NCBI GenBank assembly: GCA_029932675.1
Contig: JAOZPP010000004.1
Span: 17,367-81,366 of the forward strand
Direction of reading: 5' to 3'
Length of the DNA: 64,000 bases
Source of the DNA: a bacterium
GTDB taxonomy: Bacteria > SM23-81 > DAOVCL01
Below are positions 1 to 64,000 of this stretch, in pieces; the first letter of the stretch is position 1; each line of letters starts with the position of its first letter. Below the pieces are notes generated by a model. It was not told the DNA's origin. It saw only the letters and a program-made list of their open reading frames with translations, and made no database searches. The position numbers and the translations under genes are program-made.

Positions 1-363
1 CGATTAGCTGCTCAATTGGCTAGAGAGTGGAAAGCCCAGGTTCTCCTGGTGACTGTGGCTAACCTTCCAGCGATGTACGAGGTGGACCTCAAGCCCGACT
101 TCATAAATATCCTTTTGGAGGATAGTAAGAGGGCCCTCCTGGATACAGAGAGGATCTTCTCGGAGAAGGAGGTAAGATGTGAAAAGAGGTTGATCAGGGA
201 TGGGAAGCCCTCAGAGGTAATTTGTAAACTGGCTGAAGATGAGGGCTGCGACCTCATCGTGTTAGGGACCTTAGGGCTACATAGCCCAGACCGCTACGCT
301 TTGGGCAGTCAAACTTACCAGATAATCCACGAAGCCCCCTGCTCTGTCTGGGTCATCAAGTAG
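1..363 (+). CDS. Universal stress protein (UspA family), 3' part
   Basis: The reading frame is open from the first base, so the start lies outside the window; about 120 codons are visible. The C-terminal part carries the UspA nucleotide-binding signature G-x2-G-x9-G-S (GTLG, then GS nine residues later), followed by the usual closing beta strand ending in VWVIK. Conservation of this motif places it with the ATP-binding type of Usp domain rather than the non-binding type. These cytoplasmic proteins act in stress responses; a specific role cannot be told from the fragment. It may be a single domain or the last domain of a tandem protein. No gene follows on this strand before the repeat at 394. 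Confidence 0.85.
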   Translation, partial: RLAAQLAREWKAQVLLVTVANLPAMYEVDLKPDFINILLEDSKRALLDTERIFSEKEVRCEKRLIRDGKPSEVICKLAEDEGCDLIVLGTLGLHSPDRYALGSQTYQIIHEAPCSVWVIK

Positions 364-393
364 AGATAGCCCCAGTTATGTATTAAATTGATG

Positions 394-543
394 AGGAATT
401 TGCTATTCAGGGGTTCTCTTATCACCCGTAGGGACAGACCTTCAGGTCTGTCCGCTCATTTCGGACCCCACTAAAGCGGAATTCCTAAAGGGGGGTAGCC
501 ATATAGCAGTTGAGGATAAATAGCGACAGTTTATGAACAGATA
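394..543. repeat. Diverged interspersed repeat, copy R1
   Basis: Two blocks here recur at 3764-3884: a 5' block around 394-430 (containing TATTCAGG and TATCACCCGTA) and a 3' block around 495-543 (containing GTTGAGGATA and TTTATGAA). Between the blocks R1 holds extra sequence with a perfect hairpin at 432-453 (arms GGACAGACC and GGTCTGTCC) that R2 lacks. It sits between the convergent Usp and ligA genes. No open frame is visible. Likely a decayed non-coding element or remnant; identity unknown. Confidence 0.55.
432..453. repeat. Dispersed palindrome (hairpin)
   Basis: Perfect 9-bp arms GGACAGACC / GGTCTGTCC around a 4-nt loop TTCA. There is no T-run after it, so it is not a typical terminator. 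One of a set of similar intergenic palindromes in this window (see 4231, 4266, 8083, 8166, 44662, 54367). Confidence 0.6.
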
Positions 544-612
544 AGCGCCGAAAAGCATTAAGAAATAAGCAATCCTAAGAAAATCCTTCATAATTTTATA
601 TACTTCGGGTTT

Positions 613-2637
<2,025 letters not shown>

Positions 2638-2651
2638 CTATTTACCCGGTT

Positions 2652-2681
2652 CAAAAAAGGGGAGGATATCATCCTCCCCTT
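2652..2681 (-). terminator. Probable intrinsic terminator upstream of ligA
   Basis: Perfect 10-bp stem AGGGGAGGAT / ATCCTCCCCT (2658-2680) with a 3-nt loop. Read on the minus strand it is followed by a run of U (A's at 2653-2658 on the plus strand). It overlaps the last codons of the small gene at 2669 and would end the transcript coming from 3435 before ligA. Confidence 0.6.
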
Positions 2682-2896
2682 CTCCCCCTTGTGCCTCCCA
2701 GAAACTTCTGCCTTATCTTCCTTTCCCGGAGATGAGCATCATGCCTCATCCTCTCCTGGCGGTAATCCTTGAACTTCTCTTTCCTCATCGACTCTCTCAG
2801 CTCCTCCTTCTCCTTGAACCCCAGTCTCCCCTCCTCAGAAGGAACTCGCTCCTTCTCCTTCTTCCCCTCCCTTTCCCCTTTCTCCTCTGCAGGCAT
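2669..2896 (-). CDS. Small highly charged protein, unknown function
   Basis: A 75-aa protein made almost only of Lys, Arg, Glu and Asp, with no hydrophobic core, Cys or His motif. The C-terminal part is basic (RERKIRQKFLGG then TRGRRGG), the N-terminal part mixed charge and Glu-rich, as in a disordered nucleic-acid- or ribosome-associated peptide. I do not recognise the family. Support for its being real: a strong GGAGGG ribosome site a few bases before the ATG and tight packing behind the flavin reductase gene (41 bases apart). Its stop lies inside the terminator hairpin at 2652-2681. It could still be a chance frame in purine-rich DNA. Confidence 0.55.
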   Translation of the reverse strand: MPAEEKGEREGKKEKERVPSEEGRLGFKEKEELRESMRKEKFKDYRQERMRHDAHLRERKIRQKFLGGTRGRRGG

Positions 2897-2937
2897 AAAC
2901 CCTCCTCGCTCTAAAAGTTAAAAAATAACCCAGGCTC

Positions 2938-3435
2938 TCAAGAGTGGTATCTCCCTAAAAGCTCTCCCAACCGGTAGTATCCACCCTCATGGAGAAGCAA
3001 GGGACTCTTCCCCTTGTTCACCTTGATCTCCAGAACCTCCCCCACGAAAAGGGTATGATCACCAGTAGTGAAGCTATCGGCTAACTTACACTCCATGGTA
3101 GCAAAACATCCAGCAATGAGAGGAGCTCTAATCTTTTGGGGAGGTTCAACGGCGAAAATACCCTTAGAGAATTTGTCCTCCTCCCTCCCGCTCGTGGTCC
3201 CCGCATATTGGGAAAGCTCCACTTGCTCGGTGGAGAGTATGTTCAGGCCAAATTCCCTGCTCCTCTCCAAGAACTGGTGGGTGTATCTGAGGGGGGAGAT
3301 GGCCACCCCAACCAAAGGAGGATTGGAGGAGAGAGGGATCACCCAAGCTGCAGTCATCAGATTTCTTTCCCTCTCCCATTCCACACTAATCAAGACCACC
3401 GTCTCCGCAAAATATCGACTAAATCGCTCTGACAT
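2938..3435 (-). CDS. Flavin reductase-like FMN-binding protein
   Basis: A 165-aa protein of the flavin reductase-like (FMN-binding split barrel) family. The N-terminal pattern ETVVLISVEWERERNLMTAAW followed by S-x-NPPLVGVAI matches the FMN-binding part; a later block AGCFATMECKL and the GDHTLFVGEVLEI strand match the C-terminal half. Members either reduce free flavin with NAD(P)H for a partner oxygenase or act as FMN-bound oxidoreductases; no partner enzyme is adjacent, so the substrate is unknown. The start ATG has no Shine-Dalgarno sequence and the predicted -10 box lies about 10 bases upstream, suggesting a leaderless mRNA. Confidence 0.85.
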   Translation of the reverse strand: MSERFSRYFAETVVLISVEWERERNLMTAAWVIPLSSNPPLVGVAISPLRYTHQFLERSREFGLNILSTEQVELSQYAGTTSGREEDKFSKGIFAVEPPQKIRAPLIAGCFATMECKLADSFTTGDHTLFVGEVLEIKVNKGKSPLLLHEGGYYRLGELLGRYHS

Positions 3436-3436
3436 A

Positions 3437-3473
3437 TTGGTATAATATTACCAATTTTATCCCTTTCAGTCAA
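3437..3473 (-). promoter_or_regulatory. Sigma70-type promoter with overlapping inverted repeat, flavin reductase
   Basis: On the minus strand TTGACT (3473-3468), 17-base spacer, TAATAT (3450-3445). The start point would fall about 3 bases before the flavin reductase ATG. The -10 region is embedded in an inverted repeat with arms TTGGTA and TACCAA (3437-3454), placed where a repressor would block RNA polymerase. Confidence 0.6.
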
Positions 3474-3560
3474 ACATTTTTTCTCACTTTTTGTCCCCAA
3501 AGATCGAATACAAATATAGGAGTTCCCCCTCTCCCTATTTTTTAATCCCCCTTTAACTAA

Positions 3561-3628
3561 ACATTTCGGAATTTCTAAGAAATTTCGAAATGTGGGGGTT
3601 GATTGAAGGGGGTATGCCCCCTTCAATC
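3561..3628. repeat. Two adjacent long palindromes
   Basis: First hairpin 3561-3593: 15-nt arms beginning ACATTTCG and ending CGAAATGT with one mismatch, 3-nt loop. Second 3601-3628: perfect 12-bp arms GATTGAAGGGGG / CCCCCTTCAATC with loop TATG. Neither has a clean U-run. They open the 1.1-kb gene-free stretch 3436-4535, which also holds the repeat R2 (3764-3884), a promoter and folded RNA (4014-4207), a palindrome cluster (4231-4420) and the promoter of the peptide gene (4460-4488). No convincing open frame was found there. Confidence 0.6.
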
Positions 3629-3763
3629 ATGACAGCGAAGCAATCCGAGCTAGCGGAGGATTGCGGAGCGCCATAGGGCCGGTGAGGCCCTCTGGAGAAG
3701 TTAGCAACCGAAGGGAGCTAAGTTCGGACAAGGTCTTCCTATATCCCGAATTATTCATACACG

Positions 3764-3884
3764 ACGAATTTGTTATTCAGGAGCTTCCTTATCACCCGTA
3801 TGTCCGCCCTTTCTAAAGGGGAGTCCTACAAGAGGGCAGCCACAGTGGTTGAGGATATGAATAGTGACAATTTATGAATAGATC
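3764..3884. repeat. Diverged interspersed repeat, copy R2
   Basis: Matches R1 (394-543) in two blocks: about 3764-3800 (TATTCAGG, TATCACCCGTA) and about 3834-3884 (GTTGAGGATA, TTTATGAA). R2 lacks the central palindrome that R1 carries. Non-coding as far as I can see. Confidence 0.55.
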
Positions 3885-4013
3885 GGGGACATAGTTTTCT
3901 CACCACAGAACGAGAAATGGCTTAACCCGCGAAGCTGGTCGCAAGAGAAAGAACCTATTGAGGGTGGTTACCATGTGGGGCCATCAGCAACCTCATAAAA
4001 AGTAAAAAAATCC

Positions 4014-4041
4014 TTGACTGAGGGAGGGGAATTCCTATCTT
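4014..4041 (+). promoter_or_regulatory. Promoter for the structured RNA at 4048-4207
   Basis: TTGACT (4014-4019), 16-base spacer, TATCTT (4036-4041). It is followed by the folded segment 4080-4207 and no open frame, so it most likely drives a non-coding RNA or leader. Confidence 0.5.
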
Positions 4042-4047
4042 TAAATG

Positions 4048-4207
4048 GGAGACAAACAGGGTTTACCCCATTTGACCTACGGGAGAGTGTGGCCGAGGGG
4101 AGTTAGGGCCCAGAGCCCGGGGTCTGAAGCAAACAACAATACAAGCTGGAGTCTAATAAGTGCGGATAGCCGGGCTGCAAGTTTGAGGTAGGCCGGCTTT
4201 TGTTTTT
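4048..4207 (+). ncRNA. Putative structured RNA (small RNA or riboswitch-like leader) with terminator
   Basis: Starts after a promoter (4014-4041). The G+C-rich segment 4080-4200 contains several short stems: GGGCCC-type pairing near 4107-4120 and a final stem GCCGG / CCGGC near 4170-4195 directly followed by TTTTGTTTTTT, as in an intrinsic terminator. The single-stranded-looking middle (about 4128-4160) is A-rich and could be a ligand or base-pairing region. It does not match the conserved cores I know for SAM, TPP, cobalamin, cyclic-di-GMP, glycine or purine riboswitches, nor a T-box. The next gene is the exported peptide at 4536, which has its own promoter. Confidence 0.4.
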
Positions 4208-4230
4208 TGGATTTTTAGAGGCCTCAGCAG

Positions 4231-4252
4231 GGACAGGGCTTCAGCCCTGTCC
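4231..4252. repeat. Dispersed palindrome (hairpin)
   Basis: Perfect 10-bp arms GGACAGGGCT / AGCCCTGTCC with a 2-nt loop; the arm resembles that at 432-453. No U-run follows. Confidence 0.6.
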
Positions 4253-4265
4253 TAAGTTTCCTTGA

Positions 4266-4327
4266 GCCGTCAGAACCCCGATTCTGACGGCAAAAAGGAA
4301 GGGTGGCGGAAGAGGGCTTCTGCCACC
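4266..4327. repeat. Two adjacent dispersed palindromes
   Basis: First 4266-4291: perfect 10-bp arms GCCGTCAGAA / TTCTGACGGC. Second 4302-4327: 11-bp arms GGTGGCGGAAG / CTTCTGCCACC with one G-U wobble. The arms belong to the same GG(T)NNCAGAA-type family as 8083, 8166 and 54367. Confidence 0.6.
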
Positions 4328-4342
4328 TCAAGGGAGGAAATT

Positions 4343-4410
4343 GTGGCAAAGAAAATAGGAAGTGTCCCTATTTTCCGTGGCAAAGAAAATAGGAAGTGTC
4401 CCTATTTTCC
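4343..4410. repeat. Two perfect 34-bp tandem repeats, each a hairpin
   Basis: The 34-base unit beginning GTGGCAAAGAAAATAGG occurs twice without change (4343-4376 and 4377-4410), then a partial third copy CCTATTTTCC. Each unit folds by GAAAATAGG with CCTATTTTC. Only two units and no spacer, so not a CRISPR array. Confidence 0.65.
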
Positions 4411-4459
4411 CCTATTTTCCCTATGTGGAGTCATCAACCAGTCATCAACCAAAAAGTCC

Positions 4460-4488
4460 TTGACAGCAAATGGTGTTAATGTTATATT
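4460..4488 (+). promoter_or_regulatory. Sigma70 promoter of the exported peptide gene
   Basis: Perfect TTGACA (4460-4465), 17-base spacer, TATATT (4483-4488). Predicted start near 4495, 40 bases before the ATG at 4536. It should drive both the peptide and the sigma54 activator behind it. Confidence 0.75.
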
Positions 4489-4535
4489 TGGATATAGATT
4501 TGCTGGTAGATATTTGCCCTGTGAGGTGAGGGATA

Positions 4536-4877
4536 ATGAAAAAATTCGGTATTATCTTGTTGATCATAGCCTTTCTTCTTTCTACAAATAGTTTTCTGCT
4601 GATGAAGAGGGTCTCTGCTAACACTGGGGAGGAGAGACCTATGCTTATGGCCGCCTGGCCATGGGATTTTTATTACCATAACCCCAAGGGGTCCAACCAC
4701 AATTCTGGCTCTTCGACTATTCAGAATCCAGCCGAAAATCAAAAGACTCCCCAGCAATCCGCAGGGACAACCATCCAATTTCAGGAGAGCAACAAACCAA
4801 AGAACTCTCCTACAGAGAGAAACCTCCGGAGTTGGCTCCTTAAAATTTCCCTCTTTCTGAGAATACTCCTCCACTAA
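4536..4877 (+). CDS. Small exported protein or pro-peptide, unknown family
   Basis: A 113-aa protein with a clear signal peptide: basic MKK, hydrophobic FGIILLIIAFLLS, then a possible signal peptidase site after VSA (about residue 29). The mature part is polar, rich in Asn, Gln, Ser and Pro with a conspicuous WPWDFYYHNP patch (about 42-51), and ends in a hydrophobic, basic amphipathic stretch (LRSWLLKISLFLRILLH). No Cys and no known domain. A GAGG-type ribosome site precedes the ATG, and a strong promoter lies at 4460-4488. It ends 10 bases before the TPR-sigma54 activator, so the two are surely co-transcribed. By analogy with receptor/pro-peptide pairs it could be the source of a signal sensed by the TPR domain; that is inference. 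Confidence 0.7.
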   Translation: MKKFGIILLIIAFLLSTNSFLLMKRVSANTGEERPMLMAAWPWDFYYHNPKGSNHNSGSSTIQNPAENQKTPQQSAGTTIQFQESNKPKNSPTERNLRSWLLKISLFLRILLH

Positions 4878-4886
4878 GGGCCGGAG

Positions 4887-7769
4887 ATGACAAAGCAACG
4901 GGTAAGAAAAATGGGAGGGTTAAAGGATTCGATTGAGGAGATAGATAAGCTGCTTCTTCCGGGTGGGGACTTGAAATTGGCCGAGGAGAGGGTTGAGATA
5001 GCTCTAAAGGTTCTCTCTCCCTCCCATAGTGAGCTGGAGAGGGCGAGGGTCTATTCTTTGGCTGCGCGGGTCAAGTTGGAGCTGGGGAAAAATTACGAGG
5101 AGGCTGAAGGATATGCCCTCAAAGCTTTTGATCTATTGAAAAATACGGCCCTGCACCAAGAAAGGGGGGAAGTCCAATTCTGTTTGGGGCGAATATATGT
5201 GTCTTTAGGGAGTTTAGAAAAAGCCCGCTGTTTCTTCGAGGACTCCTTGAGTACCTACCGGTTAATCGGGGATGCTGATGGAATGCTTGACGCCATCAAC
5301 GGGTTATCCCATGTCAGTTTTATCCTTTCCGAGAAAGATGAAGCGATCAAACGATTGGAATATGGATTAGCAGAGAGCAAGAAGGTCGATGACTCACGCA
5401 GGATAGCGCTATTCTCAGGCAATTTAGGCGTGGTGTATTTACTCGCTTCCCGGTGGCAAGAGGCGGAGGAGAAGTTAAATTTTGGATTAAAAATCTATGA
5501 ATCTATGGGTGATATTTTACAGATAGCCCGCCGGAGTATCAGCCTTGCCCGCTTGTACCTGATGAAGCATCGATGGTTGGAAGCTTCTCAGCTTATCCAG
5601 AAGGCAAAGGAGACGAGCCTAGAGTATAACTTACCCCGTGAGTTGGCGATGAGCCTGGAGAGTGAAGGCCAGTTATACTTTAAGCGAAAGGAGTATGCCA
5701 AAGCCGAGAAGAGCTATCTAAAAGCCTTAAAAATAGGGGAACGGATATCCCCTGAGGGGGACATCGTCTCAGAGGTTTCTCGCAAGTTAGCTGATTTGTA
5801 TGTAGCTATCAAGGAGTTTGATAAGGCTATTGAATATGGCCAAAGGGCTCTGGAGGTCTCCACCAAGCTGGGGGACAGATTTGAGCAAGGCTGTTGTCAT
5901 CGGGCCTTAGCTGTGGCGTATCATTTAAAGGGGTTAAGGGATAGATCCCAGGAGGAGTTTGCTAAAGCTATCTCCATTTTACGCTCCATAGGGGACAGGT
6001 TTGAGTTGGCGCATACTCTTTTAGCTCATGGGGAGCTTAGCGGCAAGCTTGAGCTCTTGCAGGAAGCCCAGAGGCTCTTTGCTCAGATCCAGGGGGCAGA
6101 GTTTTATCAGGCTTTGGCCCTGCTCCAGATTGCTAAGTTGGAGCCATCCTACAAGAAAGCGGTTGAAGTCTTAACGGAGGCGGAGAAGCTGCTGCAGGGC
6201 AAGGGAGAGACGGAGAAGCTCAAGGAGGTAGAAACCCTAAAACTTGAACTTAACCAAAGGCTGAAGAGGTTTCCCTCCAGGAAGTATGAGTTTTTACAAG
6301 GATTGCCATCAGGTGATTTGGGGAAGGTTTTTGGCCAGGTGATTGAGGTTTTGGGAGCCGACAGGGGGTTTGTGGCCTACGCTGCAGATGGAGATAAGAA
6401 GATGATGGTAGGGGCAAGCCATAACCTTGGGGAGGGGGAGGTCAAGGGGCTTCTCTCCCTGTTGGCAGACAGGCCTGCCTGTGCAGACAGGGATGGCTTT
6501 GAGGTGGGCAGTCCCTTTATCCTCTATGATAGCTCCCTGGATGAGCGGTTCTTCGCTGTGGGGGCTGGTAGCCTGATGTTGATCCCCTATGGGAATGGGG
6601 AGAGGATAGAGGGTTACCTCTATGTGGATCGGGGTAAGGGGAAGGAACCTTTCTTGGATAAGGAGCTTGACCTCTTCTATCTTCTCTCCGAGAGGGTAGC
6701 CAAGGCGATAGCCGAGCAGAGGCAGAGGGAGTTGGAGGAAGAGTTGGCCTCCCTGAAGAGACAGCTCAGGCTCTCTGGGGAGATAGTCACCCAGGACCCC
6801 CAGATGCTCAGGGTATTGGATGAGGTGGAGAGGATCAAAGATACAGACTATCCGATTGTAATTGAGGGGGAGACTGGCACAGGGAAAGAGGTAATAGCCA
6901 AGTTCATCCATTCCATTGGGGCGCGGAAGGAGATGCCCTTTATGGCCATAAATTGTGCCAATATGTCTGACAACCTCTTGGAGTCGGAGCTTTTTGGCTA
7001 TGAGAAGGGTGCCTTCACCGATGCCAGGACCCAACACAAGGGGTTGTTTGAGGTAGCCGATGGGGGGACGGTATTTCTGGATGAGATAGGGGATATGAGC
7101 CCTGCTATGCAGTCAAAGCTCCTTCGTTTTCTGGAGACCCAGAGCTTTCGCAGGGTAGGGGGGACAGAGGAGGTCAAGGTGGATGTGCGGGTGATAGTGG
7201 CCACCAACAAGGATCTCCACCGGGCTATGGTGGAGGGTTCTTTTCGGAATGATCTTTACTATCGGATAGAGGGGGTAACTTTGAGGCTTCCGCCATTGAG
7301 GGAGAGGAAGGGTGACATACCGCTTCTCTGTGAGCATTTTATGGAGCTGTTTGGGGAGAAGTATAAAAAGAGGGTGGTGGGTATTACTCCTGGTGCTTTA
7401 GAGGGGTTGATGGAATACGACTGGCCAGGGAATGTCAGGGAGTTGAAGCGGGCCATTGAGGTAGCAGTAAGCCATATAAAGGGCGAGGAAGGGGAGATCA
7501 CTGCAGAGCTGCTACGGGTGGGAGTTCTCCCGAAGGAACCCCAGGCTCTTTCAGAGGGAATAGCTTCTCTTCCGGAGAAATTGGCCTTTGTTGAGAGGGA
7601 GGAGTGTTTAAGGGCATTGAGAGAGAGCAATTGGAAGATTGCTAAGGCAGCAAGTATGTTAGGAGTTCCGCGCACTACCTTACACAACAAGATGAAAAAG
7701 CTTAATATCTCACCGACGAAAGTCAGTGAGGATTCCAATCTGGAAAGTCATCCAAATTTGGTCAGATAG
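4887..7769 (+). CDS. Sigma54-dependent activator with TPR and GAF sensor domains
   Basis: A 960-aa enhancer-binding protein. About residues 20-450 form TPR repeats (many YxxAExxYxxALxI units); about 465-610 look like a GAF domain; about 610-640 a coiled coil; about 640-870 the AAA+ core with Walker A GETGTGKE (about 660), the sigma54-contact loop written GAFTDA instead of GAFTGA (about 708), and Walker B GGTVFLDEIGDM (about 725-735); about 905-945 a Fis-type helix-turn-helix (NWKIAKAASMLGVPRTTLHN). There is no receiver domain, so activity is probably set by ligand or protein binding to TPR or GAF rather than by a histidine kinase. The ATG used has GGAG immediately before it; ATG 4908 is an alternative. 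It follows the exported peptide gene by 10 bases. A matching sigma54 promoter lies downstream at 8230. A strong terminator ends the unit at 7924. Confidence 0.92.
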   Translation: MTKQRVRKMGGLKDSIEEIDKLLLPGGDLKLAEERVEIALKVLSPSHSELERARVYSLAARVKLELGKNYEEAEGYALKAFDLLKNTALHQERGEVQFCLGRIYVSLGSLEKARCFFEDSLSTYRLIGDADGMLDAINGLSHVSFILSEKDEAIKRLEYGLAESKKVDDSRRIALFSGNLGVVYLLASRWQEAEEKLNFGLKIYESMGDILQIARRSISLARLYLMKHRWLEASQLIQKAKETSLEYNLPRELAMSLESEGQLYFKRKEYAKAEKSYLKALKIGERISPEGDIVSEVSRKLADLYVAIKEFDKAIEYGQRALEVSTKLGDRFEQGCCHRALAVAYHLKGLRDRSQEEFAKAISILRSIGDRFELAHTLLAHGELSGKLELLQEAQRLFAQIQGAEFYQALALLQIAKLEPSYKKAVEVLTEAEKLLQGKGETEKLKEVETLKLELNQRLKRFPSRKYEFLQGLPSGDLGKVFGQVIEVLGADRGFVAYAADGDKKMMVGASHNLGEGEVKGLLSLLADRPACADRDGFEVGSPFILYDSSLDERFFAVGAGSLMLIPYGNGERIEGYLYVDRGKGKEPFLDKELDLFYLLSERVAKAIAEQRQRELEEELASLKRQLRLSGEIVTQDPQMLRVLDEVERIKDTDYPIVIEGETGTGKEVIAKFIHSIGARKEMPFMAINCANMSDNLLESELFGYEKGAFTDARTQHKGLFEVADGGTVFLDEIGDMSPAMQSKLLRFLETQSFRRVGGTEEVKVDVRVIVATNKDLHRAMVEGSFRNDLYYRIEGVTLRLPPLRERKGDIPLLCEHFMELFGEKYKKRVVGITPGALEGLMEYDWPGNVRELKRAIEVAVSHIKGEEGEITAELLRVGVLPKEPQALSEGIASLPEKLAFVEREECLRALRESNWKIAKAASMLGVPRTTLHNKMKKLNISPTKVSEDSNLESHPNLVR

Positions 7770-7923
7770 CGTCCTTTATTGGTCGCTTTTAACTTCTTGT
7801 TCTATAAACAGATATTCAGTTGGCCCCAAAATATGTGTCCAAAAATGGACGAATAGCCTTTTGTTCTAACAAGGGCTGATGCAATTATTCTTCTCACAAA
7901 TTGGATATTTCTTTGTTTTTTTA

Positions 7924-7958
7924 AGCACTTAGTTAACTAAGTGCTCTTTTATTTTTTT
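7924..7958. terminator. Intrinsic terminator, probably bidirectional
   Basis: Perfect palindrome 7924-7945 (arms AGCACTTAG / CTAAGTGCT) followed by a T-rich run to 7958 and preceded by GTTTTTTT on the same strand. It closes the peptide-activator transcript. The gene-free stretch 7770-8358 also holds two palindromes (8083, 8166), the sigma54 promoter (8230) and the folded leader (8271); I see no other gene in it. Confidence 0.85.
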
Positions 7959-8082
7959 CTGCCCATTCTGGCATGCTTTTTGCTTTATATCTGAATGTCT
8001 CCACTTGTCCGGGGCTTGGGCGAGCAGGGGAAGCCGGTGCTGCCTTCTTTGGTGGTTGGAGGCAGCATTTGGGAAAGATTGA

Positions 8083-8108
8083 GGTGTCAGAACGCCTGTT
8101 CTGACACC
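8083..8108. repeat. Dispersed palindrome (hairpin)
   Basis: Perfect 11-bp arms GGTGTCAGAAC / GTTCTGACACC, 4-nt loop GCCT. Same family as 4266 and 8166. Confidence 0.65.
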
Positions 8109-8165
8109 AAAATAGCGGAGATACCCGTAGGCTTCCTCCTGCCTGCCCCTCCGATCATATAATGA

Positions 8166-8191
8166 GGTGGCAGAACCCCGGTTCTGCCACC
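8166..8191. repeat. Dispersed palindrome (hairpin)
   Basis: Perfect 11-bp arms GGTGGCAGAAC / GTTCTGCCACC, 4-nt loop CCCG. Differs from the copy at 8083 by compensating changes in both arms, so pairing is kept while sequence drifts. Confidence 0.65.
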
Positions 8192-8229
8192 CACCTGCCA
8201 GAGGGAGGGGGGATTCGCCAGGTTCTGGC

Positions 8230-8245
8230 TGGAAGGGCTCTTGCT
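8230..8245 (+). promoter_or_regulatory. Candidate sigma54 (-24/-12) promoter
   Basis: TGGAAGGGCTCTTGCT fits the sigma54 consensus TGGCACGNNNNTTGCW in TGG, the A and G of the -24 arm and TTGCT of the -12 arm, with GG and GC exactly 10 bases apart. The start point would be near 8256, just before the folded leader. The sigma54 activator ends only 460 bases upstream, which supports a real promoter. Two mismatches in the -24 arm leave doubt. Confidence 0.55.
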
Positions 8246-8270
8246 CTAACAAACCACAAGAGGCAAGCGA

Positions 8271-8339
8271 GGGCCGGTAGAGTGTGGCCCGATAATCTCC
8301 TTGTGGTCCCCCGGGAGATTAGCTGAATATCGATTCAGC
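8271..8339 (+). promoter_or_regulatory. Three-hairpin RNA leader
   Basis: Three consecutive perfect stems: GGGCC / GGCCC (8271-8290), AATCTCC / GGAGATT (8294-8320) and GCTGAA / TTCAGC (8322-8339). They lie between the sigma54 promoter and the ATG at 8359, ending 11 bases before its ribosome site. Likely a structured 5' leader that could control translation or stability of the 58-aa gene. No known riboswitch recognised. Confidence 0.45.
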
Positions 8340-8358
8340 CAACAGAAAAGAGGAGAAA

Positions 8359-8535
8359 ATGGTTGACTTTGAACCAGAAAACCCCTTAGATTCTGAGGAA
8401 GAAAAAGAATGCGAAACTGGTAATCTAAAAGGGAATTTGCTGATAAAGACAATAAGAAGAATAGGGAGGTTTGTTAAAGCCTTTTTCTCCGAAGAGGATG
8501 AGAAATATTGGAGAAGAGACCTTGACGGATTGTGA
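8359..8535 (+). CDS. 58-aa small acidic protein, unknown
   Basis: Small gene with an AGGAG ribosome site (8351-8355) close before ATG. The 58-aa product has an acidic N-terminus (VDFEPENPLDSEEEKE), a basic amphipathic middle (LLIKTIRRIGRFVKAFF) and an acidic tail (SEEDEKYWRRDLDGL). No signal peptide. I do not recognise a family. It is the first gene after the candidate sigma54 promoter and folded leader and lies 69 bases before the beta-propeller gene, so the pair may form an operon controlled by the upstream activator. The cationic middle segment would suit membrane or peptide interaction; that is speculation. Confidence 0.55.
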   Translation: MVDFEPENPLDSEEEKECETGNLKGNLLIKTIRRIGRFVKAFFSEEDEKYWRRDLDGL

Positions 8536-8604
8536 ACAAGCTCTTAGATTTAATACACGGGTTGTCCCTTATTTATTCTGTCGGTCCATCAGAGGCTACA
8601 ATAG

Positions 8605-11091
8605 GTGAAAGGTAAGAGGGTGAAAATCACAATTTTATTTGTCTTCATTTTGCTTATTTGTAATGCGGTAACAACTAAAGGACAGTGGTTGGAAACTACT
8701 ATCCTTCTACCGGATAGCACAGGTGGGGTGCTTGAACCAGATTGTTTCGCTTACAACTCCACTGATAACAAAGTCTATGTCGGGGGGAGATATGGCGATC
8801 GTGTCGCTGTTATTGATGGAGCTACTGATCAAAAAATAGCAAGCATATCCGTGGGAGATGGCCCCAGCACCTTACTTTGGAACGCCAATAGTAACAAACT
8901 TTACTGTGCAAATGCAGGCAGTGGCAGAGTTACCATCATCGATGGAGAAACGGACAAAGTGATAACTTCTGTCTTAGTTGGCGACAATCCAACTGCCTTG
9001 GTTCATAATTCAATTGACAATAAGGTTTACTGTGCAAATTACAATAGTAATGATATAACTATCATCGATGGGGACGCTGATAGTGTTATCCTCACCATTC
9101 AAGTGGGAGACAATCCAACTGCTTTAGCTTATGACTTGACTGACAACAAGATCTATTGCGCTAACCAGGGGGATAACAACGTGACAGCCATTGATGGGGA
9201 GGCTGATAGCATCATCTCCGTAACCCCTGTGGGAGCCAGCCCTGTTGCCTTGATTTGGCATCCTTCCGATAACAAAATATACTCTGCAAATTACGGGAGT
9301 AATAGTGTAACGGTCATTTCGGGGGAGAATGACAGTATTATCGCTACAGTTCACGTAGGTAACGGTCCCCGTGCTTTAGTTTGGAGTCAAACCAGCAATA
9401 AAATCTACTGCGCCAACTTTTATGGTCGGAACATAGCCGTTATCTCTGGGACAACCGATAGCCTCATTACCACCATCCCAACATGGCAATTCCCTTGTGC
9501 CCTATCATGGAACCAAATCGATGATAAAATCTACTGTGCAAATGCAATGAGCCTTGTAGTTACAATTGTCTGTGGAATATCCGATACCGTTATTGCCAAC
9601 GTTTCGGTAGGTGGAGATCCCCATGCCCTAATCTGGAATCCAGTTGATAACAAAGTCTACTCTGCAAATGTGGGCAGTTACGATGTAGCAATTATTGACG
9701 GCGTGGCCGATAGCGTTATTACTGCTGTCCCCGTTGCCTACACTCCCAAAGCTCTAATCTGGAATCAAATCGACAACAAGGTCTATTCTGCAAATTACTG
9801 GAGCGACAACTTAACAATTATTAACGGAGCAACAAACAGAATCATCGCTACCCTCCCCGTGGGGGACGGCCCTCGCACATTGACCTGGAACCCAATCGAT
9901 GACAAAGTGTATTGTGCAAATTATTGGAGTAATGATATAACGGTAATTTCTGGTGAATCCAATGAGGTTATTACCACCATTTCGGTTGGGGACAAACCTA
10001 TCGCCCTTGTTTACGATTCAATTGACAACGAAATATACTGTGCAAACGAAAGAAGCGGGGATGTAACTGTAATAGACGGGGCCGCCGACAGCGTTATTGC
10101 CACCGTCCTTGTAGGAACCGGCCCCTCCGCTTTGCTCTGGGCATCAACCACCAATAAGATATACTGTGCAAACTGGGGAGTTGGTGAACCCAGTGAGGTA
10201 ACCGTAATCAACGGGGGGAATAATAGTGTCATTGCAAATGTCCCCGTTGGAGTCTTTCCCATCGCTCTGGCATGGAACAAAACTGAAAACAAAATCTACT
10301 GCGCAGATTACTGGGGCGGAGTGGATGTTATAGATGGGAAGGGGGATAGCGTCATCACCGTTATATCAGCCATGACTCTGGAATATCCCACTGCCTTAGT
10401 CTGGAATCAAACCGACGATAAGGTTTATTGTACATCCACTTTAGGAGATAAAGAACACCATGGCGATGAAAATATAGATGGGGAATGGGTAGTAGTCATT
10501 GATGGAGAGAGTGACAGCGTCATCACTACGGTTACCGTTGGAACATTTCCTTCCGCTCTGTTTTGGAACTCGATCAATAATAAGGTCTACTGCGTGAATT
10601 CGGGCAGTGGTGAATTCGGCGATGTAACAGTCATTGATGGGAAGGTAGATAGCGTCATCACTACAATCAAGGTGGGGAAGGGTGCCTCAGATTTGGCCTG
10701 GAACTCTCTCCAGAACAGAGCTTACGTCGCTAACTTTCTCGGAAGCAGCATTTCGGTAATTAGAGACCGCAAAAACGGCATTCCCGAGGAGCCATCGAAG
10801 AACCATTTGCCGGTTGCGTTCTCTCTCTTTCAGAACTATCCGAATCCATTTAACTCCACTACAGCTATCGGGTATCAGTTATCAAGATACTCTTTTATTA
10901 CTCTAAAGATTTACAACATCCTAGGTCAGGAGGTAAAGACGCTAGTTGATGCTGAAAAGAACCCCGGTAGCTATCATGTTTGCTGGGATGGCACCGATGA
11001 CTGTGGCAGGCCAGCGGCGAGTGGGGTATACCTTTATCAAATTAGGGTAGGAACTAACAGCAAAACCAAGAAGTTGGTTCTCCTCAGATAA
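8605..11091 (+). CDS. Secreted YVTN-type beta-propeller protein with T9SS sorting domain
   Basis: An 828-aa exported surface protein. The signal peptide (KITILFVFILLICNAV) is followed by about 16 repeats of about 43 residues with the core D-N-K-(V/I)-Y-C-A-N...VTVIDG..DSVI..V.VG..P.AL.WN, the YVTN/LVIVD-like propeller pattern; this is enough for two propellers of 7-8 blades. The last 85 residues are a T9SS type A sorting domain (NYPNPFN, then KIYNILGQEVKTL and SGVYLYQI). So it is probably secreted by T9SS and anchored to or released from the surface; its ligand is unknown. The DNA repeats are diverged but recognisable. The listed start is GTG; a second in-frame GTG at 8620 gives an equally good signal peptide. 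It lies behind the 58-aa gene and ahead of another T9SS substrate at 11243. Confidence 0.9.
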   Translation: MKGKRVKITILFVFILLICNAVTTKGQWLETTILLPDSTGGVLEPDCFAYNSTDNKVYVGGRYGDRVAVIDGATDQKIASISVGDGPSTLLWNANSNKLYCANAGSGRVTIIDGETDKVITSVLVGDNPTALVHNSIDNKVYCANYNSNDITIIDGDADSVILTIQVGDNPTALAYDLTDNKIYCANQGDNNVTAIDGEADSIISVTPVGASPVALIWHPSDNKIYSANYGSNSVTVISGENDSIIATVHVGNGPRALVWSQTSNKIYCANFYGRNIAVISGTTDSLITTIPTWQFPCALSWNQIDDKIYCANAMSLVVTIVCGISDTVIANVSVGGDPHALIWNPVDNKVYSANVGSYDVAIIDGVADSVITAVPVAYTPKALIWNQIDNKVYSANYWSDNLTIINGATNRIIATLPVGDGPRTLTWNPIDDKVYCANYWSNDITVISGESNEVITTISVGDKPIALVYDSIDNEIYCANERSGDVTVIDGAADSVIATVLVGTGPSALLWASTTNKIYCANWGVGEPSEVTVINGGNNSVIANVPVGVFPIALAWNKTENKIYCADYWGGVDVIDGKGDSVITVISAMTLEYPTALVWNQTDDKVYCTSTLGDKEHHGDENIDGEWVVVIDGESDSVITTVTVGTFPSALFWNSINNKVYCVNSGSGEFGDVTVIDGKVDSVITTIKVGKGASDLAWNSLQNRAYVANFLGSSISVIRDRKNGIPEEPSKNHLPVAFSLFQNYPNPFNSTTAIGYQLSRYSFITLKIYNILGQEVKTLVDAEKNPGSYHVCWDGTDDCGRPAASGVYLYQIRVGTNSKTKKLVLLR

Positions 11092-11158
11092 TTAAACCCA
11101 AACTGAGAGCGAAGGTAAGGCTATACAGAACATTAGGAAGAAGTGAACGGTATTAAAC

Positions 11159-11224
11159 ATGAACAGGAGGCTGCCTATGGCTTACAAGTTCAGACGGAAG
11201 GGGAATAGACCATTGGCTTTCTAA
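11159..11224 (+). CDS. Possible 21-aa cationic micro-ORF
   Basis: ATG at 11159 opens a 21-codon frame (MNRRLPMAYKFRRKGNRPLAF); an internal ATG at 11177 has a perfect AGGAGG six bases ahead. The frame stops 18 bases before the protease gene. It may be a short peptide or leader, or chance. Only the ribosome site supports it. Confidence 0.25.
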   Translation: MNRRLPMAYKFRRKGNRPLAF

Positions 11225-11242
11225 TCGAGGGAGGCGATTGAA

Positions 11243-12844
11243 ATGAGGAAAGTCATATTCATCCTAGCTTTTCTTTTGCTCTGGGGGAGTATAGCCTATA
11301 CACAGGTTGAAGAGGACTGTGTCCCGGGACAGGTTATTGTGAAGTTCCGTCATAACATCATCTCTCTTCCAGAGGGTAAAATTAAGGCTCCAATAGATAG
11401 CGTTGAGATTAACTCTACAGTGGTGCAGGCTCTTTGTGACAGCATCGATGTCCAGAGCTTCGAGAAAGTGTTCCCAGATGCAGTGCCCGAGGAAACTCCA
11501 GACCTTACTCAGATATTTCTCATCACATTTGGTCAGGGTGACCTCTTCATCAGTGTATATGAAGCTGTAGAAGCATTTGAAGCTTTATCTGATGTCATAT
11601 ATGCAGATCCTAATATTATAGGTGAGGAGGATGTAGTCAAGGGTCTTGAGCCCAATGACCCGCATTATGCTAATGGTGACCAATGGGCGCTGTATGACAC
11701 ACCCCAGGGCATTAATGCACCTGAAGGATGGGAGAAAGCAAATGATGAGGGCACTTTGGGTGAAGGTATTGTCATCGCTATCATCGAACAAGGAGTAGAT
11801 GTCAGTCATGAGGACTTATCAGCTCATGCTACAGGCGGAGAGAGTGGATACATAGGTTCACACGGGACAATAGTTGCCGGTGTGGCGGCAGCGGTGACAA
11901 ACAACTCTAAGGGAATAGCCGGAATGGGATGGAAGGCCAAATTCATGCCTTTTAAAAATGATTTGACCCTTGGGGGAATTGTGAAAGACATCAAAGCAGC
12001 CGCGGACGCAAATGCTGATGTGATAAATATGAGTTTCTCCTGCTATTCCAGCACAGGTGATACCCTTGAAACCCTTTGTGAAGCCTGTAAATACGCTTAC
12101 GGCAAGAATTCGATACTGGTCACGAGTGCAGGGAATAACCAGCACCCAATCCCTTACAATGCTTATCCTCAAGCCTACGGCGGAAAATTGGTGATCAGCG
12201 TGGGGGCAACGACCAACAGCAATCCGCCTAAACGAGCGGGGTGGTCAAATTACGGACCATGGTTAGATGTTATGGCTTCCGGAGAAAACATTTTCTCAAC
12301 AGTCCCTGGAAATAAGTATGGGAGTTACAGCGGCACCTCACTTTCCTGTCCTCTGACCGCAGGAGTTATTGCTTTAATGCGTTGCAAAAATATAGGTTAT
12401 ACGCTCCCACCAAATGAAGCCTGGGATGTGATCACCGGGACTGCCAGGGACATGGCTGTAGCAGGGCGGGATGACTCAACAGGATATGGATTGATCGATG
12501 CCAAGGCCGCCTTTGAGCACACCTGGGTCGGTGTTGAGGAGGAAGCTGAGAACGACACAAAACCTGTTCACTTTCACCTGTTCCAGAACAGTCCAAACCC
12601 ATTCAATCCAACAACTACGATTGATTATGACTTGCCTGAGGCCAGCCATATCAACCTTGTCATCTGCAATGTTATCGGGCAAAAGGTCAAAACGCTGGTG
12701 AATTCGTATCAAAAGGGAGGTCACCATTCTGCCCAATGGAATGGAAGAGACATGTCTGGCAACCTGGTTGGCAGTGGCATTTATTTCTACAGGATCAAAG
12801 CCGGAAACTTCAGTGAGACTAAGAGAATGTTACTGCTAAGGTAG
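11243..12844 (+). CDS. Secreted subtilisin-like (S8) protein with Asp-to-Glu active site and T9SS domain
   Basis: A 533-aa protein with a signal peptide (VIFILAFLLLWGSIAYTQ), an N-terminal prodomain-like part (PGQVIVKF onward, about 28-120), an S8 peptidase domain (about 150-420) and a T9SS type A sorting domain (NSPNPFNPTTTI to the end). The catalytic His (about 207, SHGTIVAG), oxyanion Asn (TSAGNN) and Ser (about 366, SGTSLSC) are present. The catalytic Asp of the D-(S/T)-G motif is replaced: the codons read IIEQGVD, placing Glu at about residue 182. The enzyme may be weak or inactive, or Glu may substitute. A GAGGGAGG ribosome site precedes ATG. It is followed by a clear terminator at 12869. 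It forms a secretion-linked pair with the propeller protein upstream. Confidence 0.9.
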   Translation: MRKVIFILAFLLLWGSIAYTQVEEDCVPGQVIVKFRHNIISLPEGKIKAPIDSVEINSTVVQALCDSIDVQSFEKVFPDAVPEETPDLTQIFLITFGQGDLFISVYEAVEAFEALSDVIYADPNIIGEEDVVKGLEPNDPHYANGDQWALYDTPQGINAPEGWEKANDEGTLGEGIVIAIIEQGVDVSHEDLSAHATGGESGYIGSHGTIVAGVAAAVTNNSKGIAGMGWKAKFMPFKNDLTLGGIVKDIKAAADANADVINMSFSCYSSTGDTLETLCEACKYAYGKNSILVTSAGNNQHPIPYNAYPQAYGGKLVISVGATTNSNPPKRAGWSNYGPWLDVMASGENIFSTVPGNKYGSYSGTSLSCPLTAGVIALMRCKNIGYTLPPNEAWDVITGTARDMAVAGRDDSTGYGLIDAKAAFEHTWVGVEEEAENDTKPVHFHLFQNSPNPFNPTTTIDYDLPEASHINLVICNVIGQKVKTLVNSYQKGGHHSAQWNGRDMSGNLVGSGIYFYRIKAGNFSETKRMLLLR

Positions 12845-12868
12845 GGATTGTAGGATGTTGTAAAATTG

Positions 12869-12906
12869 GAGGGTAGAGCAAAGCGACTCTACCCTCTTTG
12901 TTTAAT
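12869..12906 (+). terminator. Intrinsic terminator after the S8 gene
   Basis: Perfect 10-bp stem GAGGGTAGAG / CTCTACCCTC (12869-12896) with an 8-nt loop, followed by TTTGTTTAAT. Confidence 0.85.
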
Positions 12907-13001
12907 AACCCCTCCTGTGTAAGCAAAAATTGCCTGAAAGATTGAGGTGGCCGAACCATCGTTGGGGTTGGAATGAATAATCGAGGCTATAAAGATTTTT
13001 G

Positions 13002-13030
13002 TTGCTTTCTTTCCTGAGAATTGTTATTAT
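13002..13030 (+). promoter_or_regulatory. Promoter of rpmA-elbB
   Basis: TTGCTT (13002-13007), 17-base spacer, TATTAT (13025-13030), 27 bases before the rpmA ATG, which has a GGAGGTGA ribosome site. Confidence 0.65.
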
Positions 13031-13056
13031 ATAGGGCATTGAAACGGAGGTGAAAG

Positions 13057-13311
13057 ATGGCCCATAAAAAGGGAGTGGGAAGCTCCAGAAATGGAAGGGA
13101 TAGCAACCCAAAGATGTTGGGGGTGAAGAGGTACGGGGGACAATGGGTAACTGCCGGTTCCATCCTGGTCAGACAGCGGGGAAGCAAGATTCACCCAGGG
13201 ACGAATGTGGGAATGGGGAGGGATGATACCCTCTTCGCTAAGATAGATGGAACGGTGAAATTCGAGAGAATGGGTAGAAATAGAAAAAGGGTCAGCATCT
13301 ACGCTCAATAG
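13057..13311 (+). CDS. rpmA: Ribosomal protein L27
   Basis: An 84-aa large-subunit protein located near the peptidyl transferase centre. It begins [19 protein letters not shown], the standard L27 N-terminus without the cleavable extension seen in Firmicutes, and keeps the GGQ-V-AGSI(L)VRQRG and [14 protein letters not shown] blocks. Length is normal. Normally rpmA follows rplU (L21); here no rplU is adjacent and the gene has its own promoter (13002-13030). elbB follows 11 bases downstream, so the two are co-transcribed. Confidence 0.97.
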
Positions 13312-13322
13312 GAGATGGAAAG

Positions 13323-14003
13323 ATGAAAGTTGCTCTCCTCCTCAGCGGCTGTGGGGTTTATGATGGTTCGGAGATCCATGAAGCCACCTTGGCCCTTTAT
13401 TTCTTGGTACGAGCGGGAGCTCAACCCCTCCCCATAGCCCCAAACATTCCTCAAGCGGAGACTATTAACCACCTCAACGGAGGGAAAGTAGAGGAAAAGA
13501 GAAATGTTTTAGTTGAATCGGCAAGGATCTCCAGAGGAGAGATCATGGATATTAGTGAAATCACGGGAGCAGATATCGATGGTCTGATAATTCCCGGTGG
13601 CTTTGGGGCAGCAAGAAACCTTTCCAACTTCGCTGAAGAGGGAGAAAACTGCACCATAAATGAGGAAGTAAAGAGGCTAATCAGGGATATGGTGCGCAGG
13701 AGAAAACCAGTGGGGGCGATATGCATAGCCCCAGTTTTAGTGGCCAAGGCCTTGCAGGGCATGGAAGGGGTAACCCCCACCTTGACCATCGGCAACGATC
13801 CAGCCACGGCCAGAAAGTTGGAAAGGTTAGGGGCTATTCATATCCCTGCCCGCGTGGATGAGGCAATAATCGATGACGAAAACAACATAATTACTACCCC
13901 CGCCTATATGATCGGCCCCGGCATTACCGATGTTGCCAAGGGCATCGAGAACTTGGTTAAAGGGGTAATAGAGTTGATTGAAAAGAGGGAGGAAAGGATT
14001 TAA
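13323..14003 (+). CDS. elbB: ElbB-like DJ-1/PfpI superfamily glyoxalase
   Basis: A 226-aa protein very close in pattern to E. coli ElbB: LLSGCGVYDGSEIHEA at the N-terminus, RNVLVESARISRGEI, LIIPGGFGAARNLSNFA, then GAICIAPVLVAKAL with the nucleophile Cys, and TTPAYMIGP near the end. ElbB proteins belong to the ES1/DJ-1 group and are linked to isoprenoid biosynthesis; glyoxalase activity has been reported. Here the gene is co-transcribed with rpmA. Its presence fits the DXP-pathway genes at 26854-29612, but it is not in that operon. A terminator follows at 14217. Confidence 0.93.
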   Translation: MKVALLLSGCGVYDGSEIHEATLALYFLVRAGAQPLPIAPNIPQAETINHLNGGKVEEKRNVLVESARISRGEIMDISEITGADIDGLIIPGGFGAARNLSNFAEEGENCTINEEVKRLIRDMVRRRKPVGAICIAPVLVAKALQGMEGVTPTLTIGNDPATARKLERLGAIHIPARVDEAIIDDENNIITTPAYMIGPGITDVAKGIENLVKGVIELIEKREERI

Positions 14004-14216
14004 TCAAAATTACTCCCATCTATCATCGGTTCAGGCCTGATGAGGACCAGCTCAAATTAAATGAAAAGGCTTCTCCCCTTTATAGCCATCTCACTTGGCG
14101 GTAAAGGGTATAAATCCCTCCTAAATTAACCTTTTCCTAACTTATCTCCATAATTTTCAAAGAAATTGGTAGTTTAAAAACAGGACCAGTACACCTCTTC
14201 TTGGTTAATTCCAGAG

Positions 14217-14252
14217 AAAATCCCTTGGGAATGGGGATTTTTTGATTTTTTC
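14217..14252 (+). terminator. Intrinsic terminator after elbB
   Basis: Stem AAAATCCC / GGGATTTT (14217-14241) with a 9-nt loop and a T-rich tail to 14250. The 331-base gap 14004-14334 holds this terminator and the hup promoter; I see nothing else in it. Confidence 0.7.
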
Positions 14253-14264
14253 GCAAAAAAATTG

Positions 14265-14293
14265 TTGACAAAGACTGTTAGGTGGGTTATAGT
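14265..14293 (+). promoter_or_regulatory. Promoter of the HU gene
   Basis: Perfect TTGACA (14265-14270), 17-base spacer, TATAGT (14288-14293). The AAGGAGG ribosome site lies at about 14321-14327. Confidence 0.85.
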
Positions 14294-14334
14294 AGCGGTG
14301 AATTTCTTAACCCTTATATCAAGGAGGTGTTTTC

Positions 14335-14619
14335 ATGAATAAGGGAGAGCTGATCGCCGAGTTAGCCAGAAGAGCCGATTTTACCCAAAAGCAGGCTCGT
14401 ACGGCTATTGATGCCATCTTCAACCCTGATGGAATAATCGCCTCTGAACTGAAGAGGGGAGGAAGGGTGCAAATTACTGGCTTCGGCACCTTTGAAACAA
14501 GGAAGAGGGGGGCCAGAATGGGAAGGAACCCACAGACTGGCGCTCAACTAAAGATACCTGCGGCCACCTATCCGGCTTTTAAGGCTGGGAAAGGGTTGAA
14601 GTCGAAGATAAGGAAGTAG
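14335..14619 (+). CDS. hup: HU family DNA-binding protein
   Basis: A 94-aa histone-like protein that bends and compacts DNA as a dimer. It shows the family frame: MNKGELI at the N-terminus, the dimerisation core, V-Q-ITGFGTFE at the start of the arm, and GRNPQTG(A)-L-KIPA with the conserved intercalating Pro. The end (PAFKAGKGLKSKI) is typical. It stands alone between a strong promoter (14265-14293) and a strong terminator (14645-14681), so it is monocistronic and probably highly expressed. Confidence 0.95.
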   Translation: MNKGELIAELARRADFTQKQARTAIDAIFNPDGIIASELKRGGRVQITGFGTFETRKRGARMGRNPQTGAQLKIPAATYPAFKAGKGLKSKIRK

Positions 14620-14644
14620 ACCCCTCGAAAGGCTAAACCTTAAA

Positions 14645-14681
14645 GGGCAAAGTTTATTGGCTTTGCCCTTATTCTTTATTA
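14645..14681 (+). terminator. Intrinsic terminator after hup
   Basis: Perfect 8-bp stem GGGCAAAG / CTTTGCCC (14645-14668), 8-nt loop, followed by TTATTCTTTATT. Confidence 0.85.
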
Positions 14682-14804
14682 TCCCAAATTATATCCACAG
14701 CCCAGGGTAACTCAAGCATAAAGGTCTATGGAATTCAAACCTCCCCATATTTTAACCACAGTTCGGGAAACTCAGAAATGTCTCGTCGAAGAGGAAATTT
14801 TTCC

Positions 14805-14833
14805 TTGATTGATGGAGTTAGTGGGCTTATATT
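14805..14833 (+). promoter_or_regulatory. Promoter of the thrS-infC-rpmI-rplT-pheS operon
   Basis: TTGATT (14805-14810), 17-base spacer, TATATT (14828-14833). The start would be near 14840, giving a leader of only about 15 bases. No T-box (no TGGNACCGCG-type sequence) lies between hup and thrS. Confidence 0.65.
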
Positions 14834-14854
14834 AAGGGAAATTGAGGAGGATAT

Positions 14855-16759
14855 TTGAAGGTTAAGATTTCAGCTAAAGAGATAAGGGATTATCCTCCTG
14901 GGATAAAGGTGGAAGAGGTAGCCAAGGATCTTGGCCTCAGGGCAGTCGCTGCCCAGGTTGACTCTCAGATTGTGGATTTGGCGTATAGGTTAAAGGGTGG
15001 TGAGGAGGTAAAGATATTGACCTTTGACGATCCGGAAGGGAAGAAGATCTTCTGGCATTCTACCTCGCACATAATGGCCCAGGCCGTTAAGGAACTTTTC
15101 CCTGAGGTTAAGCTTGGTATAGGTCCGCCAATTGACCAGGGGTTCTATTACGATTTTGGGGGGAGGACTCCCTTCTCACCTGAGGAGTTGGAGCAGATAG
15201 AGAAGAGGATGTTAGAGATAGTGCAGGCGGACCTTCCTTTCCAGAGGGAAGAGGTGAGCAAAGGGGAAGCATTGAAGATCCTTCAGGGGGAGGATTTTAA
15301 GGCCCAACTCCTCAGCGAGATCGATGGGGATAGAGTCACCCTCTATCGACAGGGTGGATTTGTCGACCTCTGCCGCGGGCCCCATCTTCCCTCCACTGGG
15401 ATGGTAAAGGCCTTCAAGCTCCTCTCAGTTGCCGGTGCTTACTGGAAGGGGGATGAAAAAAATGCTGTAATGCAGAGGATATATGGTATTTCATTTCCCA
15501 CAGAGGAGCAACTTTCCCATTATCTGCAGAACTTAGAGGAGGCTAAGAGAAGGGATCATCGGCGGCTTGGCCGGGAGCTCGACCTCTTCAGCATCCATGA
15601 GGAAGTAGGAGCAGGGCTTGTCTACTGGCATCCAAAGGGGGCGGTGATCAAAAACATCATTGAGGACTTCTGGAAGGCCGAACACATAAAGCGAGGCTAT
15701 CAGCTTGTCTACATCCCCCACATCGCCAAGGCCCACCTCTGGCGCACCTCTGGCCATTATGAGTTCTATCGGGAAAACATGTATTTCCTCCAGGTAGAGG
15801 GCGAGGAGTATGTGCTCAAACCGATGAACTGTCCAGGTCACATCCTCATCTACAAGTCGAAGAAGAGGAGCTATCGGGATCTGCCCATCAGGTATGCCGA
15901 GTTGGGCACCGTATACCGGGCGGAGAGATCGGGTGTGCTACGCGGGATGCTCAGGGTGAGGGGTTTTACCCAGGATGATGCCCACATCTTCTGCCGGCCT
16001 GATCAGTTGGAGGAGGAGATCTTAGGGGTAATCGACCTCGCCCAATCTATGCTCCAGACCTTCGGTTACCGGGACTATCAGATCGATCTAAGCGTAAGGG
16101 ACCCCCAACACAAGGAGAAGTATGCAGGAAGTGATCAGGATTGGGAGAGGGCAGAGGAGTCCTTAGTCTCTGCCCTGCAGAGGAGAGGACTTGACTACCG
16201 GCGAGCTGAGGGAGAGGCGGTTTTCTACGGCCCCAAGATAGATATAAAGCTCGTTGACGCCTTGGGGAGGACCTGGCAAGGCTCTACAATCCAATTCGAC
16301 TTCAACCTCCCGGGGAGGTTTAATGTCACCTATACAGACCGGGATAACAGCGAAAAAGAGGTGGTGATGATCCATCGCGCCCTTTTGGGGTCTATGGAGA
16401 GGTTCATCGGTGGGTTGATAGAGCTCTACGGGGGCGCATTTCCCCTCTGGTTGGCCCCTGTTCAGGTAGTGGTTATGCCCATCACCGACTCTGAGAAGGG
16501 CTATGCGGAGCAGGTCTTCAATCGGCTCCACGAGGAGGGGATAAGGGCTGAACTCGATGATCGAAATGAGAAGATAGGCCATAAGATCAGGGAGGCCGAG
16601 CTACAGAAGATCCCCTATATGCTCATCTTAGGCAAGAGAGAGGCTCAGGGGGAGACGGTGGCCGTAAGGCAGAGGAGGGGAGGGGATCTGGGTCAGTTTG
16701 ACCTCGATTCCTTCATAGGGAGGGTAAGAGAGGAGATAGAGGAAAGGAAAATTTGGTAA
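14855..16759 (+). CDS. thrS: Threonyl-tRNA synthetase
   Basis: Charges tRNA-Thr. Full length at 634 aa: N-terminal TGS domain (about 1-60), the editing domain with HSTSHIMAQAV (HxxxH type, about 68-80), and the class II catalytic core with the zinc-site cysteine in MNCPGHI (about 328), FTQDDAHIFC (about 375) and motif 3 MIHRALLGSMERF (about 505-517), then the anticodon-binding domain. The start is a TTG with a strong GAGGAGG ribosome site; no ATG fits. It leads the operon thrS-infC-rpmI-rplT-pheS and ends 16 bases before infC. Confidence 0.97.
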   Translation: MKVKISAKEIRDYPPGIKVEEVAKDLGLRAVAAQVDSQIVDLAYRLKGGEEVKILTFDDPEGKKIFWHSTSHIMAQAVKELFPEVKLGIGPPIDQGFYYDFGGRTPFSPEELEQIEKRMLEIVQADLPFQREEVSKGEALKILQGEDFKAQLLSEIDGDRVTLYRQGGFVDLCRGPHLPSTGMVKAFKLLSVAGAYWKGDEKNAVMQRIYGISFPTEEQLSHYLQNLEEAKRRDHRRLGRELDLFSIHEEVGAGLVYWHPKGAVIKNIIEDFWKAEHIKRGYQLVYIPHIAKAHLWRTSGHYEFYRENMYFLQVEGEEYVLKPMNCPGHILIYKSKKRSYRDLPIRYAELGTVYRAERSGVLRGMLRVRGFTQDDAHIFCRPDQLEEEILGVIDLAQSMLQTFGYRDYQIDLSVRDPQHKEKYAGSDQDWERAEESLVSALQRRGLDYRRAEGEAVFYGPKIDIKLVDALGRTWQGSTIQFDFNLPGRFNVTYTDRDNSEKEVVMIHRALLGSMERFIGGLIELYGGAFPLWLAPVQVVVMPITDSEKGYAEQVFNRLHEEGIRAELDDRNEKIGHKIREAELQKIPYMLILGKREAQGETVAVRQRRGGDLGQFDLDSFIGRVREEIEERKIW

Positions 16760-16775
16760 CCAAGGAGGTGGCGAG

Positions 16776-17351
16776 ATAAAGTTATCGAAGGAACTGAGGG
16801 TAAACTCCCAAATAAAGGCTCCACGGGTAAGGGTAGTGGGGGAAAACGGGGAACAGATAGGGATTATGCCCTCACAGGAGGCCATAGAGATGGCCCAGGA
16901 AAGGGGGTACGACCTGGTAGAGGTCGCCCCTCAGTTAGAACCGCCGGTCTGCAAGTTAATGGACTATGGCAAGTATAGGTATGAAAAGAGCAAAAAGGAG
17001 AGAATTAGCAGGAAGAAACAGATAAGCGTTCAACTCAAGGAGATAAGACTAAGACCGAAGACAGATGAACACGCCTTTGGTTTTAAGCTTAAACATATCA
17101 AGGAGTTCCTCAATCAAGGGAAAAAGGTCAAGGTCTATGTCCATTTTCGCGGCCGGGAGATGGTTCACCAGGAATTTGGTGAAAAGCTCCTGGAGCAAAT
17201 CAAAACCGAGGTGGAGGGCCTTGGAGGGGTTGCCCAGGAGCCAAAGTTAGAGGGTAGGAACCTAATTATGATCTTGAATCCAGTGGCTCAAAAGAAAGGG
17301 GAGAAGAGTGCCAAAGTTGAAAAGCAAGAAGGGGGCAAAGAAGAGGTTTGA
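16776..17351 (+). CDS. infC: Translation initiation factor IF-3 with AUA start codon
   Basis: IF-3 binds the 30S subunit and rejects wrong initiation codons. In most annotations this gene would be cut to the GTG at 16836, but the homologous N-terminus is encoded upstream: (I)[26 protein letters not shown] matches the start of IF-3 proteins. The only codon placed correctly behind the AAGGAGGTG ribosome site (16762-16770) is ATA at 16776; no ATG, GTG or TTG occurs in frame between the thrS stop and 16836. Unusual infC starts (mostly AUU) are a known self-regulation device, because IF-3 discriminates against them. Length becomes 191 aa. The C-terminal tail is Lys/Glu rich and overlaps rpmI by 44 bases. 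Confidence 0.88.
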
Positions 17352-17502
17352 ACTGACCGGCACGGGGAAGATAAAGAGGCGAAAGGCCTTTTTTTCTCAT
17401 ATCCTCACCAAGAAATCCTCTAAGCGCAAGAGGAATCTCAAAAAGTGGGAGATAGTAACCCGGGAAGATCAGGGGAGGATAAAGAGGCTCATTAGCTCAT
17501 AA
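17308..17502 (+). CDS. rpmI: Ribosomal protein L35
   Basis: A 64-aa protein, [20 protein letters not shown] at the start and KRKRN-L near the middle, as in L35. Start GTG with a GGGGAG site. It begins 44 bases inside the end of infC, an unusually long overlap, which suggests translational coupling of L35 to IF-3. rplT follows after nine bases. Confidence 0.95.
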
Positions 17503-17511
17503 GGAGGAGTT

Positions 17512-17883
17512 ATGCCCAGAGTTACATATAAGGTTCCCTCTCGCCGACGGAGAAAGAAAGTTCTCAAGGCCACCAGGGGTTATCGGGGGGCAAGAAGCAA
17601 GCTCTATCGCACCGCAGTGGAATCCCTACACAGGGCCTTGGCTTATGCTTACCGAGATCGAAAGAGGAGGAAAAGGGACTTCCGCCGGCTTTGGATAATG
17701 AGGATAAATGCCGCCGCAAGGCTTAGCGGCCTCTCCTATAGCCGATTGCTTAGGGGATTAAAAAAATCTGGAGTGAAGTTAAACAGAAAACTCCTGGCTG
17801 AACTGGCAGTTAATGATCCACCGGCCTTTGAAAGGCTAACTAAGCTGGCTAAGGAGGCTCTTGGGGTTGAAAGCGGAGCTTGA
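17512..17883 (+). CDS. rplT: Ribosomal protein L20
   Basis: A 123-aa 50S assembly protein. It starts MPRV-Y(K) and shows [19 protein letters not shown] and [20 protein letters not shown], the standard L20 blocks. AAGGAG ribosome site before ATG. L20 is a known translational repressor of this operon in other bacteria; whether an L20-binding fold is present here was not resolved. Its 3' end overlaps the start of pheS by about 17 bases. Confidence 0.97.
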
Positions 17884-18874
17884 AGAAATAACCAAGGGGG
17901 CCTTAAAGAGGATAGAAAACGCACAATCCCCTGAGGAGATCGAGAGGATTAAACTCGACCTCCTGGGTAGGAAGGGTAGACTCACTCAGCTCCTTCGTCA
18001 ATTAAAGGACTTGCCTCCGGAGATAAGGCCAGAGGTGGGCAGAGTTGCCAACCAGGCCAAGGCCAAGTTGGAGGCGGCACTAAAGGAAAGGAGGAACTCC
18101 CTCACCCCCCTCCATCAGAAGAGGGAGGTTTTGGATGTCACCCTCCCTGGAAAAAGGCCTTGGGAGGGAAGCATTCATCCCCTAACCATCACCCTCCAGC
18201 GAATTGTGGAAATCTTCTATGGAATGGGGTTTGAAGTGGCCGAGGGTCCAGAGGTGGAGACGGACTATTACAACTTCGAGGCCCTTAATATGCCTCCTGA
18301 TCATCCGGCAAGGGATATGCAGGACACCTATTATCTGAGCAAAGACCTCCTTCTCCGCACCCATACCTCCCCAGTGCAGATCAGGGTAATGGAAAGATCC
18401 CAGCCTCCGATAAGGATCGTTGTCCCGGGAAGGGTCTACCGACATGAGGCCATAAATGCACGCAGTTTTACTGTCTTCTATCAACTGGAAGGGCTCTATG
18501 TAGATGAAGGGGTGACCTTCGGCCAACTAAAGGGGGTTTTAACCGCCTTTATCAACGAGTTCTTCGCCGCGGAACTCCCCCTCCGTTTCCGGCCCAGCTT
18601 CTTCCCCTTTACCGAACCCAGCGCGGAGGTGGATATCAGATGTGTGATCTGCCGGGGGAAGGGCTGTTCTGTCTGCAAGGGAAGAGGATGGTTAGAAATT
18701 TTAGGGGCGGGGATGGTAGATCCAGCGGTCTTCCAAAGGGTTGGTTATGATCCGGAGAGGTTCAGTGGATATGCCTTTGGCCTGGGCATAGATCGCTTAG
18801 CAATGCTTAAATATGGCATCGATGATATCAGGCTCTTCTACGAGAACGACATCAGGTTTCTCAGCCAGTTTTGA
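17867..18874 (+). CDS. pheS: Phenylalanyl-tRNA synthetase alpha subunit
   Basis: Catalytic subunit of the alpha2-beta2 enzyme. An N-terminal coiled coil (about 1-85, with [12 protein letters not shown]) is followed by the class II core: [50 protein letters not shown], and motif 3 [19 protein letters not shown] near the end. It also carries a [18 protein letters not shown] insert, four cysteines as seen in some PheS. Two TTG codons are possible starts; 17867 is preferred because it lies 9 bases after AAGGAGG (17851-17857), while 17861 is only 3 bases away. pheT is 200 bases further on rather than overlapping, so a separate promoter is possible. Confidence 0.95.
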
Positions 18875-19073
18875 CCCAATCGGGTGATGGGGTTTATTAC
18901 TCGATCTCCCTCTTCCGTGCGTAGCGGGATTTTAAACCTGAGTGGCTGCTTATATCTACTTTTAACCCACTTTAATGGAACCAGAGTTTGCACCTTTCAA
19001 CCTTAATATTCTAAGCTCCTCATTCTAAATATCTTGTGATAATCCCCTTGGTTTCCTAAGTCTATTAGAGAAA

Positions 19074-21416
19074 ATGCGGATAAGCTATAATTGGTTAAAG
19101 GAATTTGTAAAACTTGATCTTTCTCCGGATGAATTAGCTGAAAGGCTTACTCTCACCGGCACAGAGATAGAAAAGGTAGAGCATATCTTTCCCCAGTTTA
19201 AGGGGGTAGTTACTGCCAGGATAACCTCCATAGAGAAGAGAAACAAGCTAACAATTTGCCAGGTGGATGGAGGTGGAGCTTCAGTAACTGTCGTCTGTGG
19301 GGCCCCCAATGTGCAGTCCGGCCAGATCGTTCCCCTGGCCCTCCCGGGGGCACTACTCCCGGGAGGAAGGAAGATCGGAATTAAGACCTTTGATGAAGTT
19401 GAATCCCAAGGAATGATCTGTTCAGAAAAGGAGTTAGGACTCTCTGACTATGGGGAAGGGATTATGGTCCTGGAGGAAGAGCATCCTCTGGGTATCCCCT
19501 TGGAGGAAGCTCTCTGTCTAAACGATTATATCTTGGATGCCGACCTTACCCCTAATCGCCCAGACTGTATGTCCCTTTTAGGTGTGGCCAGGGAAGTTGC
19601 CGCTATCCTCCACCTCCCCCTTAATCTTCCCCCATTACCATCACCCCCTCAAACCAAGGGGGAAATACCCAGGGTGGAGGTGGAGGATGGGAAAGGGTGC
19701 CCCAGATATACGGCGCGCATCATTGGGGGGGTCAAGATCTCCCCTTCTCCCTTCTGGCTGCGGAGGAAGTTGGAGTCAGCAGGGCTAAGGGCGGTCAACA
19801 ATGTAGTTGATATAACGAACTTTGTAATGATAGAGAGGGGACAGCCCCTCCACAGCTTTGACTGGGATAAAATCAGGGATCAGCGGATAATAGTGAGGAG
19901 ATCCCTCCCTGGCGAGAGCCTAGTCACCTTAGATAACCAGGAAAGGCGATTAGAGGAGGGCACCCTCCTCATCTGTGACGGCAAGGGCCCAGTGGCCATA
20001 GCTGGGATAATGGGGGGAATGGATACAGAGGTGGGGGAGGGAACAAAAAACCTCCTCTTGGAAAGCGCCTATTTTGATCCTCACCTTGTGAGAAGGGGAG
20101 CCAAGAGCCTGGGATTAGCCTCTGAGTCCTCACAGAGGTTTGAGAGAGGGGTGGATCCATTTGGCCTCCTCCCCGCCCAGGAGAGGGCAACAGAGCTCTT
20201 CTGCCGCTTAGCTGGGGCCAAGGCGGTGGGACCGATAGCCGATATCTCCCCCTCCCCTCCCTCCTCTCCCCGGATTAGGCTGAGGGAGAAGAAAGTAAGT
20301 CAGGTTTTAGGGGTAACCCTAAACCAAAAGAGGCTAACAGATCTCCTCTCCCCTTTGGGGTTTGCACCCAAGGGCAAGGGTATCTTTGCTGTTCCCGGAT
20401 ATAGGCCAGATGTAACCCGGGAAATCGATCTCATTGAGGAGGTGGCCAGGATTTATGGTTACGACAAAATCCCCTCCGATAACCAGGCCAGGGGGGCTCT
20501 TCCGGCAAGGATTACGGAGAGGGAAAGAAGGCTAAGAAAGGTAAGAGAAATCCTCTCCGGTTTGGGATTGAGGGAGGTAATTACCAACTCCCTGGTAGAC
20601 CCCCGTTGGATAGAGGCCATCGGATACAAGGGGGAATTAGTCCGGCTCTTAAACCCCTTGAGCCAGGAACTATCCTGTCTCCGACCTACTCTCCTCCCCT
20701 CCCTTCTCTGGGTAGCTGGACTGAACTTAAGGAGGGGGATAAGGGAGGTGAGGATCTACGAAGTGGGAAAGGTCTTCTCCCCCGAGGAGGGAACAAGATT
20801 AAGCGGCCTTATCTTAGGGGATCAATCTCCTCCCTACTGGGGGGAAAGGGAGAAGGGGATAAATTTCTACTCCCTCAAGGGGATAGTGGAAACATTTCTC
20901 GGCTTGCTCAGGTTGGGAAGGGGGAGGTTCATTCCCCAGAATGATCCTCCCTATGAAGAGGGGAGGACGGCCCTCCTAATGCTTGGGAAGAAGGAGATAG
21001 GGATCCTTGGCAAACTTTCTTCTCAGGTGAGCTCAAGGTTCGATCTGGAGGAAGAGGTATTCTGTTTTGAGCTGGATATGGACTCGGTCTTAGAGCTTGT
21101 CCCTACAGGATTTAAGTTTGTCCCCCCTTCCCGTTTCCCACCGGCAAAGAGGGATTTGGCAATTTTGGTCGATCAGGAGATCCCTGCAGGGGAGATCAGC
21201 GAAGCCATCCTCAAGTTAGGCTCTCCACTGGTCAAGGATGTATCCCTCTTTGACCTCTACCAGGGGAAACAGATACCTCCCGGGGAGAAAAGTTTAGCCT
21301 TCTCCCTATGGTTTAGCTCACCCCACTCCACTCTCACTGACCAGGAGGTGGAAAGGGTTCAGGAGAGAATCCTTCAGGGGTTGCAGGATAAGTTCGGAGC
21401 AAGGATAAGATGTTAA
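19074..21416 (+). CDS. pheT: Phenylalanyl-tRNA synthetase beta subunit
   Basis: A 780-aa partner of PheS. Domains in order: N-terminal [14 protein letters not shown]-type tRNA-binding domain ([20 protein letters not shown], about 40-150); B3/B4 editing region (about 210-390); B5 domain (about 400-470); a degenerate class II core; and the C-terminal FDX-ACB anticodon-binding domain (from about 685, [11 protein letters not shown]). Full length. The end overlaps the coiled-coil gene at 21410 by 7 bases. Confidence 0.96.
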
Positions 21417-21613
21417 TGGAATCATTGGAGAAATTGGAAGGGACGGTGGAGAAACTTCTCCGCGAAATGGAAAATTTAAGGGAGGAGAACCAAAAACTAA
21501 AGCAAGAATTGAAGAGAATGAATGGGGCTGGTCCCTTGCAAAACGAGGAGGCCCTCAACAGACTCAAAAGTGTAATTAAAAAGTTAGAATCGTTATCCAT
21601 CACGAAATCATAA
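21410..21613 (+). CDS. Small coiled-coil protein (ZapB-like)
   Basis: A 67-aa protein whose first 40 residues are an unbroken coiled coil ([20 protein letters not shown] then [11 protein letters not shown]), followed by a short second helix. Position between pheT and zapA, length and composition resemble the small coiled-coil genes often found next to zapA and suggest a cell-division accessory role like ZapB. Sequence alone cannot prove this. ATG 21416 is an alternative start. Confidence 0.65.
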
Positions 21614-21616
21614 AAT

Positions 21617-21904
21617 ATGGCGGAAATCATCAGAGTTGAGATCTTTGGTACGGAATACCCAATTAAAGGGGATGTTGATTCCGATTACATAGAGAAGGTG
21701 GCCAGGTATGTGGATAAAAAGATGAGAGAGGTGGCCAAGGAACTTTCCTTGGTCTCTCCCTCCAAAGTAGCTATCCTGGCAGCTATGGACATTACTGACG
21801 AGCTCTTTAAGGCAAGGGAGGAGGGGAAGAAGTATACCATCCAGTTTGAGTCCCGGGTGGAGGAGCTAAATCGTAAGTTAAAGAGGAAATTAAGGGGAGA
21901 ATAG
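21617..21904 (+). CDS. zapA: Cell division protein ZapA
   Basis: A 95-aa FtsZ-associated protein. It shows the ZapA pattern: (R)VEIFGTEYPIKGDVDSDYIEKVARYVDKKM, a middle AILAAMDITDELFKA helix and a C-terminal coiled coil. It stabilises FtsZ polymers at midcell as a tetramer. It follows the coiled-coil gene by 3 bases and precedes the probable 6S RNA, the same gene order as zapA-ssrS in other bacteria. Confidence 0.92.
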   Translation: MAEIIRVEIFGTEYPIKGDVDSDYIEKVARYVDKKMREVAKELSLVSPSKVAILAAMDITDELFKAREEGKKYTIQFESRVEELNRKLKRKLRGE

Positions 21905-21950
21905 CCCCCTTTTCCCCCTTAGGTCAATCCCGCTGTTTTCGTGATGGTTT

Positions 21951-21971
21951 CCCGGCGTCTGCGACGCCGGG
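21951..21971. repeat. Hairpin between zapA and the 6S RNA
   Basis: Perfect 8-bp stem CCCGGCGT / ACGCCGGG with a 5-nt loop. No U-run directly follows. It may mark the end of the zapA transcript or belong to the dispersed palindromes. Confidence 0.5.
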
Positions 21972-22160
21972 GGTTACGGATCAGTGGGTTTTTTTGTAAA
22001 ATGACAAATGCAGAAAAAGAGGTTGCGGTAACAGTCCACCAAGTTGAGGGGAAGTAGATTACCCTGCGGGTTTCTTTGCTTAGTTTTTGCGCCAAAAGGC
22101 AACCCTTACTTGGGCTTAGAGCCCCCCAAAAATATCTGGGTAACCCGATCCGTGGTAGCT
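21970..22160 (+). ncRNA. ssrS: Probable 6S RNA
   Basis: 6S RNA mimics an open promoter and binds sigma70-RNA polymerase. The segment folds as expected: closing stem ACGGATC (21976-21982) with GATCCGT (22147-22153), continued by GGGTT (21986-21990) with AACCC (22142-22146); a large central bubble (about 21991-22016 on the left, 22108-22141 on the right) whose right strand has the typical small hairpin GGGCT / AGCCC (22112-22124); then an inner stem GGTTGC (22021-22026) with GCAACC (22099-22104), and an apical part with CGGTAA / TTACC pairing. Length about 190 nt is typical. It lies directly after zapA, the classic location, and before rny. No open frame is present. Confidence 0.65.
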
Positions 22161-22196
22161 GTTACATCCTCTTAAAAACCATGAAGGAGGCCATAG

Positions 22197-23753
22197 ATGG
22201 TTCTTGAGCTGATAATAGCTGCGGTGATAGCAATTGTATTTCTGGCCTTGGGTTGGTTCTTGAGAAAAGGTATTGGGGAGGGAAAGGTGAGGAGGGCAGA
22301 GGAGCTTGCTGCCAAGATTATCTCCGATGCCCAGAAGGAGGCCGAAATAAAAAAGAAGGAAGCCCTGCTTGAGGCAAGGGATGAATGGTATCGGGCAAAA
22401 TCAAAGTTTGAAAGGGAAACCAGGGCGAAGAGGGCAGAGCTAGGAAAGTTGGAGAAACAACTCTCGGAGAGAGAATCAAGTCTTGATCGCAAGGTGGATA
22501 TACTTTCTCGCAAGGAGAGGGAAATTCAAAGCCGCGAGAGGGCCCTCTCTGCTAAGGAGAGGGGGGTGAGAAACAAAGAATCGGAGCTCTCCCGCCTGAT
22601 TGAGGAGGAAAACAAGAGGTTGGAGAGGATCGCGGGGATGAGCTCTGAGGAAGCAAAGAAACAGCTAATTCAAAACTTAGAATCACAAGCAAAGCATGAG
22701 GCAGCCCAGTTAGTGAAGCAGATTAAAGCGGAGGCCCAAGAGAGAGCGGAGAGGGAGGCACGGGAGATAATCGTCTCCGCGGTGCAGAGATGTGCCGCTG
22801 GTCATACGGTGGAAAGCACTGTTTCTGTCGTCTCCCTTCCCAACGATGAGATGAAGGGAAGAATAATCGGTCGGGAGGGAAGGAACATCCGCTCCTTTGA
22901 GACAGCCACAGGAATAGATGTGATAGTAGATGACACCCCTGAGGCAGTAATCCTCTCCGGCTATGATCCAGTAAGGAGGGAGATAGCCAGAATTGCCTTA
23001 GAGAAGCTCATCCTCGATGGGAGGATCCATCCAGGAAGGATAGAGGAGATGGTGGCCAAGGCATCTCAGGAGATGGAGGAGCTAATCAAGCAAGCAGGGG
23101 AGGAGGTCTGCTTAGAGACTGGGGTGAGTGGTATCCACCCCAAGCTAATGAGATACTTGGGTAAGCTCAAATATAGAACCAGCTATGGACAGAATGTGCT
23201 CCAGCACTCCAAGGAGGTTTCCCTCCTTGCTGGACTAATGGCCGCCGAGCTTGACCTCGACCCCACTATGGCCAAAAGGGCCGGTCTCCTCCATGACATA
23301 GGCAAAGCCATAGATAGGGAGATGGAAGGTCCCCACACCCAGGTGGGCTGGGAATTGGCCAAGAGGTTCAATGAACCACCGGAGGTCCTCAATGCCATCT
23401 TAGGGCACCATGAGGATGTGGAGCCAACATCCTTGATCACCGTCTTAGTGGAGGCCGCCGATGCCATCTCTGGGTCCCGCCCAGGCGCCAGACGGGAGAC
23501 CTTAGAGGGGTATATTAAAAGGTTGGAGAAATTAGAGGAGATCGCTGACTCCTTTCCCGGTGTCTCCAAGGCCTATGCTATCCAAGCGGGAAGGGAGATA
23601 AGGGTAATCGTTGAGCCACAGAAAATAGATGATCAGAAGGCTAGTGAACTGGTCGATGAAATTGCGGAGAAGATACAATCGGAGATGGAATACCCTGGGC
23701 AGATAAAGGTCACTGTAATCAGGGAAACGCGGGCGGTTGGTTATGCCAAATAA
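22197..23753 (+). CDS. rny: Ribonuclease Y
   Basis: Membrane-bound endoribonuclease that starts mRNA decay. At 518 aa: one N-terminal membrane helix ([18 protein letters not shown], about 4-22), a long charged coiled coil (about 25-200), a KH domain ([17 protein letters not shown], about 220-285) and an HD phosphohydrolase domain with [15 protein letters not shown] (about 365-380) and LGHHEDVEP. All key residues are seen. AAGGAGG precedes the ATG by a short gap. It overlaps ymdB and heads the operon rny-ymdB-folD-xseA-xseB-ispA-dxs. Confidence 0.97.
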
Positions 23754-24546
23754 AGAAATGAGGATACTCTTTGTCTCCGATGTGGTGGGCAAGGCCGGTC
23801 GACGAGTCCTCTCCCAGGTTCTTCCTTCCCTCCGGAAGGAGAGGAGGGTAGACCTTTGTATAGCCAATGGGGAAAATGCGGCTGGAGGGTTTGGAATTAC
23901 GGCCAATATAGTAGGGAAGCTCTACTCCTATGGGGTGGATGTGATCACCTCGGGGAACCACATCTGGGACAGGAAGGAGATTCTGGACTACATCGGCGAT
24001 GATGAGAGGTTGCTGCGTCCGGCCAACTATCCCCCCCAGGCTCCGGGGAGGGGTTGGGGGCTCTATCAGCCCCAGGGGGGGGTGAAGGTAGGGGTCCTCA
24101 ACCTCCAGGGAAGGGTTTATCTGCCTTCCTTGGACTGCCCGTTTAGAACAGCCGAACGGGAACTAAAGATCCTCAGCCAGGAGACTAAGGTGATCATAGT
24201 GGATATGCATGCTGAGGCCACTTCCGAGAAGCAGGCTATGGGCTGGTGGCTGGATGGGAAGGTGACTGCCGTGATCGGCACCCACACCCATGTTCCTACA
24301 GCCGATGAGACCATCCTCCCCAAGGGCACCGCCTATATCACCGATGTGGGGATGTGTGGGGCCTATGACTCAGTTATTGGAATGGATAAATCAATTGTCC
24401 TCAAACGATTTACTACTCAGGTCTCCCATCGGTTTGTCCCGGCAAAAGATGACTTAAGGTTTGCTGGGCTTCTCTTAGATGTTGACCAGGAGACAGGGAA
24501 GGCGAAAAGTATAGAGAGGATTAGAATCGACCTGGAGGAAGGATGA
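23743..24546 (+). CDS. ymdB: YmdB-type metallophosphoesterase
   Basis: A 267-aa protein of the TIGR00282 family of calcineurin-like phosphoesterases. Metal-site motifs: [14 protein letters not shown] (Asp), [13 protein letters not shown] (Asn/Glu), SGNHIWD (His), [12 protein letters not shown] and [11 protein letters not shown] (His residues). In Bacillus YmdB acts on 2',3'-cAMP and is a post-transcriptional regulator partnered with RNase Y, and rny-ymdB linkage is conserved, as here. The ATG at 23743 overlaps the end of rny by 11 bases; TTG 23737 and ATG 23758 are alternatives. Confidence 0.93.
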
Positions 24547-25430
24547 GCGCGCGGATAATAGATGGAAAGGGGATAGCCAGCCAGATAATTGCCGAGCTCA
24601 CCGCTGAGGTCGCTGACCTGGCCAAGCAGGGGATAACCCCCGGATTGGCGGTCATCTTGGTGGGGGAGGATCCCGCCTCCCAGGTGTATGTGCGCAACAA
24701 ATCGGCTGCCTGTGAGCGGGTTGGTATCTATTCGGAGACAAAGAGGCTTCCTCAAAAGACAACCACTGAAGAGCTGGTCTCCCTCATCGGGGAACTCAAC
24801 CAAAGGAGGGACATTCATGGCATCCTCGTCCAACTTCCCCTTCCCCCCCAGATGGACACCAGGTTAATCCTCACCTCCCTTTCCCCGATGAAGGATGTCG
24901 ATGGTTTTTCCCCAGCCAGCCTGGGGATGATGCTCTGGGGCAGCCCCACATTCATCCCCTGCACCCCGGCGGGGATCTTGGAGCTTCTCCAGAGATCCGG
25001 GATAGATCCCCAAGGGAAGAGGGCGGTGATCATCGGCCGTAGCAGGTTAGTCGGCCTTCCCTTAGCCAACCTCCTGGCCTTAAAGCGCAAAGGAGGAAAT
25101 GCCACCGTCACCCTTTGCCATAGCTTCACCCCTCAACTGGCCTCCATCACCAAGAGTGCCGACATACTGGTTGCAGCTATGGGCAAGCCGGGCTTCATCA
25201 AGGGAGAGATGATCAAAAGGGGAGCAGTGGTAATAGATGTGGGGATAAATAGGGTGGAGGATGCAACGAGGAAGAGGGGATATAGGCTGGTGGGGGATGT
25301 CGATTTTGAGCAAGCAAAGATGGTTGCTTCAGCCATCACCCCTGTTCCCGGTGGGGTGGGGCCAATGACTGTGGCTATGCTTTTGAAGAACACGGTTCAG
25401 GCGGCAAAGTGGAGTTCTCTGCAGAAGTAG
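24543..25430 (+). CDS. folD: Methylenetetrahydrofolate dehydrogenase/cyclohydrolase
   Basis: Bifunctional one-carbon enzyme interconverting 5,10-methylene-THF and 10-formyl-THF. A 295-aa protein with SQVYVRNKSAACERVGI (catalytic Tyr and Lys, about 48-64), GILVQLPLP (about 94-102), the DVDGF motif, GRSRLVGLPLANLL (NADP site, about 160-175) and TPVPGGVGPMTVAMLL near the end. Overlaps ymdB by 4 bases and xseA by 22 bases, showing tight operon packing. Confidence 0.97.
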   Translation: MSARIIDGKGIASQIIAELTAEVADLAKQGITPGLAVILVGEDPASQVYVRNKSAACERVGIYSETKRLPQKTTTEELVSLIGELNQRRDIHGILVQLPLPPQMDTRLILTSLSPMKDVDGFSPASLGMMLWGSPTFIPCTPAGILELLQRSGIDPQGKRAVIIGRSRLVGLPLANLLALKRKGGNATVTLCHSFTPQLASITKSADILVAAMGKPGFIKGEMIKRGAVVIDVGINRVEDATRKRGYRLVGDVDFEQAKMVASAITPVPGGVGPMTVAMLLKNTVQAAKWSSLQK

Positions 25431-26650
25431 AAAATCAACCCATCTACTCGGTTAGCCAGCTCAACCGCGAGATAAGGTTCATCTTGGAAGATAGCCTGCC
25501 CCCCCTCTGGGTGGAGGGGGAGGTCTCCAACTGGCATTCCCATCCTTCGGGCCACTGTTACTTCTCCCTGAAGGACGCCAGTTCCCAACTGAGATGTGTT
25601 CTCTGGAGGGATCAGGCCCGCGGTCTCAGCTTCACCCCCCAGGATGGAATGAAGGTCTTGGCCTATGGGCAGATCACCGTTTATGAGAGAGGTGGACAAT
25701 ACCAGCTCACCATCCTCAGGCTCAAGCCCTCCGGGATTGGCGAATTGGGGTTGGCCTTTGAGAAGTTGAAGAGGAGGTTAGAGAAGGAGGGGCTCTTCGA
25801 TCCCGCACACAAGCTCCCCCTCCCCCCTTTCCCCCAGCGAATCGGAGTTGTCACCTCCCCCTCCGGTGCGGCCATCAGGGACATAATCAAGGTGGTAGGC
25901 AAGCGCTCCCCCTGGGTCGAGATCATCCTTGCCCCCGTGCGGGTACAGGGCCCGGGGGCAGCGGAAGAGATAGCCCAAGCGATCAAGGAGATCAACCTCT
26001 TCGGGGGGGTAGACCTAATTATCGTAGGAAGGGGAGGGGGATCGGTTGAGGATCTCTGGGCCTTCAATGAGGAGGTAGTGGCCAGGGCCATCTATTCCTC
26101 CCGACTGCCCATCATCTCGGCGGTGGGCCATGAGATCGACTTCACCATCTCCGATTTTGTTGCCGATGCCCGTGCCCCCACCCCATCGGCAGCAGCGGAG
26201 CTGGCCACCCAAGACAGGGAGGAACTGCGGCGAAGGGTGGAGGGGATGGGCCAGAGGATGGAAAGGGTACTGAGCAACAAACTTACGGGTCTCCAGAGGA
26301 GGCTCGACCATATCGGTCAGAGCTATGCTTTCCGCCGTCCTGGTGACCTGGTAGCCCAATTGGTCCAGCGGAATGATGAACTGGAGAGGAGGTTGAGACA
26401 AACCGTCGGTCACCTCCTCGACCTTCGGGGGGCAGAGCTCTCCAGCCTAAAGGGAAGGCTTTTCTCCTTGGGTCCTCAAGCCATCCTCCGCAGGGGATAT
26501 AGCATCTGTAGGAGGCTTCCGGGAAGGGAGGTGGTGCGGAGGGCCTCCCAACTTGGGATTGGGGAAGGAATAGAGGTGACCTTCTCGGTAGGCAGGATAG
26601 CTGGAAGGGTGGAAACCGTGGAGGAGAACTATGGAGAAGAAGGGATTTGA
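25409..26650 (+). CDS. xseA: Exodeoxyribonuclease VII large subunit
   Basis: A 413-aa catalytic subunit of ExoVII, which degrades single-stranded DNA. N-terminal OB fold (SVSQLNREIRFILED and WVEGEVSNWHSHPSGHCYFSLKD, about 12-60), the catalytic core with GVVTSPSGAAIRDI (about 145-160) and GRGGGSVEDLWAFNEE (about 208-223), AVGHEID (about 240), and a C-terminal coiled coil that binds XseB. GTG start inside the end of folD. The end overlaps xseB by 20 bases. Confidence 0.95.
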   Translation: MEFSAEVENQPIYSVSQLNREIRFILEDSLPPLWVEGEVSNWHSHPSGHCYFSLKDASSQLRCVLWRDQARGLSFTPQDGMKVLAYGQITVYERGGQYQLTILRLKPSGIGELGLAFEKLKRRLEKEGLFDPAHKLPLPPFPQRIGVVTSPSGAAIRDIIKVVGKRSPWVEIILAPVRVQGPGAAEEIAQAIKEINLFGGVDLIIVGRGGGSVEDLWAFNEEVVARAIYSSRLPIISAVGHEIDFTISDFVADARAPTPSAAAELATQDREELRRRVEGMGQRMERVLSNKLTGLQRRLDHIGQSYAFRRPGDLVAQLVQRNDELERRLRQTVGHLLDLRGAELSSLKGRLFSLGPQAILRRGYSICRRLPGREVVRRASQLGIGEGIEVTFSVGRIAGRVETVEENYGEEGI

Positions 26651-26864
26651 GGAACTCATGGGGAGGTTGGAGGAGATCGTGGAGAAGTTGGAGTCTGGGG
26701 ACCTTCCCCTGGAGGAATCGATGGACCTCTTCGAGGAAGGGATAAAGATATTCAAGCTTTGTAACAAGAAGTTGGAGGGGGCACAGGCGCGGGTGCAGAG
26801 GTTAGTAAAGGACCTAAAAGGGGATTTCCACCTCGTTCCCCTGGAGGAGGAAGATGGACCCTAA
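26631..26864 (+). CDS. xseB: Exodeoxyribonuclease VII small subunit
   Basis: A 77-aa partner of XseA. It has the family pattern FEELMGRLEEIVEKLESGDLPLEES and a following helix LFEEGIKIFKLCNKKLEGAQ. Several small subunits cap the large subunit. Overlaps both xseA and ispA. Confidence 0.95.
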   Translation: MEKKGFEELMGRLEEIVEKLESGDLPLEESMDLFEEGIKIFKLCNKKLEGAQARVQRLVKDLKGDFHLVPLEEEDGP

Positions 26865-27717
26865 GGCATATTTAGAGGAGAAGAGAAAGATCGTCAACCA
26901 AGCCTTGGAACAGTATCTTCCCTCCCCGCGGAAGAGGCCGCGCCGACTCCATCAGGCGATGAGGTATAGTTGTTTTGCTGGTGGAAAGAGGTTGAGACCG
27001 ATCTTGGCCATAAATTCTTTCGAGCTTGTCGGAGGAAAGGGAAGGGAGATACTCCCAGCCGCCTGTAGCTTGGAGCTCATTCACACTTACTCCCTCATCC
27101 ATGATGATCTACCCTGTATGGACGACGATGACCTCCGGCGGGGTAAGCCCACCCTCCATCGGGCCTTTGACGAAGGTCTAGCCCTCTTGGCTGGAGATGC
27201 TCTCCACGCCCTGGCCTTCGAACTTCTGGCCTCCACCGGCAACCTAAGGGTTGTTCAGGAGGTCTCCCAGGCCATTGGGAGCCAGGGGATAATCGGGGGC
27301 CAGGTCGCTGACCTGGAAGCGGAGAACATAGATGTATCCCCCAGGGAGGTGAGGTACATCCACCTCCATAAGACCGCTGCCCTCTTCCGGGTCTCCCTGC
27401 GCATCGGGGCCATCTTAGGGGGTGGTTCCTCCGAGGAGCTTATCCAACTCTCCAGGTATGGGGAGAGGTTGGGCCTCCTCTTTCAGATCGTCGACGACAT
27501 CCTCGATGTGGAGGGGGAGAGCGGGGAGTTAGGGAAACCTGTGGGCTCTGACCAGAGGCAGGGAAAGGCTACCTATCCATCGGTCTGGGGGATGGAGAGG
27601 TCGAAGAGGGAGGCAGAAAGGCTGGCTGGGTTAGCCAAAAAGGGGGTAGAGAAATTTGGAGCTCGAGCTGAGTTTCTCTATTGGCTTCCCGACTTCATTC
27701 TCACCAGAAGGGGCTAA
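26854..27717 (+). CDS. ispA: Polyprenyl synthase (farnesyl/geranyl diphosphate type)
   Basis: A 287-aa short-chain trans-isoprenyl diphosphate synthase that condenses IPP with allylic diphosphates. First Asp-rich motif DDLPCMDDDDLRRGKPTLH (about 85-103), GGQVADLEAE (about 150), second Asp-rich motif DDILD (about 215). Bulky residues before the first Asp motif (SLIHDDL) suggest a C15 or C20 product, but chain length cannot be set by eye. ATG overlaps xseB by 11 bases; dxs follows after two bases. Confidence 0.92.
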   Translation: MDPKAYLEEKRKIVNQALEQYLPSPRKRPRRLHQAMRYSCFAGGKRLRPILAINSFELVGGKGREILPAACSLELIHTYSLIHDDLPCMDDDDLRRGKPTLHRAFDEGLALLAGDALHALAFELLASTGNLRVVQEVSQAIGSQGIIGGQVADLEAENIDVSPREVRYIHLHKTAALFRVSLRIGAILGGGSSEELIQLSRYGERLGLLFQIVDDILDVEGESGELGKPVGSDQRQGKATYPSVWGMERSKREAERLAGLAKKGVEKFGARAEFLYWLPDFILTRRG

Positions 27718-27719
27718 AG

Positions 27720-29612
27720 ATGGAAGGAATCCTAAATCGGATCGACTCTCCCCAGGATCTGAAGGCCCTCTCCTCCGAGGAGTTGGGGGCCCTGGCAGCA
27801 GAGATCAGGGAGGAAATAATCTCGGTGGTCTCCCAAAACGGAGGGCATCTGGCCCCCAACCTCGGGGTGGTGGAACTCAGCTTGGCCCTTCATTACGTAT
27901 TTAATCCTCCCCGAGATAAGATCATCTGGGATGTGGGCCATCAGGCATATACCCATAAGCTGATCACCGGAAGACGGAGGAGGTTTCATACCCTGAGGAG
28001 ATACCGGGGGATAAGCGGTTTCCCGAAGAGGGAAGAGAGCCCCTATGACTGCTTTGGCACAGGCCACGCCTCCACTGCCATATCTGCCGCCTTGGGGATG
28101 GCTAAGGCCAGGAACCTGAAGGGAGAGGATTACAAGATTGTTGCGGTTGTGGGGGATGGTTCTCTTACCGCCGGACTGGCCTTTGAGGGACTGAACAATG
28201 TAGGGGCTTCAGATACGGACATAATCGTGGTCCTAAATGACAACAAGATGTCCATCTCTCCCAGCGTAGGGGCCTTCTCCAAGTATCTGACCAATGTGCT
28301 TACCGTTCCCTCCTACAACCGGCTGCGAGCGGAGATCTGGGACTTCATCGGCAGGCTTCCTGAGTTTGGAGGTAAGCTCCAAGCGGCGGTGCGCCGGCTG
28401 GACGAGAGCCTCAAGGGTCTGGTCCTGCCCGGGATATTCTTTGAGGAGTTGGGGTTCAGGTATATCGGCCCCCTCGATGGCCATGACCTTCCCCTCTTAG
28501 TGAAGACCTTAGAGGCCATAAAGGGCCTCAAGGAGCCCATCCTCTTCCATGCCCTCACCGAGAAAGGAAAGGGCTACAAACTTGCTCAAGAAAACCTCCC
28601 CAAGTTCCATGGCTTGGGGGCATTCGACAAGGTCACTGGGGAGGTGAAGAAATCGAAGAACCCTTCCTACTCCCAGGTCTTTGGGAAAACCATTGAGGAT
28701 TTGGCTGAGAGGGAAGAAAGGATTGTGGCCATTACCGCGGCGATGTCCCTGGGAACGGGGTTAGAAGGGTTCTCTAAAAGGTTCCCTCAGAGGTTTTATG
28801 ACGTAGGGATAGCCGAGCAGCATGCGGTGACCTTTGCCGCCGGGCTGGCCACCCAGGGGCTAAGGCCGGTGGTGGCCATCTACTCCACATTTCTCCAGCG
28901 GGCTTATGACCAGATCATCCATGATGTCGCCCTTCAGAAACTACCCGTTGTCTTTGCTATCGACCGGGGAGGACTGGTAGGGGAGGATGGCCCTACCCAT
29001 CATGGTAGCTTCGATCTCAGCTACCTAAGGGCAATACCCAACCTTATCCTAATGGCCCCCAAGGACGAAGTTGAGCTGAGGCAGATGCTCTACACCGCCA
29101 TACGGTACGAGAAGGGGCCAGTGGCGGTGAGGTACCCCCGGGGGGCCGGGTTTGGCCTCCCCTGGGAAGGCAGATGGAGGAGACTGAAGATAGGAAGTTG
29201 GGAGGTGCTCAAGGAGGGGGAAGACCTGGTGATCTTGGCCGTAGGCTCGATGGTCTATCCGGCGCTCAAGGCTGCAGAGAGCCTCTCCAAATGGAGGGTA
29301 GGGGTGGTAAACTGCCGGTTTATTAAACCTATGGATACCGCGATCCTGCAGAAGATAGCCGAAAAGGGAATCCCTATCCTCACCGTGGAGGAAAACTCCT
29401 CTCTGGGAGGCTTCGGCAGCGGTGTCTTAGAGACCTGGGCTGAGTTGGGGCTCCCCCCCACAAGGATCGAACTTATGGGCATCCCGGATAAGTTCATCGA
29501 GCATGGGGGAAGGGATAGGCTCCTCTCCAACCTGGGTTTGGACGAGAAGGGGATAGCCAAAAGGGCAAAGCAGATCTTGGAGGGTTCAGAAGGGAAGGAC
29601 AAAGTGCCTTGA
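27720..29612 (+). CDS. dxs: 1-deoxy-D-xylulose-5-phosphate synthase
   Basis: First enzyme of the DXP isoprenoid pathway: pyruvate plus glyceraldehyde 3-phosphate, using thiamine diphosphate. A 630-aa protein with GGHLAPNLGVVELSLALHYVF, GTGHASTAISAALGMA, the ThDP motif GDGSLTAGLAFEGLNN...NDN, SISPSVGAFSKYL, the proton relay Glu region GIAEQHAV and DRGGLVGEDGPTHHG. The open frame reaches back to 27681, but ATG 27720 is preferred: it starts the family N-terminus (ILNRIDSPQDLK), has an AGAAGGGG ribosome site, and lies just after the ispA stop. Confidence 0.96.
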   Translation: MEGILNRIDSPQDLKALSSEELGALAAEIREEIISVVSQNGGHLAPNLGVVELSLALHYVFNPPRDKIIWDVGHQAYTHKLITGRRRRFHTLRRYRGISGFPKREESPYDCFGTGHASTAISAALGMAKARNLKGEDYKIVAVVGDGSLTAGLAFEGLNNVGASDTDIIVVLNDNKMSISPSVGAFSKYLTNVLTVPSYNRLRAEIWDFIGRLPEFGGKLQAAVRRLDESLKGLVLPGIFFEELGFRYIGPLDGHDLPLLVKTLEAIKGLKEPILFHALTEKGKGYKLAQENLPKFHGLGAFDKVTGEVKKSKNPSYSQVFGKTIEDLAEREERIVAITAAMSLGTGLEGFSKRFPQRFYDVGIAEQHAVTFAAGLATQGLRPVVAIYSTFLQRAYDQIIHDVALQKLPVVFAIDRGGLVGEDGPTHHGSFDLSYLRAIPNLILMAPKDEVELRQMLYTAIRYEKGPVAVRYPRGAGFGLPWEGRWRRLKIGSWEVLKEGEDLVILAVGSMVYPALKAAESLSKWRVGVVNCRFIKPMDTAILQKIAEKGIPILTVEENSSLGGFGSGVLETWAELGLPPTRIELMGIPDKFIEHGGRDRLLSNLGLDEKGIAKRAKQILEGSEGKDKVP

Positions 29613-29757
29613 TCTCGTTCTCTCCCCCCTGGCCAAAGGAGCCATCCTTAAACAATGCATTATAGTGGTGAAAGAAGACCCTTTAGTAACTAAGAACTAT
29701 TGACTACCTGACTGCCGTTAGAGGTGAATTGATAGCTGCCCTTGGAGGTGATTGAAA

Positions 29758-31149
29758 TTGCCGCAATTCAACAAGATAACAGATGAGGTTTTGAGGGAGA
29801 TCTCGGATATATGTGAGGTGACCACAGATACTGGGGTGACGGAAGCCTATGGGCGGGATGAGACATCTGACCTCTTCTCCCTCCCCGAGGCTGTGGTCAG
29901 GCCGACAAAGGCCGAACAGATCTCCCAACTCCTGAAGCTTGCCTCGCAGAGGCTCTTTCCAGTAACCCCTCGAGGATTGGGGACAGGCGTCTCCGGAGGG
30001 GCTATTCCGGTGGAAGGTGGACTGGTCATCTCCTTAGAGAAGATGAATCGGTTAAAGGATATCGACAAAGAGAATATGATGGCTGTGGTCGAACCAGGGT
30101 TGATCACTGGAGAGCTCCAAGGCAAGGTGGAGGAGTTGGGGCTCTTCTATCCCCCTGATCCGGCAAGCTTGGATTCCTGCAGCTTAGGGGGTAATGTGGC
30201 CGAGGGAGCAGGAGGCCCCCGCGCCTTTAAGTATGGCACCACCAAGGATTATGTCACTGGCCTGGAGTTGGCCTTAGCCTCTGGGGAACTAATTAGCTTA
30301 GGGGGAAAGATCATCAAGGATGTCTCCGGCTATAATCTCATTGGCACAATAATTGGCTCCGAGGGAACCTTAGGAATAATTACTTCTATCACCCTAAGGC
30401 TCATCCCCCTCCCCCCCCACAAGGTTGACCTCCTTGTCCCCTTCCCTTCCCTGGAAAAGGCAGGGGAGACCGTCTCCCTCTTAGTGGAGAAGGGGATCGT
30501 CCCGGCCACCATCGAGTTTATGGAAAGGGAAGCCCTCTTAGCCTCAGAGCAGAAGATCAAGAGGGAGGTCCCCTTCAGGGAGAAAGCGGCCCAACTGCTC
30601 ATTGAGATAGACGGATATAAAAAGGAGGAGCTGGAGGGGCTCTATGAAACTGTGGGAGAGATATGCCTGGACCAGGGGGCAGAGGATGTCTTAGTGGCCG
30701 ACAACCGGCCAGACCAGGAGAGGATGTGGGAGGCCCGCCGGGAGATCCCCGAGGGCTTAGCCCTCCTCAGTCCGGTGATTGACAAGGAGGATGTGGTCGT
30801 CCCCCGCAACCAGATAGCCACCTTCCTCAGGGCAAAAGGGGAGATAGCCAAAAAGTATGGGGTAAAGATCGTCTGCTTTGGCCATGCCGGTGATGGCAAC
30901 ATTCACACCAATGTCCTCAAAGAGGAGATGGCTGATGAGCAGTGGAAAAAGGTAAGAAAGGAGATAGACTATGAGCTTATCCGCACCGTCCTCTCCTTGG
31001 GAGGAACAATCACCGGGGAACATGGGATAGGGGTAGTGAAGAGGGAATATCTGAAGAAGTTCACCAATCCCACCACCCTCTCCCTGATGCGGGGGATAAA
31101 ACAGGCCTTCGACCCCCAAGGCATAATGAACCCCGGGAAGGTCTTGTGA
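29758..31149 (+). CDS. glcD: FAD-linked oxidase, glycolate oxidase GlcD-like
   Basis: A 463-aa flavoprotein of the FAD-binding 4 / FAD-oxidase C family that oxidises 2-hydroxy acids such as glycolate or lactate. N-terminal FAD domain: VVRPTKAEQISQLLKLA, PRGLGTGVSGGAIP, GLITGELQGKVEELGLFYPPDP, SLGGNVAEGAGG, GTTKDYV; C-terminal: FGHAGDGNIHTNV and TGEHGIGVVKREYL, with the substrate-binding Arg/His region. The GlcE/GlcF partners are not adjacent, so the exact substrate is uncertain. Of two TTG codons, 29758 lies 7 bases after GGAGGTG (29744-29750); 29752 is too close. The stop overlaps the start of the RadC-like gene (TGATG). Confidence 0.88.
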   Translation: MPQFNKITDEVLREISDICEVTTDTGVTEAYGRDETSDLFSLPEAVVRPTKAEQISQLLKLASQRLFPVTPRGLGTGVSGGAIPVEGGLVISLEKMNRLKDIDKENMMAVVEPGLITGELQGKVEELGLFYPPDPASLDSCSLGGNVAEGAGGPRAFKYGTTKDYVTGLELALASGELISLGGKIIKDVSGYNLIGTIIGSEGTLGIITSITLRLIPLPPHKVDLLVPFPSLEKAGETVSLLVEKGIVPATIEFMEREALLASEQKIKREVPFREKAAQLLIEIDGYKKEELEGLYETVGEICLDQGAEDVLVADNRPDQERMWEARREIPEGLALLSPVIDKEDVVVPRNQIATFLRAKGEIAKKYGVKIVCFGHAGDGNIHTNVLKEEMADEQWKKVRKEIDYELIRTVLSLGGTITGEHGIGVVKREYLKKFTNPTTLSLMRGIKQAFDPQGIMNPGKVL

Positions 31150-31535
31150 TGGGGAAGAAAGAGGTTAAAAGTGCCTTTACTGAAGAAGGAAGGCAAGTTG
31201 AGTGGCGCCACCCCGGGGGTAAATTACGGGATTGGGGCCCCAAGTCATTAACAAATCAGGAACTTCTAGCGATCCTTATTTCTACAGGAATACCAGGTAA
31301 AACTGCGGAAGATATTGCTAAGGAAATACTAGATAAATTTGGCTCCTTTAAAGGAATGGCAAACCAGCCGCTAGAAAAATTTCTCCAATTTAAAGGAATG
31401 GGAGACGTTAAAATTATTCGCATTGCAGCGGCTTTTGAGATAGCAAGAAGAATAACAGGGGAGGTTTTAGAAAAATATGAAGAGCAAAAAACCCAAAATT
31501 CCGGGAAAAGCCACACGAATATCAAACCCCTTTGA
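31149..31535 (+). CDS. RadC N-terminal (UPF0758 helix-hairpin-helix) domain protein
   Basis: A 128-aa protein containing only the helix-hairpin-helix N-terminus of RadC: GGKLRDWGPKSLTNQELLAILISTG, AEDIAKEILDKFGSFKGM, and KFLQFKGMGDVKIIRIAAAFEIARR. The C-terminal JAB/MPN metalloprotease-like domain of RadC (HxHxxxD) is absent; instead the frame runs 59 bases into the restriction-methylase gene. The overlap and shared direction suggest joint translation with that gene, and a role in the restriction system such as DNA binding. First gene of the A+T-rich defence island; begins at the stop of glcD. Confidence 0.75.
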   Translation: MGKKEVKSAFTEEGRQVEWRHPGGKLRDWGPKSLTNQELLAILISTGIPGKTAEDIAKEILDKFGSFKGMANQPLEKFLQFKGMGDVKIIRIAAAFEIARRITGEVLEKYEEQKTQNSGKSHTNIKPL

Positions 31536-34500
31536 CATCACTACTCATAGAACGGAGTGGACTTGTGCTGCCAAGCTTGCTGAGTGGATGAACTCCTACA
31601 TTAAGGACAAGAATTTACCTTTGGGCACTGCAGAGGTAGAAACCATCCAGGAAGGTGACCGAAAACGAGTCGATATTATTCTATTTGATAGTCCAGCAAA
31701 TCAAAAAGTGCTCTGCGTCATTGAAACCAAACAACCTTATTTTGATGTCTTTAATGAGAGCGAGCTCAAAGAACCTGCACGTAAAAAAGCCGTTAAGAGA
31801 AAAGCTCCGTACTTTGCTACCTGTAATTTCCAGTGGTTCATTTGGTTCAATACGGAGAGAGTGAACAAGATGGATCCAGAGGAAAGACAAATTCTCGAAA
31901 AATATCACCTCTCGGAAATTGAGGATTTAGACTACATAGAGGAACCAAGGTTCAAGAATCCCATCATAACTGGGCTCAGTAAGTTCTTACAGGAGCTAGT
32001 TGAGGTATCCAAGGGCAAAAAGCCTGAGCCATTACTTCCGATTGATGAGTTTCTGATATTTCGTCTCCATGAGAAAGTCAACAGACTTGCTCGCTATTAC
32101 AGAGTCATAATAAGAGATGCTACTCATAAAGACACGAAGTTTCAAAGTAAACTCCAGAAATGGTTTATAGATCAACAATGGCAGTTTACCTGGAAAGATT
32201 CTGATTACGATAAGGTGGCGAGACAGACTGCTTACCTTCTAATCAACAAAATCCTCTTCTATTACCTACTTAAAGCAAAAAAGACTTACCTTGCTTCTCT
32301 AGAGATTCCTGAAGACTTGACAAAAGGTGGGCAACTTCAGGCACAATTGCAAGCTTATTTTAGCTATGTTTTGAAAAAGATCGACTATGAGACTATCTAC
32401 AGCACCGATTTTATTGACCAGACGGCCTTCCCTGACAACAAAGAGGTTGTCTGTGAAATCAAAGACCTTGTTAATATCTTAAAAAGATATGACTTTTCTG
32501 AAATAGGGTATGAAATCATAGGAAATATCTTCCAACGTCTCATCCCTCAGAAAGAACAGCACAAGTTAGGTCAATACTTCACAAATCCTGACATCGTGGA
32601 TCTCATTTTAAGATTTTGTTTGAAACATGAGAAGGATAAAATATTGGACCCGTCCTGTGGTGCCGGAACTTTCCTTATGAGGGCATATAAACACAAAAAG
32701 ATAATGAATAATAGACTCTCGCATAGGGATATTCTTGAAACTCTTTGGGGAGTAGATATTGCAAAGTTTCCATCTCACCTTGCTACAATAAATCTCGCAC
32801 TACAAGATTTAGGAGAAGATAAGAATTACCCAAATATAGCTCAGGAAGACTTTTTTAATCTGCTTACTAGTCCTGAAGGATTAGAACTCCCTGAAAAATG
32901 GAGAAAAATTAGAGCAAAAACCCTCGGGGTGAAGGAAAGAGAGATCACTTATCCCAGATGGTTTGACTGTATTGTGGGGAACCCCCCATACACAAGACAA
33001 GAAGAGATTCCAGATATTACAGGTAAGTTAAGTTATAAAAAGAAATTGATTAAAAGTGCTCTTTACAATGTAAATCACAAAAAGATTGCCACTATTTCCA
33101 AAAGGGCGGGCATATATGTCTATTTCTTCATTCATGGAATGAAATTCTTACGGAATGGGGGAAGATTTGGTTTCATTGTTTCAAATTCTTGGCTTGATGT
33201 TGACTATGGGAGGGGACTGCAGGAATTCTTTTTGAAAAATTATAAAATCGTCGCCATCATTGAATCAAAGGTTGAACGATGGTTTGAAACAGCGGATATA
33301 AACACTTGTATAGTAATACTTGAAAAATGTAAAGATACAAAACAACGGAATGAGAATTTCGTGAAGTTTGTTTACTTATTCAAACCGCTCCGTCATTTTG
33401 TCCCTCCGGCACAAAAGAGATGGGAAGAACAAATTAAACGAGTTGATACTATTGATAGTTTAATCAAAACAATCCTTGCCCATAAAGAGTTCTACCAAAA
33501 TGAAGAAATAAGAATCTATCCTAAATTACAAAAAGAACTCTGGATGGAGGGCTATGATAAAAGGAATAAAAAATATGCTGGTTCAAAATGGGGTAAATAT
33601 ATTAGAGCACCAGAACCAATTATAAAAAAGATCTTGATGAATAGAAGATTATCTCTCCTGGGTTCTTTCGTCAAGGCTATTATGGAAGGCGAACCCACAG
33701 GTGCAAATGAATTCTTTTTTGTCACAAGAGAAATCATAAAGAAATTCAAAATAGAAAATACTTATTTGCATCCTGCGTTTAATAGTCCAAAGGATTCTAA
33801 ATCAATACTTATTACACAAACAAACAGCTATAGTTGGAAACTTCTTACGAACGCTTCAAAAGAGGAGTTGAAGGGAACAAATATTTTGAAATACATCAAA
33901 TGGGGAGAAAGAAAAGGATTCAGGAAACACTATTTTAAGGAAGATATCTGGTATTCAAGAAGCGATAGAAAGGCAGATTTATTGATTCCGAGAGGGATAT
34001 ACCAGAGGTTTATTTGCTTCTACAATGTTGATGGTCTTATTGCAAGTGATAGGTTTGTTGAAATTTTCATGCGATCAAAAGAGCTGAGAGAAATTACCGG
34101 AGCTTTCCTTAACTCCACTCTGTATTTTCTTTTGCTTGAACTTTACTGTCGGACAAATTTGGGTCAAGGGGCTTTGGATATTCAACCAACTGATATTAGA
34201 AAAATACCAATTCCAGATTTGACGGAACTTGATAAAAAGCTTGTTCAGCATATTCAAGAAGTCTTTGAGCAAGTTAGCAAAAGAGAGGTGAATGTTATAT
34301 TTGAAGAACTCGGTGTCAATTCTCCAGGAGAAGTTTCCCTTGACAAGGTCAAACCTGACCGCAGGGAACTGGATAAGATCGTTATGGGGGATATTTTAGG
34401 TTTGACGGAAGAGGAACAACTTGAAGTCTATCGTGCCGTCGTTGACCTGGTAAGTTCCCGGATTAAGAAGGCAAAGAGTGTAGAGCGGAAAAAGAAAATT

Positions 34501-34959
34501 AAGGGGGGCATAGATATTGATGCCTTTGTGAAGACAGTAATAGAGGGAATTGGAAAAAAGACTTTGGCAGAATTTTATCAAGAGAAAATACTAACACAAA
34601 AACCACTTTACACGAAGAAACTCCCTAAACCCACGAATGAGGTGGGGTTTGAAGCGGAGTTGGGTTTGAAATTTGAGAAGGAAATCCACAAATATCGACT
34701 AAATTCAGGTAAAAAACATATTTTCTGCAAATCTGAGCCCGAAGCCCGCTATCTAAAAGTTTGGATAGAAGCGGGATTGGAAAGTGTCAAAGTTCCCAAA
34801 GATGAAGATCGTTTAGTTAAGATAGTCCCTCAATTGGAAAGATTGATGGAGAAAACCAAAAAGATAATAGAGTCCTATACTGACTCTATCCTCCAACCTA
34901 AGCTCCGCCAGAAAATCTTCCACCAAATCTGGCAGAAATTAACTGAAGGAATTGAATAA
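31477..34959 (+). CDS. Type IIG-like restriction-modification enzyme (nuclease plus N6-adenine methylase)
   Basis: A 1160-aa single-chain enzyme. N-terminal PD-(D/E)xK nuclease: RVDIILF (Asp, about 63-69) and VIETKQP (ExK, about 80-87). Methylase: LGQYFTNP (motif X, about 363), LDPSCGAGTFL (motif I, about 389), FDCIVGNPPYTRQ (motif IV NPPY, about 495-507), FIVSNSWLDVDYG (about 565). About 700-900 is the likely target-recognition region. Residues about 956-1005 (DKVKPDRRELDKIV then LTEEEQLEVYRAV and KKAKSV) are the segment whose broken copies recur at 35118, 35876, 41346, 42104 and 44282. A further 150 C-terminal residues follow. Protects or cleaves DNA depending on methylation. Overlaps the RadC-like gene. 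Visibly A+T-richer than the flanking housekeeping genes, consistent with transfer. Confidence 0.88.
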   Translation: MKSKKPKIPGKATRISNPFDITTHRTEWTCAAKLAEWMNSYIKDKNLPLGTAEVETIQEGDRKRVDIILFDSPANQKVLCVIETKQPYFDVFNESELKEPARKKAVKRKAPYFATCNFQWFIWFNTERVNKMDPEERQILEKYHLSEIEDLDYIEEPRFKNPIITGLSKFLQELVEVSKGKKPEPLLPIDEFLIFRLHEKVNRLARYYRVIIRDATHKDTKFQSKLQKWFIDQQWQFTWKDSDYDKVARQTAYLLINKILFYYLLKAKKTYLASLEIPEDLTKGGQLQAQLQAYFSYVLKKIDYETIYSTDFIDQTAFPDNKEVVCEIKDLVNILKRYDFSEIGYEIIGNIFQRLIPQKEQHKLGQYFTNPDIVDLILRFCLKHEKDKILDPSCGAGTFLMRAYKHKKIMNNRLSHRDILETLWGVDIAKFPSHLATINLALQDLGEDKNYPNIAQEDFFNLLTSPEGLELPEKWRKIRAKTLGVKEREITYPRWFDCIVGNPPYTRQEEIPDITGKLSYKKKLIKSALYNVNHKKIATISKRAGIYVYFFIHGMKFLRNGGRFGFIVSNSWLDVDYGRGLQEFFLKNYKIVAIIESKVERWFETADINTCIVILEKCKDTKQRNENFVKFVYLFKPLRHFVPPAQKRWEEQIKRVDTIDSLIKTILAHKEFYQNEEIRIYPKLQKELWMEGYDKRNKKYAGSKWGKYIRAPEPIIKKILMNRRLSLLGSFVKAIMEGEPTGANEFFFVTREIIKKFKIENTYLHPAFNSPKDSKSILITQTNSYSWKLLTNASKEELKGTNILKYIKWGERKGFRKHYFKEDIWYSRSDRKADLLIPRGIYQRFICFYNVDGLIASDRFVEIFMRSKELREITGAFLNSTLYFLLLELYCRTNLGQGALDIQPTDIRKIPIPDLTELDKKLVQHIQEVFEQVSKREVNVIFEELGVNSPGEVSLDKVKPDRRELDKIVMGDILGLTEEEQLEVYRAVVDLVSSRIKKAKSVERKKKIKGGIDIDAFVKTVIEGIGKKTLAEFYQEKILTQKPLYTKKLPKPTNEVGFEAELGLKFEKEIHKYRLNSGKKHIFCKSEPEARYLKVWIEAGLESVKVPKDEDRLVKIVPQLERLMEKTKKIIESYTDSILQPKLRQKIFHQIWQKLTEGIE

Positions 34960-35154
34960 GGTGTAAAAGCAGTGGTAAAATTGAAGAAATGGCGGGTTGA
35001 ATGAAAGCGCTTGACCTACTTACGATGGGGGGTGGGAGGCTGATCCAAGATCCAGGTATGGGGCTGGGAAAGTCTGGGACGGAGGGTAGAGGACATCAAA
35101 TCGAGAATAGTAGAGGGCTGAAAAATAGGCTAGTGAAAGCGAGAAGTGTGTGAG
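34960..35154 (+). pseudogene. Spacer with short methylase-tail remnant before toxin copy 1
   Basis: No intact gene. Its end (35118-35153) reads in frame LKNRLVKARSV and stop, the same ending as the larger tail fragments at 35876 and 42104. The stop lies one base before the toxin ATG. From 35083 the sequence is identical to that before toxin copy 2 (from 41311). Confidence 0.55.
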
Positions 35155-35667
35155 ATGAAAGTAACCGCAGACGCATCTATTCTAATCCACCTTGCAGCCA
35201 TTGGAAGATTTTATCTATTGGAGGAGTTATTCGGTGAGGTAATGATCCCAGAAAGTGTCTATAAGGAGGTAGTTGTAGAAGGCTGGGGGCTTTCCGGTTC
35301 TTTAGAAACGGCGGAAGCCCTAAGAACGGGCCTTATAAAAGTAGGTGAAGTAATAGACAAGGAGAAAGTCAGAGAGTTCTCACAAAGATATAGAGTCAGC
35401 GCAACCAATGCCGAGGTCATTCAATTATCAAAAGAGTTGAACTCTAAAATTGTTTTGGCCGATGAGGAAGAAGTTAGAGATGCTGCACAGGAAGCTGGCC
35501 TTCAAGTGAAAGGTTGTTTGGGCATACTTGTAGATTCAGTGAAAAATAAGATCATCTCTTCTCGACAGGCTGTCCAAGATATCGACAATTTAGTTGCATC
35601 AGGTTATCGCATTAGCAATGATATAATTGATGGATTGAAAAACACTTTAAGGAGATGGGACAGATGA
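35155..35667 (+). CDS. PIN-like toxin of the DUF3368 family, copy 1
   Basis: A 170-aa protein: KVTADASILIHLAAIGRFYLL at the N-terminus holds the first PIN-domain Asp, SATNAEVIQLSKEL the central Glu region, and KIVLADEEEVRDAAQ the later acidic pair; these are the metal-binding positions of PIN ribonucleases. DUF3368 proteins pair with UPF0175 antitoxins, and such a gene follows with a 13-base overlap. Predicted RNase toxin. ATG 35155 is preferred over the upstream GTG 35146, which lies inside the preceding tail remnant. Identical to copy 2 at 41383. Confidence 0.85.
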   Translation: MKVTADASILIHLAAIGRFYLLEELFGEVMIPESVYKEVVVEGWGLSGSLETAEALRTGLIKVGEVIDKEKVREFSQRYRVSATNAEVIQLSKELNSKIVLADEEEVRDAAQEAGLQVKGCLGILVDSVKNKIISSRQAVQDIDNLVASGYRISNDIIDGLKNTLRRWDR

Positions 35668-35882
35668 AAGCCTCCTTGATGATACCAGAAAGGATAAGGG
35701 AAAAGTTCCTGGGGGAGATACTGGATATGTATGCGCAAGGTGAGTTGGCTGCCAGCAAAGCTGCTCAGATGCTTGGCATACCGAGGGCTACTTTCTATAG
35801 CCTATTGGCTGAAACAAACACCCCTCTCCCCAAAAAGCTTAATGATAGCATCAGAAAAGAGTTGGAAGAATTATTAAAGTGA
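35655..35882 (+). CDS. UPF0175-family antitoxin, copy 1
   Basis: A 75-aa protein with a compact helix-turn-helix-like segment (LAASKAAQMLGIPRATFYSLL, about 32-52), typical of UPF0175. It should neutralise the DUF3368 toxin and may repress the operon. Toxin comes before antitoxin here. The last codons (LLK and stop) coincide with the first codons of the methylase-tail fragment read in another frame. Identical to 41883-42110. Confidence 0.82.
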   Translation: MGQMKASLMIPERIREKFLGEILDMYAQGELAASKAAQMLGIPRATFYSLLAETNTPLPKKLNDSIRKELEELLK

Positions 35883-36013
35883 CACCTGACCGCCGGGAAG
35901 TGGATAGAATCGTCTTTGAAGCCCTGAAATTAACTGAAAAGGAACAACTTGAAGTTCACCGGGCAGTGGGGGAGTTGGTGAAGAACAGGCTCGTTAAGGC
36001 AAGGAGTGTGTAG
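35876..36013 (+). pseudogene. Methylase 3'-tail fragment 1
   Basis: In frame: KVTPDRREVDRIV, FEALKLTEKEQLEVHRAV, GELVKNRLVKARSV, stop (36011-36013). It aligns without gaps to residues about 957-1002 of the restriction-methylase (DKVKPDRRELDKIV...LTEEEQLEVYRAV...KKAKSV). No start and no methylase core: a detached tail. The closely matching ending in all fragments suggests a common source gene different from, but related to, the intact methylase. Confidence 0.8.
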
Positions 36014-36037
36014 TACGGATACAGTGGATGGTTGCAG

Positions 36038-37153
36038 ATGAGCGAATTGATGAAGGCAGATTATAAAGAACTTCTTGCAAAGGTTTCGGGTCTGCTTGAG
36101 CGGGCAAGACACGAAGCTGTAAGAAGGATTAATACGGTTATCGTAGAAACCTATTGGGAAATTGGAAGATTGATTGTAGAAGAGGAACAGAAGGGCAAAA
36201 AACGGGCCGAGTATGGTAAAAGGTTGTTACAGAAATTATCAATTGATTTGACAAAAAGATATGGACGGGGATTCTCAACCGACAATTTAGAGGCTATGAG
36301 AAAGTTTTACTTGATTTATCCTAGTTTTGGCAGGAAGATTTCCGAGACAATGTCTCGGAAATTAGGAAAGACTCAAGCTGATATCCCAGAGATTGAATTT
36401 CTGAAGAATCTTTCATGGTCTCACATTCGTGAAATTATAACACTTGAGGAACCTCTTGCAAGGTCTTTTTATGTGATAGAGACAATTAAAAATAACTGGT
36501 CAGTGAGGGAATTGAAGAGACAAAAAGGCTCCCTACTCTTTGAGAGACTTGCCCTGAGCAAAGAGAAAAAGAAGGTAATGGAGCTGGCAAAGAGAGGGCA
36601 GATTATTGAGAAGCCCGAGGATATAGTCAAAGACCCCTATGTATTGGAGTTCCTGGGTATCCCTGAGAGACATCACTATACTGAATCACAGTTGGAACAG
36701 GCTCTTATTGACCATCTTCAAGAATTTCTTTTAGAACTCGGTAAAGGCTTCACTTTTGTTGCCCGACAAAAGAGGATTACTATTGACAACGAACATTTTT
36801 ACATTGACCTGGTCTTTTACAACCGCATCGTGCGGTGTTTTGTCTTGATTGACCTCAAAGTAGGCAAGTTTACTCCGGCTGATACTGGGCAAATGAATTT
36901 TTATCTCAATTACATCAAGGCCAATGAAGTGATGGAGGATGAAAACCCTCCTGTGGGCATTCTTCTCTGCACTGAGGCTGACAGAAGCAGAGTCTTTGTA
37001 GAGTATGCCCTGGGAGGATTGGATAATAAAATTTTCGTCTCCAAATACAAATTGTATCTCCCGACGAAAAGAGAACTTGAGGCAGAAATCAAGAAAGAGA
37101 CGGCTCGTTTACAACTTATTTCACCCAGGGAGATGAAAAGCAGCAAAGATTAG
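36038..37153 (+). CDS. DUF1016 / YhcG-type PD-(D/E)xK nuclease
   Basis: A 371-aa protein with the DUF1016 N-terminal domain (ARHEAVRRINTVIVETYWEIG, KRLLQKLSIDLTKRYGRGFS, LSWSHIREII) and the C-terminal YhcG nuclease domain with YIDLVFYNRIVRCFVLIDLK (catalytic Asp and D-x-K, about 256-276) and GQMNFYLNYI. Family members are predicted DNA nucleases common in defence islands and often next to type I or IIG restriction genes. ATG 36038 is used; TTG 36032 is possible. The last 20 codons contain no anomaly. DUF2851-like and helicase genes follow. Confidence 0.87.
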   Translation: MSELMKADYKELLAKVSGLLERARHEAVRRINTVIVETYWEIGRLIVEEEQKGKKRAEYGKRLLQKLSIDLTKRYGRGFSTDNLEAMRKFYLIYPSFGRKISETMSRKLGKTQADIPEIEFLKNLSWSHIREIITLEEPLARSFYVIETIKNNWSVRELKRQKGSLLFERLALSKEKKKVMELAKRGQIIEKPEDIVKDPYVLEFLGIPERHHYTESQLEQALIDHLQEFLLELGKGFTFVARQKRITIDNEHFYIDLVFYNRIVRCFVLIDLKVGKFTPADTGQMNFYLNYIKANEVMEDENPPVGILLCTEADRSRVFVEYALGGLDNKIFVSKYKLYLPTKRELEAEIKKETARLQLISPREMKSSKD

Positions 37154-37221
37154 GTTTTCTTAAATATAGGAATGATTCATCTTGAAGCTGAGGCATTTCC
37201 ATTTTATAAAACACCTTAGCA

Positions 37222-38082
37222 GTGGCAATTGAGAATCTACTTGATACAGACTGGCGAGAGAAATTGAAATCTCTTGGCCTTGAGGGGTTTCTTGATCTCT
37301 TGGGCACAGAAAGGCTCGCACAGAAGAAGGCCCGGATGGCAAATCTTTTAAGAATTGCCAATCCCGATGAGGCACTTTATCGGGAGATCATGGTTGCCCT
37401 GGGCTACAAAAACAATAAGGTTCAGTTTCTGGAGCTGGCACTAATACTACCCTATTCAGAGATTCGTGCCTTAAAAGATAGTGAAAGAATTGAGAAGGCT
37501 TTACTCTATCGGGCAGGATTTCTGCAATCGAAAGATGGGCTTCCGGAGAATTTCGATGGTTCCCTGAAGATGGATCGCTCGGTATGGCAACTCCGGGGCA
37601 CAAGACCGGCAAATTTTCCTGCTACCAGAATAAAGGGTATCGCACCACTGCTCTCTGAGTCCTGCGAAACAGGGCTGTGCAAGCTAATCGAAGCGAAGAT
37701 TGCTGACAACTACCTGCCGACCACAAATAGAAGATCCGCTGGTAGCTTCTGCAAAGAGCTCACAAAAATCTTTACTACGGGCGAGAGGAAAGCAGTGGGT
37801 CAAACAAGAGCTTTGGAAATCCTCTTTAACATAATCCTGCCGTTCTTTATGACTTATTTTGAAAGGGAGGGTAAACGAAAATATGCAGAGTTCCTCCTAA
37901 GCATTTACGATCAACACCCTATTCTCTCAGAGAACTCTGTTATCAGGGCGATGAAGGCTCAACTATTCGGTGAAGATAAAAAGAAAGCCAGGCAAGTGGT
38001 CAATTCAGTGAGGCGCTATATGGGGTTAATTCACTTGCACAATGTTGTATTGAAGGGAGAAAAGCTCGATGACTATTCCTGA
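37222..38082 (+). CDS. DUF2851-like protein, C-terminal half only
   Basis: A 286-aa protein resembling the C-terminal part of DUF2851 proteins: ALYREIMVALGYKNNKVQFLELALILP and the later GTRPANFPATRI, ETGLCKLIEAKI, LFNIILPFF and RRYMGLIHLHNVV. The N-terminal part of that family (about 150 residues) is missing, and a stop lies four codons upstream of the GTG start. Either a natural short form or a truncated gene. It overlaps the helicase by 14 bases, so the two are probably translated together. The first 114 bases including the start region recur at 44006-44119. Function unknown. Confidence 0.6.
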   Translation: MAIENLLDTDWREKLKSLGLEGFLDLLGTERLAQKKARMANLLRIANPDEALYREIMVALGYKNNKVQFLELALILPYSEIRALKDSERIEKALLYRAGFLQSKDGLPENFDGSLKMDRSVWQLRGTRPANFPATRIKGIAPLLSESCETGLCKLIEAKIADNYLPTTNRRSAGSFCKELTKIFTTGERKAVGQTRALEILFNIILPFFMTYFEREGKRKYAEFLLSIYDQHPILSENSVIRAMKAQLFGEDKKKARQVVNSVRRYMGLIHLHNVVLKGEKLDDYS

Positions 38083-41000
38083 CATCATCGATAACAGCGC
38101 CGAGGGGCGCAGATTGGCCGATGTCTTGAAGGAAATTATTGTCCCCGGCACCAAAGTGTATATCGCTTCAGGCTATTTCAACCTGGAAGGTTTCAGACTC
38201 ATTAGTGAGAAATTGAAGGAGACGCAAGGAGTGCGCCTTCTTCTTGGCCGGGCTTTATCCCCCCAGGATGTGCGTTCACCAAAGTTTTTCCTTGAAGAAT
38301 TAAGAGAAGAGGCAGAGGCAAAGATGGGGACCCCAGAGGCCGAAGGTCTAATCCGGGAATTCCTCCGCTGGCTTGAGAACCCTGGGGTTGGGGTGAAGAT
38401 CTACAACAAGGGATTTTATCACGGAAAATTCTATATCGTTGAAGGAGTTCCGGTTTTGGGAGCAGTGGCTATCTCTGGCTCTTCGAACTTCACCCAAGCT
38501 GGCCTTACCAGAAATACCGAATTCAACACCGTCTTAAAGCAGGGGAGCGCGGTAAAAGAAACAAAGCGGGTTTTTGACCGACTATGGAATGAGAGCGAAG
38601 ACTACAAACAGGACCTGAAATCGCTTTACTCCGATTTCACCGCCGCTTACAGTCCTTATGAAATATATATCAAGGCTCTCTACGCCTATTTTAGGGATAA
38701 GTTTGCTTCGGTTTCTCCAACTGATGAGGTTCCCAGCCCTATCGTTCTCACTGATTTTCAGCGCGACGGCTATTTAGCTGCCCTCGATACCCTTGATCGC
38801 TATAGCGGTGTTCTGCTCTCCGACTCCGTGGGGTTAGGTAAAACATATCTTGCCCTGAAGCTTCTGGATGACTTTGCCTATAGGTTGAGAGAAAAGGCTC
38901 TGGTCATCTGTCCGGCGCAACTTAAGGGGATTCTTTGGGAACCCAAACTGAGAGAAGCCGGCATCAGAGCAGATATTGTCCACAGGGAGCGGGTGAGCCG
39001 GAAGGACTTCCCAATAGAAGAGTACCAAGATCACGACCTTATCGTCGTGGACGAGTCTCACAACTTTCGCAACTCCCAGACAAACTGTTGGAAAAACCTC
39101 TCCTTATGTGTGATAAGAGGTAAACCAAAGAAAGTAATACTTATCACTGCAACTCCTGTAAATAACTCCGTTTTTGACCTTTACAACCAGATTCGCTTGA
39201 TCACCAAGGACAGGGACAGTTTCTTCGCCGCGGCTGGTATCCCAAGCCTATGGGGCTATTTTCTTAGAGCAGATAAGGAGAAAGAGACTCTATACGATCT
39301 TTTAGAGGAAATAGCTGTTAGGCGCAGCCGGCCTTTTATCAAGAGGAACTATCCGGATGTAGCAATTGATGGTGAGCCGATAAGATTTCCAGAAAGGGAG
39401 CTTCACACAACCCGATACAACCTTGAGCAGACCTATCAGGGGCTTTACAAAGAATGCTCTCAAACCATCGAAAACTTGACCCTGGCAAGCTACAACATTG
39501 AGTCGTATCGGAAGGAGATCAGACAAGAGCAGCTTGAGCTTTTCGAGCATATCAACAAGGCCTTTCTTGCCAAAGGGTGGTCTGAAAAAGAGAGCAAGGA
39601 CTTCTTAATGAAATTGGGTAGGAATGAGGCGGTAATTTCGATTTTGAAGGTGCTCTTTTTAAAGCGGCTTGAATCCAGCATTGAGGCCTTTAGAATCAGC
39701 ATAGAAAGATTGGTTGATTTTCAGAGGAAATTTCTTCAGGTCTTTAAGGAAGGAAGAATACTGGATAGAGACGCCTATCGCAAGTTCTTCCTTCAAAGCG
39801 GTGAGGATGAATCTACAGAGGAAGGTGAGAGCATCTCCACTGTCCTAGAGAAGTTGCCACAGATAAATTTGGAAGATTTCGATGTAGAGGCAATCAAACG
39901 CTCTGTTCAGAAGGATATCGGTGCTCTTGAGCAAATTTACAAAAAGGTCGAGAGAATAAAATCGGGGAAAGATACGAAGCTGCAGATTCTCAAAGAGAAA
40001 TTAAGCGGTGAACTAAAGGGAAAGAAAGTCATCATCTTTACCTATTTTAAGGATACTGCTCGTTACCTTTATCGCTGGCTAGGCGGCAACAGGGAGTGGC
40101 TGGAAAGTGTGGTCTCGCCTGAGGAGCGAAGGGCGGTGGAAAGTTTCTTGAGCCACGCCTCTCTTTCATCCCCGAACATCTCAATCACGGATAGTGGGAT
40201 AGACCCTGATGAGCGTAAGAACAGAATCATGCGCTTCTCCCCGATAGCCAACGGTCGCCCTGAGCTAAAAGGAACAGAAAGGGAGATTCAAATCCTCATC
40301 TCAACCGATGTCCTCTCGGAAGGCCAGAATCTGCAGGATGCTGATACGGTAATAAATTATGATCTTCCCTGGAATCCTGTTCGCCTCATTCAGCGAGTGG
40401 GAAGGATCGATCGTCTCAAGTCTCCGCACCCTCTGGTGCATCTTTACAACTTCTTCCCTGAAGACGCATTGGAATCCCTCCTAGGCATTCTGGAGAGGCT
40501 TTATCAGAAACTCGATGCCATTAATCGCAGTGTAGGCTTAGATGTAAGCACCTTAGGGGAGACGCCTACGCCGAAGGATTTTGGCTTCATTCGTGACCTT
40601 TTTGCAGGAAAAGCCGAGGTTTTAGAGGAGTTAGAAGGGATGTCCGAACTGGCCGTCGGTGAGTTCCTTAAACAAGAACTCTTGCAGTTTTTAGAAAAGG
40701 TAGGTGAAGAGAAGATAAGGAGAATACCCAATGGTGTGGGAAGTGGTCTACACAAAGAGGGACAGCATGGACTTTTCGTGGCTTTCAAAGACAAGGAGCG
40801 CCATTATTGGTGCTATTACGACTTCAAGACTGGTAAGGTCCTTGAGAACAAACTCCAGGTCATTCGACTTATCAGATGCGAAGAGAGTGAACCACGGATA
40901 GAGCCGGATTTTGATGTCTATGAGGTCATTGAGAAAGCGAAGAGACATATCCTCGCCCGTTTGCGCACTTCTTCCTTAAAGCCGCCCATGCTTAAGGCAC

Positions 41001-41263
41001 CTCAAAACCAAATCGTAAACTGGTTACAAGGATTAGCTTCCAAAGCAACTGATCTTCTTGAATATTTTCGCGAACCTTTGCCAGAGTTATATCTGCGGGA
41101 GCTTCGTTCCTTATGGATTAACAGGGCCTCATCAGAGGAGGTACTCATCCTTAAGCTAAGGGAGTTCAAAGAGTCCCATCCAATTTCACCAGCAATGGAA
41201 AGAACTCCACCGCCTGAAGAGCCCAAGGTCAAAGTTGTTTGCTATCTTGCAGTTATGAGTTAG
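38069..41263 (+). CDS. PLD-domain / SNF2-type helicase, defence-associated
   Basis: A 1064-aa protein fusing two enzymes. About 20-180: phospholipase D-like nuclease half-site with H-G-K-F-Y-I and GSSNFTQAGLTRNTE (one HKD motif). About 230-1000: SNF2/helicase superfamily 2 with DSVGLGKTYLALKLL (Walker A, about 252), IVVDESHNF (DESH box, about 327), LITATPVNNS (motif III, about 358), and the second lobe QILISTDVLSEGQNLQDAD and LPWNPVRLIQRVGRIDRL (about 743-795). Proteins of this layout are frequent in bacterial defence islands and recall DISARM, where PLD (DrmC) and SNF2 (DrmD) are separate, but the other DISARM genes are not here. Translationally coupled to the DUF2851-like gene. Confidence 0.85.
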   Translation: MTIPDIIDNSAEGRRLADVLKEIIVPGTKVYIASGYFNLEGFRLISEKLKETQGVRLLLGRALSPQDVRSPKFFLEELREEAEAKMGTPEAEGLIREFLRWLENPGVGVKIYNKGFYHGKFYIVEGVPVLGAVAISGSSNFTQAGLTRNTEFNTVLKQGSAVKETKRVFDRLWNESEDYKQDLKSLYSDFTAAYSPYEIYIKALYAYFRDKFASVSPTDEVPSPIVLTDFQRDGYLAALDTLDRYSGVLLSDSVGLGKTYLALKLLDDFAYRLREKALVICPAQLKGILWEPKLREAGIRADIVHRERVSRKDFPIEEYQDHDLIVVDESHNFRNSQTNCWKNLSLCVIRGKPKKVILITATPVNNSVFDLYNQIRLITKDRDSFFAAAGIPSLWGYFLRADKEKETLYDLLEEIAVRRSRPFIKRNYPDVAIDGEPIRFPERELHTTRYNLEQTYQGLYKECSQTIENLTLASYNIESYRKEIRQEQLELFEHINKAFLAKGWSEKESKDFLMKLGRNEAVISILKVLFLKRLESSIEAFRISIERLVDFQRKFLQVFKEGRILDRDAYRKFFLQSGEDESTEEGESISTVLEKLPQINLEDFDVEAIKRSVQKDIGALEQIYKKVERIKSGKDTKLQILKEKLSGELKGKKVIIFTYFKDTARYLYRWLGGNREWLESVVSPEERRAVESFLSHASLSSPNISITDSGIDPDERKNRIMRFSPIANGRPELKGTEREIQILISTDVLSEGQNLQDADTVINYDLPWNPVRLIQRVGRIDRLKSPHPLVHLYNFFPEDALESLLGILERLYQKLDAINRSVGLDVSTLGETPTPKDFGFIRDLFAGKAEVLEELEGMSELAVGEFLKQELLQFLEKVGEEKIRRIPNGVGSGLHKEGQHGLFVAFKDKERHYWCYYDFKTGKVLENKLQVIRLIRCEESEPRIEPDFDVYEVIEKAKRHILARLRTSSLKPPMLKAPQNQIVNWLQGLASKATDLLEYFREPLPELYLRELRSLWINRASSEEVLILKLREFKESHPISPAMERTPPPEEPKVKVVCYLAVMS

Positions 41264-41382
41264 AAACTAAATGGGTAAACTTAGAAAGGTTATGAAAACC
41301 TGGGGATATCAGGGTAGAGGACATCAAATCGAGAATAGTAGAGGGCTGAAAAATAGGCTAGTGAAAGCGAGAAGTGTGTGAG

Positions 41383-41895
41383 ATGAAAGTAACCGCAGAC
41401 GCATCTATTCTAATCCACCTTGCAGCCATTGGAAGATTTTATCTATTGGAGGAGTTATTCGGTGAGGTAATGATCCCAGAAAGTGTCTATAAGGAGGTAG
41501 TTGTAGAAGGCTGGGGGCTTTCCGGTTCTTTAGAAACGGCGGAAGCCCTAAGAACGGGCCTTATAAAAGTAGGTGAAGTAATAGACAAGGAGAAAGTCAG
41601 AGAGTTCTCACAAAGATATAGAGTCAGCGCAACCAATGCCGAGGTCATTCAATTATCAAAAGAGTTGAACTCTAAAATTGTTTTGGCCGATGAGGAAGAA
41701 GTTAGAGATGCTGCACAGGAAGCTGGCCTTCAAGTGAAAGGTTGTTTGGGCATACTTGTAGATTCAGTGAAAAATAAGATCATCTCTTCTCGACAGGCTG
41801 TCCAAGATATCGACAATTTAGTTGCATCAGGTTATCGCATTAGCAATGATATAATTGATGGATTGAAAAACACTTTAAGGAGATGGGACAGATGA
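41383..41895 (+). CDS. PIN-like toxin of the DUF3368 family, copy 2
   Basis: Same 170-aa protein as 35155-35667, with no difference. The preceding stop of the short tail remnant (reading LKNRLVKARSV) lies one base before the ATG. See copy 1 for motifs. Two identical toxins with two identical antitoxins can cross-protect. Confidence 0.85.
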   Translation: MKVTADASILIHLAAIGRFYLLEELFGEVMIPESVYKEVVVEGWGLSGSLETAEALRTGLIKVGEVIDKEKVREFSQRYRVSATNAEVIQLSKELNSKIVLADEEEVRDAAQEAGLQVKGCLGILVDSVKNKIISSRQAVQDIDNLVASGYRISNDIIDGLKNTLRRWDR

Positions 41896-42110
41896 AAGCC
41901 TCCTTGATGATACCAGAAAGGATAAGGGAAAAGTTCCTGGGGGAGATACTGGATATGTATGCGCAAGGTGAGTTGGCTGCCAGCAAAGCTGCTCAGATGC
42001 TTGGCATACCGAGGGCTACTTTCTATAGCCTATTGGCTGAAACAAACACCCCTCTCCCCAAAAAGCTTAATGATAGCATCAGAAAAGAGTTGGAAGAATT
42101 ATTAAAGTGA
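41883..42110 (+). CDS. UPF0175-family antitoxin, copy 2
   Basis: Same 75-aa protein as 35655-35882. It overlaps the toxin by 13 bases and the tail fragment 2 by 7 bases. Confidence 0.82.
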   Translation: MGQMKASLMIPERIREKFLGEILDMYAQGELAASKAAQMLGIPRATFYSLLAETNTPLPKKLNDSIRKELEELLK

Positions 42111-42241
42111 CACCTGACCGCAGGGAACTGGATAGAATCATCTTCGAGGCTCTGGGCTTGACTGAGGGGAAGCAACTTGAGGTCTAGCGGGCGGTGGTGG
42201 AGTTGGTGAAGAACAGACTGGTTAAGGCAAGGAGTGTATAA
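42104..42241 (+). pseudogene. Methylase 3'-tail fragment 2, with in-frame stop
   Basis: Reads KVTPDRRELDRII, FEALGLTEGKQLEV, stop, RAVVELVKNRLVKARSV, stop. The stop TAG replaces the Tyr codon of the other copies (LEVYRAV). It is similar to fragment 1 but differs at many positions, unlike the identical toxin-antitoxin module before it. So the repeat boundary (42121) falls inside the tail. Confidence 0.8.
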
Positions 42242-42259
42242 TTTCACAAAGAGCAAAAC

Positions 42260-43948
42260 ATGACGAGAAAAGAAATACAAAGGCTTATCAAGCAACCTGA
42301 AGGACAATTCTTTGAGAAGAAGAGTTGCCTCGAAAAGAAAGCGGATGGAAGAACAAGAAGCCGTAAGGCGAAAGATGTAGCTAAGGATGTGGCAGAGACT
42401 TTATCAGCTATGGCTAATGCTGATGGAGGTTCGCTAATCCTCGGTGTGGAGGATGATGACACAGTCAGCGGTGTTAACCATCCCAGCGACCGTATCCAAG
42501 TTATTGAGAAAGCTCCTTTGAATCTTGTTAGACCACCACTGAAAACGACTGTAGCGAGAACATATATTCAAAAGCAAATGTTACTGGTATTCAGTGTTGA
42601 CTGGAGTCCAAAGGTTCACCAGCTCACCGATGGTAGATACCTGCTCAGGGTTGGTGACAGCAACATACCATTTCCTGCAAAGGATATTGAGGCCATCAAA
42701 AGGTCTAAATTACAAGCACTATGGGAAAACCAAATTGTTGAAGGAGCAACTGTTGAAGACCTCGACCATGAGCTTATGAGAGAATTAGCAAGCAAAGTTG
42801 GGATAAACGCCAACATAGAGAAATTCCTGCAACACTATAAGCTTATTGAGTATTATAACCGCACAATAAAACTAAAACGGGCTGCACTGCTTTTGTTTGG
42901 GAAAGACCCACTAAGGTGGCATCCGCGTTGTGGTATAGATTTTGTGAAGTTCGAGGGAACAGAAAGGAAGTATGGAGGGGCGCTTAATATTGTGAAAAGA
43001 GAAAGAATCGAGACCCCACTTGTTTTACTTATCGAAGAGACCTACAAGGTAATCGCCCCTCATATCAAGGAAAGGCAGATTCTACACGATCTATTTTTCG
43101 TGGAGCAGCTTGAGTATCCATCCTTTGCCTGGCAGGAGGCAATAGTCAATGCTGTAGCTCATCGAGATTACAGTATATTAGGTCTTTCCATTGAAATATG
43201 GATGTTCGATGACCGGATCGAAGTGAGAAGCCCTGGGCTGCTCCCTGAGCCTGTAACTATTGAAAGACTTCTTAAAAGGGAGCGTATTCATGCAAGCCGC
43301 AATCCACTAATTGTCAGAGTCCTGACAGATTTGGGGTATATGCGTGAGATGGGAGAAGGAATCCCAAGAATGTTTGAAGAGATGGAGAAAAACGGACTCT
43401 ATTCACCAGAACTAAGGATTGAAGCCGATTCCATATTTACTGTGGTTTTGAAGAATCAACCCGTTTATACTCCGGATGATTTGCGATGGCTTGAAAGGTA
43501 TTCAACTATCCCTTTGAGTTCGAATCAGAAAAGGATTTTGCTCTTTGCAAGAGTTCATGGAATGCGCTTTACGAGTCGAGATTACCAGAAGATTTGTAGT
43601 GTAGACATCTATTCAGCATCACGTGATATCAAAGATCTTATGAGAAAGGGCATAGTACGCTTACAAAAGAAGGGTGGAAGAATTTATGAGATATTGGAAG
43701 GCAAGGAAGATGAGTTTCCTGAATTTCCCGAAGGGTACCTTGAAGTAAGAATGATTGTCGAAAGAAAGGGATATGTAAAAAACGAAGACTTGAGGGGTGT
43801 TTTGAAGCTATCAAGAGTTCAAGCCAAGTGGTTGTTCCAAAAATACTTAAATTTAGGTCTTTTGAAAATGGAGGGTCAGGGGCGGGGGGCAAGGTATGTT
43901 CCGACAGAAAAATTCTGGAAGACGAGAAATGGACAATTCAAAAAATAA
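42260..43948 (+). CDS. AlbA_2 (Schlafen-type) / GHKL ATPase-domain protein
   Basis: A 562-aa protein of the group annotated as ATP-binding protein or RecG-like transcriptional regulator. N-terminal AlbA_2 domain: E-x(n)-EKKSC, then DVAETLSAMANADGGSLILGVEDDDTVSGV (about 38-75). Middle: HATPase_c_4 part with WQEAIVNAVAHRDYS (about 293-307), DDRIEVRSPG and REMGEGIPRMFEEM (about 370-383). C-terminal winged-helix segments (about 420-545). Such proteins are common in islands and have been linked to regulation and anti-phage functions; the role here is not known. It follows tail fragment 2 by 18 bases. Confidence 0.82.
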   Translation: MTRKEIQRLIKQPEGQFFEKKSCLEKKADGRTRSRKAKDVAKDVAETLSAMANADGGSLILGVEDDDTVSGVNHPSDRIQVIEKAPLNLVRPPLKTTVARTYIQKQMLLVFSVDWSPKVHQLTDGRYLLRVGDSNIPFPAKDIEAIKRSKLQALWENQIVEGATVEDLDHELMRELASKVGINANIEKFLQHYKLIEYYNRTIKLKRAALLLFGKDPLRWHPRCGIDFVKFEGTERKYGGALNIVKRERIETPLVLLIEETYKVIAPHIKERQILHDLFFVEQLEYPSFAWQEAIVNAVAHRDYSILGLSIEIWMFDDRIEVRSPGLLPEPVTIERLLKRERIHASRNPLIVRVLTDLGYMREMGEGIPRMFEEMEKNGLYSPELRIEADSIFTVVLKNQPVYTPDDLRWLERYSTIPLSSNQKRILLFARVHGMRFTSRDYQKICSVDIYSASRDIKDLMRKGIVRLQKKGGRIYEILEGKEDEFPEFPEGYLEVRMIVERKGYVKNEDLRGVLKLSRVQAKWLFQKYLNLGLLKMEGQGRGARYVPTEKFWKTRNGQFKK

Positions 43949-44005
43949 AATGGACAGCTCTGCGTTTCTTAAGATCCATTTTTTAAGATGTCCATTTTAG
44001 GCAAG

Positions 44006-44119
44006 ACACCTTAGCAGTGGCAATTGAGAATCTACTTGATACAGATTGGCGAGAGAAATTGAAATCTCTTGGCCTTGAGAGGTTTCTTGATTTCTTGGGC
44101 ACAGAAAGGTTCGCACAGA
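44006..44119 (+). pseudogene. Truncated copy of the DUF2851-like gene start
   Basis: 114 bases matching 37211-37324 with four substitutions, including the bases before the GTG start. It breaks off after about 33 codons and runs into the next fragment. Confidence 0.85.
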
Positions 44120-44281
44120 GGATTATCCAGACGACAAACCTCACCCAAGTGCACTCTTCTTAGGTTGGATTAAAAGCAAGCCCTTGCATGTTTTAGCTGC
44201 CTTAGATGAAACCAATGAATGGGCTTACATTATTACCGCATATGAACCAAGCCTTGAATACTTTGAGCCTGATTTGAAAAC
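44120..44281 (+). pseudogene. 3' fragment of a DUF4258-type gene
   Basis: In frame YPDDKPHPSALFLGWIKSKP, then LHVLAALDETNEWAYIITAYEPSLEYFEPDL, the C-terminal half of DUF4258 proteins (small RelE-like toxin-type domain). The N-terminal half is missing, and the end is fused to methylase-tail fragment 3. Confidence 0.65.
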
Positions 44282-44356
44282 AAAGAACAACTTGAAGTTT
44301 ACCGGGCAGTGGGGGAGTTGGTAAAGAACAGGCTCGTTAAGGTGAGGAGTGTGTGA
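44282..44356 (+). pseudogene. Methylase 3'-tail fragment 3
   Basis: Reads KEQLEVYRAVGELVKNRLVK then VRSV and stop (44354-44356). Only the last 25 codons remain. A short frame starting ATG 44358 (MDAVKMINPCSE, stop) follows immediately, probably the remnant start of another gene. Confidence 0.75.
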
Positions 44357-44383
44357 TATGGATGCAGTAAAAATGATTAACCC

Positions 44384-44581
44384 TTGCTCCGAGTGATGTT
44401 ATCATCCCCCAGGTACAGATCCTATGATCGAACGGGGAAGGGAAAAATAACCAGCGGCGAGATACAGAAGATGTTCGATGTTAGTAGGGATACAGCAAAC
44501 AGGTATTTGAAGAAGTTATCAAAGCTGAAGTTGATAGAAAGGCACGGAGAGGGTAGATCCACATATTACGTTCTTAGTTAA
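44384..44581 (+). CDS. Winged-helix DNA-binding fragment
   Basis: A 65-codon frame with a winged helix-turn-helix (GKITSGEIQKMFDVSRDTANRYL, LKLIERHGEGRSTYYVLS). It looks like the C-terminal domain of a larger regulator, for example an AlbA_2-type or Fic-type protein. Starts available are TTG 44384 or ATG 44396, neither with a convincing ribosome site. Most likely a remnant at the right edge of the island. Confidence 0.45.
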   Translation: MLRVMLSSPRYRSYDRTGKGKITSGEIQKMFDVSRDTANRYLKKLSKLKLIERHGEGRSTYYVLS

Positions 44582-44661
44582 CTTGCGTCAGATTTGCGTC
44601 AGATTTTGGCTGGGTTTAAAGGAGTTCCAGCAGAGGGGAATTGGGAGATCTTAATTTCTTA

Positions 44662-44692
44662 GGTGCAGAAAAACCTAAGAGGTTTCTGCACC
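44662..44692. repeat. Dispersed palindrome upstream of asnA
   Basis: Arms GGTGCAGAAA / TTTCTGCACC (perfect, 10 bp) continuing with CC / GG past a 2-nt bulge; small loop. No U-run. Confidence 0.6.
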
Positions 44693-44745
44693 ATCATTTC
44701 AAATACACAAAAGCTCATTATTAACCTAAAAAGGAGGTCAACAAA

Positions 44746-45873
44746 ATGGCGACAAAGCAGGCAGATCTGGCTGGACCGGGCATTGGCGATTACAATGAAT
44801 TGGAGAAGATACTCCCCCAGGATTATAGTTCCCTGCTCACCCCTAAGGAGACGCAGAAGGCAATCTTTGCCGTGAAGAACTACATCGAAGAAAACCTCTG
44901 CAAGGAGCTCAATTTGATGATGGCCACCTGCCCTCTCATCGTCGATGTGGAAAGCGGAATGAACGACATGCTCGATCGCGATGGCTCAAGAACTCCCATA
45001 GAGTTCCCTTGTGGATTGGGGCTCGAAAAGCCAATCAGGGCTTCCATAGTTCAGGCGGCAACCAAGTGGAAGAGGTTTGCCTTAAAGGAGTTCGGCTGTA
45101 AGGTTGGGGAAGGCATCTGCACTGATATGCGTGCTGTGCGCAAGGATTATTTCCTTGATCACGACCACAGCGCCTATGTGGACCAATGGGACTGGGAGCT
45201 GGTAATCACTGAAGAGCAACGGAACCTCAATTTCCTGAAGGAAGTGGTCAGGAAGATCTGGAAGGTTCTCAAGGGCGCAGAGACCTATGTGCAAGAGCTC
45301 TTCCCCCAGTTAAGGACGGACAGATATCCCGACCTTCCCGACGAGCTCACCTTCTTGCACGCAGAAGATATCCTTGACTGGTATCCAGATCTACCCCGTA
45401 AGGCACGGGAGACGGAGGTCCTGAAGAGGCATCCAGCGATCTTTATCATCGGTGTGGGTTGGCCCCTCAAGGATGGGTATCCCCATGAGATGAGGGCGGC
45501 AGACTATGATGACTGGATCACGGAAACGGTCTCCGAGGATGGCAGACCGATGCATGGCCTCAACGGGGATATTCTGGTGTGGAATCCAGTGACAAAGCGC
45601 CGTCATGAGCTGACATCGATGGGTATCCGCGTTAACGCCGAAACGCTGAAGAAGCAATTGGAGATGTCCGGTCAGCTTGATTTCCTCAAGTACCCCTATC
45701 ACCAGGGGATCATTAACAACGAACTTCCCCTTACCATCGGCGGGGGTATAGGACAGTCCCGCACCTACATGCTTCTACTGAGGAAAGCCCACTTGGGAGA
45801 GGTAAGCGTCACCGTATGGCCGAGGATACTCAAGGATATGTGTGCCAGAAAGAACATCCATGTGTTGGAGTGA
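44746..45873 (+). CDS. asnA: Aspartate-ammonia ligase (asparagine synthetase A)
   Basis: Makes asparagine from aspartate, ammonia and ATP; class II tRNA-synthetase fold. A 375-aa protein with FAVKNYIEENLCKELNLMMATCPLIVD, RDGSRTPIEFPCGLGLEKP, VVQAATKWKR-type block, GICTDMRAVRKDYFLDHDHSAYVDQWDWE (about 125-150) and a C-terminal GGGIGQSR motif 3 (about 335). Slightly longer than the E. coli protein (330 aa). AAGGAGG ribosome site. It stands alone between the island edge and convergent genes. Confidence 0.95.
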   Translation: MATKQADLAGPGIGDYNELEKILPQDYSSLLTPKETQKAIFAVKNYIEENLCKELNLMMATCPLIVDVESGMNDMLDRDGSRTPIEFPCGLGLEKPIRASIVQAATKWKRFALKEFGCKVGEGICTDMRAVRKDYFLDHDHSAYVDQWDWELVITEEQRNLNFLKEVVRKIWKVLKGAETYVQELFPQLRTDRYPDLPDELTFLHAEDILDWYPDLPRKARETEVLKRHPAIFIIGVGWPLKDGYPHEMRAADYDDWITETVSEDGRPMHGLNGDILVWNPVTKRRHELTSMGIRVNAETLKKQLEMSGQLDFLKYPYHQGIINNELPLTIGGGIGQSRTYMLLLRKAHLGEVSVTVWPRILKDMCARKNIHVLE

Positions 45874-45900
45874 GGGGAGAGGATTCCTCGTCAAAAGGGC

Positions 45901-45940
45901 AGAGGGAAGGTGGCAGACCTTTTTCCACCACCTTCCCTCT
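45901..45940. terminator. Long hairpin after asnA
   Basis: Perfect 13-bp arms AGAGGGAAGGTGG / CCACCTTCCCTCT with a 14-nt loop, between the convergent asnA and DUF192 genes. No clear U-run on either side, so termination is likely but not certain; the arms resemble the dispersed palindromes. Confidence 0.5.
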
Positions 45941-46016
45941 GGGAAACTTAAAGTGGGATCAAACTTTAGGAGGATGGAATTCGGTTAGCTTCCCACCCCT
46001 TAAGAGAGGAATTCCA

Positions 46017-46460
46017 TTAAAACCTTATCCGATCCCCCACCTTTATCCCATTTCTCTTAAACCAACCCTTGTTGGCCTCCAAGGCGTAGAGGATAGGCCC
46101 AATAGGCATATGAGGGGTAGTATCCAGGGGATCCATCTCATCGATTTGGATTATCTTCAGCTCCCTACTGATGAAGGCAATGCTTAAGGGGATGTAAGTG
46201 TTCTTCATCCAAAAGGGATGGTAACCCTCCTGGGGAAAGACAAAGAGCATTCCCTCATCCTGGGGAAGGTTCTTCCTAAACATCAGGCCCCTCTCCCGGG
46301 CCTGCGGGGTTTGACAGACAATCACCCTCAAAGGGTGGCCAGCAACCATGACCGTTGTCCTCTCCGGAAGGGTCTTCACACCCTCCTCTTCCTTGCCGCA
46401 TCCGGCAATGAGGAGGAGTGCCAAGAGGCTGAGTGCAAGAGGCTTCACGATGGTAGCCAT
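46017..46460 (-). CDS. DUF192 lipoprotein
   Basis: A 147-aa protein with a lipoprotein signal (LALSLLALLLIAGCGK; Cys at about 21) followed by a complete DUF192 domain: RVIVCQTPQARERGLMFRKNLPQDEGMLFVFP, FWMKNTYIPLSIAFIS, IIQIDEMDPLDTTPHMP and a C-terminal ALEANKGWFKRNGIKVGDRI. Probably anchored in the periplasm; biochemical function of DUF192 is not established. It is the last gene of the minus-strand operon PfkB-TldD-TldE-DUF192, 29 bases after tldE. Confidence 0.9.
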   Translation of the reverse strand: MATIVKPLALSLLALLLIAGCGKEEEGVKTLPERTTVMVAGHPLRVIVCQTPQARERGLMFRKNLPQDEGMLFVFPQEGYHPFWMKNTYIPLSIAFISRELKIIQIDEMDPLDTTPHMPIGPILYALEANKGWFKRNGIKVGDRIRF

Positions 46461-46489
46461 TAACTACGGGGCTCTAAATCACTAAGGTT

Positions 46490-47836
46490 TTACTCGGTCT
46501 TCCCGGAGAAGTTGAAGTCCCTGATCAGGAGGGCGGGGACTACCGCGGCCCCCACCTCCTCCCACCAGGCATTGATGGCCTTTCTTTCCTTAGATACCAC
46601 CTCCACATTGGAGAAAGCCTTGAGCATGCTCTCCGTAAACCTTAAATTCTCAATAGGGTACTTAACCTTTCCATCCTCTACAAAAAATGTCCCATCTCGA
46701 GTCATCCCAGTAAAGAGGGCCTCCTTGGTATTTAGAAGGCCGTTGACATAATGGAAACGGGTGACCAGGATTCCTCTGCCCAGCGAGGCAATCATCTCTT
46801 CCTCTCTCCCGTCGCCTGATTTAACGAACAGATTCAGCGGCATTGGGCCAGACCGCGAACTGGGGGGGAGGGCATGGCCAGTGGAGGGCTTCCCCTCTCT
46901 GTTTCCAGTCACCGAATCATAAACTACCCCCTGAGCAATCCCCTCTTTTACAAAGAAGACCCTCTGCTTGGGGACACCTTCAAAGTCAAAGGGCATTGCT
47001 ACCCCTGCCGGATCGTTACCATCATCGTAGATGGTAACCTTTTCAGACATTATCTTCTCCCCCAACCTACCACTGAGAAAGCTTGTCTCCTCCTGAAAGC
47101 TCTTCGCCCCGAAGCCAATCATACTCATCCATTCCATTAGTTCCCCCACCGCCGGGGGTTCCAGGAGGACATCATACCTCCCCTCCTTTAAGGCCCGCGG
47201 ATGCCTGCTCTCCAGACACTTCTTTATGGCCACCTCCGCTAAACCATCTATATCCAAAGTCCCTATATCTCGGCAGAGAAAATCAGCATAACCTGAACTA
47301 TCCGCAGAACTAACCACCATCCTCAAGGTTGCCGCGCTGAGGGGCTGATAGGCAGCCAGTCCCAGGCTATTCAGCACCGCAATCTCACCACAACCAGTGG
47401 ATAGGGCGCCAGCAACGGTCAAGCCCTGAGCCTCAACCTTATCAAAGACCTTCCTCACCATCTCAGCCCTCTGCTCCGGGGTGAAATTGGCCGTCTCCTC
47501 AAAGAAGGTGTTCACCTCCTTGTATTCCCCCGGAGAGGGGAGAGAGCTGAAATGGGGGGTTTCCACTTGATGCTTGGCTATCTCCACAGCTTCCTTAAGG
47601 GCTTCCCTCAGCTCCTCCTTATTTAGGGAGTTGGTGGAAGCAACCCCGATCTTCTTTCCCAAAGCAACCCGGAAGGTAACATCCGTATCCCTTTCCGCCA
47701 CATTCTGGTGAACGGAGTTGTTGGTAAACCTGGTAAGACCCCTTTGACTGCCGATAAAGATGGCCTCAGTCTGATCGGCCTGAGCGGAGGCCAGAATCTC
47801 CTGCAGGGTCTCAAAAATCCTTTCTTTCCCAATCAT
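46490..47836 (-). CDS. tldE: TldE/PmbA metalloprotease partner
   Basis: A 448-aa U62 peptidase-family protein. It lacks the HExxxH motif, as TldE does, and shows the shared fold blocks (RGLTRFTNNSVHQN near the N-terminus, AKSFQEETSFLSGRLGEKI in the middle, GMTRDGTFFVEDGKVKYPIE near the end). TldD and TldE form a heterodimeric cytoplasmic protease that digests unfolded peptides and in E. coli matures microcin B17 and degrades CcdA. The ATG overlaps the tldD stop by 4 bases. Confidence 0.93.
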   Translation of the reverse strand: MIGKERIFETLQEILASAQADQTEAIFIGSQRGLTRFTNNSVHQNVAERDTDVTFRVALGKKIGVASTNSLNKEELREALKEAVEIAKHQVETPHFSSLPSPGEYKEVNTFFEETANFTPEQRAEMVRKVFDKVEAQGLTVAGALSTGCGEIAVLNSLGLAAYQPLSAATLRMVVSSADSSGYADFLCRDIGTLDIDGLAEVAIKKCLESRHPRALKEGRYDVLLEPPAVGELMEWMSMIGFGAKSFQEETSFLSGRLGEKIMSEKVTIYDDGNDPAGVAMPFDFEGVPKQRVFFVKEGIAQGVVYDSVTGNREGKPSTGHALPPSSRSGPMPLNLFVKSGDGREEEMIASLGRGILVTRFHYVNGLLNTKEALFTGMTRDGTFFVEDGKVKYPIENLRFTESMLKAFSNVEVVSKERKAINAWWEEVGAAVVPALLIRDFNFSGKTE

Positions 47837-49272
47837 CTCTTCACCCCCACCTTCACTTTTCTAAACCTTGCTGGTGCTGTTCCATGGGCAACCCTCATAA
47901 TCTGGCTGGGCTCCCCCTTTCCACAATTGGGGACACCCCAGATGTGCCATGAATCCCTGTTGCAGATAGCATCACAGCTTCTCCAGAACTGAGGAGTGAT
48001 GCCCGTGTACACAGGATTCTTCACCATCCTCACCTTCTTCCCCCTTTTTATCTCCCATCCGATCTCCGTCCCGAATTGGAAGTTCAACCTTTGGTCATCT
48101 ATGCTCCAGCTCTTGTTAGTCTCTAAGTAGATCCCCTCTTTTGTATCAGCGATGAGGTCCTCCAGGCTCCACTCACCCGGTTCTAAATTGATGTTCGTCA
48201 TCCTGATAAGAGGAATTCTGTTCCACCCATCAGCCCTCATCGTGCCATTAGACCTCTGGCCAAGGAAAAATCCCGTCTCCCGGGAGGTGAGATAGCCAAC
48301 AAAGACACCTCTTCTCACTAAGTAGGTCCTTTGGGCCTTTACCCCCTCATCATCGTAGCCAAACGTCCCTAATCCCCCCTCCAAGGTGGCATCTGCGGTG
48401 ATATCCACCAGATTTGAACCATACTGGAATTTGTTCAACTTGTCTAAGCTCAAAAAACTTCCTCCGGCATAGCTTATCTCAGTGCCCAAAACCCGGTCCA
48501 ACTCGGTGGGGTGGCCGCAGGACTCATGCACCTGCAGGGCCAACTGGGAGCCATCAAGGATTAGATCCACCTCCCCCTGGGGACATTCAGGGGCAGAGAG
48601 GAGGGCAGCAGCTTCATCCCTTATCCTTTCGGCATTCTCTATTAACCCCATCTCCCTGATGAATTCATACCCCTTGCTGGCAAAGTCCCCTCCGGCCGAG
48701 TTTGGATAGCTTCTCCTTTGGGCCTGTTGACCATCAGAGGCAGTGGCAGAAATTCCTCCCCCACTATGGGTGATCGTCTGCTCAATCTCTGCCCCCTCCG
48801 TGTTGAGAAAGAGCTTCCGCTCCCGATGAAAGGTCAAAGAACCCACGGCGACCTTTATCTTATCCCCTCTCATTGCCTCGACAGCCTTCATCAGAAGCTC
48901 GATCTTTTCCTCTAAAGGGACGGCAAACGGATCTTCCAAGTAGTTAGTCTGGTAACTATCTACCCAAGGCTCCTCCTCACTTAGCTTGGATCTCTTTTTG
49001 CTTACGGAAGCGCTGGCCGAAGCTATACGCAGGGCCTCAGAGGCCACCCTCTCCACCTCCTCGGGGGAAATCACTGCTGAGGAGGAAAACCCCCAGGCTC
49101 CATCCTTAAGCACCCTGATGCCAAAACCGGAGTTCTGACTGTAGGATATGCCTTCCACTTCCCCATTTTTTACTCCTATCCTCTGAGAATGGCTCTCCAC
49201 TTTCCTCAAATCAGCGTAGTCAACTCCTTTCCTCTTCAATTTCACCAGACACTCTTTCATCAGGTCTTTCAA
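47833..49272 (-). CDS. tldD: TldD metalloprotease
   Basis: A 479-aa catalytic subunit of the TldD/TldE protease. The zinc motif HExxxH is present as VHESCGHPTELDRVLG (about 260). Other blocks: YADLRKVESHSQRIGVKNGEVEG at the N-terminus, YDDEGVKAQRTYLVRRGVFVGYLTSRE and TNINLEPGEWSLEDLIADT. Full length. It overlaps both neighbours by 4 bases (PfkB kinase before, tldE after), indicating one coupled operon. Confidence 0.95.
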   Translation of the reverse strand: MKDLMKECLVKLKRKGVDYADLRKVESHSQRIGVKNGEVEGISYSQNSGFGIRVLKDGAWGFSSSAVISPEEVERVASEALRIASASASVSKKRSKLSEEEPWVDSYQTNYLEDPFAVPLEEKIELLMKAVEAMRGDKIKVAVGSLTFHRERKLFLNTEGAEIEQTITHSGGGISATASDGQQAQRRSYPNSAGGDFASKGYEFIREMGLIENAERIRDEAAALLSAPECPQGEVDLILDGSQLALQVHESCGHPTELDRVLGTEISYAGGSFLSLDKLNKFQYGSNLVDITADATLEGGLGTFGYDDEGVKAQRTYLVRRGVFVGYLTSRETGFFLGQRSNGTMRADGWNRIPLIRMTNINLEPGEWSLEDLIADTKEGIYLETNKSWSIDDQRLNFQFGTEIGWEIKRGKKVRMVKNPVYTGITPQFWRSCDAICNRDSWHIWGVPNCGKGEPSQIMRVAHGTAPARFRKVKVGVKR

Positions 49273-50207
49273 GAAACACCTCCATCTTTTTGGTTCTCCC
49301 CACCCCTAATCCTCATCTTAGACCTTAGTTGGTCAATAAGCTCCTCCCTTGAGACAAACTGGTTGGCCCTCTCACACGCCCTCTGTGCATCCTTAGTGCC
49401 CAAATACTCCCAGATGAATCCGCAGGTGAAGAGATCACCGCACCCAGTGGGATCATCAAAGGGGGTGGGGTTGGGCGAAGGGAAGTAGAAGACCTTATCC
49501 CCTTCCAGGAGGATATTCCCTTGGGGCCCGAGGGTAACCAAGAGCAGGGTGGGCCTAAAAGATAAGAACCTCCTCCCCAACTCAAGAAAATCCTCATCCC
49601 CCCTCAAGGGACCTCCCCAGAGTAGCTCGGCCTCCTGCCTGTTCATCTGGAGGATATCTGCCTGAGCAATCCACTCCTCGGCTTGAGGGATTGGCCTCAG
49701 GAACCTCCTCCCTTGGGAATCGATGCCTAAGGTTAAACTGTGCAGATCCATATAGATTATCCCTTCGAATTCCCTGCGGATCCTCTTTAAAGCCTCCAAC
49801 CCAATATCAAAGCCAGAGATAAAATTGACCAACAACAGATCTACTTGCAAGTAGGACCTTACATCATCATATTTAAGGGGAGGCAATCTCCCCTCCAGGG
49901 CCTCCCTCCTCCTCCCTGAGGACCCATATGTGATCACACAATGGTTGTTTTTGGCCTCCTTCTTCCTTATCCCCTCAGCTTTTATATTCTCAATTGAGGA
50001 GATAATCCCCATAACCTCATCCCAGCAGTCCTCTCCTAAGTTACTGATCGGATATAAGATAATGCCTCCTCGCCCCAAGTAAGAAAGGCCAAGGAGGTTA
50101 TAGAGTATTCCCCCGTAACCTTCCCATCTCCCCCCTCGAGAGGAGAAGACCGTATCCCTATTTATGGTGCCCAATACAGCGACCCGAAACCTCCCAGACA
50201 TCCCCAC
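49269..50207 (-). CDS. PfkB-family carbohydrate kinase
   Basis: A 312-aa sugar kinase of the ribokinase/PfkB fold. Signature 2 is DDPTGCGDLFTCGFI, where the usual GAGD anion hole with catalytic Asp is GCGD (about 255-260). The N-terminal GG--YN-LGLSYLG region follows the family. Substrate unknown. It begins the minus-strand operon with tldD and tldE; that coupling (4-base overlap) is unusual for a sugar kinase and may just reflect co-expression. Confidence 0.82.
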   Translation of the reverse strand: MGMSGRFRVAVLGTINRDTVFSSRGGRWEGYGGILYNLLGLSYLGRGGIILYPISNLGEDCWDEVMGIISSIENIKAEGIRKKEAKNNHCVITYGSSGRRREALEGRLPPLKYDDVRSYLQVDLLLVNFISGFDIGLEALKRIRREFEGIIYMDLHSLTLGIDSQGRRFLRPIPQAEEWIAQADILQMNRQEAELLWGGPLRGDEDFLELGRRFLSFRPTLLLVTLGPQGNILLEGDKVFYFPSPNPTPFDDPTGCGDLFTCGFIWEYLGTKDAQRACERANQFVSREELIDQLRSKMRIRGGENQKDGGVS

Positions 50208-50313
50208 TATGAACTAAAAAATTTCGATTACTGAAAGCAGCAATGTTACCCTTCCCAAAAAGTATAAGTAACCCCTCCCTAGATGTCAAGGGATTTGTTT
50301 CTGGGGATTTGAC

Positions 50314-50342
50314 TTGACAATGGATAAGGGCCTATCTAAATT
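50314..50342 (+). promoter_or_regulatory. Promoter of hutU
   Basis: TTGACA (50314-50319), 17-base spacer, TAATTT-like box read as TAAATT (50337-50342). The start near 50349 leaves a 37-base leader before the ATG at 50386 with AAGGAGG. Confidence 0.55.
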
Positions 50343-50385
50343 AACCCCTGTAATACTGGAAATTGGCGTTACCAAGGAGGAAAAG

Positions 50386-52038
50386 ATGGTTTATAAACCA
50401 GTAAGGGCGCCGCGGGGCACGGCCCTCTCCTGTAAGAGCTGGCATCAGGAGGCAGCTCTCCGGATGCTGATGAACAACTTAGACCCAGAAGTAGCCGAAA
50501 AGCCTGAGGAGCTAATCATCTATGGGGGATCGGGGAAGGCAGCTCGCAACTGGGAGTGTTACCATGCAATAGTAAAGAGCCTCCAAGAGCTGGAGAATGA
50601 CGAAACCCTATTGGTTCAGTCGGGAAAACCGGTGGGGATATTTCGTACCCATGAATATGCCCCCCGGGTCCTCATCGCCAACTCCCTCATCGTTCCCCAC
50701 TGGGCTAACTGGGATAAGTTTAGGGAATTGGAGAGGCTTGGCCTGACAATGTATGGCCAGATGACTGCCGGAAGTTGGATCTACATCGGCACCCAGGGGA
50801 TACTCCAAGGAACCTATGAAACCTTTGCCGCAGCGGCGAAGAAACACTTCGGAGGGGACTTACGTGGCCGGTTGCTCCTCACTGGCGGCTTAGGGGGAAT
50901 GGGCGGGGCACAACCCCTGGCCGCGACAATGAATGGGGCCGCCTTCTTGGGGATTGAAGTCGACCGCAGGAGAATAGAGAGAAGGGTAGAAACTGGTTAC
51001 TGTGACCGAATCTCCGAGGACTTAGATGAGGCATTGGAGCTCTGCTTGCAGGCCAAAAAGAACCGTGAGCCTTTATCAGTTGGTCTAGTGGGAAACTGCG
51101 CGGAGGTGTTACCGGAGATCTATAGCCGTGGGGTAGTTCCGGACCTGCTTACCGATCAGACCAGTGCCCATGACGAGTTAAATGGCTATGTTCCGGCAGG
51201 AATTCCATATGAGGACGCCCTTAAGCTGAGGGAGGAGAACCCTGAAGAGTATGTTAAACGAGCTATGGACTCAATTGCCGTTCATGTGCGTACAATGCTC
51301 GACTTTATGCATAAAGGGGCAATTGTCTTCGACTATGGGAACAACATCAGAGGTCAAGCATACAAGGCAGGAATAGCCGATGCTTTTGACTTCCCGGGCT
51401 TCGTTCCCGCCTACATCCGTCCCCTCTTGGCCCAGGGGAAGGGTCCATTTCGCTGGGCCGCCCTCTCCGGGGATCCAGAGGACATCTACAAGACAGATGA
51501 AGTGGTGAAAAGAGAGTTCCCAGAGGATGAGGCACTAGTTAACTGGATTGAGAAGGCTCAGAAAGAGGTGAAATTTCAGGGCCTACCCTCGCGCATCTGT
51601 TGGCTGGGCTATGGGGAAAGGGCACACTTCGGCCAGATAATCAACCATATGGTGGCTAAGGGAGAGCTAAAAGCCCCCATAGTGATCGGTAGGGACCACT
51701 TGGATGGAGGATCAGTGGCCTCGCCAAATCGGGAGACCGAAGGGATGAAGGATGGTTCAGATGTAATCGCTGATTGGCCCATACTCAATGGATTGCTCAA
51801 TGCCGTCTCGGGAGCCTCCTGGGTCTCGGTACATCACGGTGGGGGTGTAGGAATTGGTTACTCCCTCCACGCGGGGATGGTTGTAGTTGCCGATGGAAGC
51901 AAGGAGATGGAGACCAGGTTAAATCGAGTGCTCACCAATGATCCGGGAACAGGGATAATGAGACACGCCGATGCCGGCTATGCGGAAGCTATCAAAACTG
52001 CAAAAGAGAAAGGGATAAAAATACCGATGCTGGAGTAG
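50386..52038 (+). CDS. hutU: Urocanate hydratase
   Basis: Second step of histidine degradation: urocanate to imidazolone propionate, with tightly bound NAD+. A 550-aa protein with [50 protein letters not shown] (NAD site), [17 protein letters not shown], and the catalytic Cys in [16 protein letters not shown]. The open frame extends back to 50314, but that codon lies in the -35 box; ATG 50386 has AAGGAGG (50374-50380) and matches the family start. No hutH, hutI or hutG is near, so the pathway is split or the enzyme acts alone. Confidence 0.95.
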
Positions 52039-52099
52039 TCTCCCCTCAACCTCAAGGAAGGAGCGCACCGCCAACCAGCCCCAAAACCGGTGAACAGGC

Positions 52100-52447
52100 C
52101 TAAACCAAATCCAGATCGACTGGAGCCCCCAGGGCCTCTTCTAACTTCAAGATAAAGACTCTTCCGACCCCAGGAGCTTGGAGGTCAACATCAACATCTT
52201 TCAACAGCTTCACGATCTCAGAGCCAATTTCCTTTCTATCTACCTGAGCGATGATAGTTTTGGAATAGGACTTACTACCCCTCATCTGGAAGCTGAGTCC
52301 AGCAAAGATAGGCACTTCATAGGCCAGGGCCTTTCCCATAGCTTGTGAGTCGATAATGGCCGCATCAGTTATTCCCAATTCCACCAGCACTGAAAGGAGG
52401 TCATCCAAAAACTTTTCCTGATTGAGTACGATAATAAGGAGATACAT
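52100..52447 (-). CDS. PII-like small regulatory protein
   Basis: A 115-aa protein with a ferredoxin-like PII-type pattern: LLIIVLNQEKFLDDLLSVLVELGITDAAIIDSQAMG at the N-terminus, a central loop region (RGSKSYSKTIIAQVD), and a second LVKLLKDVDVDL unit before VFILKLEEALG. No PII T-loop tyrosine motif is clear. It is the last gene of the operon antiporter-EIIA-this gene, 13 bases after EIIA. PII-like proteins next to transporters often bind small nucleotides and gate the transporter; that would fit here. Not a proven PII. Confidence 0.6.
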   Translation of the reverse strand: MYLLIIVLNQEKFLDDLLSVLVELGITDAAIIDSQAMGKALAYEVPIFAGLSFQMRGSKSYSKTIIAQVDRKEIGSEIVKLLKDVDVDLQAPGVGRVFILKLEEALGAPVDLDLV

Positions 52448-52460
52448 CGCTATCTTCCTT

Positions 52461-52970
52461 TCAAGACTTGTGGATTACCCTGCCCTCCTTGGTCCTCACT
52501 TCTACCTCAGCGGGGTAACGGGAATCGAACTCCTGCAGCACCTCCAACACATCCCCTACAGATCGGGACTTAAGAAGCTTTTCCTTAAGATCCTTGATCT
52601 TAAGCAATCTGACGATCCTGGCCACCGTCTGTAAATACTCCTTCTTTACATCAAGGGGAGCAGCTATCATAAAGATAAGGTGAACAGGTTTACCATCCAA
52701 GGAGGCAAATTCCACTCCTTCCTTTGAACCCCCGAAGGCCACGGCCAACCTCTTCACTGTCTCGGACCTCCCATGAGGTATGGCCACGCCTTGCCCAATG
52801 GCTGTGCTTTCAATCCCCTCCCTGGACCTGATGGCCTCCTCAAACTTCTCCACCTCCTCGACCACCCCAGCCCGGCTAAAGAGGGCACAAAGCTCTTTGA
52901 TTACACCTTCTTTCTCCCTCCTGGCTAGTTGGGGAATAATCAAATCCTCAGTAATCAGCTCTCTCAACAT
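52461..52970 (-). CDS. PTS EIIA-like domain protein (fructose/nitrogen type)
   Basis: A 169-aa EIIA of the PtsN/FruA class. The phosphorylated His is in GVAIPHGRSETVKRLAVAFG (about 68). Blocks KEGVEFASLDGKPVHLIFMIAAP and KKEYLQTVARIVRLLK are as in the family. No EIIB, EIIC, HPr or enzyme I gene is nearby, so this is a regulatory rather than sugar-transporting EIIA. It lies between the antiporter and the PII-like gene, suggesting control of ion transport by phosphorylation state. Confidence 0.88.
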   Translation of the reverse strand: MLRELITEDLIIPQLARREKEGVIKELCALFSRAGVVEEVEKFEEAIRSREGIESTAIGQGVAIPHGRSETVKRLAVAFGGSKEGVEFASLDGKPVHLIFMIAAPLDVKKEYLQTVARIVRLLKIKDLKEKLLKSRSVGDVLEVLQEFDSRYPAEVEVRTKEGRVIHKS

Positions 52971-53055
52971 CTTCTCCTCCTTTTCTCCCAGCCAATCTAT
53001 AAACCTTTGCCCTGAAAATATAAGAAACTAAGGGCCACTTTTTGCTAGTCAGGGT

Positions 53056-54249
53056 CTACGGCTTTCTTACCATCTTCCCCACCTCTCCTGCTTTAGTAAT
53101 GGCATACTTAGTAGAGAAAGGGCCAATTATCTCCGTTACTATGGTTGTCCCCAGGGCTATAGCCACTATGACATCTCCTGCTTGGGGAAATTCCTTCGCC
53201 GCCACTAAACATAGCCCAATGGCAATTCCTGCCTGGGAAAAGAGCCCCATTCCCGTGTATTTCCTCACCTGCTTGGGGGCATGGGAGAGAATCCCTCCCA
53301 AGCTCGCCCCCAGGATCTTCCCAGAGAACCTGCCCAAAAGATAGACCACCGCTACCCACCCCAAATGAAAGAGCAACTTCACCTTTAGCCTGGCCCCGGC
53401 CAAGACGAAGTAGATGGTATAAAAGGGGTAGCCAAAATCTCCCAGCGGGGCAAATGCCTCCCTCCGCTTAGGGGAGTAGTTAGTGAGATAAAATCCAGCA
53501 GCCATCGCCCCCAAAAGAGGGGAAAACCTCAACCCCCACATCCCCTCCTGCAATAGCCCCCCAGCTAAGGTAATCCCTCCCACGATCATAATAAGCACCT
53601 CTGCTGGATACTTCACCCTTCTCAAGAGGAAATCAAGGATCACCCCGGCGATCATCCCTCCAAGGACGGATAAAGCAATCTCTGCAAGCACGATCCCCCC
53701 TAACCTTAGAGGGAAGATGTGGGTGCCGGAGAAGAGGGAATGGGCTAAGGAAGCAGAAACCGAATAGAGGGCCAGTCCATAGGCATCGTCTATCCCTACA
53801 CACGCTAAAAGGGTTTGGGTAAGGGGACCTTGTGCCCTATATTCATTGAGAACCAACACGGTCACTGCCGGTGCAGTAGCTGCTCCGATGGAGGCAATAA
53901 TAAGGGAGAGGGCTAAGGATTGTCCGACGAGGAGCATACCGACCAGGAGAAGGGAATAGGTAACCAGGGTCTCCAAGCTAACGATAAGGACGATTGCTTT
54001 CCCCATCTTCCGTAGCTTGCTCAGCCTTAACTCCCCGCCAATGTGGAAGGCAATAAGAAGAAGGGCAAAGTCTATCAACCAGCTCAGTTTCAAGTTCCAT
54101 TCCCAGGGGATAAGCTTCAAGGAGGAGACTCCAAAGGCCAACCCCACCAGAATATAACCGGTAACTGCGGGAACCTTTATCTTCGCGATGAGCTTTCCCC
54201 CCAGATATCCTCCGAAGAGGAGGATCCCGATCAACAGTATCTCATTCAC
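53056..54249 (-). CDS. CPA2-type cation:proton antiporter
   Basis: A 397-aa integral membrane protein with about 11-12 hydrophobic helices of the Na+/H+ exchanger fold (KIKVPAVTGYILVGLAFG at helices 1-2, LALLLIAFHIGGELRLSKLRK, GAATAPAVTVLVLNEY, LPLGDFGYPFYTIYFVLAGARLKVK-type region near 290). It lacks a C-terminal RCK/TrkA-N domain, so regulation may come from the EIIA and PII-like genes that follow. Ion (Na+ or K+) cannot be assigned. First gene of the minus-strand operon. Confidence 0.85.
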   Translation of the reverse strand: MNEILLIGILLFGGYLGGKLIAKIKVPAVTGYILVGLAFGVSSLKLIPWEWNLKLSWLIDFALLLIAFHIGGELRLSKLRKMGKAIVLIVSLETLVTYSLLLVGMLLVGQSLALSLIIASIGAATAPAVTVLVLNEYRAQGPLTQTLLACVGIDDAYGLALYSVSASLAHSLFSGTHIFPLRLGGIVLAEIALSVLGGMIAGVILDFLLRRVKYPAEVLIMIVGGITLAGGLLQEGMWGLRFSPLLGAMAAGFYLTNYSPKRREAFAPLGDFGYPFYTIYFVLAGARLKVKLLFHLGWVAVVYLLGRFSGKILGASLGGILSHAPKQVRKYTGMGLFSQAGIAIGLCLVAAKEFPQAGDVIVAIALGTTIVTEIIGPFSTKYAITKAGEVGKMVRKP

Positions 54250-54366
54250 TTAAACCCCTCTTGAAAAAAGGAAGAGCCCTGATTCTCATGGGAATGCAGG
54301 AACCGCTGCTGCAGTTTCAGAAAAGGACAAGGCCGTAAGGAAAAAACCCTTCCGCAGAAGAAGGAA

Positions 54367-54392
54367 GGTGGCAGAAGCATGGATCTGCCACC
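54367..54392. repeat. Dispersed palindrome (hairpin)
   Basis: Perfect 9-bp arms GGTGGCAGA / TCTGCCACC, 8-nt loop, between the NUDIX and antiporter genes. Same family as 8166. Confidence 0.65.
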
Positions 54393-54429
54393 TCAATCCA
54401 TTACTCACCCCTTTATCCGGCAGCCAAAA

Positions 54430-54831
54430 TCAGGAACTCGTCTCCCTTAGGTAGTCCTCTAAGATCTTCCTGTGGTCAAAGGCCATCTTCGCAGGTAGGC
54501 CATCTTTGGGGAAGACAGCCACCCCTTTGGCGTCATCCGCGGCCTTTGGCTTCCCCTTTGCTTGGCCTATATAGACAGTAGTTATCGTATGGAGGCGGGG
54601 GTCGCGCCGGGGATCCGAGTAGGTGTGAAACTGGCGGATGAGCTTAACCTCCAACCCCGTCTCCTCCTTTGCCTCCCTAAGCGCTGCTTGCTCTAAACTC
54701 TCCCCATAGTTGACGAAACCACCGGGAAGGGCCCAACCAAACGGAGGGTTCTTCCTCTCCACCAAAACTATCCCCCTCCCCTCCAACTCTATGATCACAT
54801 CCACTGTAGGAACAGGATTCCTTCGGTTCAT
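54430..54831 (-). CDS. NUDIX hydrolase
   Basis: A 133-aa protein with a complete Nudix box: [21 protein letters not shown] then TGLEV (about 38-62; G-x5-E-x7-R-E-x2-E-E-x-G). Length and the [26 protein letters not shown] start suit ADP-ribose pyrophosphatase or 8-oxo-dGTPase-like members; substrate unknown. Its ATG overlaps the ssb stop (TAATG), so it is the second gene of a two-gene operon. Confidence 0.92.
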
Positions 54832-55238
54832 TAAAAGGGAAGATCCTCCTCTTCCACCTCTTCCATTTCAGGTGGCTCACCCTTTATCTCCTCCTCATAG
54901 GTCTCCCCCTTCCTTCCCAGAAGTTGCATCCTATAAGCGACAATTTCAGTTACATACCTCTTGTTTCCATCCTTGTCATCCCAAGAACGGGTTTGAATCC
55001 TCCCCTCTATGTAGACTGGACTCCCCTTCTTCAAGTATTCTCCACTGATCTCTGCTTGTCTACCCCAGACAACCACCCTATGCCACTCCGTTCTCTCTTG
55101 CAGATTCCCCTCCTTGTCCTTCCATCGGGAGGTGGTAGCCAAGGGGAAACTGGCCACAGGTTGCCCAGAAGGGGTATACCTTAGTTCTGGATCCCTCCCC
55201 AAATTGCCGATTAATATCGCCTTGTTTACACTGGCCAT
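54831..55238 (-). CDS. ssb: Single-stranded DNA-binding protein
   Basis: A 135-aa SSB: OB fold beginning [59 protein letters not shown], then a short linker and the acidic C-terminal tip EEEDLPF that recruits repair proteins. Tetrameric, coats ssDNA in replication and repair. First gene of the ssb-NUDIX operon, with a GGAGGAG site. Confidence 0.96.
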
Positions 55239-55356
55239 AGCCCTCTCCTCCTTCCAGCTCTCTTCCCTTAACGCAATTCGCGCTCTCGGCCTTTCTCCAC
55301 CTCACTTTAAAAGACCTGAGCGGCTATCCACCGATTAATACCCCACCCGGAAGTTC

Positions 55357-55746
55357 CTACTTGATAACAAAATAAGCAGAAGCCAAGGTATCGCCTTCCT
55401 CGGAAAGGACATCCACCCTCCACCATCCAGTCCATTGGGGAATGATCCTCTTTGAGCTCCAGGTCCTCCAGTGGGAGGATCTCACCGGGAGGGTCACCTT
55501 GGCCATCTCCTTCTCCCCATGGTACCAGATATGGGTGACCGCAGTTGAGTCCTCCGCTCCCTCCACCAAGGTATGGCAATAGAGCTTGCCCACCTGAGCG
55601 GTAAAACTCTCCCCCTTGTCCACCGGCTCCCTCTCCTCAATCCCCTCACATATCGAGGCGGTGACCTTTAATCCCTTCTGGGGGGCGGCCAGAGCCGAGG
55701 CGGCCAAAACGCCCAGAAGGGTGAAACCACAGATTATCCCCCTCAT
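55357..55746 (-). CDS. Secreted DUF2914 protein
   Basis: A 129-aa protein with a signal peptide (IICGFTLLGVLAASALAA). The mature part has the DUF2914 pattern: VTHIWYHGEKEMAKVTLPV, SSHWRTWSSKRIIPQWTGWWRVDVLSEEGDTLASAYFVIK. Periplasmic or envelope protein of unknown role. Its ATG overlaps the HEAT-repeat gene stop by 4 bases (translational coupling). Confidence 0.85.
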   Translation of the reverse strand: MRGIICGFTLLGVLAASALAAPQKGLKVTASICEGIEEREPVDKGESFTAQVGKLYCHTLVEGAEDSTAVTHIWYHGEKEMAKVTLPVRSSHWRTWSSKRIIPQWTGWWRVDVLSEEGDTLASAYFVIK

Positions 55747-58016
55747 CTCTCCTCCTTGGTTGCCTGTTTGATCCCCGATAGGGCCTGCTGAGCGGCACTG
55801 CGCAGTTTCGCATCCCTTGTTTGGGAGATAAAATCCTCCAACTTTGCAGTGGCTCGCCTATCCCCAATCTTCCCAAGAGCCTTAAAGATGGCCGGAAGGG
55901 TCTCCTCTCCCCCCTCACCCAAAATCTTCTTCCAACGCGGTCTTCTCCTCTCCATTAGGTTGAGGAGAAAGTCCATGGCCTGAGGATCCCCTATATTCCC
56001 TAAAGCAGAAATTATCAAAAGCCTCTCCTCCTTCCCCCGCTCCGGATAGATATCAATGAGTGGACTGATCGCAGCTTTATCCCCTATGGCCCCCAAAGCA
56101 ACAATAGCAGCTCTCCTCACCTCACCCTGGGGGTCAGCAATCATCCGGACGAGGAAGGGGACTGCCCGGGAGCTACCTATCTTTTCCATGGCCTTAACCC
56201 CCTCCACCTTCACCCGGTAATCGGCATCCTCTAAGCAGTCTTTGAGAAGGGGAAGGGAGATCTCCTCACCTATCTCCCCTAAAAGGTAAATGCTGTTTCT
56301 CACTATCCACCAACTTTCATCCTCAAGGGTCCCCTCTGGCCCGCGAGCAAATCTCCCCTGAAGTAGCTTTGATAAAGGGCCCAAGGAGTTCTCCCCAATT
56401 TGAGTAAGGATACGCAATGCTATCTGCCTTACTCCTCTATCAGGGTGGGTGAAAACCTTTAACAGTTCCTCAGCTACATCCTTAGTGCCCAAATCGGTGA
56501 GGATGTTAGCTATCTCCTTTCTGCTCTCCCCCTCCACGATCTTCTCCACTAAGTGGGGGACGACCTCCGAAGTCCCTATACCTCGAAGCACCCGCGCCGC
56601 AATTAGCCTATGTTCTAAGGGAAGGCCGGTTTGGGGATCGGCAAGTTGACCTAAAAGATGAATAATAGTTGAGGCAGAGCCATATTTTCCCTTTTCTATC
56701 AGATCTAAGGCCAGCCTTTGCAATAGCGTTGAGAAGACCTTAAAAACCCCTTCATCCGGTTCTTTCCCTCCCCTTTCGGCTAAGGCTTCCAGGTTTTGAT
56801 CTAAAAGTTCAACTTGGTCGGCTTCTAAAAGGATAGTAAGCAGCCTACTGAAATTTTCCAGAAATTTTATCCTTTCCTCCGGGGAACCTTCCCCAAATGC
56901 TCCAGCAAACCTACTTAACATCTCCTCTACTCTCCCCTCCTCACCCACGGTAAGAAGGCCCCGGAGGACTCCGGAAACTTCCTCTGGGTCATCTATGAGG
57001 GACTTCATGTCTTCCATTATCTCCTTGGCCCTCTTCAGGATCGACTCCCGACTTCTCTGTTCCTTCCCCACCACCCAGGACCAATTCTCTTCAGAAATTC
57101 CCGCCTGGAGGAGCTTTTCCTTCAGAAGGGGGAACATCCTCTCCCTCTCCCCCTCCTGGATGAGCCTTCCCACCAGATTCCTCACCCTGTTTAGGGAGGC
57201 GCCATCTTGGGTAAGTCCCTTGCTAATCAAGTAAAGCCTCGCTTCATCGAGGACCTTTCTCACCAACTCCCCTGTCCTGTCCTCAGTCTCGGCCTCCCCC
57301 TCCCCCTCCTTTTGGAGCCAATCTTTGAGCTGGGAATTAAGGGTGAGGATGAGCTGAGCCATATACCTCTTCGCCCTGCGTGGATCAGGGTAAGCCTCTA
57401 AGAATGCGGAAGCTATACGAAGGAGGTAATCATCGATTAATTGCCTCTTAAGTGGGAGTGGTTTATCCTCCACAAGCTTCCCTATCCTTTCCCCGAGCAG
57501 AGAAGGGTGGGATTCAAAAAGGCTAAGAAGTTCCCCTATCTCCCCCCCCAACGGCTCAGAGGACTCTCCTCTTCCCCCTCTGCCCACCTCATTAATCCTT
57601 ATATGCTCTATCCCCTTCTCCTCTAAGTAGGAAGTAATCCCACCCTTAGTGTGGAGCAGATCCGGCTTCAGGCTCAGGGCCTCAAGGAGCCCCCGCAACT
57701 CCTCCCTCCTCAGACCCGACAGAAAGGTTATCCCCTCTATCTTCCTGTCCTCCATATCCTGGAGGAGCTTGTCATAGGCAGGAACCCCCCTTTCCAAAGG
57801 AAAATCTCCAATCAATACCCTTTCTCCCCTTATGGTCAGGGCCAGTTCCCCCCTTTGGGCTAAGAGCTTGGCGAGAACCTCCCAAGGGCCATCAATCGCC
57901 TTATCCACCGTGGGATGCCCTGGGGGATATATCTCTAACCTCTTTATCGCCCCACCCAACAGCCTCGCCAGGTCCCTTGCCTGTTGAGGAAAGTTATTAG
58001 CTCCAGATTGATACAT
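55743..58016 (-). CDS. HEAT-repeat scaffold protein
   Basis: A 757-aa, probably cytoplasmic protein. The N-terminal domain (AIKRLEIYPPGHPTVDKAI, LTIRGERVLIGDFPLERG, LSGLRREELRGLLEAL, about 10-130) resembles the leading domain of HEAT and HD-GYP proteins that senses or scaffolds. The C-terminal half (about 500-757) is a row of HEAT/PBS-lyase repeats (VPHLVEKIVEGE, AVPFLVRMIADPQGEVRRAAIVALGAIGDKAAI). No enzyme motif. The frame is open up to 58163, but ATG 58016 starts the recognised domain; the upstream part would run across the promoter at 58086 on the other strand. Confidence 0.8.
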   Translation of the reverse strand: MYQSGANNFPQQARDLARLLGGAIKRLEIYPPGHPTVDKAIDGPWEVLAKLLAQRGELALTIRGERVLIGDFPLERGVPAYDKLLQDMEDRKIEGITFLSGLRREELRGLLEALSLKPDLLHTKGGITSYLEEKGIEHIRINEVGRGGRGESSEPLGGEIGELLSLFESHPSLLGERIGKLVEDKPLPLKRQLIDDYLLRIASAFLEAYPDPRRAKRYMAQLILTLNSQLKDWLQKEGEGEAETEDRTGELVRKVLDEARLYLISKGLTQDGASLNRVRNLVGRLIQEGERERMFPLLKEKLLQAGISEENWSWVVGKEQRSRESILKRAKEIMEDMKSLIDDPEEVSGVLRGLLTVGEEGRVEEMLSRFAGAFGEGSPEERIKFLENFSRLLTILLEADQVELLDQNLEALAERGGKEPDEGVFKVFSTLLQRLALDLIEKGKYGSASTIIHLLGQLADPQTGLPLEHRLIAARVLRGIGTSEVVPHLVEKIVEGESRKEIANILTDLGTKDVAEELLKVFTHPDRGVRQIALRILTQIGENSLGPLSKLLQGRFARGPEGTLEDESWWIVRNSIYLLGEIGEEISLPLLKDCLEDADYRVKVEGVKAMEKIGSSRAVPFLVRMIADPQGEVRRAAIVALGAIGDKAAISPLIDIYPERGKEERLLIISALGNIGDPQAMDFLLNLMERRRPRWKKILGEGGEETLPAIFKALGKIGDRRATAKLEDFISQTRDAKLRSAAQQALSGIKQATKEER

Positions 58017-58085
58017 CGCTTTGCCCCTAAGAATAAACCTCCCCCACCCCAAAGTCAACCAAAAAATTGAAGACCTCAATTCCCC

Positions 58086-58114
58086 TTGCCATACCACACT
58101 TTTTTTGTTATAAT
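58086..58114 (+). promoter_or_regulatory. Promoter of the NAD synthesis operon
   Basis: TTGCCA (58086-58091), 17-base spacer, perfect TATAAT (58109-58114). The ribosome site CCGGAGGA precedes ATG 58137. Confidence 0.8.
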
Positions 58115-58136
58115 TACCTTTCAACCGGAGGATAAT

Positions 58137-58997
58137 ATGAAGATAAAAGTGGGATTGGCCCAATTGAAACCATCCTTGGGGGATCTAAAGAAGAACCTGG
58201 AACTTCATCTCTCCTTGATTGAGAAGGCAAAAGCAGAACAGATCGATCTAATCGCCTTCCCGGAGCTCTCCCTCACCGGTTGTTTCCTGAAGGATATGGT
58301 CCCCGTAGTCTCCATCGACCTCCGGGCTCAGATTATGGAGAAGATGAAAGAAGAAAGCAAGGGGATTTCCATCATCTTCGGGTTTGTGGAGGAATCATCG
58401 GATCACGAATTCTATAACTCCGCAGTCTATATCGAGGATGGCCGGATAAAGAAGGTGCACCGCAAGGTCTATCTCCCCACCTATGGTATGTTTGACGAGC
58501 AGAGATACTTCGGCAGCGGAGAGACAGTGAGAGCATTTGATACAAAATTCGGCAGGATGGGCCTACTCATTTGCGAGGATGCCTGGCATCCCTCCACTTC
58601 CTACATATTGGCCAACGATGGAGCAAAGCTCATCTTCTTCCTCTCCAACAGTCCCTCCAGGGGGATAAAAGAGGGGGAGGGGTTGGGCTCAGCCCAGATC
58701 TGGGAGAGGGTAAATAGGATAACTGCCTTTTTCTACTCCCTCTATATAGTGAACGTTAACCGGGTTGGCTATGAGGATGGGGTAAATTTTTGGGGAGGAT
58801 CAGAGATCGTTGGACCAGATGGATTGGTGGTGACAAAGGGGGAATACCTGCAGGAGGAGTTCCTTTGTGGAACCATAGATTTAGGTAAGGTGAGGAGGGC
58901 ACGGATGTATACCCCTCTTCTGCGGGATGAGAAACTTCACCTTACCTTAAGGGAATTGGAGAGGATATATGAGCAAAGAACTTCTAATAAACCCTGA
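58137..58997 (+). CDS. Nitrilase-family amidohydrolase, probable NAD synthetase glutaminase subunit
   Basis: A 286-aa C-N hydrolase with the catalytic triad Glu ([10 protein letters not shown], about 45), Lys ([11 protein letters not shown], about 114) and Cys ([10 protein letters not shown], about 147). It begins [22 protein letters not shown], as in the amidase domain of glutamine-dependent NAD+ synthetases. It overlaps nadE by 29 bases, so it very likely supplies ammonia to NadE as a separate subunit instead of a fused domain. ATG 58137 is chosen over an earlier in-frame codon for its ribosome site. Confidence 0.85.
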
Positions 58998-59793
58998 GTT
59001 AACGGCCAAGCTTTTGGAGGACTTCATCGCCGATGAGGTGAGGAAGGTGGGGTTTCAGAAGGTAGTAATTGGCCTTTCCGGAGGAATCGACTCTACCACT
59101 ACAGCCTATTTAGCAAGAAATTCCTTAGGTCCCGAAGGGGTATATGGAATAATAATGCCTTATAAAGGCAGCAATCCCCAATCTGAGAAGGATGGTCTCT
59201 CAGTGGCCAAGAAGTTGGGGATCAGTTGGCGCCGGGTGGATATCACCCCCATGGTCGAACCGCTCTTCCAGGCGTTCCCCCAGATGGATAAGCTAAGGAA
59301 GGGAAATGTAATGGCCAGGGAAAGGATGATCATCCTCTACGACCAATCAAGGGAGATTGAAGCCTTGGTCTTGGGAACATCCAACAAGACCGAGTATCTC
59401 CTCGGCTATACCACCTTATGGGGTGATATGGCCTGTGCTTTGGCCCCCTTAGGCGACCTCTACAAGACCCAGGTTTATCAACTGGCAGAGTTCCTCGGCG
59501 TTCCAGAAGGGATCCGCAGAAAGAAACCTTCCGCTGATCTCTGGGCAGGTCAAACCGATGAAGAGGAATTAGGTTTTACCTATGATGAGGTAGATACCCT
59601 CCTCTACTATATGGTGGATAAAAGGTTTACCTTCTCCGAACTGGAGGAACTGGGATACAAGAGGGAGTTCGTAAAGAATGTCTTCAAGAGGATTCAAACC
59701 TCCCAATATAAGAGGAGGCTTCCCTTAATTGCCAAGCTTTCCGAGAGGACAATCGATCGGGACTTCAGATACCCCAGAGATTGGGGCCGGTAG
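58969..59793 (+). CDS. nadE: NAD+ synthetase
   Basis: Final step of NAD+ synthesis: amidation of nicotinate adenine dinucleotide with ATP. A 274-aa adenine nucleotide alpha hydrolase: [10 protein letters not shown] (P-loop, about 37-46), [23 protein letters not shown] and [16 protein letters not shown] (about 183-198). Size fits the ammonia-dependent form without a fused amidase. The overlapping nitrilase gene probably provides the ammonia. rsmI begins 65 bases inside its 3' end. Confidence 0.95.
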
Positions 59794-60469
59794 GCTCTAC
59801 CTGGTGGCCACCCCCATAGGAAACTTGGAGGACATAACCCTACGTGCCCTCCGCATCCTAAAAGAGGCCCACCTTATTGCCTGTGAGGACACCAGGAGGA
59901 CAAGAAAGCTTCTCCTCCATTATGGGATCCGAAAGGGCCTAATCAGTTACTATGACTACAACAAGGAGAGAAGAGCTCCTTGGCTGATTAGGAAGCTATT
60001 GGAGAACAAATCGATAGCCCTGGTCTCTGATGCGGGGACCCCGGGTATATCGGACCCAGCCTTCTATTTGGTGAGGTTAGCCATCGACCAGGGGATAGAG
60101 GTTATCCCCATTCCTGGGCCGAATGCAGCCCTCTCTGCCCTTATCTCCTCTGGCCTTCCCACTGATCGGTTTGCCTTCGAGGGGTTCCTCCCCTCCAGAC
60201 CAGGTCCCCGGAGGAGGAGGTTAAAGGAATTGGCCGAGGAGCAAAGGACCATGATCTTTTATGAATCCCCCCATAGGCTCTTGGCTACCTTAAAGGATAT
60301 GGTCGATATCTGGGGGGAGAGGAGAGCAGCCTTGGCCAAGGAGTTGACCAAAAAGTTCGAAGGGATAATAAGGGGAACCTTCAGCGAGTTAAGCAAGCAG
60401 ATCTCCCCGGGGAAGGTGAAGGGGGAATGGGTAATATTGGTTGAGGGGAAGGGAAACAGAAGGAGTTAG
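59729..60469 (+). CDS. rsmI: 16S rRNA 2'-O-methyltransferase RsmI
   Basis: Methylates C1402 of 16S rRNA. A 246-aa SAM-dependent enzyme of the tetrapyrrole-methylase fold: [80 protein letters not shown] and FYESPHRL. The start is uncertain: TTG 59729 is the only standard start codon before the conserved LYLVATP region, giving a 65-base overlap with nadE. A non-standard start just before GAGRLYL cannot be excluded. Confidence 0.92.
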
Positions 60470-60631
60470 GACCTCAGCTCATCGGAGGTTCCTTTCCCGC
60501 AGGCAAAGCTTTCTATTTTATATCTCCTTTTGGTTGCTGTTTCGCTGGCTGTGTAGAAGTTGCCCCTGTGAGTCGACCCCATCAGGGCTAACCGAATTAT
60601 CAATCCTCCTTCAATTGGAGGCAAGGAGACG

Positions 60632-61645
60632 ATGAAGAGCCGATTTAGGATCTCCCTCTGGTTACTTATCTCCTTGGTGGGGGTTAGCCTATTAGCCCCA
60701 TCCTGTGGCCGGAGGGAAAGGAGGGTGCTCGATAACGAGCCCCCTCCCTTGGTGAAACCGCAGGGAGGCGAGGAGACCCTGGAGATCGCCACCTGGAACA
60801 TCGAGACATTTCCCCTTGCTGGAGAGACTACGGTTGACGAGGTTCAACGGATCATCGAAGGGCTCGATATTGACCTCTTCGCCGTCCAGGAGATCAGTGA
60901 TACCGTTGCCTTTCGAGAGCTCCTCGACGGACTTCCGGAGTACAATGGGCTCTACTCCAAGGACAGTTACGGGGACTGGTATCAAAAGACTGGGGTCATC
61001 TATAAAGAAGGCTTGATCTCTATCGAGAATGTTGGCCAAATTTTCACCAATGATAGAGATACCTTTCCTCGTCCTCCTTTGGAGATGTCAGTTGTCGCCC
61101 AAAAGGGTGGAGAGAGATTCGATTTTCGCCTTTTAGTCCTTCATTTAAAGGCAGGGCCAGACTCAACTGACCTTAAACGGCGTCGAGAGGCGGCCAAGAA
61201 GCTAAAAGCCTACCTTGATTCCCAGATAGCTTCCTCTGAGGAGAAGGATTTTGTAGTGGCCGGAGATTGGAACGATCAGATCAACGACCCCCCCGGTGAA
61301 AATGCCTTCACCGTCTTCATTGAAGACTCCCTTGACTATCGTTTTCTCACCTTTCCCCTCGCCGGTGACCCTCACTTCGCTTCTTACCCCCGTTACTCCA
61401 GCCTCATTGATCACATTCTCATCTCCAAAGACGCTATCGATGAATACAGGGGGGGAACCACCACCACCCTTAGGCTTGATGATGAGGTGGTCGATTACTT
61501 CCAGAATGTATCAGACCACCGACCGGTGATGGCCAAATTCCCGGTGTTCATAGCTTCTCCAGAGGAATCCCTCAATCGCAAGGACCTAACTTCCCTTACC
61601 AAAACTGCAAATAGTCAAAGCTTAACCCCTCTCCCCAAAAAATAG
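60632..61645 (+). CDS. Lipoprotein of the endonuclease/exonuclease/phosphatase fold
   Basis: A 337-aa protein with a lipoprotein signal (LWLLISLVGVSLLAPSCG; Cys about 26) and an EEP hydrolase domain: IATWNIETF (about 50), DLFAVQEISD (Glu about 83), LHLKAG, FVVAGDWNDQIND (Asp/Asn about 216), and the final VSDHRPVMAKF (His about 296). All key residues are present. It could cleave nucleic acid or a phosphoester at the cell surface or periplasm; substrate unknown. Ribosome site GAGGCAAGGAG before the ATG. It lies 162 bases after rsmI, a gap in which I see no other gene. Confidence 0.88.
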   Translation: MKSRFRISLWLLISLVGVSLLAPSCGRRERRVLDNEPPPLVKPQGGEETLEIATWNIETFPLAGETTVDEVQRIIEGLDIDLFAVQEISDTVAFRELLDGLPEYNGLYSKDSYGDWYQKTGVIYKEGLISIENVGQIFTNDRDTFPRPPLEMSVVAQKGGERFDFRLLVLHLKAGPDSTDLKRRREAAKKLKAYLDSQIASSEEKDFVVAGDWNDQINDPPGENAFTVFIEDSLDYRFLTFPLAGDPHFASYPRYSSLIDHILISKDAIDEYRGGTTTTLRLDDEVVDYFQNVSDHRPVMAKFPVFIASPEESLNRKDLTSLTKTANSQSLTPLPKK

Positions 61646-61757
61646 TGGAGAGATTTTTCTATAAAGAAGCTCGTCACCCTTTTTTAAGAGAGTCTCCTTT
61701 TTAGTCCCGTCGAGTAGACATCTTTTCAACCTCCTTTGGTTGTTAACGCCCCTCACA

Positions 61758-61790
61758 GAACCGGACTTGAGGTTTTCCCTCATCCGGCTC
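61758..61790 (-). ncRNA. Group II intron domain V
   Basis: 33 bases forming the catalytic hairpin: GAGCCGGATGAGG pairs with CCTCAAGTCCGGTTC, closed by a GAAA-type tetraloop. The AGC triad is intact. It begins one base after the reverse transcriptase stop codon. Confidence 0.88.
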
Positions 61791-61791
61791 T

Positions 61792-63111
61792 TCAGGAATA
61801 CATCCCCTTTACAAGGATAGGATACGGTCTGTATATCCTCGGTAAAGGCAGCGGATTATATTGAAGAAACCGACTAAATTGCCTCCAGTTGTAACTCCTC
61901 TTCTGACTCCGTCTGTTTATCCACTTATAGGCAAGCCGCACTACCTGGTTGTAGTATCTCTTCAGCTTGGGCATGTTGCCACTTATCCCGTAGTAACGAT
62001 AATGCCCCACAAGCTTCAGCCTCAGTATCGGCCACCACTCCTCTAACTTCACAGCATTCCGCACCGCCTTCAGCCACCTGTTCATCTCCTTGAGCTTCTG
62101 AGTAAGCTTCTTCCTCGCTGTCCTTCGCCCCAACTTAAATTTGCCCCTTCTGGTCTTGTCGCAGTAGTGGGTAAAGCCCAGAAAGTCAAATGTTGCCACT
62201 TTCTTGCCCTGCCTCTGTGCCCTCTGCCAAGCATAGCGGCCAAACTCAATAACCCTGCTCTTCTCTTCTGCAATCCTCAGCCCAAACTCGCTTAACCTCT
62301 GCCTCAATGCCTCCCCAAACTCCTTGGCTTCATCCTCATACTGAAAACAGACAACGAAGTCATCCGCATACCGCACCAGCCCAGCATATCCCCTTAGCCG
62401 CTTCCTCACTACCTTCTCAAACCAGAGGTCTAAGATGTAATGAAGGTAGATGTTGGCCAACAGCGGACTGAGCACCCCTCCCTGCGGCGTGCCCCTGTCC
62501 CTCTCCACATACTTCCCCTCCCCCATCACTCCCGACCTCAAGAAGCGGGCAATCAACCTTAACAGGCTCGGGTCTGCTATCCTCTGTCTGAGACATTCCA
62601 TCAGCCACCTGTGGTCTACGGTGTCAAAGAACTTCTTAATGTCCTTATCCACCACATAGTTGATGGGCTTAGTCATTATGACCTTGTCCACCTCATCCAG
62701 GGCATCGTGACAACTCCTATTAGGGCGAAACCCATAGGATACATCTAAGAAGTCACACTCAAATATCGCCTCAAGAATCTTCTTTATCCCCATCTGAACT
62801 ATCTTATCCTCAACCGTAGGTATCCCTAACGGCCTTCTTTTCCCATTTGGCTTCGGTATGTAAACCCGCCTCACGGGTCCGGGACGGTAACGCTTGGCCT
62901 TCAGCCTTACCACTAAATCCTTGAAGTTCTCCTCCATGTGCTCTTCATACTCCTTCACCGTTACCCTATCAATACCCGGAGCTTTGTCTCGCTTCAGCTC
63001 CTTAAAGCATTCCAGAAGAAAATCCTCCGTGAGCAGATGAGCTAATGATGTAAACTTATCCCCCGGATTCCCCCTGGCTCGTTGAGTTAGGGACGACAGT
63101 TTTGTTGACAT
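61792..63111 (-). CDS. ltrA: Group II intron reverse transcriptase/maturase
   Basis: A 439-aa RT-maturase. RT motifs: LKRDKAPGIDRVTV, PKPNGKRRPLGIPTVEDKIVQ, SYGFRPNRSCHDAL, RGTPQGGVLSPLLANIYLH and the catalytic RYADDFVV (about 235). Maturase (X) domain: GHYRYYGISGN to NWRQFSRFLQYNPLPLPRIY. No C-terminal HNH endonuclease domain, so target-primed reverse transcription would need another primer. Start ATG 63111 (STKLSSLTQRARGNPGDKF) follows the usual start of such proteins; the open frame continues upstream to 63501 only because intron domains I-III happen to be open. Confidence 0.93.
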   Translation of the reverse strand: MSTKLSSLTQRARGNPGDKFTSLAHLLTEDFLLECFKELKRDKAPGIDRVTVKEYEEHMEENFKDLVVRLKAKRYRPGPVRRVYIPKPNGKRRPLGIPTVEDKIVQMGIKKILEAIFECDFLDVSYGFRPNRSCHDALDEVDKVIMTKPINYVVDKDIKKFFDTVDHRWLMECLRQRIADPSLLRLIARFLRSGVMGEGKYVERDRGTPQGGVLSPLLANIYLHYILDLWFEKVVRKRLRGYAGLVRYADDFVVCFQYEDEAKEFGEALRQRLSEFGLRIAEEKSRVIEFGRYAWQRAQRQGKKVATFDFLGFTHYCDKTRRGKFKLGRRTARKKLTQKLKEMNRWLKAVRNAVKLEEWWPILRLKLVGHYRYYGISGNMPKLKRYYNQVVRLAYKWINRRSQKRSYNWRQFSRFLQYNPLPLPRIYRPYPILVKGMYS

Positions 63112-63770
63112 CCTGGGCCCACCTCTGAGTGTGGAAGATGTTTCCCTGCCGTCCCATCGCATCCCTGCCAATCTCTTCCCTCCACCTCCATTACGAGGTT
63201 TCTTCGGTACTATGGATTGGTCCGACTCCCATAGCGTCATCTGAACTGCCTTGCCGTCTATAGGCTTGGTAGCCCATACCCCATACCGGGGAACGCTATG
63301 GGCCTCCCGAGTTCCCAGCCTATCCATTTGATACCGTGCCACGGCCTCAGACCCCGTCGGGCTCTTGTGTCCTCGCTTAACGGATACAAGAGTTCTGCCT
63401 TCCGCTAAATGAACAGCGTCGGCTTCCGAGACGACAGGCATTTCGGGGCTCAATACCTTCACTTGCGTTGCAGCCCAGTATCTTGTTCCCTCTGGCTTCA
63501 TAGCGTTCGTTGTCTCCCGCTACACAGAGTTCCCTACTGAGGTGGTTGCTAACCTTTCCTCAGACCAGACTTTCACTGGCCGGACAGCCTGAGCTTTGCT
63601 CGGCGCACTCATTTTAACCTCCTTGGTTATATGCCATCCCGCATTATCTAAGGGATTTGTCCCATTCTTCTATGGGCGCTTCGGGGAGAGGCGCAAGATA
63701 TCAGTATGCGGGACGCCAGGCTGCCCAGTCTTGACAAGTACCCCTCTGGGGTGAAAGCGAAAAGAGGAGC

Positions 63771-63971
63771 TCACCTGGCTAAGTATTTGCTCTTGTATTC
63801 AGCGAAGCTCATCTTGTTCTTCAACATGTGGTAAACCCCTTTGGCAATCTTCCTCCCCCTCCTCCGGGCGATGCCGGAGAAGTACCTACCCAGATCAGGC
63901 TCTGTCCGCCAGGCATTATTGGCAATCTCGATGAAAGTCCACTTCAACGCTTGGTGTGAATTACCAGCTAA
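63771..63971 (-). pseudogene. IS110-like transposase, C-terminal remnant
   Basis: Minus-strand frame of 66 codons with a stop just upstream and no start. It reads LKWTFIEIANNAWRTEPDLG then YFSGIARRRGRKIAKGVYHMLKN, which resembles the C-terminal part of IS110-family transposases (LRWA-VEAA..A, G-KKA..AVARKLL..IYHMLK), with the segment before YHMLK shortened. The window ends near here, so the rest of the element is out of view or lost. Assignment is by pattern only. Confidence 0.5.
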
Positions 63972-64000
63972 TTAAGTCGGCAAAAGCAAGGGGTGGCCGC

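Follow-up and report, generated by a model that had tools for sequence, protein, structure and literature searches.

The window analysed here, a stretch of 64,000 nucleotides from the genome G000, contains two adjacent open reading frames, 4536–4877 and 4887–7769, which share the same strand and frame and are separated by 9 bases. The initial annotation had read them as an exported 113-aa protein of no known family lying 5' of a TPR-GAF-sigma54 activator, and both ORFs were confirmed. The features of the pair are as follows.

4460..4488, + strand: putative sigma70-type promoter for the pair, TTGACA-17-TATATT with extended -10 (scan match only)
4536..4877, + strand: gene of the small exported protein, 113 aa, ATG start
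4536..4619, + strand: predicted Sec signal peptide, residues 1–28, AxA site VSA/NTG (from sequence; ANTG conserved in paralogues)
4656..4667, + strand: xPWD motif W41-P42-W43-D44, proposed TPR ligand (paired alignment; fused AF2 model)
4827..4874, + strand: C-terminal amphipathic hydrophobic segment SWLLKISLFLRILLH, its character, not its sequence, kept in many relatives
4887..7769, + strand: gene of the TPR-GAF-AAA+(sigma54)-Fis HTH activator, 960 aa, ATG start (Pfam)
4923..6266, + strand: TPR superhelix, residues about 13–460 (AF2 helices; Pfam TPR_12, TPR_MalT)
5442..5444, + strand: putative groove residue L186, located in helix A of a TPR (K/R here with acidic x)
5550..5552, + strand: putative groove residue R222, in the TPR that follows (column covarying with x of xPW)
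5661..5663, + strand: putative groove residue S259, one TPR further on (column covarying with x of xPW)
6336..6710, + strand: GAF domain, residues 484–608 (Pfam PF01590)
6783..7541, + strand: sigma54-interacting AAA+ domain and lid, residues 633–885 (Pfam PF00158, PF25601)
7581..7703, + strand: Fis-type HTH, residues 899–939 (Pfam PF02954)

The 113-aa protein has a K-rich start followed by a long hydrophobic stretch and an AxA site, and the signal peptide thus called from hydropathy rules is followed by a variable Ser/Asn/Gln-rich middle and an amphipathic C-terminal segment. It matched no family in Pfam and none above cut-off in NCBIfam. The 960-aa activator showed Pfam matches to TPR, GAF, Sigma54_activat (1e-67) and HTH_8, and its Walker A sequence GETGTGKE, GAFTDA loop and Fis HTH identify it as a sigma54 activator (bacterial enhancer-binding protein), with an AAA+ part that matches NtrC1/ZraR-type structures. 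No receiver domain was found by Pfam, in agreement with the earlier reading. The TPR superhelix was modelled by AF2 with pLDDT of mostly 80–96, and the putative sigma70-type promoter matched 11 of the 12 consensus positions.

The genome of the window contains 13 such pairs including the one described here, each of the 12 small-protein paralogues lying directly 5' of an activator paralogue, and the second species of the genus (G001) has at least four. With these copies and analogues in several phyla, the 113-aa frame is conserved, as had been anticipated. By an automatic rule, a signal-peptide ORF of about 70–130 aa was detected directly 5' of 98/100 activators of this architecture from Zixibacteria and several other phyla, and both misses were artefacts, a small exported ORF being present in each on reading by eye. 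In the controls, an upstream exported ORF was seen for 12 of 137 other long ORFs and 2 of 22 ordinary sigma54 activators. The named records, mostly Zixibacterial, had the pairing in all 37 of 37 loci; they were found by a scan with an alignment of closer TPR sequences, and a scan of genome contigs with the small protein alone found no named relatives. The expectation that related genomes would carry the same pair was thus borne out, and wherever a related TPR-GAF-sigma54 gene had sufficient upstream DNA, a small exported neighbour was present. The two genes are tens of bases apart in the relatives, and the activators are mostly 930–1080 aa long. Because there are 13 paralogous pairs in one genome and the pairing reaches 98/100 against 12/137 in the controls, it is far beyond chance.

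The small proteins of the relatives have little in common except a short motif located about 1–17 residues from the signal peptide. It is of the xPW(D) type in the window genus and Zixibacteria and an acidic D-x-D elsewhere, its class tracks the activator clade, and xPWD is nearly constant across Zixibacterial genera. W43 was the sole invariant small-protein residue in a 15-row paired alignment. In a fused AF2 model, pLDDT rose above 50 outside the helices of the small protein only at residues 40–47. Of the two read-through fusions modelled separately by AF2, this one thus had a confident island exactly at AWPWDFYY and the other had one at EHPWDGE; column conservation alone raises pLDDT. The initial annotation had looked to the peptide C-terminus for covariation with the TPR groove. 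The C-termini showed no conservation among relatives, and the covariation was found instead at the xPW(D)/DxD motif behind the signal peptide.

The x of xPW covaried most strongly with the TPR column of window residue 222 (z=5.8) and next with that of 259 (z=4.8). At position 186, K or R was present in 11 of 13 pairs with acidic x and in 0 of 52 otherwise (Fisher 9e-11); this column was the best of all those tested for the acidic x-K/R pairing, with changes on several separate branches, and it carried K/R/H in 31/36 members of the acidic-motif clade. A His-Tyr to Tyr-His swap between motif and TPR was observed in two distant lineages. When 872 columns were ranked branch-wise, 222 came 3rd, 259 7th and 186 65th, with some non-TPR columns intermixed. 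The covariation of x with window residues L186, R222 and S259 strongly suggests that the motif binds the TPR groove as a ligand. Among the paralogues, the mature small protein follows the TPR (r=0.73) and not the AAA+ domain (r=0.03), which is exchanged between paralogues; this gradient was set aside as proof because physical linkage together with recombination would equally produce it. Two identical small proteins with different TPRs (C108 and C109) had been considered as counter-evidence on specificity, and they turned out to be consistent with the pairing, as both have x=W and do not differ at 186, 222 or 259.

The region downstream of the activator contains the following features.

7837..7850, + strand: candidate activator-binding palindrome GTCCAAAAATGGAC (inverted repeat)
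7924..7955 (about), + strand: predicted intrinsic terminator behind the activator (sequence scan)
7968..7986, + strand: sigma54 -24/-12 promoter CTGGCATGCTTTTTGCTTT, score 15/16
7991..8163, + strand: leader RNA, conserved and possibly structured, into which a palindromic repeat is inserted (alignment of 9 loci)
8359..8535, + strand: 58-aa charged non-exported ORF, MVDFEPENPL...LDGL (ORF comparison between loci)
8605..11091, + strand: secreted YVTN-type beta-propeller protein with sorting tail, likely output (Pfam YNCE, Por_Secre_tail)
11243..12844, + strand: secreted subtilase with sorting tail, likely output (Pfam Peptidase_S8, Por_Secre_tail)

Of the 15 loci with downstream DNA, 13 have a sigma54 site of score >=14 in the equivalent position and two have a weaker one, against a background of 0.01 per 250 bp. 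In the Zixibacteria loci no linked sigma54 promoter was seen. A near-identical palindrome, TGTCCAAAAGTGGACGA, lies upstream of the sigma54 site of C20 in G001, which has the HTH tail closest to that of the window activator, and the palindrome at 7837..7850 may therefore be regarded as a candidate binding site of the activator. The leader RNA had a mean column identity of 84% over the 9 loci and matched no Rfam family at gathering score, its weak matches (E 0.16–5) being taken as chance. On single-sequence folding the two C30-type RNAs did better than shuffled sequences (z -2.6 and -4.5) and one other member did not (z 0.18); a structure including a pseudoknot, with pairing segments in the order A-B-A'-B', is suggested. 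Leader-region ORFs of like size and composition to the 58-aa ORF were found in other loci, many of them ending in DPSDW, DGW or GDW. The C161 pair of G001 has a very similar YVTN-type beta-propeller protein downstream, and secreted proteases or repeat proteins follow most pair-linked sigma54 sites of the genus. These arrangements suggest that the pair controls its downstream genes, and in this genus secreted proteases, among them some of the C25 gingipain family, appear to be under its control.

The conserved pairing, the motif, its coevolution with the TPR and the sigma54 promoters are established by computation, and we consider it likely that the pair constitutes a two-gene signalling module in which the exported motif acts through the TPR groove on the sigma54 activator. 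The first gene would provide a Sec-exported small protein with the ligand motif W-P-W-D (41–44) just behind the signal peptide, and the second a cytoplasmic sigma54 activator that would take the motif into the concave groove of its N-terminal TPR superhelix, contacting it through helix-A residues L186, R222 and S259 of three successive TPRs. Motif binding would alter the state of the AAA+ ring, the sign of this effect being one that we infer, and the activator bound to its own palindrome would switch the sigma54 promoter at 7968 and thereby the secreted products (the beta-propeller protein and the subtilase).

The exported motif would reach the cytoplasmic receptor by re-import or by capture before export. 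Most likely, it would be trimmed to a peptide after export and re-enter the cell, plausibly via an OPT transporter; the main alternative within the same model is that the precursor is bound before export. No SBP_bac_5 (Opp/Dpp-type peptide-binding protein) was found in G000, G001 and G012, and it is present in G102, G275 and G197. An OPT transporter, which is unrelated to the Opp permease of RRNPP systems, was found in 20 of 21 pair-bearing genomes against 77 of 365 others (p=3e-12), an association confounded by phylogeny, as OPT also occurs in two genomes of the same phylum that lack the pair. A check for sigma54 control of the OPT gene showed no strong site in front of it. In one genome the OPT gene is directly 3' of such an activator.

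The pair shares with PspF-PspA a receiver-less sigma54 activator, which in that system is held by its partner protein via protein-protein contact. PspA is cytoplasmic or peripheral and binds the AAA+ domain, whereas the pair has an exported partner whose contact maps to the TPR repeats. The MalT/STAND regulators likewise have a TPR-type sensor able to integrate ligands and proteins (TPR_MalT matches are present in the window activator); to our knowledge, they have another motor and output and no exported partner gene. Within the window genome, the TPR-GAF-sigma54 part has a relative in a Ser/Thr kinase-TPR-GAF-sigma54 activator (C35, 1738 aa), which also has a sigma54 site downstream and differs by its kinase and AAA_16 domains. 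No small exported gene was found within about 220 bases upstream of C35, and an exported ORF of 80 aa follows its sigma54 site at a distance of 69 bases.

Among the regulators of the RRNPP/RRNPPA group (Rap, Rgg, NprR, PlcR, PrgX, ComR and AimR), the likeness lies in a small Sec-exported protein gene beside a cytoplasmic TPR regulator and in paralogue expansion. NprR and PlcR control secreted proteases, which the inferred outputs of the pair resemble. RRNPP systems are defined by adjacent genes for a Sec-exported propeptide of 10–100 aa and a receptor of 250–500 aa with TPR in its C-terminal part (PMC10075063). The adjacency (98/100 by rule) and the Sec export, predicted from hydropathy rules and AxA-type sites, are found here, whereas the small proteins of about 70–134 aa exceed the size range in part (113 aa in the window) and the receptors are twice as long, with the TPR at the N-terminus followed by GAF, AAA+ and HTH. 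In RRNPP systems the motif is at the propeptide C-terminus and the mature peptide, re-imported via Opp with SBP_bac_5, occupies the TPR groove; here the motif is near the signal peptide, the host is outside Firmicutes, and the corresponding evidence for the groove is motif-groove coevolution together with confident AF2 motif islands. By these defining features the pair is not RRNPP, and it may work like RRNPP.

The initial annotation had proposed peptide sensing of the RRNPP kind, of which an exported motif as TPR ligand is retained on the strength of the coevolution. True RRNPP-type quorum sensing, in which a pheromone private to a species or strain would be cleaved from the exported protein and imported by an oligopeptide permease as a density signal, would agree with the gene layout (PMC10075063) and with several paralogues differing in motif and groove. 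The receptors are outside the RRNPP definition, Opp/Dpp-type binding proteins are absent from the window genome, the evidence for re-import is the OPT association, and an xPWD nearly constant over Zixibacteria is a poor fit to a species-private pheromone; this part of the proposal is held to be unlikely. The same absence and constancy agree with an export checkpoint, in which unprocessed precursor binds the TPR in the cytoplasm until Sec export removes it, so that the activator reads translocation capacity or secretory load and tunes secreted-protein genes, re-import being unnecessary. The adjacent genes with gaps of tens of bases, which imply co-synthesis, the closeness of the motif to the signal peptide and the secreted outputs in the window genus also favour it. 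On its own such a checkpoint leaves unexplained both the OPT association and 13 parallel pairs with differing motif-groove codes in one genome, and we hold it possible though doubtful.

The exported leader directly 5' of a regulator at so short a distance also recalls SecM/MifM-like secretion arrest, in which slow export would stall translation of the small protein and control that of the activator in cis, with no peptide-TPR contact. This mechanism was rejected as hardly credible, since the small-protein C-termini, the seat of arrest motifs, are unconserved, whereas the motif near the mature N-terminus is conserved and coevolves with TPR residues. Only slightly more credible, and still very improbable, is a secreted effector travelling with its regulator as a co-operonic neighbour without direct contact; the amphipathic C-terminal segment is typical of membrane-active peptides and linkage could keep the pairing, but the 98/100 pairing over phyla, the invariant short motif and the charge and His-Tyr complementarity with TPR residues speak against it.

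For the two-gene module with the motif as TPR ligand, the open-access literature searched was found to describe neither a peptide-gated sigma54 activator nor, outside Firmicutes and their phages, a pairing of a TPR peptide receptor with its exported ligand. On balance, we favour the view that exported-peptide/TPR signalling evolved a second time, independently of RRNPP and without common descent, presumably in diderm hosts. In Zixibacteria, the phylum of the window and several others, small exported proteins of the xPWD and DxD types would then serve as dedicated ligands of TPR-GAF-sigma54 activators, a single cell having as many as 13 insulated channels, and the changing motif-groove code would be readable from sequence. 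If the pair works as proposed, such peptide signalling arose more than once and is present in poorly cultured phyla with essentially no exceptions in the sample, and a function can be assigned to a class of small exported proteins that fall into no known family. The motif-TPR code, with its acid-base pairing at window 186/222 and the His-Tyr swap, translates directly into testable point mutations.

Both frames of the window pair, the small exported protein and the sigma54 activator, were confirmed where the initial annotation had placed them, on the same strand and separated by 9 bases, and scanning added a promoter and a terminator around them:

4460-4488, sigma70-type promoter before the pair (scan)
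4536-4877, + strand, small exported protein of 113 aa
4887-7769, + strand, activator of 960 aa
7924-7945, intrinsic terminator after the pair (scan)

The 113-aa protein has no family match in Pfam or NCBIfam. The 960-aa protein has the architecture TPR-GAF-sigma54 AAA+-Fis HTH and, as first described, lacks a receiver domain; its PDB matches are sigma54 AAA+ structures.

When the window's own genome (97% complete) was searched with the small protein as query, it was found to belong to a paralogous family, and a profile search located such proteins at 13 places, all 13 directly upstream of an activator paralogue on the same strand. The one other genome of the genus examined (G001, a second species) contains at least four pairs. 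The small proteins of the genus have kept the signal peptide, whose predicted cleavage site mostly reads NTG (or NRP), as well as an A[EW]PW motif and an amphipathic C-terminal segment. The AAA+ and HTH parts have been swapped among the activator paralogues; the window activator (C109) and that of contig C98, for example, are 97% identical in AAA+ and 43% in TPR. Unlike these exchanged parts, the TPR part is tracked by the small protein, a gradient that physical linkage could be sufficient to produce. At the C108 and C109 loci (L073 and L088) the small proteins are identical across all 113 aa and the DNA is 98% identical over 586 bases, beyond which the activators diverge (61% overall), a pattern that points to recombination or gene conversion among the paralogues. 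In L079 (C98) and L055 (G001 C161) the activator lies in two frames, broken around the beginning of the AAA+ domain or around GAF, and these are either decayed paralogues or assembly errors. G401 (L141), which is classified in Zixibacteria and is 7% contaminated, contains a pair of the window-genus type, through contamination or transfer.

The initial annotation had proposed looking for the same pair in related genomes, and it was present in the genus, in Zixibacteria and in other phyla. Activators of the same architecture, 31–34% identical, occur in other families and phyla, and a small exported ORF precedes every one with enough upstream DNA. Where loci of named records included upstream DNA, the ORF was present in 37/37 and PW in 33/37. 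With all loci pooled, an automatic rule detected an upstream exported ORF for 98 of 100 activators of 850–1110 aa, and in the two misses (L012 and L223) the ORF was seen on reading by eye. The identical rule matched 12/137 other long ORFs and 4/24 shorter sigma54 ORFs, two of the latter four belonging to the activator family. Across phyla nothing is common to the small proteins beyond their position, their length, the signal peptide and a short motif, and the motif class agrees with the activator tree. Two phyla were studied in depth, one being Zixibacteria (Ca. Zixiibacteriota). In Zixibacteria and in the window's own phylum the motif is xPWD, x being the residue before PW (W41-P42-W43-D44 in the window); most other groups have D-x-D types (GDGDIPE, GGGDPDNPVP, DTDPDDFPI, VDPDGLEG). 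In L249 (6768-9591) an 809-aa TPR-sigma54 activator, apparently without GAF, also has an exported small ORF with GDPDVPDG upstream, and the pairing may therefore extend to GAF-less activators. In L085 (C35, 5772-6014) a kinase-TPR-GAF-sigma54 activator is followed by a sigma54 site, 69 bases further by an 80-aa exported ORF and then by a small Fis-like HTH ORF, which looks like a related circuit with the gene order reversed.

The mutual information of x with 805 activator columns was measured in 65 PW-type pairs, which are not independent owing to kinship among the sequences. It was highest for window residues 222 (z 5.8) and 259 (z 4.8), both in the TPR domain about one repeat apart, and residue 186, one repeat before 222, ranked third. 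By TPR numbering these three residues occupy helix-A positions 13, 9 and 6, which are of the groove-facing kind. K or R was found at 186 in 11 of 13 pairs with acidic x and in 0 of 52 with other x (Fisher 9e-11), placing column 186 first among all columns in this test; the remaining two acidic pairs have a basic residue at 222 instead. His in the motif accompanies Tyr222 and Tyr259, and Tyr in the motif goes with His222 in two distant lineages. Within the window's genus, EPW pairs have K/R/H186 and WPW pairs L/F186, and the acidic DxD clade has K/R/H at 186 in 31/36. The chemistry of x and the TPR residues is complementary. A branch-by-branch count over 872 columns ranked 222 third and 259 seventh, interspersed with some non-TPR columns, and placed 186 further down. 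The small gene and the activator share one frame, which allowed the two to be modelled together as a single read-through fusion. In the window model, built on a 15-row paired alignment, residues 40–47, AWPWDFYY, were the one part of the small protein that was both non-helical and confident, with flanks below 50, and in a zixibacterial model the same held for residues 30–36, EHPWDGE; conservation alone can raise pLDDT, and these models, read by their confidence values, serve as supporting evidence only. Judged from the sequences, direct contact of the motif with the TPR domain is very probable. The covariation with the TPR groove anticipated by the initial annotation was thus seen, at the residue before PW near the signal peptide and not at the peptide C-terminus.

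With the activator in the cytoplasm and the motif exported, two routes remain by which they could meet, re-import of the motif or its capture before export. We favour re-import, at roughly even chances. No OppA/DppA-type protein was found in the three genomes searched (the window's own, G001 and G012). A transporter of the OPT family, which is unrelated to Opp, was present in 5/5 pair-bearing genomes first checked, and subsequently in 20/21 pair-bearing genomes vs 77/365 others (p=3e-12), a comparison confounded by descent and in which an E cut-off decided where the pair counted as absent. An OPT gene begins 148 bases after an activator of the same family in G102. Capture by the activator before export, which we consider possible but less likely, requires no importer and agrees with both the adjacent genes and the location of the motif near the signal peptide.

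In its layout, the RRNPP-like circuit first suggested agrees with RRNPP in Sec export of the small protein, gene adjacency and a TPR receptor, and differs from RRNPP in receptor length, TPR position and the lack of Opp (PMC10075063, PMC9765709). The pair may function like RRNPP systems without belonging to them. No description of such a pair was found in the open-access literature, a coverage that takes in only a minor share of subscription journals and preprints.

Within the genus, the activator is directly followed by a strong sigma54 -24/-12 site. Scores of at least 14 of 16, against a background of 0.01 sites per 250 bases, were obtained for the window (7968-7986), C108, C18, C111, C9a, C46, C76, C98, C30, C9b and three G001 loci, with weaker sites in C104 (13) and C7 (11.5); no linked sigma54 site was found in the Zixibacteria pair loci. 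The site is followed by a conserved leader, after which the majority of loci encode secreted proteins, most of them with T9SS-like sorting tails. These include C25 gingipain-family peptidases (C111, C98, G001 C20), an M4 metallopeptidase (C104), a subtilase (the window), and beta-propeller, FG-GAP and beta-helix proteins. Two further window features lie in this region:

7991-8163, conserved leader directly after the sigma54 promoter (84% column identity)
8359-8535, charged non-exported ORF of a 50–60-aa family, also in L089, L092 and L094-L100

The leader has counterparts in the corresponding position in C108, C18, C9a, C46, C9b, C104, G001 C161 and G001 C20 and has no Rfam match. It contains long complementary segments in the order A-B-A'-B', and most copies also carry an inserted palindromic repeat; by eye, B-B' complementarity is kept in C9b and G001 C20. 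In C30 and G001 C115 the leader and secreted proteins are replaced by what looks like a sigma54-driven small RNA of ~125 nt with a terminator hairpin at its end (L082, about 9800-9950, and L087, about 5161-5290; fold z -2.6 and -4.5); the genes beyond it are unrelated. The 50–60-aa ORFs, mostly within leader regions downstream of sigma54 promoters, match no known family and have an amphipathic stretch, many ending in DPSDW, DGW or GDW. In C76, two more small exported ORFs ending CHGWGFTC(LFH/Y) (L078, 7068-7939) follow the sigma54 promoter that belongs to the pair.

What the first reader, a model, noticed from the sequence alone, without database searches (positions are those of the whole stretch)
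34960..44356. Defence-island modules bounded by repeated broken copies of a methylase gene tail
The same reading-frame ending (KNRLVKARSV and stop, often preceded by KVTPDRREVDRIV and LTEKEQLEVHRAV) occurs at 35118-35153, 35876-36013, 41346-41381, 42104-42241 and 44282-44356, and the related segment of the intact methylase is at about 34342-34488. Each copy stands immediately before the start of a module: toxin copy 1, DUF1016 nuclease group, toxin copy 2, AlbA_2 protein, and the remnant at 44358. Fragment 2 has a stop at the Tyr position and fragment 3 keeps only 25 codons. Seen directly: the repeated tails and their positions. Inference: the island grows or exchanges modules by recombination at a conserved methylase 3' end, like a cassette array without an integrase. 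I know of no described system using a methylase tail this way.
Basis: partly seen in the sequence, partly recalled or inferred. Interest (0 to 1): 0.82.

Follow-up and report, generated by a model that had tools for sequence, protein, structure and literature searches.

The report
Defence modules marked by methylase scars
Downstream of one kind of bacterial and archaeal DNA-methylase gene lies a slot where defence genes and toxin-antitoxin pairs keep being swapped in, and old occupants pushed downstream still carry the broken last ~50 codons of a methylase, leaving a readable record of past insertions; this was found in many unrelated microbes.

Summary
The repeated tails are real and lie only in this island of the genome. 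They are the last 12-46 codons of the methylase (MTase) of an HKD/PLD-Snf2 helicase + IIG-like MTase (+DUF2851) system. That MTase is gone here; the intact MTase at 31477-34959 is another subclass. The tail is the best-conserved part of the MTase, as protein but not as DNA. The place just after it is a hypervariable slot: 97 downstream genes fall in 53 families. Broken extra tails between modules recur in about 15 genomes of several phyla, and in 6 of 23 tail-positive genomes among 395 from one phylum. Extra tails lie downstream of the MTase and on its strand. Tails of one locus differ mostly at synonymous sites (pN/pS 0.20), and 13 of 22 are closer to another genome's tail, so they come from different functional MTases, not local duplication. 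Best explanation: one-sided homologous recombination at the MTase 3' end inserts new payloads and displaces older tail-payload units, as proposed for rhs/cdi and Vibrio T6SS arrays. The logic is known; this anchor and setting I found undescribed.

The parts
31146..31535 (+). UPF0758_N (RadC N-terminal part only) gene overlapping the intact MTase
   Evidence: Pfam PF20582 E 3e-17; same overlapping pair in three other genomes
31477..34959 (+). Intact Eco57I-type DNA MTase of a different subclass; internal tail-like segment 34345-34482; not the parent of the orphan tails
   Evidence: Pfam Eco57I E 4e-24; tail not terminal
35083..35893 (+). Duplicated block, copy 1: short tail t1 + PIN/DUF3368 toxin + UPF0175 antitoxin + start of t2
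   Evidence: Exact 811-bp identity with 41311-42121; left flanks unrelated, right end inside the tail
35118..35153 (+). Tail t1 (LKNRLVKARSV-stop), strongly decayed
35146..35667 (+). PIN-like toxin gene (DUF3368), payload copy 1
   Evidence: DUF3368 E 2e-5; PADLOC PDC-S70 E 5e-28
35655..35882 (+). UPF0175 antitoxin gene, payload copy 1; its stop codon overlaps t2
   Evidence: UPF0175 E 1e-7
35876..36013 (+). Tail t2, last 45 codons + stop of a lost MTase, open frame
36032..37153 (+). DUF1016/YhcG PD-(D/E)XK nuclease, payload
   Evidence: PF06250 E 3e-59. Of about 30 homologue loci in other genomes or elsewhere in this genome, checked with 1.5-kb flanks, none has an upstream tail, so it is recruited only here
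37222..38082 (+). DUF2851 gene, core partner that bounds the slot on the right
   Evidence: PF11013 E 5e-20; found in about 20 of the fetched loci, usually right after the slot
38069..41263 (+). HKD/PLD-Snf2 helicase, core effector of the system
   Evidence: PLDc_2 + SNF2 + Helicase_C; PADLOC 'HKD+Snf2' E 1e-88; 46% identical homologue downstream of an intact tail-bearing MTase in G138
41311..42121 (+). Duplicated block, copy 2: t3 + PIN + UPF0175 + start of t4
41346..41381 (+). Tail t3 (identical to t1)
42104..42241 (+). Tail t4, 45 codons with one in-frame TAG; pN/pS against t2 0.25
42260..43948 (+). SLFN AlbA_2 + HATPase_c_4 protein, payload; the same slot occupant after an MTase tail in L052 and L111
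   Evidence: PF04326 E 9e-18
44003..44141 (+). Copy of the 5' head of the DUF2851 gene (right-hand boundary of the AlbA_2 module)
   Evidence: 90% identical to 37208-37346
44142..44281 (+). 3' part of a DUF4258 (BrnT-like toxin) gene running into t5
   Evidence: PF14076 E 6e-8
44282..44356 (+). Tail t5, last 24 codons + stop; close to t2
44384..44581 (+). Winged-helix remnant of a lost payload

Best explanation
The tails are stranded 3' ends of the MTase gene of an HKD/PLD-Snf2 helicase + IIG-like N6-MTase (+ DUF2851) defence operon. The place just after the MTase stop codon is a payload slot. Incoming DNA carrying [MTase 3' end + payload] from a related system pairs with the resident MTase 3' end, the most conserved stretch of the gene. 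Its other end joins illegitimately, usually inside the resident tail, so the old payload is pushed downstream behind a truncated tail. Repetition gives an array [tail-payload][tail-payload]... whose tails and payloads decay; the MTase itself can be lost or have its specificity part (TRD) swapped. In the window the parental MTase is gone, and three independent stranded tails (t2, t4, t5) plus the duplicated t1/t3 unit remain. Shown: the tails, the slot, its diversity, recurrence, polarity and independent origin of the tails. Inferred: one-sided homologous plus illegitimate recombination, and the order of events.
For: Tail = most conserved 45-codon window of 42 full-length MTases (0.77 aa identity, mean 0.40). 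97 downstream genes in 53 families, half starting within about 30 bp of the tail. Between genomes, DNA homology typically starts about 145-205 bp before the tail end and runs into the same payload; payload 64-65% aa identical while TRD or core is 31-35% (L056/L060, L082/L130). L111/L121, sister loci: flanks 89-92% identical, TRD replaced (71%), identity back to 92% at -193 of the tail. Multi-tail arrays in about 15 genomes, e.g. MTase-tail-(DUF559-like remnant)-tail-ParE-type TA pair-tail-DUF2851 in L183. All 111 tails on one strand; extra tails downstream of the attached one in 6 of 6 loci. pN/pS 0.20 among same-locus tails; 13 of 22 nearer to another genome's tail. Short MTase remnants are nearly all 3' ends. 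In the window the 811-bp block ends on the right inside the tail and on the left at unrelated DNA.
Against: Insertion has not been caught between near-identical strains; L111/L121 shows a TRD swap at the tail but a payload deletion. Distant tails share only about 65-75% DNA identity, so homologous pairing must involve closer donors than those sampled. Most loci were fetched with the tail, which biases remnant counts; the Nitrospirota sample was drawn evenly but also scanned with the tail. The window's own phylum has only four genomes held, so strain variation there is untested. The 811-bp exact repeat sits in a draft (116-contig) assembly.
Confidence: 0.66

Rival explanations
1. Whole defence operons landed next to each other and the redundant MTase bodies were then deleted; the tails are what deletion left because the promoter or ribosome-binding region of the next gene had to survive.
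For: In the window and several loci (L118, L126, L185, L186) tails stand without any MTase. L187/L188 show an MTase with another C-terminus just before an orphan tail.
Against: Most remnants are 55-230 bp of a 3.5-kb gene (a few reach about 430), matching the conserved 3' block rather than random deletion lengths. In L055, L064, L074, L183 and L184 the MTase is still present upstream and only the tail is repeated.
Confidence: 0.17
2. A transposase or other mobile-element enzyme, for example the Y1/RAYT-like proteins found in several arrays, recognises the tail and moves tail-bounded cassettes.
For: All RAYT-like genes in the roughly 100 tail-fetched loci begin 4-100 bp after a tail, and more cases turned up in the Nitrospirota sample (L184, L187, L188). 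Y1_Tnp Pfam match.
Against: Several RAYT copies in the same genomes are not next to a tail, one sitting before an hsdS-like gene instead. Most arrays, the window's included, have no RAYT (own genome: none). The tail DNA is not conserved at synonymous sites.
Confidence: 0.09
3. One local duplication history: the tail and neighbouring sequence were copied several times within this genome and decayed.
For: The 811-bp block is an exact local copy. The window tails t2, t4 and t5 are closer to each other than to any sampled tail, though no close relatives are held.
Against: Differences among t2, t4 and t5 are mostly synonymous (pN/pS 0.19-0.25), so they diverged inside working MTase genes. The same arrangement recurs in unrelated genomes with other payloads.
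Confidence: 0.03
4. The tails are kept because they work: as a small peptide or for translational coupling of the next gene.
For: t2 has an open frame with a GTG overlapping the antitoxin stop (GTGA); many downstream genes start at -4 to +10 bp from the tail stop.
Against: Many orphan tails carry in-frame stops, frameshifts or heavy truncation, including t4.
Confidence: 0.05

Closest known systems
Sequential displacement arrays of Vibrio cholerae T6SS effector-immunity modules (PMC5361080)
   Same: Conserved upstream anchor, new module enters next to it, old module pushed downstream with a 3' remnant; homology-facilitated illegitimate recombination proposed.
   Different: There the module is the variable effector and its immunity gene; here separate defence or TA genes sit behind the stop codon of a DNA methylase and the scar is the methylase's own conserved 3' end.
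rhs / cdiA-CT orphan module arrays (PMC4927057)
   Same: Displaced modules downstream, same orientation, keeping fragments homologous to the intact upstream gene; read as a fossil record of past transfers.
   Different: The payload there is the protein's own toxin tip plus immunity gene; here payloads are unrelated standalone genes.
Backup effectors embedded in BREX and BREX-related (BR) operons (PMC12839542)
   Same: Varied nucleases, OLD, Schlafen, PIN and HEPN genes inserted among core MTase/helicase genes; Type-2 BR also has an HKD-Snf2 helicase and an N6-MTase.
   Different: No DUF3780 or DUF499-type gene recognised here; a search of that paper's text for 'recombination' gave no occurrence.
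Insertion of restriction-modification genes with long, variable target duplication (mentioned in PMC3031569, citing Nobusato 2000 and Furuta 2010)
   Same: Insertion leaves a long duplicated piece of the target on both sides.
   Different: Here the restriction-modification gene end is the target, not the insert; flanking copies are divergent (mostly 64-95%), not fresh duplicates.
Integron cassette arrays
   Same: Ordered arrays of small gene modules, many of them TA pairs, separated by a repeated element.
   Different: No integrase; the repeat is protein-coding and not conserved as DNA.

Membership tests
Displacement arrays (rhs/cdi/T6SS type), as a mode of working | Constant anchor gene with a conserved end and a variable module directly downstream | tested here: met
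   Tail is the top conserved window; 53 families in 97 slots
Displacement arrays (rhs/cdi/T6SS type), as a mode of working | Displaced modules downstream, same strand, each with a truncated piece of the anchor | tested here: met
   6 of 6 loci with an attached MTase tail, 111 of 111 tails same strand; arrays
Displacement arrays (rhs/cdi/T6SS type), as a mode of working | Anchor pieces come from different donors rather than local copying | tested here: met
   pN/pS 0.20; 13 of 22 nearer to another genome
Displacement arrays (rhs/cdi/T6SS type), as a mode of working | Insertion step seen between close strains | tested here: inconclusive
   L111/L121 shows a TRD exchange ending at the tail and a payload deletion, not an insertion
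rhs/cdi polymorphic toxin family | Anchor gene encodes a secreted polymorphic toxin | tested here: not met
   Anchor is a DNA MTase
BREX-related Type-2 (BR) system | HKD-nuclease fused to Swi2/Snf2 helicase | tested here: met
   window 38069-41263
BREX-related Type-2 (BR) system | DUF3780 component | tested here: not met
   None among the ten island proteins scanned
BREX-related Type-2 (BR) system | DUF499-type ATPase component | tested here: not met
   None among the island proteins scanned; wider genome not tested
Integron cassette array | Integron integrase | tested here: not met
   No recombinase among the island ORFs examined by Pfam
Integron cassette array / 3'-end att site | DNA-level conserved recombination site | tested here: not met
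   4-fold-site identity 0.33 in the tail against 0.30 elsewhere
Insertion with long target duplication | Near-identical direct repeats of the target on both sides | tested here: not met
   Same-locus tails mostly 64-95% identical; only the 811-bp TA block is an exact copy
RAYT/IS200-type element | Transposase in or next to the array | tested here: inconclusive
   Present in a minority of arrays, absent from the window genome

The most novel reading that the evidence does not exclude
The methylase 3' end is a reusable platform on which microbes across bacteria and archaea load and shed defence genes, coupling change of methylation specificity (TRD swaps ending at the tail) with change of effector, possibly helped by an adjacent Y1/RAYT transposase acting on tail DNA.
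Probability: 0.15. Interest if true: 0.85.

Novelty: new variant of a known kind. Interest (0 to 1): 0.64.

Why it matters
It gives a searchable scar for how defence islands grow: a short, easily recognised methylase tail marks each insertion, so the order and origin of defence payloads can be read from sequence, and unknown genes standing behind a tail become candidates for defence or TA function (53 families here, many without a name). It also suggests that the exchange logic proposed for rhs/cdi and T6SS arrays works in anti-phage operons, with a DNA-methylase end as anchor, in both bacteria and archaea.

Tried and rejected
Local duplication as sole cause: rejected for t2/t4/t5. att-like DNA site: rejected because synonymous sites are not conserved. 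RAYT as general driver: weakened, since copies occur away from tails and most arrays lack it. DUF1016 as a tail-linked gene: rejected, about 30 homologue loci without an upstream tail. Tails in viruses: none in IMG/VR by pattern scan plus tblastn; plasmids: two records, each with the tail at the end of an MTase (split in two ORFs in Thermus) rather than as an orphan. Literature: searches for DUF2851 with defence terms, RAYT with TA/methyltransferase, and slot or hotspot phrases gave no description of methylase-tail arrays; the held library is open-access only, and Furuta 2010 could not be read.
Full report
What is in the window. Five copies of one reading-frame end are present at the stated places. 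In order: t1 (35118-35153), PIN/DUF3368 + UPF0175 pair, t2 (35876-36013), DUF1016 nuclease, DUF2851, HKD/PLD-Snf2 helicase, t3 (41346-41381), a second identical PIN + UPF0175 pair, t4 (42104-42241, one TAG), AlbA_2 protein, a 139-bp copy of the DUF2851 gene head (44003-44141), a DUF4258 gene end, t5 (44282-44356), a winged-helix remnant. The TA block 35083-35893 is identical over 811 bp to 41311-42121; left flanks are unrelated, the right end lies inside the tail, and t2 and t4 differ beyond it (83% over the whole tail). So t1/t3 are one event and t2, t4, t5 are three different tails. The genome has no further tail.

The tails do not come from the intact methylase in the window. That protein has about 160 residues after its tail-like segment, and it belongs to a subclass that overlaps a UPF0758_N gene in three other genomes as well. 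The orphan tails match the extreme C-terminus of another subclass of about 1100-1300 residues; best named match 77%, a Thermococcus profundus plasmid MTase. In 386 related genomes 18 encode the tail. In Thermus, Thermococcus and most of 80 further loci the MTase stands near an HKD-Snf2 helicase and often DUF2851. The window order t2 - accessory gene - second gene - HKD-Snf2 is that of G138, where the MTase is complete and the helicase 46% identical to ours. The island is therefore best read as this system without its MTase.

The slot. Of the 97 first genes after a tail, half start within about 30 bp of the stop codon, and they fall in 53 sequence clusters: SIR2, TIR, OLD/TOPRIM, AAA_13, Cmr1-type RAMP, HNH, DUF3800, DUF3644, metallo-beta-lactamase, radical SAM, HigB, ParE, PemK/MazF, HicB, UPF0175/PIN, DUF4258, ImmA/DUF4411, AlbA_2, Y1/RAYT, or the core genes themselves (some of these stand in later positions of arrays). 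DNA homology between genomes typically begins 145-205 bp before the tail end and runs through it into the same payload. In L056/L060 and L082/L130 the payload is 64-65% identical while TRD or MTase core is 31-35%. In the sister loci L111/L121 (flanks 89 and 92% identical) the TRD has been replaced (71%) and identity returns to 92% at -193 of the tail. The tail boundary is thus where recombination changes partners. Other pairs (L112/L124, L075/L076, L120/L121) look co-inherited.

Arrays elsewhere. More than one tail in one locus occurs in L041 (same genus as the window), L047, L055, L064, L070, L074, L096, L099, L118, L126 and, in a sample of 395 genomes of one phylum, in 6 of 23 tail-positive genomes. 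Examples: MTase - decayed DUF559-like gene - tail - ParE-type TA pair - tail - DUF2851 (L183; the DUF559 reading is mine from the translated spacer); MTase - RAYT - tail - OLD-type ATPase - ... - DUF4258 - tail - HKD-Snf2 (L184); tail - HigBA - tail (L185); tail - RHH/PIN pair - tail - fragment - tail - HNH (L186). L126 has four tails and no MTase; its tail-HigBA unit matches L080 (77% over 1.5 kb, from -62 of the tail), where the unit sits behind a complete MTase. In L187/L188 the MTase has another C-terminus and the old tail with a RAYT stands just downstream.

Origin of the tails. All 111 tails are on the MTase strand, and extra tails lie downstream of the attached one in 6 of 6 loci. Remnants are mostly 55-230 bp, a few up to about 430, although the gene is 3.5 kb. 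Same-locus tails (ten pairs, plus one pair between the window and its congener) differ mainly at synonymous sites: 107.7 of 215.5 synonymous against 76.3 of 750.5 non-synonymous sites changed, ratio 0.20; t2-t4 0.25. They therefore diverged in working MTase genes before being stranded. 13 of the 22 extra tails examined are nearer to a tail of another genome. The tail is the most conserved MTase window as protein (0.77 against 0.40), but 4-fold sites are no more alike than elsewhere (0.33 against 0.30), so it is a protein-conserved homology stretch and not an att site.

Mechanism. The simplest reading is one-sided homologous recombination at the MTase 3' end, the other end joining illegitimately in or near the resident tail; the old payload is then displaced behind a truncated tail. 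Long duplications would be removed by recombination between the repeats, which would favour short, diverged scars (inference). This is the model proposed for Vibrio T6SS immunity arrays (PMC5361080) and resembles the displacement model for cdi orphan modules (PMC4927057). The 811-bp block of the window, with its right end inside the tail and its left end in unrelated DNA, fits one homologous and one illegitimate end. The insertion itself has not been seen between close strains, so this step stays inferred. RAYT genes sit behind tails strikingly often but also elsewhere and are absent from the window genome, so I treat them as payloads.

Known or new. Embedded effectors in BREX-related operons (PMC12839542) and displacement arrays are described; I found no description of methylase-tail scars. 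The island should not be filed under Type-2 BR: DUF3780 and the DUF499-type ATPase were not found among the scanned proteins. Verdict: new variant of a known kind. Limits: draft assemblies, tail-seeded sampling, few relatives of the window organism, open-access literature only.

Noticed in passing
window 31146-31535 with 31477-34959; L041 7458-11265; L044 3035-6827; L045 2110-5261: A UPF0758_N-only (RadC N-terminal) gene overlaps the start of the same subclass of Eco57I-type MTase in four genomes, suggesting a conserved two-gene unit.
   Followed up: partly
L045 5351-7590: An IS21 element (IstA-like and IstB) splits that MTase at about residue 913-938, just before the tail-like segment.
   Followed up: partly
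L126, L064, L041, L067, L112, L122, L124, L184, L187, L188: Y1/RAYT-like transposase genes start directly after MTase tails; another (L133) stands directly before an hsdS-like gene. RAYTs may favour restriction-modification operons in general.
   Followed up: partly
L048 2085-2177: A 93-bp copy of the 5' head of the HKD-Snf2 gene precedes a 235-aa gene and the full HKD-Snf2 gene, so right-hand core gene heads can be duplicated too (as with DUF2851 in the window).
   Followed up: no
L107 10016-11381: An orphan MTase tail stands 149 bp before a cmr1-like RAMP gene, so a type III CRISPR module may be a payload of the slot.
   Followed up: no
L111 9539-11227 and L121 10147-10260: The AlbA_2 payload of L111 survives in the sister genome only as its first ~66 and last ~33 bp: a nearly clean payload loss next to a swapped specificity domain.
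   Followed up: partly
L092 1-147, L101 1-139, L129 4856-4978, L068 3789-3938: Several contigs end within about 100 bp of a tail, as if assemblers broke on repeated or strain-variable tails; not tested statistically.
   Followed up: no
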